This document shows positions 1 through 34,679 of a stretch of 34,679 nt of DNA, piece by piece. Where the stretch lies: NCBI GenBank assembly GCA_015063585.1, contig SVTW01000001.1:1-34679 (forward strand), read 5' to 3'. Under the pieces are notes generated by a model that did not search any database, had not been told where the DNA came from, and worked only from the letters and a program-made list of their open reading frames with translations. Numbering within the stretch: the first letter of the stretch is position 1; the number at the start of each line of letters is the position of its first letter. The translations under genes were made by a program, and so were the position numbers. This DNA comes from Oscillospiraceae bacterium. Lineage in GTDB: Bacteria > Bacillota > Clostridia > Oscillospirales > CAG-272.

Positions 1-3
1 CGG

Positions 4-47
4 TTTTCGACTGCAAAGCAGTCGAAAATTGCGGCGTTTAGCCGCAA
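4..47. repeat. Two adjacent perfect hairpins at left edge
   Basis: Two perfect inverted repeats lie directly next to each other. The first has 11-bp arms at 4-14 and 18-28 with a 3-nt loop. The second has 7-bp arms at 29-35 and 41-47 with a 5-nt loop. They precede the larger terminator hairpin at 60-101. They could be part of a compound terminator for a gene left of the window, or an intergenic palindromic element. The first arm begins and ends in A/T runs, as bidirectional terminators do. Confidence 0.5.
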
Positions 48-59
48 AGCAAAAACGTC

Positions 60-101
60 GGGGGTGAGTACCAAATGCATTTTTGCATTTGACTCACCCC
101 C
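60..101. terminator. Rho-independent terminator of the pyrH-polC operon
   Basis: A two-part hairpin: outer arms 60-69 and 92-101 (10 bp, GC-rich) and an inner stem 73-79 with 84-90 (7 bp). On the minus strand, which is the polC direction, a T run follows at 51-55. On the plus strand a T run follows at 103-107. The element therefore looks bidirectional. It begins 11 nt beyond the polC stop codon, so it should end the eight-gene operon. Confidence 0.8.
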
Positions 102-112
102 CTTTTTAGTTT

Positions 113-3100
113 TTAAAATTTAATGGTAAGTTGGTCTGTTTCGCTGATATTATCCAACACACCGTTCGCTCGAAGCATATCAATAACCGATTTGCTGAGC
201 TTGGCACGGATCTGCAGATCCTCAACCGAGAAAAATGGCTCCTCATTACGGGCGTCAATAATATTCTGCGCGGCGGTATCTCCAAGACCCGGAAGTGACG
301 AGAATGGCATACGAATGGCACCATCCTCCGGTTGGAAAACAAAAGCATGTGATTTTTGCAAATCAACGGGAAGAAACCGCACCTTACGAGCCATTGCCTC
401 ATTAATCAACTGCAAGGTTGAGATACTTGCCTGCTCCTTTGGAGATGCTTCCTTTCCACGCTTTTGAATATCACGCATGACTGCAACCACGTTTGTTTTT
501 CCGCCACGGACGATCTGCGCGTCAAATCCGTTGGGAGCAACGGTAAACATAGTACAATAAAAAGCAACCGGCTGATGCACCTTATACCACGCAAGTCGGA
601 TTGCCGACATAACATACGCGGCGGCATGAGCTTTCGGAAAAAGATACTTGATCTTTTTACATGAGGTGATATACCATTCCGGAACGTTGTGCGCACGCAT
701 GTCTGCTTCCCACTCTGGGGTAAGCCCCTTCCCTTTTCGAACTGCTTCCATAATTTTAAAGGAGACGGCATTTTCAAGACCATAGCGGATCATATCAAGC
801 ATGATACCGTCACGTGTACCGATAACCTGCGAAATGTCGCAAGTGCCCTCTTTGATCAGGTCCTGCGCGTTTCCAAGCCAAACGTTGGTTCCGTGCGTCA
901 ATCCTGAAATCTGCAACAGGTCTGCAAAGTTTTTCGGCTTTGCATCAAGAAGTACCTGCTGAAGAAACGGCGTTCCAAGCTCGGGAAGTCCGTATGTTCC
1001 AATCGTACAGCCTTCGATATCCTCGGGTTGAATGCCAAGCGGTTCGGTTGATTCAAAGAGATCGTAAACCGATCGGTCATTCATGGCAACGTCGAGAACC
1101 GAGGTATTTGTAAAGGTTTCAAGCCACTTATACTTCGTTGGCATATCGTGTCCGAGTTCATCGAGCTTCAGGATCGTATCGTGCAGATAGGAAAACGCAA
1201 AGTGCGTGGTGATGATATCCGAATTCGGATCGTCTGCGGGATGCTGTACCGGTGTAAAATCATAAACGTCATATTTCTGCGGCACAACAATAATTCCACC
1301 CGGGTGCTGCCCCGTTGTTTTTTTCACACCAACGCAATTCATTACAAGGCGGTTCATTTCCGCACGCGGCAAACTGATTCCCTTTTGCTCCACGTATTTC
1401 GCAACGTATCCGTATGCGGTTTTATCGGCAAGCGTTCCAAGCGTACCCGCGCGGAACACGTGGCCTTCACCAAACAGCTCCTCCGTGTATTTATGCACGC
1501 GTCCTTGTACGTCTCCCGAAAAGTTAAGGTCAATATCAGGGGATTTGTCACCGTAGAAACCAAGGAAGGTTTCAAACATGATATCATGCCCGTCTGCCTT
1601 GTATTTGGTGCCACATTTAGGACAGTAGGCATCCGGCAAGTCAAATCCCGATCCTACCGAGCCGTCCGTGATAAACTCATTGTGCCGGCATTGCGGATTC
1701 GGACAATAATAGTGCGGCGGCAGAGGGTTAACCTCGGAAATTCCCGCCATCGTTGCTACGAAAGAGGATCCAACTGAGCCACGTGATCCAACAAGATAGC
1801 CCTGTTCCTCACTGTAGCGAACCAAGCGCTGTGCGATCAGATATAAAACGGCAAATCCGTTTTTGATAATGGAATTCAGCTCGCGGTCTAGTCGAGCCGA
1901 TACAAGCTCCGGTAAAGGATCGCCATACATTTGCTTGGCGCGTTCCCAACACATATCCTGGAGCTCCTGCTCCGCGCCTTCCATTTCAGGGGTATAAGAC
2001 CCCTTTGGAATTGGGCGGATACGCTCAATTTGATCGGCGATCATATTGGTGTTGGTTACGACCACTTCATATGCTTTTTCTTCTCCGAGATACGAAAACT
2101 CCTCAAGCATTTCTTCGGTCGTTCTGAAATAAAGTCCAACATCTCGGTCGGCATCCTTAAATTTCATTCCTGCCATCAAAATCTTTCGGTAAAGCTCGTC
2201 CTCTCGGTTGAGAAAATGCGCGTCACAGGTGGCACATACGGGTTTGTTGTAGCGTTCCCCCAATTCAACCACACGGCGGTTTAATTGACGCAGACCTTCA
2301 TCATCAGCAACCGTACCCTCAGCAACCAAAAAACGGTTGTTGCAAATTGGCTGAATTTCAAGGTAATCATAAAAGTTTACGATCTCCTCAATCTCAGACT
2401 CGGGGCGGTTTTCCAAAATTGCGCGCATCAATTCTCCCGCTTCACACGCAGAGCCGATAATCAACCCCTCGCGATGCTTTTCCAAAACCGTTTTGGGGAT
2501 CAAGGGGTTGCGCGGCAAACGCCGGCGGAAATATTGCAGATAGCTCAGAGAGATCAGCTTGTAAAGATTTTTTAAACCGACCGCGTTTTTCACCAAAATA
2601 ATTTGATGGTAGGGCTTCAATTTCAACGGGTCGGTCTTTTCTGCCATATCGCGTTCAAGGGACGGAAAATCAATGATATCCAGCTTTTTCATTGTTTCAA
2701 TCATGCAGAAATAGATCTTTGCAAGCATTTCAGCATCGTCACATGCGCGGTGATGATTAAAGTCACCAAGCTCATATGCCTTTGCAAGTGCATCAAGCGT
2801 GTGCTTGTTTAAGTCAGGATGAATATGCCGCGACAACGCCAGAGTATCAAGATAAGGGTTCTCAAACGGGAGATCGGCAAGCTTTGCAAAATAACGGATA
2901 AAACCAATGTCAAAATTTGCGTTATGGGCAATCAGAAGCGGTTTGTTTTTACGACCTTCCTCATTGTTTCCTATAAATTCAAAAAAAGCAGAAAGTGCTT
3001 CGGAGAATTTTGGCGCCCCCGCTACCATTTCATCGGTAATTCCCGTGATTTTTGTATTCTCCTCCGGAATTGGACATTCGGGATCTACAAAGGTATTAAA

Positions 3101-4579
3101 ACGATCGATAACCTGTCCGTTTCGGATCTTCACAGCGCCAATTTCGGTAATTTTACAGTTTTGAACCGAAAGACCTGTTGTTTCAATATCAAAAACAACA
3201 CACTCGGATTCAAGTGCAGGATCACACTTTCCCGACACAGCGCCCGCGGTATTGTTGACAAAGTAAGCCTCCATGCCATACAGAACCTTAAAATCGCTGT
3301 TTTCATCGGTGTTTTTTTCAAGTGCGATCATAGCCTCGGGATAGCCCTGCACGTTTCCGTGGTCGGTAATTGCCACCGCTCTATGTCCCCATTTCAGCGC
3401 CGTTTTCACCGCTACATCCGGCGGGATCAACGCATCCATTGTTGACATTGTGGTATGCAAGTGCAATTCCACACGTTTGGTTTTTGCGGTATCCTTGCGT
3501 GTTTTCTTGGATATTTTCGCAATATCGGTATAAAAGAAGGTAAAATCCGAATCGGTTTTTCCCTTCCTCGTCATGCGCTTCGCGTATCCGCGTAACGCAA
3601 CCACACTTCCGTTTTTGATCAAGCCGCAAAGTTCATTTGCCTCCTCAAGCTCCATTCCAAAAGAACGGTGTTCGATCGACGCATTTCCATCAAATATATC
3701 AAAGGAAATATCAAACTTATCGCCTGTTCTGTTTTCCTCACGCTGGAAATTGAAGATCTCGCCGAGAATTACAATATTTCTTTGGGGTCTGTTGAGCGAT
3801 GCAATCGCGATGGGGCGAATTTCAAAAGGTTCCCCCAAAACAAATTCCGGTGATGCGGTTTCAAATTCAATATGCCCGATTCTCCAGCCGCCTTCCAACT
3901 CCTGCGGAAAAACCTCGCCCTCATAAATGGATGCGGCACGGGGGAGCATTTGCGTTTCCTCCTCGGGAGGCGCTTCTTCGGCTTGATGCTGTGTTTGTTG
4001 AGCACGCTGATATTCCGCCTCAGCTCGGGCGGCTTGAATACTCATTTCTTTTAGCTGCATTTCGTGTGCGATCCGATACGCGCTTTCATCAAACTCAGCA
4101 GACCGATGAATTGTAACCCGTATCTGCGTGCCGAACTCTTCCTGAATGATCTTTTCCATCAAAGAAGGCGTTTTTGCGTCATAGATTAGGTTAACGCCCC
4201 CATCGGAAACCGGAATTTCAATGGTCAGCTCATTGTCTCTCAAGGTATATTCGCAATGGTTAAAAAAACCTTTTGCAACAATGCCGCGTCGATTGGTTTC
4301 CATTAAAAGATCGGGAACCTGTGTCTTATCAAAAACAGCAAGCGGATAGCTTGGACAAATCTGAACGTAATTTAAGTCGTACGCCTGTCGAATCTCCTCT
4401 TCAATTCGATAGAGCGTCATTTTGGGAATCACGTGCGTAAAGGATGCACGAACCTCTATGAATCGTTTTTCCTTATCAGCACGCAACAAAATACTTTCGG
4501 GATCTGCGGAAAGCAAAATCTCGGAATATTCAGCCGATGGTGTATATCGATTAAAAATTTCAAGTAAATTTCGGCTCAT
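113..4579 (-). CDS. polC: DNA polymerase III alpha subunit, Gram-positive PolC type
   Basis: Replicative DNA polymerase with a built-in 3'-5' proofreading exonuclease. The protein is 1488 aa; PolC proteins are usually about 1430-1470 aa. An N-terminal region of about 365 residues includes an OB-like segment and an acidic, Gln/Glu-rich linker near 175-210. The PHP domain starts with HLH at 373-375 and is split by a DEDDh exonuclease whose DxE is D464/E466. The polymerase domain follows, with a four-cysteine zinc site (C959, C964, C986, C989) and the catalytic PDIDLNF at 1014-1020 (D1015, D1017). This split PHP/exonuclease arrangement separates PolC from DnaE. The start overlaps the ispG stop by 4 nt (ATGA), so translation is probably coupled. 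It is the last gene of the operon. The slight excess length is probably the linker. Confidence 0.98.
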   Translation of the reverse strand: MSRNLLEIFNRYTPSAEYSEILLSADPESILLRADKEKRFIEVRASFTHVIPKMTLYRIEEEIRQAYDLNYVQICPSYPLAVFDKTQVPDLLMETNRRGIVAKGFFNHCEYTLRDNELTIEIPVSDGGVNLIYDAKTPSLMEKIIQEEFGTQIRVTIHRSAEFDESAYRIAHEMQLKEMSIQAARAEAEYQRAQQTQHQAEEAPPEEETQMLPRAASIYEGEVFPQELEGGWRIGHIEFETASPEFVLGEPFEIRPIAIASLNRPQRNIVILGEIFNFQREENRTGDKFDISFDIFDGNASIEHRSFGMELEEANELCGLIKNGSVVALRGYAKRMTRKGKTDSDFTFFYTDIAKISKKTRKDTAKTKRVELHLHTTMSTMDALIPPDVAVKTALKWGHRAVAITDHGNVQGYPEAMIALEKNTDENSDFKVLYGMEAYFVNNTAGAVSGKCDPALESECVVFDIETTGLSVQNCKITEIGAVKIRNGQVIDRFNTFVDPECPIPEENTKITGITDEMVAGAPKFSEALSAFFEFIGNNEEGRKNKPLLIAHNANFDIGFIRYFAKLADLPFENPYLDTLALSRHIHPDLNKHTLDALAKAYELGDFNHHRACDDAEMLAKIYFCMIETMKKLDIIDFPSLERDMAEKTDPLKLKPYHQIILVKNAVGLKNLYKLISLSYLQYFRRRLPRNPLIPKTVLEKHREGLIIGSACEAGELMRAILENRPESEIEEIVNFYDYLEIQPICNNRFLVAEGTVADDEGLRQLNRRVVELGERYNKPVCATCDAHFLNREDELYRKILMAGMKFKDADRDVGLYFRTTEEMLEEFSYLGEEKAYEVVVTNTNMIADQIERIRPIPKGSYTPEMEGAEQELQDMCWERAKQMYGDPLPELVSARLDRELNSIIKNGFAVLYLIAQRLVRYSEEQGYLVGSRGSVGSSFVATMAGISEVNPLPPHYYCPNPQCRHNEFITDGSVGSGFDLPDAYCPKCGTKYKADGHDIMFETFLGFYGDKSPDIDLNFSGDVQGRVHKYTEELFGEGHVFRAGTLGTLADKTAYGYVAKYVEQKGISLPRAEMNRLVMNCVGVKKTTGQHPGGIIVVPQKYDVYDFTPVQHPADDPNSDIITTHFAFSYLHDTILKLDELGHDMPTKYKWLETFTNTSVLDVAMNDRSVYDLFESTEPLGIQPEDIEGCTIGTYGLPELGTPFLQQVLLDAKPKNFADLLQISGLTHGTNVWLGNAQDLIKEGTCDISQVIGTRDGIMLDMIRYGLENAVSFKIMEAVRKGKGLTPEWEADMRAHNVPEWYITSCKKIKYLFPKAHAAAYVMSAIRLAWYKVHQPVAFYCTMFTVAPNGFDAQIVRGGKTNVVAVMRDIQKRGKEASPKEQASISTLQLINEAMARKVRFLPVDLQKSHAFVFQPEDGAIRMPFSSLPGLGDTAAQNIIDARNEEPFFSVEDLQIRAKLSKSVIDMLRANGVLDNISETDQLTIKF

Positions 4580-5670
4580 ACTTTTTTCGTTTCTTTTAAG
4601 ATCTGAATTTCCTGCAAAAGACGTTGAATAATTTCTCCCTCAGGAATCTTTTCAACAATTTCTCCATGGCGGAACAAAACAGCTTCACCGATACCGCCCG
4701 CAATTCCCACATCTGCCTCTCTTGCTTCGCCAGGTCCGTTTACAACGCACCCCATTAAGGCGACCTTTACGGGAACGTCCAAAAGCCCCGCCTCGCGAAC
4801 AGCGGATTCAAATTGCTTGGAAAGCGCAATCAGATCAATTTTGGTTCGTGAACAGGTAGGACAGCTTACAATATCCATACCGCACTGCCCTTCCAATTCA
4901 ATGCCTTGGAGAATCTTTTTAGCCGCATCAACCTCCAACACAGGATCGTCGGTCAATGAAACACGAAGGGTGTCTCCTATGCCATCACAGAGCAATGAGC
5001 CAATTCCGATCGCGCTCTTGATCATGCCCCGCTCTCCGCCGCCCGCCTCGGTTACGCCGAGATGGAGGGGGTATTGGCAAGCCTGCGCAAGCCTGCGGTT
5101 TGCCTCGATCATTCCTGCAACGGTGGACGCTTTGATCGAAATTACAGTATCGTAAAAATCAAATTTTTCAAGCAAGGACGCATGATATAACGCGCTTTCA
5201 CAAAGCGCTTCGGGTGTTGGCGATCCATACTTTGCGAGAATATGTTTTTCAAGAGAGCCGCTGTTCACGCCGATTCGAATCGGAATTTTTTTAGCTCTAC
5301 AAGCATCGCAAACCGCTTTCACACGTGAATCGTCGCCGATGTTCCCCGGGTTGATTCTGATTTTATCAAACCCAAGCTCGGCACAACGCAACGCTATTTT
5401 ATAATCAAAATGAATATCGGCAACGATCGGAATGCGAACTCCCGCCTCCTTGATTGCGAGAATGGTATTGGTAGCCTCCAGAGTTGGAACCGAGATGCGT
5501 ACGATATTGCAACCGTTTTCTTCCATCTTGCGGATTTGTGCCACCGTTGCGGCGGCGTCGGCTGTATTTGTATTTGTCATGGATTGAATCGCAATCGGGT
5601 TATTCCCTCCGATTTTGCAATTTCCAATCACAACTTCTTTGCTTTTTCGTCTGATTTCATTATACTTCAT
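4576..5670 (-). CDS. ispG: 4-hydroxy-3-methylbut-2-en-1-yl diphosphate synthase
   Basis: Converts 2-C-methyl-D-erythritol 2,4-cyclodiphosphate into HMBPP, the penultimate step of the MEP isoprenoid pathway, using a [4Fe-4S] cluster. The protein is 364 aa, normal for the short bacterial form. Cluster ligands are visible as C270 and C273 in SCPTC and C308 in MGCVVNGPGEA, with E315 as the fourth ligand seen in the family. The N-terminal TIM-barrel half carries IAIQSMTNT and VADIHFDY. It overlaps the rseP stop and the polC start by 4 nt each, so it sits firmly inside the operon. dxr, an earlier MEP enzyme, and uppS, an isoprenoid user, are in the same transcript. It takes the place that proS has in Bacillus. 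Confidence 0.98.
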   Translation of the reverse strand: MKYNEIRRKSKEVVIGNCKIGGNNPIAIQSMTNTNTADAAATVAQIRKMEENGCNIVRISVPTLEATNTILAIKEAGVRIPIVADIHFDYKIALRCAELGFDKIRINPGNIGDDSRVKAVCDACRAKKIPIRIGVNSGSLEKHILAKYGSPTPEALCESALYHASLLEKFDFYDTVISIKASTVAGMIEANRRLAQACQYPLHLGVTEAGGGERGMIKSAIGIGSLLCDGIGDTLRVSLTDDPVLEVDAAKKILQGIELEGQCGMDIVSCPTCSRTKIDLIALSKQFESAVREAGLLDVPVKVALMGCVVNGPGEAREADVGIAGGIGEAVLFRHGEIVEKIPEGEIIQRLLQEIQILKETKKV

Positions 5671-7100
5671 AGTGCAATAATATCCTTTATTAAAATGAGT
5701 ACGGCTAAGCCGAGTATCAAGACCAAGCCAACAAAGTTAATTATGCCTTCAATTTCGGGTTTTAAGGGTTTGCGTCGGATCGCTTCAATTGCATAGATCA
5801 GCAAATGACCGCCGTCAAGCGCGGGAAAAGGCAAAAGATTCATAACACCGAGATTAATGGAAATTAAGGTTACAAGCTGTAAAACGTACATATAACCCAT
5901 TTGCGCCATCTCGGTAATGGTTTTTGTAATACCAACAGGACCGGATACGGCTTCAAATCCGTAACGTCCCGAGAAAAGCCCACTGAGCGAATCAAACACC
6001 ATTTTTATATTGGAAAGCGAGCGATACCAGGTATGCTTTAGCACGGTTCCGGCACCGAAATCAGGCTCGGGATAAATATAAAAATCAATAACTCCCATCT
6101 GTACGCCGGTTTCCGGATCCGCCTCATTGGGAAGCGTAATATTTTCCAATACCATTTGCTTTCCGTCACGAATTACAGTAATCGTCAAAGGACGATAGCC
6201 CTGCATCATCAACTCATAAGAAAGCTCATAGGCGGTATGAACCGGCGTATTGTTGACCTTCACAACGCGATCCATCGGGCGCAATCCGCCCTGCTCGCTG
6301 CGAGAATACGTGATATATTCCGCTCCGATGCGTTCGGTATCGAGAATTACGTTTTGCAGTTCAAGCTCGTCAACTTTTTGTTCATCTGCATTCCAACGCA
6401 GAATATGAAGTGTAAAAGCACCGCCCGCATTTGCTTCAACCAATTCCTTCATTTGCCCATAGGAATCAATCTCAACGCCATTTACACCGATGATATAGTC
6501 GTCCTTTTGGAGCCCCATGTAGGATTCTTCTCCGGTGTAGGTTACATAAAAGCCGGAAACAACCGTTGTTCCCACGTTACCATGCCCGCCTAAGATGACA
6601 ATGACGAGCATTAAAACAAAGCCAAGAATAATATTCATGGCAGGCCCCGCAATCGATATTAAGATCCGTTTCCATACGCTTTGATTGCAGTATGCATGCT
6701 TCGCGGTTTCCGCATCCACGACCTGTTCGCGGGATTCGGCTTTCGGATCATATGTGCCGTCGGAGTGCTTGTCGTTACTGCTTACAAAAAATCCGTCTCC
6801 TAATTCGGTGTTTTCATTGGATTCAGAAGGGTCCGTGGGGGCTTGATCTTCGAGTTGCGAAGAACCCTGTACCGGTTCCATTCCGTTTTCTCCGAGCATG
6901 CTGACAAAACCGCCGATCGGAAAAAGACGGATTGCATACACGGTTCCGCTTTTTTTGGATTTGATCGAAAAAAGCTTTGGTCCCATTCCAATGGCAAATT
7001 CCAAAACCTTAACGCCGCACAACCGTGCGACAATGAAATGCCCTAATTCATGAATAAAGATCAGCGCGCCAAAAATAAAAATGGCAAGTAAAATATACAA
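5667..7100 (-). CDS. rseP: Site-2 intramembrane zinc metalloprotease, RseP/RasP family
   Basis: Membrane-embedded protease that cleaves transmembrane substrates such as anti-sigma factors and remnant signal peptides. The zinc motif HELGH is at residues 17-21 in the first membrane helix, and the second motif, LDGGH, is near the C-terminus after NLLPFPA. A PDZ domain lies between them. The protein is 477 aa, longer than typical Firmicutes homologues of about 420-430 aa. The extra length is an acidic, Ser/Asn-rich insert at about residues 71-138 in the cytoplasmic loop before the second helix. The start is TTG, supported by GGAGG seven bases upstream. Its stop overlaps the ispG start (ATGA). The substrate cannot be told from context. 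Confidence 0.95.
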   Translation of the reverse strand: MYILLAIFIFGALIFIHELGHFIVARLCGVKVLEFAIGMGPKLFSIKSKKSGTVYAIRLFPIGGFVSMLGENGMEPVQGSSQLEDQAPTDPSESNENTELGDGFFVSSNDKHSDGTYDPKAESREQVVDAETAKHAYCNQSVWKRILISIAGPAMNIILGFVLMLVIVILGGHGNVGTTVVSGFYVTYTGEESYMGLQKDDYIIGVNGVEIDSYGQMKELVEANAGGAFTLHILRWNADEQKVDELELQNVILDTERIGAEYITYSRSEQGGLRPMDRVVKVNNTPVHTAYELSYELMMQGYRPLTITVIRDGKQMVLENITLPNEADPETGVQMGVIDFYIYPEPDFGAGTVLKHTWYRSLSNIKMVFDSLSGLFSGRYGFEAVSGPVGITKTITEMAQMGYMYVLQLVTLISINLGVMNLLPFPALDGGHLLIYAIEAIRRKPLKPEIEGIINFVGLVLILGLAVLILIKDIIAL

Positions 7101-7121
7101 TTCAGTTCCTCCGAAAACAAA

Positions 7122-8294
7122 TTAATTGCGCTTCAAAAGCTCAGCGGCAAGCGTTCTCGCAGCAGAGTCAAAGGCAAAAATATCATCAATTGAAGTAATA
7201 TTGCGTGCATCGGAAAGCTTCGTTACGGTTTCACTTACAACGTCAAAGATTCCCGTAAAGCTCAATTGCTTGGACAAAAATGCACCAACTGCAATCTCGT
7301 TTGCCGCATTTAACACCGCGGGAACCGCTCCGCCTGCCGCAATAGAATCCAGCGCAAGCTGCAAAAGCACAAAGGTTTCGGTATCCGGCTTTGCAAACGT
7401 CAGCTTTCCAGTCTTTGTCAGATCAAGCTGCGGAATCACCGCTTCAACACGGCACGGATGGGTTAAAGCATATTGCACACAGAGGCGCATATCGGGAACA
7501 GACATCTGCGCGATCACGCTGTTATCTATATATTCGACAGCCGAATGCATTATGCTTTCTCTGTGAACCAAAACTTCGATCTGATCGGGAGAAACATCAA
7601 ACAGATGAACCGCTTCGATCACCTCAAAGCCCTTGTTCATCAGCGTCGCGCTATCGATCGTAATTTTGGCTCCCATATTCCACGTGGGGTGTGCGAGCGC
7701 ACGTTCCGGTGTAATCTCCCCCAGCTCTTCCCTTCGCATTCCGTAAAAAGGTCCTCCGGAAGCAGTCAGCAAGATGCGTTTGATCGCTTTTTTATCGCCC
7801 GAACGTAAGCATTGAAAAATTGCACTGTGCTCACTGTCCACAGGCAAGATCTCAAGATTACGTTCTTTGGCAAGACGCATTACAAAATCACCTGCACAAA
7901 CAAGGGATTCCTTATTCGCAAGCGCAAGCTTTTTTCCTGCCTGAAGGGTTGCGAGCGTTGGTTTTAACCCTGCCTCTCCGATGACGGAATTAACCACAAC
8001 CTCTTCCGGATCATTTTGAATAGAGATCATTTCACAGATCCCGTCCATACCCGAGAATACGCGAATAGAGGTGTCTGCCAGCTTCACGCGGAGTTCTTCC
8101 GCGGCGTGTTCATCCGCCATCGCGCAAAAAGAAACACCGAGCTGTCTTGCTTGTGCTTCCACACGCTTGACATTTTGATTGGCACAAAGCGCATTTACAC
8201 GGATATTGTTTTGAAGAGCAACGTCAATTGCCTGTTCACCGACAGATCCCGTTGATCCGAGAATTGTAATTGACGGATATGTCTGCTGTTTCAT
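7122..8294 (-). CDS. dxr: 1-deoxy-D-xylulose 5-phosphate reductoisomerase
   Basis: Second MEP-pathway enzyme: NADPH-dependent rearrangement and reduction of DXP to 2-C-methyl-D-erythritol 4-phosphate. The Rossmann motif GSTGSVG lies at the N-terminus, the catalytic metal-binding LPVDSEHSA in the middle, and the conserved STLMNKGFEVIEA segment after it. From the chosen ATG the protein is 390 aa, the usual size. I prefer the ATG at 8294 over the TTG at 8300 because GAGG lies about ten bases before the ATG, with only about four before the TTG. It starts 2 nt past the cdsA stop. It is cotranscribed with ispG, so two steps of isoprenoid supply are linked to UppS. Confidence 0.97.
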   Translation of the reverse strand: MKQQTYPSITILGSTGSVGEQAIDVALQNNIRVNALCANQNVKRVEAQARQLGVSFCAMADEHAAEELRVKLADTSIRVFSGMDGICEMISIQNDPEEVVVNSVIGEAGLKPTLATLQAGKKLALANKESLVCAGDFVMRLAKERNLEILPVDSEHSAIFQCLRSGDKKAIKRILLTASGGPFYGMRREELGEITPERALAHPTWNMGAKITIDSATLMNKGFEVIEAVHLFDVSPDQIEVLVHRESIMHSAVEYIDNSVIAQMSVPDMRLCVQYALTHPCRVEAVIPQLDLTKTGKLTFAKPDTETFVLLQLALDSIAAGGAVPAVLNAANEIAVGAFLSKQLSFTGIFDVVSETVTKLSDARNITSIDDIFAFDSAARTLAAELLKRN

Positions 8295-8296
8295 AC

Positions 8297-9142
8297 TCAA
8301 ATTACCTCAAAAAATTTAAAAAAGGAACAAAAAGCTGCCAAAATAATCGAAACCGCGATCACAGAATCAAAGCGATCCAAAATACCGCCGTGTCCGGGGA
8401 AAAGCTTGCCGTAATCCTTGATGCCGTAGGTTCTCTTGATGACAGACATGCACAAATCCCCAACCTGTGACACAATCGATGCCAAAAATCCACCTATGAT
8501 CAAAAACAGATAATTCGCGCGCAAATCGGTGATATGATTGATAATTACACCAAACAGCACCATTGCAAGCACGCAGAACACAACTCCGCCAACACTGCCT
8601 TCAACCGTCTTTTTGGGGCTGACATCGGGGATCAGCTTGTGTTTTCCGCCCCGACCGAACAACATGCCGCAAAAATACGCAAAGGTATCGGTTACCCATG
8701 CACCAATGAATACGGTAAGGTAAATGTATTCTCCGCCGGGCTTTACAAAGTCATGCAAAAAGAGGATCGAGTTAAAGCCTGCCAAGATATAAAAAGCGGT
8801 AAAAAAGCAGATCGAAATATCTGAAATTTTATATTTTCCGTGCGAAAAGGTAATAACCGCAAAATAATAAAGCGAAAGGATAAGCACCGCAACCAAAACG
8901 ACCTGTCGGAAAAGGTGTTGATCTGAAAAATAACGAATCAGAAACGGAAGCGTTGCCGCCGCTAAATAGAGTGGAATGGTAAGCAAAATTGCGGAGCGCA
9001 ATCCAATACACGAGGTAATTTCAAAAATTGCAATGACCGAACAAAGCGCCAACATGAGCGGCAATGCAATGGTGTCCGCAAAAATTAATACCGGTAGAAA
9101 AATACAAAGTGCTACAATTGCAGTGATAATTCTTGTTTTCAT
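8297..9142 (-). CDS. cdsA: Phosphatidate cytidylyltransferase (CDP-diacylglycerol synthase)
   Basis: Makes CDP-diacylglycerol from phosphatidic acid and CTP, the branch point of membrane phospholipid synthesis. The 281-aa protein is polytopic, with several hydrophobic helices from residue 5 onward. It carries the family signature near the C-terminus: VSPKKTVEGSVGG, then KDYGKLFPGHGGILDRFDS, where the GHGG and DRxDS residues bind metal and CTP. The ribosome binding site GAGAGG precedes the ATG. It lies between uppS and dxr, the standard Firmicutes position. Confidence 0.97.
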   Translation of the reverse strand: MKTRIITAIVALCIFLPVLIFADTIALPLMLALCSVIAIFEITSCIGLRSAILLTIPLYLAAATLPFLIRYFSDQHLFRQVVLVAVLILSLYYFAVITFSHGKYKISDISICFFTAFYILAGFNSILFLHDFVKPGGEYIYLTVFIGAWVTDTFAYFCGMLFGRGGKHKLIPDVSPKKTVEGSVGGVVFCVLAMVLFGVIINHITDLRANYLFLIIGGFLASIVSQVGDLCMSVIKRTYGIKDYGKLFPGHGGILDRFDSVIAVSIILAAFCSFFKFFEVI

Positions 9143-9157
9143 GATAACCTCTCGGGA

Positions 9158-9880
9158 TCATACGCCGCCGTAGCGACGCTTTCTGGAATAAAAGGCGGCA
9201 ACAGCCTCGTCAACGTCCTTTGATGAATAATCGGGCCAGAGAACGTTGGTAAAATAGTATTCCGCATAGGCGGACTGCCATAAAAGGAAATTAGAGGTGC
9301 GCAAGTCACCGCCCGTTCGAACAATCAAATCGGGATCAGGACAACACGCGGTATAAATGTGACGGCTGATATCCTCCTCTGTCACAACCTCTTTCCCTTC
9401 TCGGATCAACGCATTACAAGCATGTGTGATCTCTTCTCTGCCGCCATAATTGACTGCAATATTTAAAATAAAGGGTTTATGCGCGGTTTCCCGATCGATC
9501 CGATCCATTTTTTGGCGCAATGACTCGGGGAAAATATCAAGGTTCCCGATGAAACGAAAATGAACGTTGTCGTCCTCCATTTCCAGAAAGCATTCCTCGA
9601 TATAATCGTCAAAAATTTTCATGATCGTATCGACTTCCTTTTGCGGACGCTTCCAATTTTCGGTCGAAAAAGCGTAAACGGTCATATATTTCAGACCAAT
9701 GCTTTCACAATAACGTCCGACTTTCTTAAAGGTTGCCGCTCCGTGCGAATGACCAAACTCTCTCGGCATGCCGCGCTTTTGCGCCCAACGCCCGTTTCCG
9801 TCCATAATAAAAGCGATGTGTTGAAGTCGATCATCTACATGAATTGCTTCTTTTTTTTGCTTTTTCTTGATCCCAAACAT
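9158..9880 (-). CDS. uppS: Undecaprenyl diphosphate synthase (cis-prenyltransferase)
   Basis: Condenses isopentenyl diphosphate onto farnesyl diphosphate to give undecaprenyl diphosphate, the lipid carrier for peptidoglycan and teichoic acids. Motifs in order: MDGNGRWAQKRG with the catalytic Asp, GHSHGA, TVYAFSTENWKRP, and DLIVRTGGDLRTSNFLLWQ for diphosphate binding. From the ATG at 9880 it is 240 aa, the family norm. The reading frame is open to a GTG at 9937, but that start falls inside a hairpin and has no good ribosome binding site, while AGAGG lies about ten bases before the ATG at 9880. That leaves a 114-nt gap to frr. Downstream use of MEP-pathway products from dxr and ispG fits the operon. 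Confidence 0.95.
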   Translation of the reverse strand: MFGIKKKQKKEAIHVDDRLQHIAFIMDGNGRWAQKRGMPREFGHSHGAATFKKVGRYCESIGLKYMTVYAFSTENWKRPQKEVDTIMKIFDDYIEECFLEMEDDNVHFRFIGNLDIFPESLRQKMDRIDRETAHKPFILNIAVNYGGREEITHACNALIREGKEVVTEEDISRHIYTACCPDPDLIVRTGGDLRTSNFLLWQSAYAEYYFTNVLWPDYSSKDVDEAVAAFYSRKRRYGGV

Positions 9881-9928
9881 GGCAAACAAACCTCTCTTGC
9901 ATTTTTGCTCAATTGAATCGCGGAAAGG

Positions 9929-9955
9929 GGCTGTCACATTCGCTATGCGACAGCC
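9929..9955 (-). other. Intercistronic hairpin between frr and uppS
   Basis: An inverted repeat with 7-bp arms 9929-9935 and 9949-9955. Beyond one mismatch the stem continues for 3 more bp (37-39 with 45-47 of this block). No T run follows on the minus strand, so it does not look like a terminator. It could be an mRNA processing or stabilising stem in the 114-nt gap between frr and uppS. Confidence 0.4.
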
Positions 9956-9994
9956 GCCTTCCTGCTTTCATTAAAAAAGATTACGCATAGAATA

Positions 9995-10549
9995 TCAAAG
10001 CTTGAGAATTTCTTTTTCCTTCTTTGTCGTAATATCGTCTACAATTTTTACGTAACGGTCGGTGAGATCCTGAACCGATTTTTCACTGGACTTCTGCTCG
10101 TCCTCGGTCATCTCGCCGTTCTTTTTCTGCTTTTTAATATCATCGTTTGCGTCTCTGCGAATGTTACGGATCGCAACACGCGCTTCCTCCCCCATCTTCT
10201 GGATCTGCTTTGCCAAGCTCTTACGGTGCTCCTCGGTCAGAGGCGGGAATACCAAACGGATCACAGAACCGTCATCTGCGGGGGTAATTCCAATATCGGA
10301 AGCAAGCAGAGCCTTTACCATTGCTTTGAGCGTAGAACGGTCATAGGGGGTGATGGTAAGGGTCTTGGGGTCGGTTACGGCAACAGACGCCATGTCAACA
10401 AGCTTTGTGGGAGCTCCGTAATATTCAAAGGTAACCTTGGAAACAATTGCGCTGTTTGCCTGACTTGCACGAATCGTAGAAAGATTGTTTTCATATGCAG
10501 CTACGCTTTTCTGCATTTTGGATTCGGTTTCTTTGGTATTGTATTTCAT
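9995..10549 (-). CDS. frr: Ribosome recycling factor
   Basis: Splits post-termination ribosomes together with EF-G. From the ATG at 10549 the protein is 184 aa, typical length (185). The conserved core is present: FEYYGAPTKL, SVAVTDPKTLTITPYD, the hinge and PPLTEEHRKSL, and the RNIRRDAND signature of the long three-helix arm. GGA followed by A-rich sequence lies about eight bases before this ATG. An in-frame GTG at 10582 and an ATG at 10561 are possible but add residues absent from the family. One oddity: the usual R-[AT]-G-R-A of helix 1 reads R-A-S-Q-A at residues 27-31. The gene follows pyrH, the universal neighbour. Confidence 0.96.
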   Translation of the reverse strand: MKYNTKETESKMQKSVAAYENNLSTIRASQANSAIVSKVTFEYYGAPTKLVDMASVAVTDPKTLTITPYDRSTLKAMVKALLASDIGITPADDGSVIRLVFPPLTEEHRKSLAKQIQKMGEEARVAIRNIRRDANDDIKKQKKNGEMTEDEQKSSEKSVQDLTDRYVKIVDDITTKKEKEILKL

Positions 10550-10564
10550 CTTTTTTTCCATTTT

Positions 10565-10580
10565 GCCGCATCGGTGCGGC
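10565..10580. repeat. Small hairpin in the pyrH-frr gap
   Basis: Perfect inverted repeat with 6-bp GC-rich arms 10565-10570 and 10575-10580 and a 4-nt loop, just upstream of the chosen frr start. There is no T run after it. It could tune frr translation; no function is shown. Confidence 0.35.
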
Positions 10581-10613
10581 ACCCTTTCTATGTATTGATA
10601 TTATTTAAATTTT

Positions 10614-11327
10614 TTAGTTATGAATTGCCGTACCGACAGACTCACCCATTACCACACGGTAAATGTTTTCGGGATCGGAAAGTCCAAAAGCATAGCCGTT
10701 GATATGATTTTCCTTACAGAAAAGTGTGGAGCTCATGTCGAGTGCACGAAGATTTTCATTAATGATCCGATCATAAGTCAGATCGCTGTAACGAACTGCG
10801 GTGGGGTCAACGTTGGGATCCGCACTGTAGATCGCGTCAATATTTTTTGCCATCAAAATGCAATCTGCACCGATTTCCGCCGCGCGAAGAGCTGCCGCTG
10901 TATCGGTAGAAAAGAAAGGCGTTCCCAAGCCGCATCCAAAAATAACGACTTTGCCGCTCTCAAGCGCACGGATCGCATCGCGAACATTATAGTGGTCGGC
11001 ATATGCATTCATTTCAACAGCGGTCATAACAACCGTATCCATTCCTACACGCAGAAAAACATCCTGAAGTGCAAGAGAGTTGATTGCTGTTGCGAGCATG
11101 CCCATGTGATCGGCACGGCAACGGTCCATCTCAAAGCCTTGACGTCCGCGCCAAATATTTCCCGCACCAACGATCACACCAACCTGAACACCTGCATCTA
11201 CACAGCGCTTGATCTGCTTCGCAACCACCTCGATAAAAGAGAAATCAAGAATATCACCGGTGTTATTTCCCTTGAGTGCTTCTCCAGAGAGTTTCAATAA
11301 TATCCGTTTATACTTTGGCGTTTCCAT
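10614..11327 (-). CDS. pyrH: UMP kinase
   Basis: Phosphorylates UMP to UDP with ATP, feeding pyrimidine nucleotide pools. It belongs to the amino-acid-kinase fold and acts as a hexamer. The 237-aa protein carries KRILLKLSGEAL at the N-terminus, VGVIVGAGNIWRG, the MGMLATAINSLALQD segment, GCGLGTPFFSTDTAA, and AIYSADPNVDP, all standard for bacterial PyrH. The ATG at 11327 is preferred because TAGGAG stands 11 nt upstream. An in-frame GTG at 11339 would overlap that ribosome binding site. It is the first gene of the operon, with its promoter at 11370-11398. In many bacteria it directly follows tsf; here two sugar genes intervene. Confidence 0.97.
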   Translation of the reverse strand: METPKYKRILLKLSGEALKGNNTGDILDFSFIEVVAKQIKRCVDAGVQVGVIVGAGNIWRGRQGFEMDRCRADHMGMLATAINSLALQDVFLRVGMDTVVMTAVEMNAYADHYNVRDAIRALESGKVVIFGCGLGTPFFSTDTAAALRAAEIGADCILMAKNIDAIYSADPNVDPTAVRYSDLTYDRIINENLRALDMSSTLFCKENHINGYAFGLSDPENIYRVVMGESVGTAIHN

Positions 11328-11369
11328 GCTTGAATCCACTCCTACATCTATGAATTTATATACATCTTT

Positions 11370-11398
11370 ATTTTACTACAAAACAGCGATTTTGTAAA
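11370..11398 (-). promoter_or_regulatory. Sigma-A promoter of the pyrH-polC operon
   Basis: On the minus strand, -35 TTTACA (11393-11398) and -10 TAAAAT (11370-11375) are separated by 17 nt. The predicted start lies about 35 nt before the pyrH ATG, leaving a short leader. No other strong promoter was found between here and polC. Confidence 0.8.
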
Positions 11399-11446
11399 CA
11401 CCTTTTTTGTAAATTGTTTTTATAAATCGTTAATTTTTTATAAAAA

Positions 11447-11489
11447 AACTCCGTATGCTTTCATAAGAAACATAAAAGCATACGGAGTT
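11447..11489 (-). terminator. Terminator of the sorD-fsa unit
   Basis: Perfect 15-bp stem, arms 11447-11461 and 11475-11489, with a 13-nt loop. On the minus strand the descending arm runs into a T run at 11442-11448. It lies 32 nt past the fsa stop and just upstream of the pyrH promoter, so it separates the sugar genes from the pyrH operon. Confidence 0.88.
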
Positions 11490-11520
11490 CAGATATGAAT
11501 CAATCTGCAATGTAAACCAA

Positions 11521-12195
11521 TTAAAAATCCAGAATTGTTTTATTGCCGTAAACAGCCTTCCAATCCCGTTCGAAAGTTTCAATTGCGGCATTGGTCATGG
11601 GATGCGAGATCAGACCGCGCATAATATCCTCGGAAACCGTTACGCAATGGCAGCCCGCAAGCGCGCATTTATGCACCTGCTCCATATTTTTGAAGCTGGC
11701 AGCCAACACCTGCGTGTCCAATCGGTGAAGCGAAAGCTCTTTTACAATATCAGAAACCACTTGAACACCGTCTCCGATAATATTATCCAAACGATTCACA
11801 TACGGCGCAACAAACGCAGCTCCGGCGCGCGCCGCCATCAAGGCTTGCGCGGGTGTGAAAATAGCTGTCATGGTCACGGGAATGCCCAATTTTTTCAACA
11901 GCATGGTTGCCTTGAGACCTTCCTCGCCAATCGGAACCTTGATATAGAAGGATCCGCCCAATCTTTTTTGCAGAAGCCTTGCCTCAGCAACGATATCATC
12001 GGCTTTTTGCGCTGTGGTTTGAACGTGCAGCATCTTATTTTCGCCAATGACATTCCGAATTCTTTCAACCAGATGCCAAAAATCGGTATTTTCTTTGGAA
12101 ATGATAGAGGGATTTGTAGTCACGCCCGACATAGGATAAAACGCATTGCAGTGTTGGATCGCGTTCAAATCGGCAGTGTCAAGTAAGTAAATCAT
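11521..12195 (-). CDS. fsa: Transaldolase / fructose-6-phosphate aldolase family protein
   Basis: Class I aldolase of the short transaldolase family (FSA/TalC/MipB). The 224-aa length fits the 215-225 aa FSA group. Residues matching the FSA active site are D6, T26 and N28 (TTNPS), the Schiff-base lysine K86 in YIKVPIG, and PYVNRLD at 131-137. The family either cleaves fructose 6-phosphate to dihydroxyacetone and glyceraldehyde 3-phosphate, or works as a short transaldolase; sequence alone does not separate these. It follows sorD by 33 nt with a good AAGAGG site, so the two are cotranscribed. SorD would produce fructose 6-phosphate, which this enzyme could take. No PTS or transporter gene is adjacent. 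Confidence 0.88.
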   Translation of the reverse strand: MIYLLDTADLNAIQHCNAFYPMSGVTTNPSIISKENTDFWHLVERIRNVIGENKMLHVQTTAQKADDIVAEARLLQKRLGGSFYIKVPIGEEGLKATMLLKKLGIPVTMTAIFTPAQALMAARAGAAFVAPYVNRLDNIIGDGVQVVSDIVKELSLHRLDTQVLAASFKNMEQVHKCALAGCHCVTVSEDIMRGLISHPMTNAAIETFERDWKAVYGNKTILDF

Positions 12196-12228
12196 AGATT
12201 GCCTCTTAATATTTCAAATCTATTTTTA

Positions 12229-13035
12229 TCAGCCTCTTGTTTTTCCGCCTGCAACGTTCAGCGTTACACCCGTGATATAGCTTGCCTTCTCACTTGCCAT
12301 GAATGCAACCGTGGAAGCCACCTCGGAAAGCTTACCGGATCTGCCGAGCGGTGTGGTTCCGGTCTTGCTGTATCCTGCACGAAGCTGATCAACCGTGATA
12401 CCTCTGGTGTATGCCAGAGCGGTCTCATAAGAGATCGTGCGCAAGCCCGTTGCTTCCAGAATGCCGGGGGCAATTCCAACTACGCGAATGCCGAATTTTC
12501 CAAGCTCTTTAGACCAAGAACGCGTCAGCGCATTGACAGCAGCCTTTGATGCGGCATAAACGCTCTGTCCTTCCGAGCCCTCAAGACCGCACTCGGACGA
12601 CATATTGATCACAACGCCTTCTCCCTTTGCTTTCATAATGCGAACAGCTTCCTGCGAGCAGAAGAACAGTCCCTTGAGATTGACGTTCATCACCTTATCC
12701 CATACGTTTTCGTCAAGTTCATACTGACCAGCCTCGTCAACAAGCAGTCTCGGAATATTGATACCGGCATTGTTTACGAGAACGTCAACCGTTCCGAATT
12801 TTGCAACGGTTTTTTCCATCATTGCAACAACGTCGGCTTTGTTGGAAACGTCCGTTTTTACATACAGCAGGTTTTCATCGGATGCGCCGTCAAAAGCGGG
12901 AGCTTCGGCTGCAATGTCAGAAACCACAACCTTTGCGCCGTCATGGAGAAGTTCTTCCACAACAGCATATCCGATTCCGCTTGCGCCGCCTGTTACAACG
13001 ATTACCTTGCCCGATAAATTCAACCAATTTTCCAT
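12229..13035 (-). CDS. sorD: Sorbitol-6-phosphate 2-dehydrogenase-like SDR
   Basis: Short-chain dehydrogenase/reductase of 268 aa. The NAD(P) motif TGGASGIG is at residues 15-22, NNAG at 88-91, the catalytic Ser at about 146-147, and YxxxK as Y160/K164. Beyond the generic SDR core it carries segments I recall from Klebsiella SorD: the WLNL start, INIPRLLVDE, SSECGLEGSEGQS, RSWSKELGKFGIRVVGIAPGILE (shown here as a region, residues 172-194) and the AGGKTRG end. This supports oxidation of sorbitol 6-phosphate to fructose 6-phosphate, though a related sugar phosphate is possible. AAGGAG precedes the ATG. It stands only 24 nt after the tsf terminator hairpin, with little room for a promoter. Confidence 0.82.
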   Translation of the reverse strand: MENWLNLSGKVIVVTGGASGIGYAVVEELLHDGAKVVVSDIAAEAPAFDGASDENLLYVKTDVSNKADVVAMMEKTVAKFGTVDVLVNNAGINIPRLLVDEAGQYELDENVWDKVMNVNLKGLFFCSQEAVRIMKAKGEGVVINMSSECGLEGSEGQSVYAASKAAVNALTRSWSKELGKFGIRVVGIAPGILEATGLRTISYETALAYTRGITVDQLRAGYSKTGTTPLGRSGKLSEVASTVAFMASEKASYITGVTLNVAGGKTRG

Positions 13036-13058
13036 TTTTGTGCTCCTTTATTTTTTTG

Positions 13059-13096
13059 CAAAAAACGGAGGTTCGAATCTGAACCTCCGTTTTTTG
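13059..13096 (-). terminator. Terminator of rpsB-tsf
   Basis: Perfect 16-bp stem, arms 13059-13074 and 13081-13096, with a 6-nt loop and A/T runs at the base, so the T run is inside the 3' arm on the minus strand. It begins 5 nt past the tsf stop and ends 24 nt before the sorD start. If it is leaky, ribosomal-protein transcription would run on into sorD-fsa. Confidence 0.85.
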
Positions 13097-13100
13097 TTTA

Positions 13101-14024
13101 TTATTTGCCGGAAGTCATTTTTGCAATTTCTTCTGCAAAGTTCTCTTCTCTCTTCTGAATGCCTTCGCCCTTTTCATAGCGATAGAAATCTACGATCTCG
13201 ATATTGCCGCCAAGTTCCTTTGCGGTAGCCTTTACATACTGTCCAACCTTCATGTCCTCGTCCTTAACGTAGGTCATATCAACCAGGCAGTTGTTGTCAT
13301 AGAACTTGGAAATTCTACCCAATACCATCTTTTCCTTAATCGCATCGGGCTTCTTTGCATTTGCGGGATCATTTGCGATCTGTGCAAGCAGAATGCTCTT
13401 CTCTTCCTCGATTACCGAAGCGGGAACCTGCTCACGGCAGAGGTAAGGAGTGGGATATGCGCCGATCTGAAGCGCAATGTTCTTAGCGAAAGCAGTGAAC
13501 TCGGGCTTATCTGCAACGTCGGTTACGAACTTTGCGATAACACCGATCGAGCCGGTTCCGTGAATATAGGTGCTGGTTACGCCGTCCACAACAACGAAAC
13601 GGCGAATGGTCAGTTTCTCACCGATCTTGAAGATCATTTCCTTAACCTTTTCTTCAACGGTCATCTCTGCGTCGAACTTGCAAGCCATCAGAGCGTCTAC
13701 GTCTGCGGGCTTCTGTGCGATGATGATCTTGAGAAGATCGCCAACGAATGCCTTGAAGGTTTCGTTCTTCGCAACGAAGTCGGTTTCCGAGTTTACCTCG
13801 ATCATAGCGGTGGAGTTCCCCTCTTTCAGGATCTCAACAACACCGTCAGCGGCAATTCTGGTTGCCATCTTGGACTCAGCCTTGAGCTCACCCTTCTCGC
13901 GAAGGATCTTGATTGCTGCTTCAACGTCGCCGTCAGCTTCAACAAGTGCCTTTTTGCACTCCATCATACCGATACCGGTCTTCGCGCGGAGAGCCGCAAC
14001 ATCTTTTGCTGTAATAGTAGCCAT
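13101..14024 (-). CDS. tsf: Translation elongation factor Ts
   Basis: Guanine nucleotide exchange factor for EF-Tu. The protein is 307 aa. The N-terminal UBA-like domain begins with ITAKDVAALRAKTGIGMMECKKAL, present in full at residues 4-27. The core follows with the TDFVAKNETFKAFV motif that contacts EF-Tu, then two dimerisation subdomains and a C-terminal QKREENFAEEIAKM helix. It follows rpsB by 33 nt in the universal rpsB-tsf pair. Codon choice looks restricted to a few preferred codons, as expected for a highly expressed gene. Confidence 0.98.
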   Translation of the reverse strand: MATITAKDVAALRAKTGIGMMECKKALVEADGDVEAAIKILREKGELKAESKMATRIAADGVVEILKEGNSTAMIEVNSETDFVAKNETFKAFVGDLLKIIIAQKPADVDALMACKFDAEMTVEEKVKEMIFKIGEKLTIRRFVVVDGVTSTYIHGTGSIGVIAKFVTDVADKPEFTAFAKNIALQIGAYPTPYLCREQVPASVIEEEKSILLAQIANDPANAKKPDAIKEKMVLGRISKFYDNNCLVDMTYVKDEDMKVGQYVKATAKELGGNIEIVDFYRYEKGEGIQKREENFAEEIAKMTSGK

Positions 14025-14057
14025 TTTTAGTATCTCCTTTACAAAATCGGTATTAAA

Positions 14058-14795
14058 TTACTCTGCGTCCTCAGCGGTTTCTGCAACCTCAGCCTCTGCT
14101 TCAGCAGTTGCTTCACCCTGCTTACCCTCGATTACAGCATCAGCCAAAGCCGAGGAGATCAGCTTAATTGCGCGGATTGCGTCATCGTTACCGGGAATGA
14201 TATAATCTGCATCATCGGGATCGCAGTTGGTGTCCACGATCGCAATAACCGGAATACCCAGTTTCTTTGCTTCAAGAACAGCGTTTCTTTCCTTCTTGGG
14301 GTCAACGATAAAGATCGCGTCGGGAAGCTTTTCCATGGTCTTAATACCGCCGTAGCTCTTCTCAAGATCGAAGATCTCCTTCTGCATCGAAGCAACTTCC
14401 TTCTTGGGAAGCAGATCAAAGGTTCCGTCCTCCTGCATCTTGTACAGGTCGTTCAGACGGTTGATCGAACGCTTGATGGTCTTGAAGTTGGTCATCATAC
14501 CGCCGGGCCAACGAACATTTACATAGTACATGCCGCAACGGGTAGCCTCTTCCTTGATTGCCTCTGCGGCCTGCTTCTTGGTACCAACGAACAGAACAGT
14601 ACCGTTGTTCTCGGAAAGCTCACGAACAAAGTTGTAAGCCTCGTCGAACTTCTTCACCGTTTTCTGAAGGTCAATGATATAAATACCATTTCTCTCGGTG
14701 AAAATGTACTCCTGCATTTTCGGGTTCCATCTTCTGGTGTGGTGTCCGAAATGAACACCTGCTTCAAGCAGCTGCTTGATAGAAATAACAGACAT
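14058..14795 (-). CDS. rpsB: Small ribosomal subunit protein uS2
   Basis: Ribosomal protein S2 of the 30S subunit head, 245 aa. The family start [18 protein letters not shown] is clear, followed by [21 protein letters not shown], the [15 protein letters not shown] segment, and [21 protein letters not shown] near the C-terminus, with an acidic Ala/Glu-rich tail. The reading frame is open upstream to 15149, but the ATG at 14795 has AAGGAGG at the right distance and matches the family start. Its own promoter lies at 14947-14975 with a long leader between, where S2 autoregulation is plausible. Confidence 0.98.
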
Positions 14796-14940
14796 TTTTA
14801 TGTCCTCCTTCGGTTTTTTCCACCATCGCAACGCATTGCCAAAAACCGCATTTCGCGGCACCGATGCAACGTTCGTCCGATGTGTGAATTTTTTTATTTT
14901 GCGCCAATGCCCGCTTTTCAAGGGGATCGCGACGCAATTA
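14796..14940 (-). promoter_or_regulatory. rpsB 5' leader, candidate autoregulatory structure
   Basis: About 145 nt lie between the predicted transcription start and rpsB. In the minus-strand RNA I see a nested stem: CAUCG near the middle pairs with CGAUG close to the ribosome binding site, enclosing a CCGC/GCGG hairpin. Bacterial rpsB leaders are known to carry S2-responsive structures. I cannot fold the RNA or match it to a known family here. Confidence 0.5.
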
Positions 14941-14946
14941 CAATAG

Positions 14947-14975
14947 ATTATAACATACTTCCCTTTTTTTTGCAA
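14947..14975 (-). promoter_or_regulatory. Sigma-A promoter of rpsB-tsf, extended -10
   Basis: On the minus strand, -35 TTGCAA (14970-14975), a 17-nt spacer, and -10 TATAAT (14947-14952) preceded by TGT as an extended -10. This is strong, as expected for a ribosomal protein operon. Confidence 0.85.
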
Positions 14976-15009
14976 CAGGAAATACGATTGTTTACATTTT
15001 TTTAACAAT

Positions 15010-15801
15010 TTATCTTCGCGATTCCGAATGATGCCTGTATTCGGACGGCGTGCATCCCATAACCGACAAAAAAACATCATTAAAGCTACGAATGCTTTGG
15101 AATCCGCACATCTGCGATATCTCTGTAATTCCGCATGCTTCGGTTGCAAGCATTTGAGCGGCGTGCTCTACGCGGCATTCATTGAGAACCTGACGGAATT
15201 TAATTGAATATTTTTGATTGAGCAAGCGAGAAAGATAATGGTATTCATATCCAAAATGCTGTGCCACGTTCTGCAAGGAAAGATCTTCTGAAAAATGTGT
15301 TTCTATATAATCGAGAACGCGGCAGATCAAATCATCGTTTTTGTTTTTTCGCGGCTCTAATTGTACCTGCTTTACATACTGATCGCACAGCGCGTAAAGG
15401 CACGCGCGTTTCATTAAAAGCGAAGGCTCACCGATCATTAAATTTTCTTTCACAAGTGCCTCAACCTCCTCACCTGGATGAAAGATCATCGTATCCCCTT
15501 GGAGGTCCTTGATAAAAGAGGCAAATTCGGGTACAAAATCCTCGGAAAAAACCGCTACCCACGCCATGCAATCCTCTTCAATCCGAAAAGAGTGGATTTG
15601 ATTGGAAAGAATCATTGCCCATTCCCCTTTTTGGAGGATTACATCGTTTTCCTTCATGGTAAGAGACATCGTTCCGTGCAATACACAGATCAGCTCCAAA
15701 TTCTTATGAAAATGTGGCTTCCAAATCCGATTGGTGTAAGTATAGGCATTATAATTGTTGTTTCCTCTTGAATTATCACTCTGATGATCGGCTTTTGACA
15801 T
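15010..15801 (-). CDS. AraC-family transcriptional regulator
   Basis: A 263-aa regulator with an N-terminal cupin-like sensor domain (about residues 25-110: [14 protein letters not shown], then [18 protein letters not shown]) and a C-terminal double helix-turn-helix of the HTH_18 type (about 160-258), ending in the usual PSEYRHH. The frame is open to 15867, but the ATG at 15801 has GGGAGA upstream and puts the promoter at 15839-15867 in the right place; the longer start would begin inside the promoter. It is divergent from the glycyl radical gene pair and shares the 121-nt intergenic region. It is therefore the likely regulator of that pair, responding to a small molecule, perhaps the enzyme's substrate (inference). 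Confidence 0.9.
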
Positions 15802-15838
15802 ATCGGTCTCCCAATAAAAAAGATAAATTTCTGCTACT

Positions 15839-15867
15839 ATTATACAACAAAATACTTTCCAAATCAA
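15839..15867 (-). promoter_or_regulatory. Promoter of the araC-family gene
   Basis: On the minus strand, -35 TTGATT (15862-15867), a 17-nt spacer, and -10 TATAAT (15839-15844). Its -35 box directly abuts the -35 box of the opposing promoter. Confidence 0.7.
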
Positions 15868-15874
15868 GTATTTT
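15849..15874. promoter_or_regulatory. Perfect inverted repeat, candidate operator
   Basis: Perfect 9-bp arms (15849-15857 AAAATACTT and 15866-15874 AAGTATTTT) with an 8-nt centre. The repeat covers both divergent -35 boxes, so a bound regulator could control both promoters together. The AraC-family protein is the obvious candidate, although that family often binds direct repeats. Confidence 0.55.
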
Positions 15875-15884
15875 TTAATATAAT
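15856..15884 (+). promoter_or_regulatory. Promoter of the activase-glycyl radical enzyme operon
   Basis: -35 TTTCCA (15856-15861), a 17-nt spacer, and -10 TATAAT (15879-15884). The -35 is weak (4 of 6 consensus bases), which fits a promoter that needs an activator. Confidence 0.65.
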
Positions 15885-15922
15885 TAAATCAGAAAATCAA
15901 ATTCGGATCGGAGGTGCCCTGA

Positions 15923-16774
15923 ATGAGCCGCGGAATGGTGTTTTCCATAGAAGAATTTTCGCTTTATGACGGCCCCGGAATTCGTACAACCGTATTTTTG
16001 AAGGGCTGTCCGATGCGTTGCGTCTGGTGTCACAGCCCGGAGGGGCAAGACGATGCCCCCGAATGGATTCGATCTCCCAACGGTTGTCTGAATTGCCAAG
16101 CCTGCCTGAAAGCGGGAGAAGCCGACACCGGAGTTCCCTGCTTGACGGCGGCAAGCGCGCTCGTCTGCCCGCGCCATTTGATACGACGGGTGGGAGAAGA
16201 ATATACACCCGACAGTCTTGTTGAATTACTTCTTAAAAACCGTAATTTCTTGGCTTCTTCCGGTGGAGGTGTCACCTTTTCCGGTGGGGAACCCTGCTCT
16301 CAAGCGGATTTTTTGATGGATTGTCTGACTCGGCTGCGCGGAAAAATGAACCGCGCGATTCAAACCTGCGGCTTTTGTGAGCCCGATGTTTTCCGTTCAA
16401 TTCTCGGCGAATGTGATTATGTGTTATACGATCTGAAGCTCATAGATAAAAAGAAGCACATTGCCTTTTGCGGGTGCGATAATAGCGTTATTCTTGAAAA
16501 TTATCGGCAATTAGCAGCCTCCGGCTTGGATTTTATAACGAGAATCCCGTTGATTCCACAGGTGAACGATACCGAAGAAAATATTTCCGCAACAGCAGAG
16601 CGAATGGTTCAAAACGCGGTAAAACGAGTGGAATTACTCCCCTATCACCGTCTTGCCGGAAGCAAGTATGCTATGATGGGGCGCACGTATTCTCCACCGT
16701 TTGATGAAAAAAAAGACCCTTGCTTACATATGGAAATTTGGAAAAAATATGGAATAGAGGTGAAGGTTTTATGA
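15923..16774 (+). CDS. Glycyl-radical enzyme activating enzyme (radical SAM)
   Basis: Radical SAM protein of 283 aa that would install the glycyl radical on the enzyme encoded next to it. The N-terminal SIEEFSLYDGPGIRTTVFLKG is typical of PFL-activase-like proteins (residues 8-28). The SAM cluster motif CxxxCxxC is C29, C33 and C36, and GGEP is at 121-124. Between them lie extra cysteines C55, C58, C61, C73 and C82. Many non-PFL activases carry a ferredoxin-like insert for two extra [4Fe-4S] clusters; here there are residues for about one. GGAGG stands eight bases before the ATG. The stop overlaps the downstream ATG (ATGA), so the two are translationally coupled. Substrate and partner are inferred from that coupling. 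Confidence 0.92.
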   Translation: MSRGMVFSIEEFSLYDGPGIRTTVFLKGCPMRCVWCHSPEGQDDAPEWIRSPNGCLNCQACLKAGEADTGVPCLTAASALVCPRHLIRRVGEEYTPDSLVELLLKNRNFLASSGGGVTFSGGEPCSQADFLMDCLTRLRGKMNRAIQTCGFCEPDVFRSILGECDYVLYDLKLIDKKKHIAFCGCDNSVILENYRQLAASGLDFITRIPLIPQVNDTEENISATAERMVQNAVKRVELLPYHRLAGSKYAMMGRTYSPPFDEKKDPCLHMEIWKKYGIEVKVL

Positions 16775-18798
16775 CAGAGCGAGTAAAAGAATATCTTTCC
16801 ATTCTTAAGAAGAAAGAATATCGAAAAAACAGAATGAAAAGCGAGCTTGATATTTCACCGCTGGTAGAGCATTTCAGCATTTCCGATCCGCGCCTCAATT
16901 TGGTTCGTTTTGAACAGTTGATCACCCGTGAGATCCCTGTTTTGCACCCAAACGACATGTTCGGCTTTCACCGCCACCAAGCCAATCTGCCCTTTTATAC
17001 TCTGCACGACGGATCGGCCAGCAGCCTCGGAGGACACGGCAATATAACACCGAATTATGCGCGCTTGATCGGGCGCGGACTTGACGCGACCGAACAGGAA
17101 ATTGTGGAATACCGTAAAAAAACAGACGATCCGCAAAAGCATATTTTCTATGACTCCATTCTGGCACATTTTACGCTCATGCGTGATCTAATCGAAAAAT
17201 ACCGTGTTGCCGCAAAAGAAAGAAAGTGTGAACGCCTCGCAAAGGCATTGGAGCGGATCCCCTTCCTGCCCGCAACCGATTTTTATGAAGCGTGTCTTTT
17301 TTTACATATTCTGATCTTCTTTTTGCGCTGTTCTCCACACGCACATCTGACGCTCGGTCGATTTGATCAATATATGTATCCCTATTATCAAAAGGACATT
17401 GAAAAAGGCGTTTCTCAAGAATCCTTGCTTGAAACGCTGGAATGCTTTTTTATCACACTGAATCTCGACAGTGACCTCTATTCAGGCGTTCAACAGGGAG
17501 ATAACGGACAAAGCATGGTGCTCGGTGGCTTTGACCGAAATGGGGACAGCATGTTCAATGAGCTGTCACAGCTCTGCATGGATGCCTCTATGGAGCTCTC
17601 TCTGATTGATCCGAAAATCAATTTAAGATGCGGAAAAAATACACCGCAAGAACTTTTCGAGCTTGGAACAAAAATGACCAAGCTTGGAATGGGCTTTCCG
17701 CAATACTGCAACGATGATGTAGTTGTACCTGCCCTGGTATCTCTTGGATACGATTATGAGGACGCGCTCGATTATACCGTTGCCGCTTGCTGGGAATTTA
17801 TTGTGCCCAACTGTGCGTTTGACGTTCCCAATATTGCCACCTTTAATTTTCCGCTCGTGGTTAACCGTGCGATCCATCGAGGACTGCTTCAATCCGCTAC
17901 GTTTGACGCTCTGATGCGTTACGTTCACGAGGAGATTGAAGCTGAGTGCGAAAAAATCGCACAGGAAACAACATATAAGAAAAGATGCACGCCGCTTCTC
18001 GCGGTCTTGGTGGATGGATGCTTGGAAAAAGGCATGGATATCATGCAATATGCCCCAAAATACAACAATTACGGTTGTCACGGTGCAGGCATTTCAAACG
18101 CCGCTGATGCGCTGGCAGCAATCAAGGATCTGATCTTCAACCAACAAAGCGTTTCCAAAGAAACACTTCTTGAGGCACTCCATGCGAATTTTGAAGGCTA
18201 TACCGAACTGCGGAACACCTTGCTTGACTGCCCGAAAATGGGACAGGACAACGATTTTGTTGATGCGATCGCATCTGAACTGCTTGACGTCTTTTCAAAG
18301 TCTTTAAGCGGAAGAAAAAATGCACACGGCGGATTTTGGCGCGTGGGAACGGGCAGCGCAATGGAATACATTCTCAGTGCGAAAAAATGCCCCGCAACCG
18401 CGGACGGGCGTCTTGCCTTTACCCCGTACGGTTGTAGTTTTTCGCCGTCTATAATCTCTCGTCCAAGAGGCCCGATCTCGGTCATTCATTCTTTTACAAA
18501 GTATGATATGAAAAAAGCAATCAACGGAGGTCCTTTAACATTAGAGCTTCACGACTCTGTTTTTCGCAATGAGGACGGAGAGCGAAAGGTGGCTCAGCTT
18601 GTGCGGTACTTCATTGATCGCGGCGGTCATCAGCTCCAGTTGAACGCAGTGAACCGTGATCTTCTCCTGAACGCGCAAAAGCATCCTGAGGACTACCCCA
18701 ATCTGATCGTTCGCGTTTGGGGTTGGAGCGGATACTTCTGCGAGCTTGATCCCGAATATCAAAATCACATTATCGCGCGAACAGAATTTCAAGTATAG
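16771..18798 (+). CDS. Compact glycyl radical enzyme of unknown substrate (PFL-like family)
   Basis: A 675-aa glycyl radical enzyme. The radical site is visible as RVWGWSGYF at 648-656, giving G651 as the radical glycine. The thiyl cysteine is C340 within CWE (340-342). That C-x-E arrangement is shared by glycerol, propanediol and hydroxyproline dehydratases and choline lyase, not by pyruvate formate-lyase, which has Cys-Cys. Other family marks are GGHGNITPNYARLIGRGL (87-104) and LGRFDQYMYPYY (195-206). Characterised members run about 760-850 aa, so this one lacks roughly 100 residues, mainly toward the N-terminus. The ATG at 16771 has AGGTGAAGG upstream; an earlier in-frame ATG at 16720 lies inside the activase. 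The reaction is probably dehydration or C-X lyase chemistry; the substrate is unknown. Automated annotation as formate acetyltransferase would be misleading. Confidence 0.9.
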   Translation: MTERVKEYLSILKKKEYRKNRMKSELDISPLVEHFSISDPRLNLVRFEQLITREIPVLHPNDMFGFHRHQANLPFYTLHDGSASSLGGHGNITPNYARLIGRGLDATEQEIVEYRKKTDDPQKHIFYDSILAHFTLMRDLIEKYRVAAKERKCERLAKALERIPFLPATDFYEACLFLHILIFFLRCSPHAHLTLGRFDQYMYPYYQKDIEKGVSQESLLETLECFFITLNLDSDLYSGVQQGDNGQSMVLGGFDRNGDSMFNELSQLCMDASMELSLIDPKINLRCGKNTPQELFELGTKMTKLGMGFPQYCNDDVVVPALVSLGYDYEDALDYTVAACWEFIVPNCAFDVPNIATFNFPLVVNRAIHRGLLQSATFDALMRYVHEEIEAECEKIAQETTYKKRCTPLLAVLVDGCLEKGMDIMQYAPKYNNYGCHGAGISNAADALAAIKDLIFNQQSVSKETLLEALHANFEGYTELRNTLLDCPKMGQDNDFVDAIASELLDVFSKSLSGRKNAHGGFWRVGTGSAMEYILSAKKCPATADGRLAFTPYGCSFSPSIISRPRGPISVIHSFTKYDMKKAINGGPLTLELHDSVFRNEDGERKVAQLVRYFIDRGGHQLQLNAVNRDLLLNAQKHPEDYPNLIVRVWGWSGYFCELDPEYQNHIIARTEFQV

Positions 18799-18804
18799 AT
18801 CGCG

Positions 18805-18848
18805 AAACAAGAAGGAAGCAGTTGACAATAACCGCTTCCTTCTTGTTT
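18805..18848. terminator. Bidirectional terminator between the glycyl radical enzyme gene and ylmC
   Basis: Perfect 15-bp stem, arms 18805-18819 and 18834-18848, with a 14-nt loop and T/A runs at the base. It lies between two convergent genes and touches the ylmC stop codon. It probably ends both transcripts. The T run outside the stem is short on both sides. Confidence 0.75.
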
Positions 18849-19137
18849 ATCTGAATTTTTTGGTTTTTCTACGTGAGCAGGTGCAGCAAGAGATATCCTG
18901 TGACGTCAGTTTTACCAGAATCGTATCTTCTCCGATACATTCGATCTTATTCCACGGAATGATCAGGTCGTCTTCCCTGCCAAATCCGAAAAAGCCACAG
19001 CTTCCCGTTATAACGAGAGCAAGAATGCGCGCGTCCTCGCAATCGAATTCAAAATCGCACGCATATCCAAGCCTTGCTCCGTCGCACAAATTTATAATTT
19101 CCAGCTGACGCAAATCAACCGTACTGAAGCGTTTCAC
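18847..19137 (-). CDS. YlmC/YmxH family sporulation protein (PRC-barrel)
   Basis: A 96-aa single PRC-barrel protein of the YlmC/YmxH group, which occurs widely in spore-forming Firmicutes. The family pattern LRQLEIINLCDGARLGYACDFEFD lies at about residues 10-33, followed by the barrel with IIPWNKIECIGEDTILV. The start is GTG at 19137, supported by GGGAG nine bases upstream. Two adjacent cysteine pairs near the C-terminus (CCTC) resemble those of homologues. It is last in the long minus-strand block and converges on the glycyl radical enzyme gene. The biochemical role of the family is not established; its presence hints at a sporulating ancestry. Confidence 0.88.
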   Translation of the reverse strand: MKRFSTVDLRQLEIINLCDGARLGYACDFEFDCEDARILALVITGSCGFFGFGREDDLIIPWNKIECIGEDTILVKLTSQDISCCTCSRRKTKKFR

Positions 19138-19224
19138 AGCGGTTCACTCCCTTCACTAAAAGGCACTCCGATGTCAGTATATGCAGGAAGTGGTTGTTTC
19201 TTGGCTGTCCGATTCTATTTTCGG

Positions 19225-21573
19225 TCACATACAGTGAATTTTAATTTCTCCGTCTGCCGCGTCGATCTTAACAAAGGAATAAAAATGCTTATAATCGGCG
19301 ATGATCATTTCCGCCAAGCGATCCTCAATTTCCTTTTGGATATAGCGCCGCATGTTGCGCGCACCGTATTTTCTGGAATAGGAACGGTCGGCAATCAGTT
19401 GGAGCGCCGCATCGGTATAGGTCAGCTTCATATTCTTTTCCGCCAACGCGGTTTTCAGCTCCCCGAGCATGATATCGGCAATGCGGACAAAATCATTTTC
19501 GTCCAAAGAACGGAAGGTAATGATTTCATCAACACGGTTGAGAAATTCGGGACGCAGGAAGGATTCAAGCGCCTTTTGCGTCTTGCCCTCCGCCCCCGCG
19601 TTCTCCACCGTCGAAAAGCCTGCCGTGGCGGCGGTATGGTCGGATCCGGCGTTGGTCGTCATTACGATCACGGTATTTTCGAAATTCACGGTCTTTCCGC
19701 GCGCGTCGGTAATTCTGCCGTCATCTAAGATCTGAAGCAGAATATTGAGCACATCGGGATGCGCCTTTTCGATCTCATCAAATAAAACGATCGAATAGGG
19801 GCGGCGGCGGATTTTTTCGGTAAGCTGTCCCGCCTCATCATATCCCACGTATCCGGGAGGCGCACCGATAATGCGCGAGACCGAATGCTTCTCCATAAAT
19901 TCCGACATATCCAAACGGATCAGTGTTTCGGGAGAGTGGAAAAGATCGTTTGCAAGGGTTTTTACAAGCTCGGTTTTTCCAACGCCGGTCGGACCTGCAA
20001 AAATGAAGGAAACAGGCTTTCTTTTATATGCAATGCCTGCACGGTTCCGCTTGATCGCCTTCGCAACAGCACGGACAGCAGCGTCCTGTCCTACGATCCG
20101 TTCACGCAGACGCGCATCAAGCTTGTCGATCTGCTCAAATTCGTTTTCGGTAATACTTGTTGCGGGAACACCCGTCCAAAGCTCGATCACGTTTGCAATC
20201 TCCTCCTCCGTCAGCACAACGTTTTGTGCCTCGGGCTCCACCTTGGAAAGGCGCGCGGAAAGCTGAAGCTCCTCCGAACGAAGCTTTGTGATCTCCTCAT
20301 AGCGAGCCTGCTCTACCGCATCATTTCCTGCAACCTCCCCCTCTAATTCCTCACGCTTTTGCTTGAGGACAAGCAAACGGTCGCGAATGGAATAAGACTC
20401 GTTGATCGCGGCAGACGAAAGCGACAAATAAGAAGCTGCCTCATCGAGCAGGTCGATCGCTTTATCGGGCAAATAACGGTCGGTAATATATCGTTCCGAG
20501 AGAATTACGGTCTTTCGCAAAAGCTCCTGCGGGATCTGTACGCCGTGAAATTCCTCATAGTAATGCTTGATTCCGACGAGCATCTCAACCGTTTCATCAA
20601 TGGAAGGCTCGTTTACGGTTACAGGCTGAAAGCGTCTTTCAAGAGCGGTATCCTTTTCGATATACTTGCGATATTCATTCAGCGTTGTTGCGCCAATGAT
20701 CTGTACCTCGCCGCGAGAAAGCGCAGGCTTTAAGATGTTCGCGGCATTGACACTTCCCTCTGCCTCGCCCGCACCGACGATGTTGTGCACCTCATCAATG
20801 ACAAGAATGGCGTTTCCAACCTCATTTACCTCGTTGAGAAGTCCCAGAATACGCGATTCAAACTGTCCGCGGAACTGTGTTCCCGCTACAAGCGCGGTCA
20901 TATCCAAAAGATAGATCTCTTTTCCGATCAGTTTATAAGGCACCTCTCCCGCCGCAATTCGCATCGCGAGTGCCTCGGCAATTGCCGTCTTACCGACACC
21001 GGGTTCACCAATGAGGCAGGGATTGTTTTTCTGCCTGCGGCAAAGAATTTGAATGACACGTGAAAGCTCACGATCGCGCCCAATGATGCGGTCAAGCTTT
21101 CCGTCGCGCGCATATTGCGTGAGATTACGGCTGTAAGTGGGCAAAAATTTGAGTTTTTTTGCTTCCTTTTGCTTCTTTTTGGCGTTTTTTTCCTTCTGAG
21201 AGGTGTTCTCGGTTGTTGCATCCGACGGTGTTACTTCCTGATTCTCACCGTTCTCCGACGCAAACAGCCCCGCATCGCGGAAGAGCTTGGGAAGATCGAT
21301 CGCAGGTGCGCCGCCGTCCTCGGTGTCATCGTTATCAGACGGTACCCCGTCCGCGTTTTGTTCCATCATCGCGCGCAGATCCTCCTCTGCCGCTTCCATT
21401 TGTTCGGGGGAGATCCCAAACTGATTCATCACGTTTCCAACCAGGCCGTCGATCGGTACACCCATTTCCTTAGCGCACTTGATACAGAGCCCTTTGGTCT
21501 TTTTTTCTCCGTTTTCGACCTTCGTTACGAAAATAACTGCCATTCTTTTCTGGCATTTTGAACACATGACCAT
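19225..21573 (-). CDS. ClpE-like AAA+ ATPase with N-terminal zinc finger
   Basis: Hsp100/Clp unfoldase of 782 aa with two AAA+ modules. The N-terminus has two CxxC pairs (C4/C7 and C30/C33), as in ClpE and McsA, in place of the ClpN repeat domain of ClpA/ClpC. An acidic and lysine-rich linker of about 100 residues follows (52-145). Walker A of module 1 is GEPGVGKT at 189-196; module 2 has [10 protein letters not shown], and the [13 protein letters not shown] Walker B follows. A short coiled middle domain lies between. A GF-containing loop after the second Walker B (TAGFS) may serve as the ClpP contact. The second ATG, two codons on, is an alternative start. The linker makes it longer than Bacillus ClpE (about 700 aa). 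No clpP, ctsR or mcsB is nearby. Confidence 0.87.
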
Positions 21574-21658
21574 GAGTATTGCTGTTTTTCCGAAAAATCG
21601 GATCCTTTCTATCGTTCGAGATTATTTCAAAGCCAAATTCAAGCTACGAATGAATCGG

Positions 21659-22375
21659 TTATTTCCCAAGCAGCTCTGCAAACCACGTATCCCCGAGATT
21701 CAAGAAGGAAAGAAACTCCAACATAGAAGATTCTCCGAAAAGCTTTACAATTACGGTTTGCGTATAAATAGGCGATTCAGCAAAGAACTGTTTGATCAGC
21801 GAGGATGCCGCAAACAAAACGGCAAGCGCGATCACCAAGCCGAGAAGCGCACCGAGTATGGTGTTGATCGATCCGAGCAACGGCAGATGGCTCACGATCT
21901 TATCCAAAATTCCCGCCACGATCCAAAGCCCGATCAGCGCGATCAGAAAGACACCGACGTAACCGAGAATATTAGAAATAAGCGAGGCGATCGGCATAGA
22001 GAGCGCATCGGTCATGGAATTGACCAAGGTCTCACCGCTTCCCTCTGCGGCTGCGAGATTTGCCTGCATTTCCTCGGTCATTAAAAAGTCGGGGAGCGAG
22101 GAAATGACCGCATCTGCATCAAAGGATTCGGCAGCGCCTTGATAGATCCCGTTGATCTTGTTATAAATAAAGTCACGAACCGCACCGCCGATCCAATTGT
22201 CACACAGCACCTTCGCAAGCTTTCCGCCAAAGAAATACGCGATTACAAACGCAAGGATCGTTTTGAAAAAGTGGAGTATACTTTTCAAAAATCCGCGTTT
22301 TGCATATGCGAAGATAAATCCCAGCCCCACGATTACAAATGCGGCGTCAAATAAAAGATGTCCGTAGTTTCCCAT
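21659..22375 (-). CDS. CvpA family membrane protein
   Basis: A 238-aa integral membrane protein matching the CvpA family (colicin V production protein homologues). Several hydrophobic helices are visible, including residues 10-27, 36-51, an internal pair around 125-165, and about 180-205, with the family's typical Gly/Ala-rich FVIVGLGFIFAYAKRGF start. AAGGAG precedes the ATG. It lies between the DUF5711-like gene and the ClpE-like gene in the same direction. The cellular role of CvpA in Firmicutes is not well defined; envelope stress tolerance has been reported for proteobacterial homologues. Confidence 0.8.
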   Translation of the reverse strand: MGNYGHLLFDAAFVIVGLGFIFAYAKRGFLKSILHFFKTILAFVIAYFFGGKLAKVLCDNWIGGAVRDFIYNKINGIYQGAAESFDADAVISSLPDFLMTEEMQANLAAAEGSGETLVNSMTDALSMPIASLISNILGYVGVFLIALIGLWIVAGILDKIVSHLPLLGSINTILGALLGLVIALAVLFAASSLIKQFFAESPIYTQTVIVKLFGESSMLEFLSFLNLGDTWFAELLGK

Positions 22376-22402
22376 TTCTGTTCTCCTTATTTTATGTATT
22401 TT

Positions 22403-23617
22403 TTATGAAACAAATTCACAGTATTCTGCTTTTTGCGGCGTACAGATCAAAACGGTATCCGCATCAATGGCGAGAATACAAGCCTGCCGCGTACTGCGGT
22501 TTTCAAAAAGGTATTTCCGATTGGAAATATCGAGGCAGCCAACCCCGTTTGTGGTCAGCATGAAAATACGATTGCCCGAACGTGTGATCTGCTCCGCCTT
22601 TTCGGGCAGCTCATTTTGATAGCGTATCGCTCCGTTTCGGTCAAAAACCACCAACGTATCACGCAAGGAAACCGATTCCGCCTGTAAGCACAGCACGGCT
22701 CCGTCTTCACCGAGATAAAACTGCGCAATGGTTTGACCGCTGAAATCATAGCGTTCCCGAATCTCTCCTTTGGCGTTCACGTGAAGCAAACCGCCCGAAC
22801 AAAGCACCGCAACGGTATCATTTGCAGTAAATTCACACGTAAGACCAACCGAGGACGCAACCTCTTTTTGAATTTGCGCCGCAGATTCCCCGGGTTTGAA
22901 CAGTTCCAGCTCCGTAGACCAAAAGCCATTCTCAGTTCTTGACGTCATAATTGCCAGCAGCGTTCCGCGCGGATTGATCGAAATCCCCGTTACGTAGCCT
23001 GTTTTATTATAACGACCAATGAGTGAAAAGTTGTTATTGTAAAGCAAAACGACCGACGCATGCTTTTCGGACTGTGTGATCAGTGCAAAGCTTCCGGCAT
23101 CTGATATCGCCGCGCCAAAGAGCGGATAGTCGCTTTTGCCCTCGTAAACCCGCGTGTAGGAATTATAAAGCGAAAATTGTGTTCCTCCGAAATCGTAGAC
23201 CAACAAATACTTATCAGATGCAATCGCTGTGGGGTTGGTGTAATGATGCATGGAGGCAACCGTTTGACGCCCCGTAGCGGTAAAAACGGTTAAATTTTTA
23301 TTGCCTGCCACAGCAAGCCCCTTCCGAAAAAGCGTAAAGCTTTGTGTTACGTCGGTTGGATATGTAACCGAATCGGCAGATATATCAACGGTTTGAGAGG
23401 ATGCGTTCAGATCTTTAAAAAAGTAATAGAAATTATGATACGTGATCAAGCTGGTGTTTTTTGCAAAAGACAAAATGACAAAAGCAAAGAGCGAAAGATA
23501 TAAAATGACCTGGAAAATACCGAGATTTGCCGAGATATTCTCGTAATATTCATTTCGTTCCGTTCTCTCAGCTTCCGATTTTTTCATGCGTATCAAGCGG
23601 CGAAAAAATCCACTCAC
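22403..23617 (-). CDS. DUF5711-like protein: one membrane anchor plus predicted beta-propeller
   Basis: A 404-aa protein with a charged N-terminal cytoplasmic segment of about 32 residues, one membrane helix (about 33-52, NLGIFQVILYLSLFAFVILS), and a large extracytoplasmic part. That part has repeated short beta-rich units of the kind GKNLTVF / YLLVYDFGG / FALITQS / LLAIMTS, spaced about 40 residues apart, as in WD40- or PQQ-type propellers. It resembles Clostridia proteins labelled DUF5711; I recall the family only in outline. The start is GTG at 23617 with AAAGGAG eight bases upstream. No catalytic motif is visible. It sits between truA and cvpA and is likely cotranscribed with them. Confidence 0.7.
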   Translation of the reverse strand: MSGFFRRLIRMKKSEAERTERNEYYENISANLGIFQVILYLSLFAFVILSFAKNTSLITYHNFYYFFKDLNASSQTVDISADSVTYPTDVTQSFTLFRKGLAVAGNKNLTVFTATGRQTVASMHHYTNPTAIASDKYLLVYDFGGTQFSLYNSYTRVYEGKSDYPLFGAAISDAGSFALITQSEKHASVVLLYNNNFSLIGRYNKTGYVTGISINPRGTLLAIMTSRTENGFWSTELELFKPGESAAQIQKEVASSVGLTCEFTANDTVAVLCSGGLLHVNAKGEIRERYDFSGQTIAQFYLGEDGAVLCLQAESVSLRDTLVVFDRNGAIRYQNELPEKAEQITRSGNRIFMLTTNGVGCLDISNRKYLFENRSTRQACILAIDADTVLICTPQKAEYCEFVS

Positions 23618-23647
23618 GGCTCTCGCTCCTTTCTTTTTTACCGTTTT

Positions 23648-24415
23648 TCAACGTGTTGGATATTTCACACGGTTAAGATATAGCCCGCAAGCAGGCATCG
23701 TGCTTCCCGCCAAGCTTCTGTCTCGGCTCTCGGTAATACGAACAACATCGTCAACAGAAAGCTTGTTTTGCCCCACCATCAAAAGTGTTCCCGCCAAAAT
23801 CCTTACCATATTGTAAAGGAATCCATCGGCACTCACCCGAAAAATGACGCAATCGCCCTCCCGCGTGACACGGGCATCCGTGATCGTACGGACCGTATTT
23901 TTGACAGACGACCCTTGTGCCATATACGCTGAAAAATCGTGTGTGCCGCAAAGTGTTCTTGCGGCGGCATCCATACGGACAACGTCATCCGCGCTCAAAG
24001 GCTTTGGAACGTGAGCAGATCGCCCTTCCTCAAAAGGGCTTCGTACAAAACGGTTATAGAATCGGTAAAGATATTCCTTTTCGATCACATCATACCGCGC
24101 GTGAAAATCATCGTTGACCCATGCCGCGTCATAAACGGCGATATCGGGCGGCAAATAAGCCGAAAATGCCAAGGGGATTTTTTCGATTGGGACATTGCTT
24201 TGAAGATCGGGACAAGATTTTTTTGCAACCGTTGCGCAGAACATTTTGGCATGTACCCCGCTGTCGGTTCGGCTGCATCCAACAATATCGCATGGATAGC
24301 CAAATACAGCTTCTGCCGCTTCATTGAGCTTTTGCTGAATGCTGATCCCATTCGGCTGCACCTGATATCCGCAATAAGCAGTGCCAAGATAGCTGATTTT
24401 AAGAAAAAGCTTCAT
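23648..24415 (-). CDS. truA: tRNA pseudouridine(38-40) synthase
   Basis: Converts uridines 38-40 in the anticodon stem of many tRNAs to pseudouridine. The 255-aa protein carries the catalytic aspartate D51 in GCSRTDSGVHA, the N-terminal YLGTAYCGYQVQPNGISIQ region, and the C-terminal FLYNMVRILAGTLLMVG signature. GGAGAG precedes the ATG. It follows ecfT by 15 nt; the ecfA1-ecfA2-ecfT-truA order is conserved in many Firmicutes, where it sits downstream of ribosomal protein genes. Here that block has been joined to ruvC instead. Confidence 0.97.
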   Translation of the reverse strand: MKLFLKISYLGTAYCGYQVQPNGISIQQKLNEAAEAVFGYPCDIVGCSRTDSGVHAKMFCATVAKKSCPDLQSNVPIEKIPLAFSAYLPPDIAVYDAAWVNDDFHARYDVIEKEYLYRFYNRFVRSPFEEGRSAHVPKPLSADDVVRMDAAARTLCGTHDFSAYMAQGSSVKNTVRTITDARVTREGDCVIFRVSADGFLYNMVRILAGTLLMVGQNKLSVDDVVRITESRDRSLAGSTMPACGLYLNRVKYPTR

Positions 24416-24430
24416 TGCCTGTCTCTCCGA

Positions 24431-25252
24431 TCACATCACGTACCCAATCGCAATGCGATTGAGGAAGATAAGTGCAACCCCAAGGAGCAACACGCCTCCG
24501 ATCGCCACGAAATCGCTCGCACGGTAACGCAAAACCTTCAGCCGTGTGCGTCCTTCTCCGCCGTGATAGCAACGGCATTCCATTGCCGATGCCAATTCAA
24601 ACGCACGGTTAAATGCCGAAACGAATAGCGGAATGAGGATCGGAATTACGGATTTTGCACGTTTGAGCAGACTTCCGCTTGTAAAATCCGCCCCTCTTGC
24701 CTTCTGCGCGTTCATAATTTTTTCGGTTTCTGCCGAAAAGGTAGGAATAAAACGCAAAGCGATCGTCATGATCATAGCAAAATCATGCACGGGCAATTTA
24801 AACACCTTGAGCGGTGAGAGCAAACGCTCAAGTGCGTCGGTCAAAGCAATCGGTGTTGTGGTATAAGTGAGAAAAATACTTGTTCCGACAATCAGAATGC
24901 TGATTCGGAGCACCATGAAGCAGGCATTCCAAATCCCCTCCTCATAAATTTTGATCCACCAATCGGCAGGTGTGAGCAGATGCTCTCCTTTGGTGCCAAA
25001 AAGGTTAAAGGCAGAGGTTACCGCGATCACAAACAAAATCGGACGCATGGAACGTAAAATAATGCGAATCGGAATTTTGCTCAACAGGATCAAAAGAATA
25101 GAAGAAGCAAATAGCGTCAAAAAAGAAACCAAACTCTTACACAAAAACGTGCAAACAATATAGGTAACAGCCAAAATGATCTTCGCGCGCGGATCCATGC
25201 GGTGGATCGGAGACTCTACAGGATAAAACTGTCCGAAGGAAACGCCCTTCAT
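24431..25252 (-). CDS. ecfT: ECF transporter transmembrane protein EcfT
   Basis: Membrane coupling component of an energy-coupling factor vitamin/metal transporter. The 273-aa protein has hydrophobic helices near residues 28-57, 70-88, 105-130 and at the C-terminus, and two cytoplasmic coupling helices. The first carries the expected Ala-Arg-Gly (QKARGADF). The second reads Glu-Cys-Arg-Cys-Tyr where Ala-Arg-Gly is usual. It overlaps ecfA2 by 4 nt (ATGA). With both ATPases present and no substrate-binding S component in the window, it is probably a shared, group II module serving several S components encoded elsewhere. Confidence 0.93.
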   Translation of the reverse strand: MKGVSFGQFYPVESPIHRMDPRAKIILAVTYIVCTFLCKSLVSFLTLFASSILLILLSKIPIRIILRSMRPILFVIAVTSAFNLFGTKGEHLLTPADWWIKIYEEGIWNACFMVLRISILIVGTSIFLTYTTTPIALTDALERLLSPLKVFKLPVHDFAMIMTIALRFIPTFSAETEKIMNAQKARGADFTSGSLLKRAKSVIPILIPLFVSAFNRAFELASAMECRCYHGGEGRTRLKVLRYRASDFVAIGGVLLLGVALIFLNRIAIGYVM

Positions 25253-26211
25253 TTCGCTCCGCCCCCCTTCTTTGATCGGAATAGCTCCGATACGACCTCA
25301 ACGGCACGTTCAACGGTATAGATATTTTCGGGCAGATCAAAGCCCTTCTCGCGAAGGAGACGCACAAGATGCGTGATCTGAGGGATATCCAGACCCACGT
25401 CGGAAAGCTTTTCGATCTGTGCGAAAACATCCTTACATCCGCCGCTCATCAGCACCCGCGCGTTTTCCATCACAACAACGTCATCACAATACCGCGCCAT
25501 GTCCTCCATGCTATGACTGACGATCAGGACCGTACACTGTGTTTTTCGTTGAAAAGAACGGATTCCGTCAAAAATATAGTCGCGTCCGCGCGGATCAAGC
25601 CCCGCTGCAGGCTCATCCAGAACGAGAACCTCGGGACGCATGGCAATCACGCCCGCGAGTGCCACTCTGCGTTTTTGTCCTCCCGAGAGGTCAAAAGGCG
25701 ATTTATCCCATAAATCCTCTGTAAGATCGGTAAATGCAGATGCCTCACGCACCCGCTCTCGGATCTCGTTTTCATCAAGCCCCATATTAGACGGTCCAAA
25801 AGCAATATCCTTATAAACACTTTCCTCAAAGAGCTGGTATTCCGGATATTGCATTACAAGACCGACCCGAAAGCAAAGTGCTCGACGGCGGCGCAAGATC
25901 TCATTTCGAATTGCCTTTTTTGCGGCACTTTTCGATAAATTCGCATATTCGGGAAGCTTAATCCACTCATCTGTCACATCCTGTGCCGTTGCATGAATGT
26001 CGTATCCGTCCAAGTAGATTTTGCCCGATGTGGGAACGGTCAAACCGTTCAGCATTTGCATCATCGTGGATTTTCCGGACCCCGTATGACCAATGATACC
26101 GGTAATACAACCGGCGCGAATGCCGAGTGTGATGTCCTTGAGTGCCACGCGTTCGAACGGTGTTCCCGGATTATATACGTAATTGACGTGATCAAGATAA
26201 ATTTTATCCAT
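25249..26211 (-). CDS. ecfA2: ECF transporter ATP-binding protein EcfA2
   Basis: ATPase subunit of the energy-coupling factor complex. Walker A GHTGSGKST starts at residue 41, the Q-loop is in LVMQYPEYQLF, the signature is LSGGQKRR, Walker B is VLVLDEPAAGLD, and the switch histidine follows in IVSHSMEDM. The 320-aa length exceeds the usual 285-290: a charged insert of about 25 residues lies between the Walker A region and the Q-loop (roughly residues 72-110). The ribosome binding site is weak. It lies 38 nt after ecfA1 and overlaps ecfT. It pairs with EcfA1 as a heterodimer below EcfT. Confidence 0.93.
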   Translation of the reverse strand: MDKIYLDHVNYVYNPGTPFERVALKDITLGIRAGCITGIIGHTGSGKSTMMQMLNGLTVPTSGKIYLDGYDIHATAQDVTDEWIKLPEYANLSKSAAKKAIRNEILRRRRALCFRVGLVMQYPEYQLFEESVYKDIAFGPSNMGLDENEIRERVREASAFTDLTEDLWDKSPFDLSGGQKRRVALAGVIAMRPEVLVLDEPAAGLDPRGRDYIFDGIRSFQRKTQCTVLIVSHSMEDMARYCDDVVVMENARVLMSGGCKDVFAQIEKLSDVGLDIPQITHLVRLLREKGFDLPENIYTVERAVEVVSELFRSKKGGGAK

Positions 26212-26249
26212 CTTTTATACCCATCTGTTTTGTCTTCTAAAGTGCACAA

Positions 26250-27122
26250 TTAATTTGCGCTGCGTAATGCATGCTCCAAAAGCGCCACGCAAGCCTCCGG
26301 TGTTGAGATCGAAGTGCCGTCAATCGGAATTCCCCGCTCACGCAGATCATGGATCAAAGCAGCGCACTGCGGAACCTCCAGCCCAATGTTTTGCAGGAGT
26401 GTGCGTTGTGCAAAAATCTCATCGGGCGTGCCGTCAAGCAAAAGCTTTCCTTCGTTGATTACCAGAATCCGGTTTGCCATAGCTGCCTCATTCATATAGT
26501 GCGTAATGTTGATCACCGTAATTCCAAACTCTTTATTGAGCATAGCAATCGTTTCAAGCACTTCCCGCCGTCCCATAGGATCAAGCATCGCGGTGGATTC
26601 GTCAAAAATGATACATTTCGGCATCATTGCGATCACACCCGCAATTGCGATCCGCTGTTTTTGTCCACCCGACAGCATATGAGGCTCGTGCTGCGCATAT
26701 TCGGTCATTCCCACCGCCGCGATTGCCTCATCGACTCGAATGCGAAGCTCGGGTTGCGGGATTCCAAGATTTTCGGGTCCGAACGCAACATCCTCCTCCA
26801 CAATGGTTGCCACCAATTGATTGTCGGGGTTTTGAAAAACCATTCCAACCTTGCGGCGAAGATCCAGGAGTGCGTCATCATCCAGTTCCCCCGCAGTCAG
26901 ATCGATTCCGTCGATCACAAGCGTTCCGCTGGTGGGTTCCAATAAGAGGTTTAACAGTTTTGCAAAGGTTGATTTTCCCGATCCGTTGTGACCGAGCACG
27001 GCAACGTACTCGCCTTTTTGGATATCTACCGAGATGCCGCGAAGCGCGGGGTGTTCGGTTTTGCCGTCGCTGTCCCGATAAGAATAAGACAGGTTTTCGG
27101 TATGAATAAATGCTTCAGACAA
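26250..27122 (-). CDS. ecfA1: ECF transporter ATP-binding protein EcfA1
   Basis: First ATPase of the energy-coupling factor module, 290 aa. Walker A GHNGSGKS is at residues 44-51, the Q-loop in MVFQNPDNQLV, the signature LSGGQKQR, Walker B IIFDESTAMLD, and the switch histidine in NITHYM. The FQNPDNQ and DESTAMLDP wording marks the A1 rather than the A2 type. The start is TTG at 27122 with GAAGG about 11 nt upstream; no in-frame ATG is better placed. It follows the methyltransferase gene by 31 nt in the same direction. Confidence 0.93.
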   Translation of the reverse strand: MSEAFIHTENLSYSYRDSDGKTEHPALRGISVDIQKGEYVAVLGHNGSGKSTFAKLLNLLLEPTSGTLVIDGIDLTAGELDDDALLDLRRKVGMVFQNPDNQLVATIVEEDVAFGPENLGIPQPELRIRVDEAIAAVGMTEYAQHEPHMLSGGQKQRIAIAGVIAMMPKCIIFDESTAMLDPMGRREVLETIAMLNKEFGITVINITHYMNEAAMANRILVINEGKLLLDGTPDEIFAQRTLLQNIGLEVPQCAALIHDLRERGIPIDGTSISTPEACVALLEHALRSAN

Positions 27123-27153
27123 GGTCTTTTGTGCCTTCTTTCATTTAGGTTTC

Positions 27154-28023
27154 TTAGGTTTCGTTAAAATACCAACGTGTGCTTGCTCCGCAGGGTAAGA
27201 AGCCGCCTGTTGAAGTGACACGCAGTCCGAGTTCCCCCGACTCCACGTTACCTCCAAATCGCTTCTGCAGCTTCATGGAAAGCAGATAATGCATCGTCAG
27301 CGGAGAAAGTCCGGTGGTATAGGAATTGATCAGAAAGAACAAGGGGCGATTGGAAAGCAGACGTGAGGTAAGTGTCAACAGCTCGTCAATGCTGTCCTCC
27401 AGCTTCCAAACCTCGCCGTTGGGACCTCTGCCGTATGACGGCGGGTCCATAATGATACCGTCGTAGGTATTTCCGCGTCTGATCTCGCGTTCGGCAAATT
27501 TCTTGCAATCATCTACGATATAGCGGATCGGAGCGGCGGATAAGCCTGACAAAGCCGCGTTTTCTTTTGCCTGCGCAACAATACCCTTGGAGGCATCAAC
27601 GTGAACCACCGCGGCGCCCGCTTTGGCTGCAGCTACCGTAGCGCCGCCCGTGTAAGCAAAGAGATTGAGAACCTTGATCGGTCGGTTGGCACGTTGGATC
27701 AAATCCGAAAACCAATCCCAGTTTGCCGCCTGCTCGGGGAAAAGTCCCGTATGCTTAAATCCCATTGGACGCAGAATAAAGGAAAGATCACCGTAGTTGA
27801 TTTTCCATGATTCGGGGAGCTTATTTTTCACCCATCCGCCGCCGCCGGAATTGGAACGGCGGTAAATCGCATCTGCATGCTTCCACGCGGGATGCGTTGC
27901 CACGCCCTTCCATATAATTTGCGGATCGGGACGAATCAAAATATAGTTTCCCCAACGCTCCAAGCGTTCTCCGTCCGAGGTATCCAGTAATTCATAATCC
28001 TTCCAATTTTCAGAAAACCACAT
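27154..28023 (-). CDS. Class I SAM-dependent methyltransferase, RlmI-like catalytic domain
   Basis: A 289-aa protein resembling the catalytic half of RlmI/RlmK-type 23S rRNA cytosine methyltransferases (COG1092). The order of motifs is GFKHTGLFPEQAANWDW, SAM motif I in NLFAYTGGATVAAAKAGA, an acidic ribose contact in VVHVDAS, and the catalytic loop DPPSYGRG. The N-terminal PUA RNA-binding domain of RlmI is missing, replaced by about 70 residues with WGNYILIRPDPQIIW. Substrate is thus uncertain; RNA is most likely. AAAGGA precedes the ATG. It follows ruvC and precedes the ECF genes. Confidence 0.85.
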   Translation of the reverse strand: MWFSENWKDYELLDTSDGERLERWGNYILIRPDPQIIWKGVATHPAWKHADAIYRRSNSGGGGWVKNKLPESWKINYGDLSFILRPMGFKHTGLFPEQAANWDWFSDLIQRANRPIKVLNLFAYTGGATVAAAKAGAAVVHVDASKGIVAQAKENAALSGLSAAPIRYIVDDCKKFAEREIRRGNTYDGIIMDPPSYGRGPNGEVWKLEDSIDELLTLTSRLLSNRPLFFLINSYTTGLSPLTMHYLLSMKLQKRFGGNVESGELGLRVTSTGGFLPCGASTRWYFNET

Positions 28024-28050
28024 GTTCGCGTTTCCTTTCGTTTCTCAATG

Positions 28051-28548
28051 TCATTGATTAAAATATTGTGCTAAGCGTGAGCCGCCGCTGTGAGCATGGC
28101 AGATCGCAATTGCCAATGCGTCGGCAGTATCGTCGGGCTTTGGTGGCTTTGCAAGCCCGAGCAACATGGTCACCATGGTGATCACCTGCCGTTTATCAGC
28201 CTTTCCATATCCCGATACCGCCTGCTTGACCTGCATGGGAGTATATTCCTGAATCGGAATTCCCGCTCTTTCGGCAGAAAGCAGAAGAACCCCTCTCGCT
28301 TCGGCAACGCGGATACCTGTTGTGATATTTTTATCAAAAAAAAGCTCTTCAATTGCAACCGCGTCCGGATGATATTTTTCAATCAGCTCGTTCATGCCGT
28401 CATAAATTGCAGAAAGACGCGCCTCGGTCCGCATACCCGCCGGGGTTTGCAAAGAACCGTATGCAATCGTGCGAAATTTGGTGTTGCGGTACTCAATGAC
28501 CCCCCACCCCACAATTGCAAGACCGGGGTCGATCCCCAGAATGATCAT
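28051..28548 (-). CDS. ruvC: Crossover junction endodeoxyribonuclease RuvC
   Basis: Resolves Holliday junctions as a dimer in concert with RuvAB. The 165-aa length is standard. Acidic catalytic residues appear as D7 in LGIDPG, E67 in AIEELFF, and D140/D143 in DDTADALA. The frame is open upstream to 28644, but the ATG at 28548 has GGAGAG upstream and matches the family start; the longer form would begin within the promoter. It is the first gene of the long minus-strand block, with a consensus promoter at 28616-28644. Unusually it is divergent from ruvAB, which lie about 3.5 kb away on the other strand. Confidence 0.97.
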   Translation of the reverse strand: MIILGIDPGLAIVGWGVIEYRNTKFRTIAYGSLQTPAGMRTEARLSAIYDGMNELIEKYHPDAVAIEELFFDKNITTGIRVAEARGVLLLSAERAGIPIQEYTPMQVKQAVSGYGKADKRQVITMVTMLLGLAKPPKPDDTADALAIAICHAHSGGSRLAQYFNQ

Positions 28549-28615
28549 GTTCTTCTCTCCTTGATTCTCGGATATTAAAGCAATCTCTGTATTATCACAA
28601 AATACTCCACCTTGA

Positions 28616-28644
28616 ATTATACCACCAAATCCGCCCAATGTCAA
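28616..28644 (-). promoter_or_regulatory. Consensus sigma-A promoter of the ruvC operon
   Basis: On the minus strand, -35 TTGACA (28639-28644), a 17-nt spacer, and -10 TATAAT (28616-28621) with TGG before it as an extended -10. This is a full consensus match. The leader to ruvC is about 60 nt with no obvious structure. No LexA-like (CIRCE or Cheo-box) operator was recognised over it. Confidence 0.9.
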
Positions 28645-28694
28645 ACGATTCTTTTATTTTTTGTAAAAAAACGTTTAAAAATACAGTTTTTCGG

Positions 28695-28723
28695 TTTACA
28701 GATCCTGTTTTTTATGGTATAAT
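28695..28723 (+). promoter_or_regulatory. Sigma-A promoter of the DUF951-yfhO-ruvAB operon
   Basis: -35 TTTACA (28695-28700), a 17-nt spacer, and -10 TATAAT (28718-28723) with an extended TGG. It is divergent from the ruvC promoter across about 50 nt of very AT-rich DNA that may act as UP-element sequence for both. Confidence 0.85.
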
Positions 28724-28790
28724 ATCTCTATATCTTACGAAGGGAACATTTCGCAACGATTTGAGTTCCAAAACTGCTGGAGGTATAGCC

Positions 28791-28988
28791 ATGCAAATTT
28801 TACCGTTACACCCCGGAGACCGCGCGCAAATGAAAAAGAATCACCCCTGCGGCGGAAATATTTTTTTGATCATTCGCGTTGGAAGCGAGGTCAGAATCCG
28901 TTGCGAATCCTGCGGGAGAGATATGAACATCGACCGTGTAAAGCTTGAAAAAGCGATCCGACATATTTTGCCTAAGACAGAACCTTGA
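28791..28988 (+). CDS. DUF951 family small protein
   Basis: A 65-aa protein of the DUF951 (YyzM-like) family. The family pattern is visible: an N-terminal GDRAQMKKNHPCGG, then FLIIRVGSEVRIRCESCGRDMNI, with C20, C38 and C41 as possible metal ligands, and a basic helix at the C-terminus. CTGGAGG lies ten bases before the ATG. The open frame extends upstream to 28638, but that would start before the promoter. The fold is likely a small beta-barrel, and nucleic acid or ribosome binding is plausible, but no function is established. First gene of the plus-strand operon. Confidence 0.87.
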   Translation: MQILPLHPGDRAQMKKNHPCGGNIFLIIRVGSEVRIRCESCGRDMNIDRVKLEKAIRHILPKTEP

Positions 28989-29015
28989 AACACAAAGAAA
29001 GGATCCAGCCAAAAA

Positions 29016-32000
29016 ATGCGTATTATTAAGAATCTTCCTCTTCCGTCAAAAGAGACGAATTCTCAGGTCTCTGCACCCGGCCCCCTGCTTTCCGATCAAA
29101 AGCCGAAAAAGAATTGGATGCGGGAGTATGCTTATCTGTTGCTATGCATGCTCGTTCCCGCTGCGGTCATGTATCTGATCTATTTAGCGCGCGGTATTTA
29201 TCCGTTTGGCAACGGAACTGTTCTTGTACTGGACCTGAACGGACAATACGTTTGGTTCTTCGAGGCGCTTCGCAAATGCGTTTATGGAGATGCCAGCCTC
29301 CTCTATAGCTTCTGCCGTGCACTGGGCGGTGAATTTCTCGGCATTTATGCCTACTATCTCGCCAGCCCGCTCTCCTATATCGTTTGTCTTTTTCCCGAAA
29401 GTATGATGCAAGAGGCTCTTTTGACCCTCTTTATCCTCAAAACGGCAATTTGCGGCGGTACGTTCGGTTTTTATATGCACCGCACACTGCAAAACCCGAA
29501 GCCCTATGCGATCATTAGCTTTGCAACCTTTTACGCGGTAACAAGCTATGCAGTGGTACAGCAAAACAACACCATGTGGATCGATGCCATGATGTGGTTG
29601 CCGCTTTTGACGCTCGGCATCGAACAGCTGATCAAGTACGGAAAATTCAAGATGTATACCATTTTCCTTGCATTGATCCTGTTCAGTAATTTCTATATCG
29701 GTTTCATGGCTTGCATCTATACCTTTGTTTACTTTTTCCTCTATTACGTTGCGCACAGCGGAAATCACCGCAACAACCCCAACCGCGAAAGTGCACACTT
29801 TATCAAATCCCTGTTCCGCATCGCCTTTTATTCGCTTCTCGCGATCGGAATTGCGGGAGTGATCCTGCTTGGGGCATATTATGCGCTCAATTTTGGAAAA
29901 ACAACCTTCTCCAATCCGAAATGGGTATGGTCCTTCAAGCTGGACGCGCTCGATCTTTTGTACAAATTCCTGCCCGGATCCTATGATACCGTTCGTCCCG
30001 ACGGTCACCCCTTCGTTTATTGCGGTGTTTTGACCCTGCTGTTGATTCCGGCTTACTTTTTCAACAAAAAATATCCCGTTCGCCAAAAGATTATTTCGGC
30101 AGTATTCATTCTCTTCTTTATTGCAAGTTTTTCGCTCAGCGTTCTGGATCTGATCTGGCACTGCTTCCAAAAGCCCAATTGGCTCAACTACCGCTACAGC
30201 TTCATGCTTTGCTTCTATCTCTGCGTGCTTGCCTGCCGCGCTTTTGCCGAGCTCGAATCCACGTTGCTTCGCATTGTGATCGCTACCGGCGGTCTTTTGG
30301 CATTTCTTTGTACCAACCTGCAAAATTATACGAGCGGAAAATATGTCAAGCCCGATGATCTGACCTGTATTCTCTTTACGCTGATCATGATCTTCGTTTA
30401 TATCGTGATCCTCGGTCTTTTGAAGATCGGAAACGGAAAGCGCGTACTATCCTTTCTGCTCTTGGTGATTATCTGCGCGGAGACCTTTTTGAACGGTCTT
30501 TGGAATATGAACGCGTTTGGCGATGACGTAGGCTTTTCTACACACAGCAGATACCAGGACTTTTTGGCAAAAACACGCCCGATCGTACAAATGGTTCAGG
30601 AGTCCGACACCTCCTTTTACCGAATGGAAAAAACCTTTTTCCGAAAAACGAACGATAATATGGCGCTGAACATGTACGGGCTTTCGGGTTCTACCTCCAC
30701 CCTTAACAAAGAGACCATTCAGTTTCTGAACAAGATGGGGTATTCCTCCAAATCGCATTGGTCCAAGTACCTTGGCGGAACCCCTGTGAACGATTCCCTG
30801 CTTGGACTAAAATATATCATTTCCAACGACACGAAGTTCGCAACTTATTATGAGCCTTATAAGGTTGATACAAGCAATAACTATACCGCTTATTACAACC
30901 CTTACGCACTCTCCCTTGCCTACGGTGTTGACGAGGACCTTTTGGACTTCCCGCTCGGGTATCTCCCTGTTGAGAAGGACGAGGAGGATGAGAAAAAAAC
31001 AAGTGTGATCAGCGACGCGATCAACGCGGTAAAGGGCGCGATCAATAACATTCTCGGAATTGACGAAACGGTAAACAGCGCCGAATATGAGGATAAATAT
31101 GACTCTCCCTTTGAACGTCTGAACGCAATTGTGACCGCAATGCTTGGCGAGGAAGACACGGTTGAGATCTTTGTTCCGATCCGTATTCAAAATGAATATA
31201 CCTCCAATACCGATAAGGCATACGTGGTGGGACATTACCGCTACGAGCCCGTGGACAGCAGTCTGGATGCAACGGTATCCTATGAGGTCGAAATGCCATT
31301 GGACGCGGAGCTCTTCTTCTATATGCCGTCCGATTATCCGCGCGAGGTCAAGCTCACGCTGATTGAGAACGGTTCGGGTGTTTCCAAGGGAACCTTCCAC
31401 GGAAATGAGACCTCCCGCATCATCTCGCTCGGTATGCAAAGCGAAGGTGATCTTCTCTCCTTGAGAATGACCATGACCACCCCCTATCTCTATCCGATGA
31501 TGGGTGAGGAATATTTCTATTATATCGATTGGGAAGTTTTTGAAGATGCCATGGCACGTCTGGCGCAGGATCAGTATCAAATTACCGAGTTTAGCGAGAC
31601 CTCCTTTGACGGCACCTTCACCGCTTCTCGTGAGCATGAGCTTGTAATGACTACTCTTGCCTACGATAAGGGCTGGAAGGTTACGGTGGACGGAAAGGAA
31701 GTGGAAACGGTAAAAGTGCTGGGATCGCTTGTCGCCTTTTACGTGGACGGTGAAGCAGGAGACACACACCGAATTGAAATGGTCTATAGCCCGAACACCC
31801 TGCACGTTGGAACCATAATCAGTTTGATCTCTCTTTCCGTTCTGATTCTCTTGATCATCTTCGAAAAAGCGATGAAAAAGCATCGAATTCTCCCCTCGCT
31901 GGTTGGTGTTCCGCCGCTCCGCAGATCGATTTTTGATCTTGCGGAAGAAGCTGAAAAAGCAAAATTGGAAGCGGCACAACAAAAGAATAATCCCACAGGC

Positions 32001-32090
32001 GCCTCAAGTGCCCCCTCCGATGCAACTGCTGAAACCGGGAATGACGAAAATGGCGGAGATAAGAAAGCTGACCCATCTCAAAATGAATAA
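29016..32090 (+). CDS. YfhO family polytopic membrane protein
   Basis: A 1024-aa protein of the YfhO family, related to GT-C glycosyltransferases; Bacillus YfhO is linked to glycosylation of lipoteichoic acid. After a cytoplasmic tail of about 36 residues and a first helix, the first outer loop has VLDLNGQYVWFFEAL, the family's acidic active-site region. About a dozen helices follow to about residue 500, then a large extracytoplasmic domain (about 505-930), a final helix (about 931-952) and a cytoplasmic tail rich in Ala, Asn and acidic residues. The outer domain contains an acidic segment near 650-715 that looks like an insert. It lies between DUF951 and ruvA; the link to recombination is likely only positional. 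Confidence 0.88.
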   Translation: MRIIKNLPLPSKETNSQVSAPGPLLSDQKPKKNWMREYAYLLLCMLVPAAVMYLIYLARGIYPFGNGTVLVLDLNGQYVWFFEALRKCVYGDASLLYSFCRALGGEFLGIYAYYLASPLSYIVCLFPESMMQEALLTLFILKTAICGGTFGFYMHRTLQNPKPYAIISFATFYAVTSYAVVQQNNTMWIDAMMWLPLLTLGIEQLIKYGKFKMYTIFLALILFSNFYIGFMACIYTFVYFFLYYVAHSGNHRNNPNRESAHFIKSLFRIAFYSLLAIGIAGVILLGAYYALNFGKTTFSNPKWVWSFKLDALDLLYKFLPGSYDTVRPDGHPFVYCGVLTLLLIPAYFFNKKYPVRQKIISAVFILFFIASFSLSVLDLIWHCFQKPNWLNYRYSFMLCFYLCVLACRAFAELESTLLRIVIATGGLLAFLCTNLQNYTSGKYVKPDDLTCILFTLIMIFVYIVILGLLKIGNGKRVLSFLLLVIICAETFLNGLWNMNAFGDDVGFSTHSRYQDFLAKTRPIVQMVQESDTSFYRMEKTFFRKTNDNMALNMYGLSGSTSTLNKETIQFLNKMGYSSKSHWSKYLGGTPVNDSLLGLKYIISNDTKFATYYEPYKVDTSNNYTAYYNPYALSLAYGVDEDLLDFPLGYLPVEKDEEDEKKTSVISDAINAVKGAINNILGIDETVNSAEYEDKYDSPFERLNAIVTAMLGEEDTVEIFVPIRIQNEYTSNTDKAYVVGHYRYEPVDSSLDATVSYEVEMPLDAELFFYMPSDYPREVKLTLIENGSGVSKGTFHGNETSRIISLGMQSEGDLLSLRMTMTTPYLYPMMGEEYFYYIDWEVFEDAMARLAQDQYQITEFSETSFDGTFTASREHELVMTTLAYDKGWKVTVDGKEVETVKVLGSLVAFYVDGEAGDTHRIEMVYSPNTLHVGTIISLISLSVLILLIIFEKAMKKHRILPSLVGVPPLRRSIFDLAEEAEKAKLEAAQQKNNPTGASSAPSDATAETGNDENGGDKKADPSQNE

Positions 32091-32117
32091 TCCCATCAGA
32101 AAGGACTAAAAAGCACT

Positions 32118-32753
32118 ATGTTTTACTATATCAGCGGAAAGCTTGCACATTTGGAAGCAGGAGTTGCGGTGATTGATGCGGGCGGTGTCGGATATCGGTT
32201 GACGATCAGTGGAACGACCTACGACGCAATGCCTCCGAACCGCTCTGTGAAGGAACCGCCCGTTGTAAAGCTCTATACCCACATGGCGGTGCGGGAGGAC
32301 GGCATTGAGCTTTTCGGATTTGCCAATGAAACCGAGCTTTCCTCTTTCAAGCTTTTGATCTCGGTTTCGGGGGTTGGACCGAAAGCCGCTATGTCCATTC
32401 TTTCCCTGCTCACTCCCGAAAAATTTGCACTTGCTGTTTGTACCGATGATAAAAAAACAATTGCGAAAGCAAATGGGATCGGTCCTAAAACCGCCGCTCG
32501 CATCATATTGGAGCTGAAGGATAAACTGATGAAGGAGCATGCGGGAGAGGATCTGCAAGCCATTTCCGAAGCCGACACGCAGGTGGCGGGCAGAGGTGGA
32601 AAGCGCGGAGTGCTCTCGGAAGCCACCGATGCCCTGCTTGTGCTTGGATATTCGCGCGCCGAGGCACTGAATGCGCTCAAGGATCTGAATACCGATACGG
32701 GTGAGTTGGAAGAGGTTATTCGTCTGGCACTGAAAAAGCTGATGAAGTTTTAA
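32118..32753 (+). CDS. ruvA: Holliday junction DNA helicase subunit RuvA
   Basis: Binds four-way junctions as a tetramer and loads RuvB. The protein is 211 aa. Domain I is an OB-fold starting MFYYISGKLAHLEAG. Domain II carries two helix-hairpin-helix motifs, LLISVSGVGPKAAMSIL and IAKANGIGPKTAARIILEL. The C-terminal domain III, which contacts RuvB, has the family's VLGYSRAEALNAL. AAAGGA is upstream of the ATG. It is followed by ruvB after 24 nt. Confidence 0.97.
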   Translation: MFYYISGKLAHLEAGVAVIDAGGVGYRLTISGTTYDAMPPNRSVKEPPVVKLYTHMAVREDGIELFGFANETELSSFKLLISVSGVGPKAAMSILSLLTPEKFALAVCTDDKKTIAKANGIGPKTAARIILELKDKLMKEHAGEDLQAISEADTQVAGRGGKRGVLSEATDALLVLGYSRAEALNALKDLNTDTGELEEVIRLALKKLMKF

Positions 32754-32777
32754 CGCATCGCCCTGAAAGGAACGACT

Positions 32778-33854
32778 ATGGATACGCAAGATTTTGATTT
32801 TGAAAACAGAATAATGAATACGGGATACAATGCCGAGGATTCCGACGTAGATGTTTCCCTTCGCCCAAAGCGCTTAGATGAATATATTGGGCAGGAAAAG
32901 GTGAAGGAAAATCTTAGGATCTATATTGAAGCCGCACGGCAGCGCAACGATCCTCTTGATCACGTTTTGCTTTACGGCCCTCCCGGATTGGGAAAAACAA
33001 CGCTTTCCAATATCATTGCGGCAGAGATGGGGGTCAATATCCGCATCACGTCGGGTCCTGCCATTGAAAAGCAAGGCGATCTTGCCGCGATTCTGACCAA
33101 CCTCAACGAAGGAGACGTCCTTTTCATTGATGAGATCCACCGTCTCTCGCGTTCGGTAGAGGAAATTCTCTACCCCGCCATGGAAGACTACGCGCTTGAT
33201 ATCATTATCGGAAAAGGCCCTGCCGCCCGCAGTATCCGCATCGATCTGCCGCGGTTTACTTTAATCGGCGCAACCACACGCGCGGGACAAATGACCACGC
33301 CCTTGCGCGATCGGTTTGGTGTGATCCTCAAGCTTGAGCTTTATTCCCCCGAGGAGCTTGCCACCATTGTGCGCAGAAATGCCGGGATTCTTGACATGGA
33401 AATTACAGACGACGGCGCAATTGAAATTGCCGGCCGTTCACGCGGAACGCCGCGTATCGCAAACCGCCTGCTGAAGCGTGTGCGTGATTTCGCGCAGGTA
33501 AAAGGAGACGGCGCGATTGATTCCAATATCGCCAATTATGCGCTCAACCGTTTGGAGATCGACGCGCTGGGGCTTGACAACGTGGACCGCAGAATGCTTG
33601 AAACCATCATTAAGTTTTATGATGGCGGTCCCGTCGGGCTTGAAACGCTTGCTGCCACGGTTGGTGAGGAGGCGGTTACATTGGAAGACATGTATGAACC
33701 CTATCTGATGCAGATCGGATTTTTAAGCCGCACACCGAGAGGAAGATGTGTCACGCGAATGGCATACGAGCATCTCGGAATCCCCTACCGCACGGCACGT
33801 CCGACCAAGGACGACCAGATCGGTCTTTTTGACGAGGATCATAACGAAACGTAA
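32778..33854 (+). CDS. ruvB: Holliday junction branch migration ATPase RuvB
   Basis: Hexameric AAA+ motor that drives branch migration with RuvA. The 358-aa protein has Walker A GPPGLGKT at residues 67-74, Walker B in [10 protein letters not shown], sensor I in LIGATTRAG, the arginine finger region PLRDRFG, and a winged-helix C-terminal domain with [15 protein letters not shown]. The N-terminal [11 protein letters not shown] matches the family. AAAGGA lies seven bases before the ATG. It is the last gene of the operon and is followed at once by a strong terminator. Confidence 0.98.
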
Positions 33855-33894
33855 AAAACGAGTCCGTCTCACAATTTTGAGACGGACTCGTTTT
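33855..33894. terminator. Bidirectional terminator after ruvB
   Basis: Perfect 17-bp stem, arms 33855-33871 and 33878-33894, with a 6-nt loop and A/T runs at the base that give U-rich ends on both strands. It directly follows the ruvB stop and lies 2 nt from the end of the convergent membrane protein gene, so it serves both. Confidence 0.92.
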
Positions 33895-33896
33895 AA

Positions 33897-34652
33897 TCAA
33901 AGTATTTTATCCTCTTGTTCGGTGTGTGCCATTTCAAGTGCAGAACGCGCTTCGGATAATGCAATGCGGTTCACGATCAAAACGCAAGCGATGCAGCCAA
34001 TGAAAAAGCCAAGGATATCAACGGTATAGTAAAATACCATCCACAACAGATCCGGCAGGCTTCCCGGCGCACCGTAGGAAACGTCATATATGATACGAGA
34101 AATCATTTTTAGCAAGGAAAGAGCACCCGATCCAACAAGCAGACTGCATTGAACAGGGTTTTGAATTGAAAAAAGAGATTGAAAGGGGACGAATTTTGCA
34201 AAAGCTTCGCTCCGCTTTTCATATTTTCGAACCGGAATCTTTCGTTTGATCAAGCGCATCGCGATCCAATACAGTGCAAAGATCAGGAGATCAACGAAAA
34301 TATCAAAGAGAACGTAAGGAAATTCAATGAAAAAGTCGTCTATTACAGGGAATCCGTTCACAAAATATCCCGCTATAAGGTTGAGTGGATAGCGAACAAG
34401 CGCTGAAATACCGGTGAGCAGAATAAAAGGAGTGTGATGAACGACATCAAAGCGGAAACAAGCGTAGAGCGCAAAAGAAAACACAGACCAATAATACAGG
34501 TAATTTACTATAGTCATAATCTCATCCCAAATCAGCGGAAATACCGATTCCGCAATCAGAATATCGCTTGTACACCAAATAGAAACCGGCGTGCAAATCA
34601 CGGCATAAACGATCACAATTGAAAAAATTGCAACCGTCATTTGCTTTCGCAA
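33897..34652 (-). CDS. Polytopic membrane protein of unknown function, 5' end uncertain
   Basis: I do not recognise this protein. From a TTG at 34652 it is 251 aa with about six membrane helices (near residues 7-24, 46-64, 75-92, 110-131, 172-190 and 205-230) and a short acidic C-terminal tail. Tyr and Phe are frequent and no enzyme motif is visible. An in-frame ATG is at 34640, but neither start has a clear ribosome binding site, and the frame stays open to the right edge of the window. The true start may lie just outside, so the gene may be partial. It converges on ruvB and shares its terminator. Confidence 0.7.
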   Translation of the reverse strand: MRKQMTVAIFSIVIVYAVICTPVSIWCTSDILIAESVFPLIWDEIMTIVNYLYYWSVFSFALYACFRFDVVHHTPFILLTGISALVRYPLNLIAGYFVNGFPVIDDFFIEFPYVLFDIFVDLLIFALYWIAMRLIKRKIPVRKYEKRSEAFAKFVPFQSLFSIQNPVQCSLLVGSGALSLLKMISRIIYDVSYGAPGSLPDLLWMVFYYTVDILGFFIGCIACVLIVNRIALSEARSALEMAHTEQEDKIL

Positions 34653-34679
34653 ACAAACTTTTCGGCTTTGATCAAAGGA

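Follow-up and report, generated by a model that had tools for sequence, protein, structure and literature searches.

A glycyl radical enzyme cassette from an Oscillospiraceae bacterium, the clade to which it belongs, and its possible action on sugars

Several glycyl radical enzymes (GREs) assigned in recent years, among them CutC, HypD, IslA, and YbiW/PflD, have each exposed an anaerobic pathway that had not been drawn before. The C-x-E active-site motif of the eliminases among them is also carried by GRE decarboxylases. PflD and YbiW are described in a review (PMC12441222) as cleaving phosphorylated anhydro-sugars, which makes sugar chemistry plausible within the GRE fold. Here, we analyzed a stretch of 34,679 nucleotides (contig SVTW01000001.1 of assembly GCA_015063585.1, from an Oscillospiraceae bacterium; referred to here as the window). 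It encodes a predicted radical enzyme, sensitive to oxygen, along with the activating enzyme and a regulator; the radical enzyme belongs to a gut-bacterial family.

The activase-GRE cassette and its insertion site

The GRE gene spans positions 16771 to 18798 of the forward strand (ATG at 16771, stop codon ending at 18798), and its translation gives a protein of 675 amino acids. The original prediction had named C340 as the thiyl cysteine, E342 as the glutamate two residues after it, and G651 as the radical glycine; translation and alignment bore out all three positions, with forward-strand codons at 17788-17790, 17794-17796, and 18721-18723, respectively. The protein matched both Pfam PFL-like (304.9 bits against a gathering threshold of 24.3; E value, 1.7e-90) and Gly_radical (72.4 bits against 22.2; E value, 5.3e-20). 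These two domains, the alignment of C340 and G651 to solved GREs, and an adjacent cognate activase place it in the GRE superfamily. The AF2 model (69 sequences) had a mean pLDDT of 94.1 and a pTM of 0.93. The small size that had been pointed out holds against the PDB, where all GRE chains compared were longer (687 to 1150 amino acids) except for the 127-amino-acid GrcA, but within the same order, open frames of about 660 to 735 amino acids are common among GREs that are more distantly related. Compactness is therefore nothing unusual and was rejected as a novel feature. The statement that no shell protein, transporter, or aldehyde dehydrogenase lies immediately beside the GRE stood after Pfam analysis of 13 window genes; an ABC ATPase is found at 25252-26211, about 6.5 kb away.

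The gene at 15923..16774, on the same strand, encodes a radical-SAM GRE activase of 283 amino acids (NCBIfam TIGR02494; 258.5 bits against a cutoff of 174.35), whose end overlaps the GRE start by 4 nucleotides (ATGA). Cysteines 29, 33, and 36 were present in all 84 aligned activases, and the auxiliary set 55/58/61/82 was present in 79 to 80 of them. Divergent from this pair, at 15010..15867 of the reverse strand, Pfam detected an AraC-family regulator with a cupin-type sensor domain, the true start of which is likely an internal ATG near 15801. Neither the activase nor the AraC-type regulator had been part of the original prediction. The intergenic region, 15802..15922, contains promoter-like sites facing both ways (15856-15884 on the forward strand and 15867-15839 on the reverse strand, with sites overlapping the ends of the region); there were three, compared to a mean of 4.5 in shuffled sequences, and their support is placement, not score. 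After the GRE gene, at 18805..18848, there is a terminator-like hairpin (RNA fold of -26.2 kcal/mol; z, -7.19; 0 of 200 shuffles equally stable), which was not picked up by a consensus scan and could also serve the convergent gene. We interpret the activase and GRE genes as one operon of two genes, served by a dedicated regulator.

The left border of the cassette is rpsB (ribosomal protein S2; 14058..14810, reverse strand; Pfam Ribosomal_S2, 2.2e-102), and the right border is a small gene at 18847..19137 (reverse strand) that we call ymxH, its product being presumably ymxH/ylmC-like. Housekeeping genes flank the cassette, rpsB and tsf to one side and a gene for a Clp-type ATPase to the opposite side; those for DNA polymerase III alpha, DXP reductoisomerase, and RuvB lie farther off. 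The module sits between rpsB and ymxH both in the window and in genome G023, and a short stretch of G018 has a partial GRE (66% identity) directly next to ymxH. Of 35 genomes of the same genus, 34 have a recognizable ymxH. At 30 ymxH loci, the adjacent gene was the GRE in 3 (window included) and rpsB in 20, and neither lay beside it in 7 within the stretch examined. Measured against rpsB-ymxH adjacency, the common arrangement in the genus, the module represents an insertion; repeated loss is less likely. No convincing flanking direct repeats were found as an insertion scar (seven two-copy families of 16 to 24 nucleotides, with copies 71 to 94% alike).

A coherent clade across several phyla

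An initial alignment of 24 relatives was used to scan species genomes, yielding at least 592 stretches and at least 544 relatives, of which 80 loci were kept; genes in the relatives' loci were called throughout with a simple open reading frame picker. The GRE was recovered in 78 of the 80 loci, and all 78 carried AACWE and R[VI]WGWS[GA]Y, of which only AACWE is independent, since the second was a search pattern (76 of the 94 tree rows were retrieved with two patterns, one of them R[IV]WGWS[AG]Y). Of the 94 rows, 76 come from the 80 loci, 17 come from 20 stretches of related genomes (obtained by a protein search plus one alignment search), and one is the window. Left out were loci L060 and L065 (uncalled) and L077 and L107 (too short) as well as stretches L130 and L138 (none called) and L139 (partial). 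AACWE is present in 94 of 94 rows by construction, because the row filter required it; the rows lost at this stage were lost for length.

In a quick tree, where two of the outgroups were long branches, the 94 rows were split from five outgroup GREs with an SH-aLRT value of 100 and divided into a window subclade (46 rows) and a second group (48 rows). Within the genus of the window, 24 of 35 genomes matched at an E value of ≤1e-100, with a best hit in each of 3.8e-171 or better. An even sample of the phylum (398 genomes, at most two candidates scored per genome) had only two genomes above 1000 bits, the window's own and G434, and the five other matching genomes reached a maximum of 446.5 bits. 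Two larger samples taken around G434, of 13 and 22 genomes, each contained no carrier besides G434. Records of the clade are labeled Bacillota, Bacteroidota, Planctomycetota, Lentisphaerota, and Verrucomicrobiota, although the last label may be a binning error, since the contig in question, from Verrucomicrobia, is almost the same as one from Lentisphaerae. Ructibacterium gallinarum, Diplocloster agilis, Oligosphaera ethanolica, and Hungatella hathewayi are cultured carriers, which makes the substrate question directly testable. The literature covered, including the available parts of PMC11574389, PMC12441222, and PMC12507026 and only thinly the subscription journals, names no such GRE family; within that coverage, this is a coherent clade for which no characterized member was found.

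Family assignment and conserved pocket positions

The window GRE scored below the cutoff of all 12 NCBIfam models that it matched. The eight full-length GRE equivalog models were missed by at least 734 bits, TIGR01774 (the formate C-acetyltransferase/glycerol dehydratase subfamily) was missed by 330 bits (347.9 against 678.2), and three GrcA models were missed by at least 96 bits. Scores were 246.5 bits for CutC (cutoff, 1050), 273.7 for HypD (1100), 265.9 for HpsG (1000), and 238.5 for HpfG (1000). By these cutoffs, membership in any named GRE equivalog is ruled out. The best single-sequence match in the PDB was Escherichia coli PflD, and the best profile matches were eliminases (glycerol dehydratase, 415.5 bits; PflD, 396.3 bits; propanediol dehydratase, 390 bits). 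Foldseek grouped the predicted structure with glycerol dehydratase, CutC, propanediol dehydratase, PflD, and YbiW, at identities of 17 to 29% among the 50 matches listed, the closest solved relatives being glycerol dehydratase (23% identity) and PflD (29%). The C-x-E motif had been taken to indicate a dehydratase or lyase and does put the enzyme with the eliminases, but GRE decarboxylases share it.

To map pocket positions, we used a profile alignment that included five sequences from the PDB, namely those of two diol dehydratases, two PflD, and one CutC. By this alignment alone, His164 and Asp447 of glycerol dehydratase, which we take to have substrate-contact roles in that enzyme, correspond to Asn91 and Asn354. 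The four non-CutC sequences have His and Asp at these positions and CutC has Asp and Ser, while both were Asn in all 94 rows, so that the His164/Asp447 pair of the diol dehydratases is absent from the clade. Compared to all five PDB sequences, the window GRE has Trp341 in place of Val beside the catalytic Cys, Lys282 in place of Ser/Asn, Asp280 in place of Gln or Met, Glu592 in place of Lys, and, flanking the radical glycine, Trp650 in place of Ala and Trp652 in place of Tyr. Among the altered positions are substrate contacts of glycerol dehydratase and CutC.

Within the clade, N91, K282, W341, N354, R524, E592, W650, and W652 were identical in 94 of 94 rows, Asp280 was found in 93, and His437 was found in 91. 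The polar residues invariant in every row were N91, D233, D235, Y237, Q241, D244, K282, N284, R286, Y312, N314, D315, D316, E342, N354, Y431, R524, E592, Q623, and N625. The radical loop reads R[VI]WGWS[GA]YF in all 94 rows, none of which matches the PROSITE-like pattern [STIV]-x-R-[IVT]-[CSAG]-G-Y-x-[GACV], which is a signature and not a functional requirement. At the level of sequence, a separate cluster (all matched NCBIfam models missed and the maximal split from the outgroup GREs) and distinct pocket positions, changed and then invariant, support the suggestion of the original prediction that a new substrate class is possible. A test for columns that differ between the window subclade and the rest singled out only three (17, 62, and 186). 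Column 186 was Arg in 45 of 46 window-subclade rows and Trp in 48 of 48 others, a switch that hints at a different, perhaps acidic, substrate in the window subclade.

Gene neighborhoods, proposed function, and known systems

The two halves of the clade differ in their surroundings. An AraC homologue was recognized no more than 3.5 kb from the GRE in 37 of 46 window-subclade rows (36 of them divergent), compared to 3 of 48 others, and the window subclade mostly has the stand-alone arrangement of an AraC gene next to activase-GRE. Besides the activase, a same-strand partner within 250 bp was present at 14 of the 46 loci, some of them probably spurious open reading frames, and absent at 32. Outside the window subclade, 36 of 48 rows had operon partners besides the activase. 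These partner counts are lower bounds, since some loci stop at contig ends.

Of the 128 partners found outside the window subclade, 100 were analyzed with Pfam; they represent 34 of 36 loci, with no more than four partners per locus and a minimum length of 150 amino acids (L091, L105, and L106 were left out as near-copies). Among the 25 commonest of 113 families, where one protein may match several, the leading ones were Peripla_BP_4 (7), GH43, MFS_1, Peripla_BP_1, and Peripla_BP_3 (6 each), Sugar_tr, LacI, and AAA_21 (4 each), and Melibiase, Raffinose_syn, ABC_tran, BPD_transp_2, HTH_18, and HTH_AraC (3 each). As a control, we used the 108 nearest nonmodule neighbors at 42 of the 45 nonwindow loci of the window subclade, a set that differs in both clade and position; the far genes of the same loci were dropped for this use, as they included genes of the same operons. 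The control was more mixed, led by DUF4996, HTH_18, GDPD, and AraC families with 3 each (among the 25 commonest of 170 families), and it contained glycoside hydrolases too (GH31 in 2; GH38, GH35, and GH127 in 1 each). Three transporter clusters (MalF type, MFS sugar porter, and RbsC type, with one member of each checked with Pfam) occurred within 8 kb at 15 of 32 clustered other loci and at 0 of 45 window-subclade loci.

Individual loci illustrate this variety. L084 has GH2, GH43, and an ABC sugar system; L111 has the order LacI type, activase, GRE, RbsA, RbsC, and RbsB types; L090 has the MFS sugar porter cluster, with GH127 and an aldose epimerase after a 326-bp gap; L095 has an aldose 1-epimerase just upstream of the activase, followed by the GRE; and L137 has GH35 between GRE and activase. 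In L093 (D. agilis), a deoxyribose-phosphate aldolase (DeoC, 230 against a cutoff of 117.3) and a xylulokinase-like kinase (just under the cutoff, 372.6 against 380.25) lie near the GRE, together with a beta-propeller protein matching Pfam SMP-30/SGL (63.2 against 26.3) that received no NCBIfam lactonase name. L122 has a PfkB protein nearest to 2-keto-3-deoxy-sugar kinases, below their cutoffs, with an aminotransferase and a diaminopimelate dehydrogenase. Some loci do not fit and carry genes for a DNA methyltransferase, for peptidoglycan binding, or for translation. The partners are varied, and none of the possible downstream pathways is seen repeatedly. The binding protein of L111 has ribose- and allose-type resemblance below the cutoffs and that of L103 matches weakly, so no sugar can be named from them.

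Given that the relatives are often found among sugar-uptake and sugar-cutting genes, the enzyme probably acts on a sugar in a manner not previously described, and free-sugar transport without a conserved kinase suggests that the substrate is not phosphorylated. This carbohydrate signal comes from the neighborhoods of relatives, beyond the reach of the single sequence on which the original prediction was based. For the window subclade, the substrate is extrapolated, because its own cassette has no sugar gene and most of its loci are partnerless beyond the activase. We favor, as somewhat likelier true than false, a self-contained anaerobic catabolic cassette whose enzyme would be a radical eliminase (dehydratase) of a nonphosphorylated sugar or sugar-derived polyol. 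Judging from gene order, the AraC-type regulator would sense the substrate and turn on the activase-GRE operon. By analogy with characterized GREs, the activase, using SAM and a [4Fe-4S] cluster, would place a radical on Gly651, from which it would pass to Cys340. The Cys340 thiyl would abstract a hydrogen from a carbinol carbon of the polyhydroxylated substrate, with Glu342 as the base on the carbinol hydroxyl; the adjacent C-O bond would break, water would leave, and the radical on the product would regain its hydrogen from Cys340, leaving a deoxy aldehyde, ketone, or lactone.

A bolder version, which we put forward tentatively, is a GRE family that deoxygenates a free ring sugar, bypassing kinase and isomerase, gives a deoxy-lactone or deoxy-keto sugar, and spreads as a three-gene cassette. 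The thiyl would abstract a hydrogen at the anomeric position or elsewhere on the ring, and the neighboring hydroxyl would depart as water. The free-sugar transporters, LacI-type regulators, mutarotase, and the deoxyribose-phosphate aldolase and SMP-30-type protein of L093 are compatible with this version; if it is true, a radical step would give anaerobes an entry into sugar catabolism that needs neither of these two enzymes, kinase or isomerase.

The housekeeping locus, the mostly stand-alone cassette without sugar genes, and the Arg186/Trp186 switch would all suit a window subclade that had left carbohydrate chemistry for an unrelated small molecule (an amino acid, amine, or sulfonate), with only the other members being sugar enzymes. 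We consider this unlikely, since the putative pocket positions examined are nearly identical across the two halves of the clade, bar columns 17, 62, and 186. A ring-opening lyase of a nonphosphorylated anhydro-sugar, similar to YbiW/PflD, seems less probable still: PflD is the best single-sequence PDB match, PDB titles pair YbiW with 1,5-anhydroglucitol-6-phosphate and PflD with 1,5-anhydromannitol-6-phosphate, and their reactions are described in PMC12441222, but both aligned PflD chains retain the His/Asp pair, their NG-T/S-L-L-N-V-K segment reads NGGPLTxE in the window GRE, and no PTS family was found among the 25 commonest of the 113 partner families. Finally, a pyruvate formate-lyase, which the original prediction had already discounted, or a GRE decarboxylase shares the superfamily and, for decarboxylases, the C-x-E motif, but is very improbable given an active site with no Cys-Cys pair and scores of 68.1 bits for TIGR01255 (cutoff, 994.2), 211.3 for indoleacetate decarboxylase (1100), and 185.6 for 4-hydroxyphenylacetate decarboxylase (1150).

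The clade, for which no characterized member was found in the literature as covered, has an altered radical loop and pocket, and its neighborhoods narrow the substrate to carbohydrates. The B12-independent glycerol dehydratase of Clostridium butyricum (1r8w; TMq, 0.87) and the GRE propanediol dehydratases (5i2a, 5i2g, and 9rco) are alike in fold, Cys/Gly radical pair, and C-x-E, at Foldseek identities of 23 to 24% for 1r8w and 5i2a/5i2g and 27% for 9rco. However, 1r8w and 5i2a have His164, Asp447, Val, and Lys where the window GRE has Asn91, Asn354, Trp341, and Glu592, as well as A-G-Y instead of W-G-W around the radical Gly, and the 1r8w loop holding Asn156 has no counterpart. The anhydrosugar-phosphate lyases PflD/YbiW (8yjo, 8id0, and 8id7), which include the best single-sequence match and act on sugar-derived substrates, are 26 to 29% identical; their substrates are phosphorylated, according to PDB titles and PMC12441222, and the two aligned PflD chains show the same pocket differences as the diol dehydratases. 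HypD shares the GRE eliminase fold (TMq, 0.84) at 22% identity. CutC, the choline trimethylamine-lyase, is alike in fold (TMq mostly 0.87 to 0.91) and C-x-E at 21 to 22% identity but has Asp and Ser at positions 91 and 354, where the window GRE has two asparagines.

Sequence divisions within the clade

Across the 94-row alignment of the glycyl radical enzyme (GRE) clade, residue 186 was Arg in 45 of the 46 rows of the window subclade, whereas all of the remaining rows (48/48) carried Trp, which makes this position, on alignment grounds, a candidate specificity switch. Among the 84 aligned activases of the clade, one auxiliary set of cysteines was kept by 79 to 80. At four more columns Cys was present in only 34 to 37 of the 84, and it is lacking there in the window activase (15923 to 16774, plus strand); these extra cysteines may form a second auxiliary cluster.

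Gene neighborhoods in relatives

The rpsB-ymxH junction held neither rpsB nor a GRE, within the stretch examined, in 7 of 30 same-genus loci, including L158, where a weak AraC-like match (27%) was found. In Diplocloster agilis (L093, 9728 to 12082), the GRE overlaps a xylose-isomerase-like TIM-barrel gene in place of an activase, and no activase was recognized in the 22 kb of the locus examined.

GRE complement of the genome and genus

The window's own genome has a second, distant GRE (L002; contig C10, 1065 to 2858; 696 amino acids, 30% identity) with an STCVEIT motif and an adjoining activase-like gene. This enzyme and the window GRE were the only two Gly_radical matches found in the genome, which is 86.5% complete, so the search turned up no pyruvate formate-lyase. 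Some same-genus relatives gave many GRE-like match rows (16 in G004 and 14 in G027), a hint that the genus may be rich in GREs, although separate rows can be fragments of a single gene.
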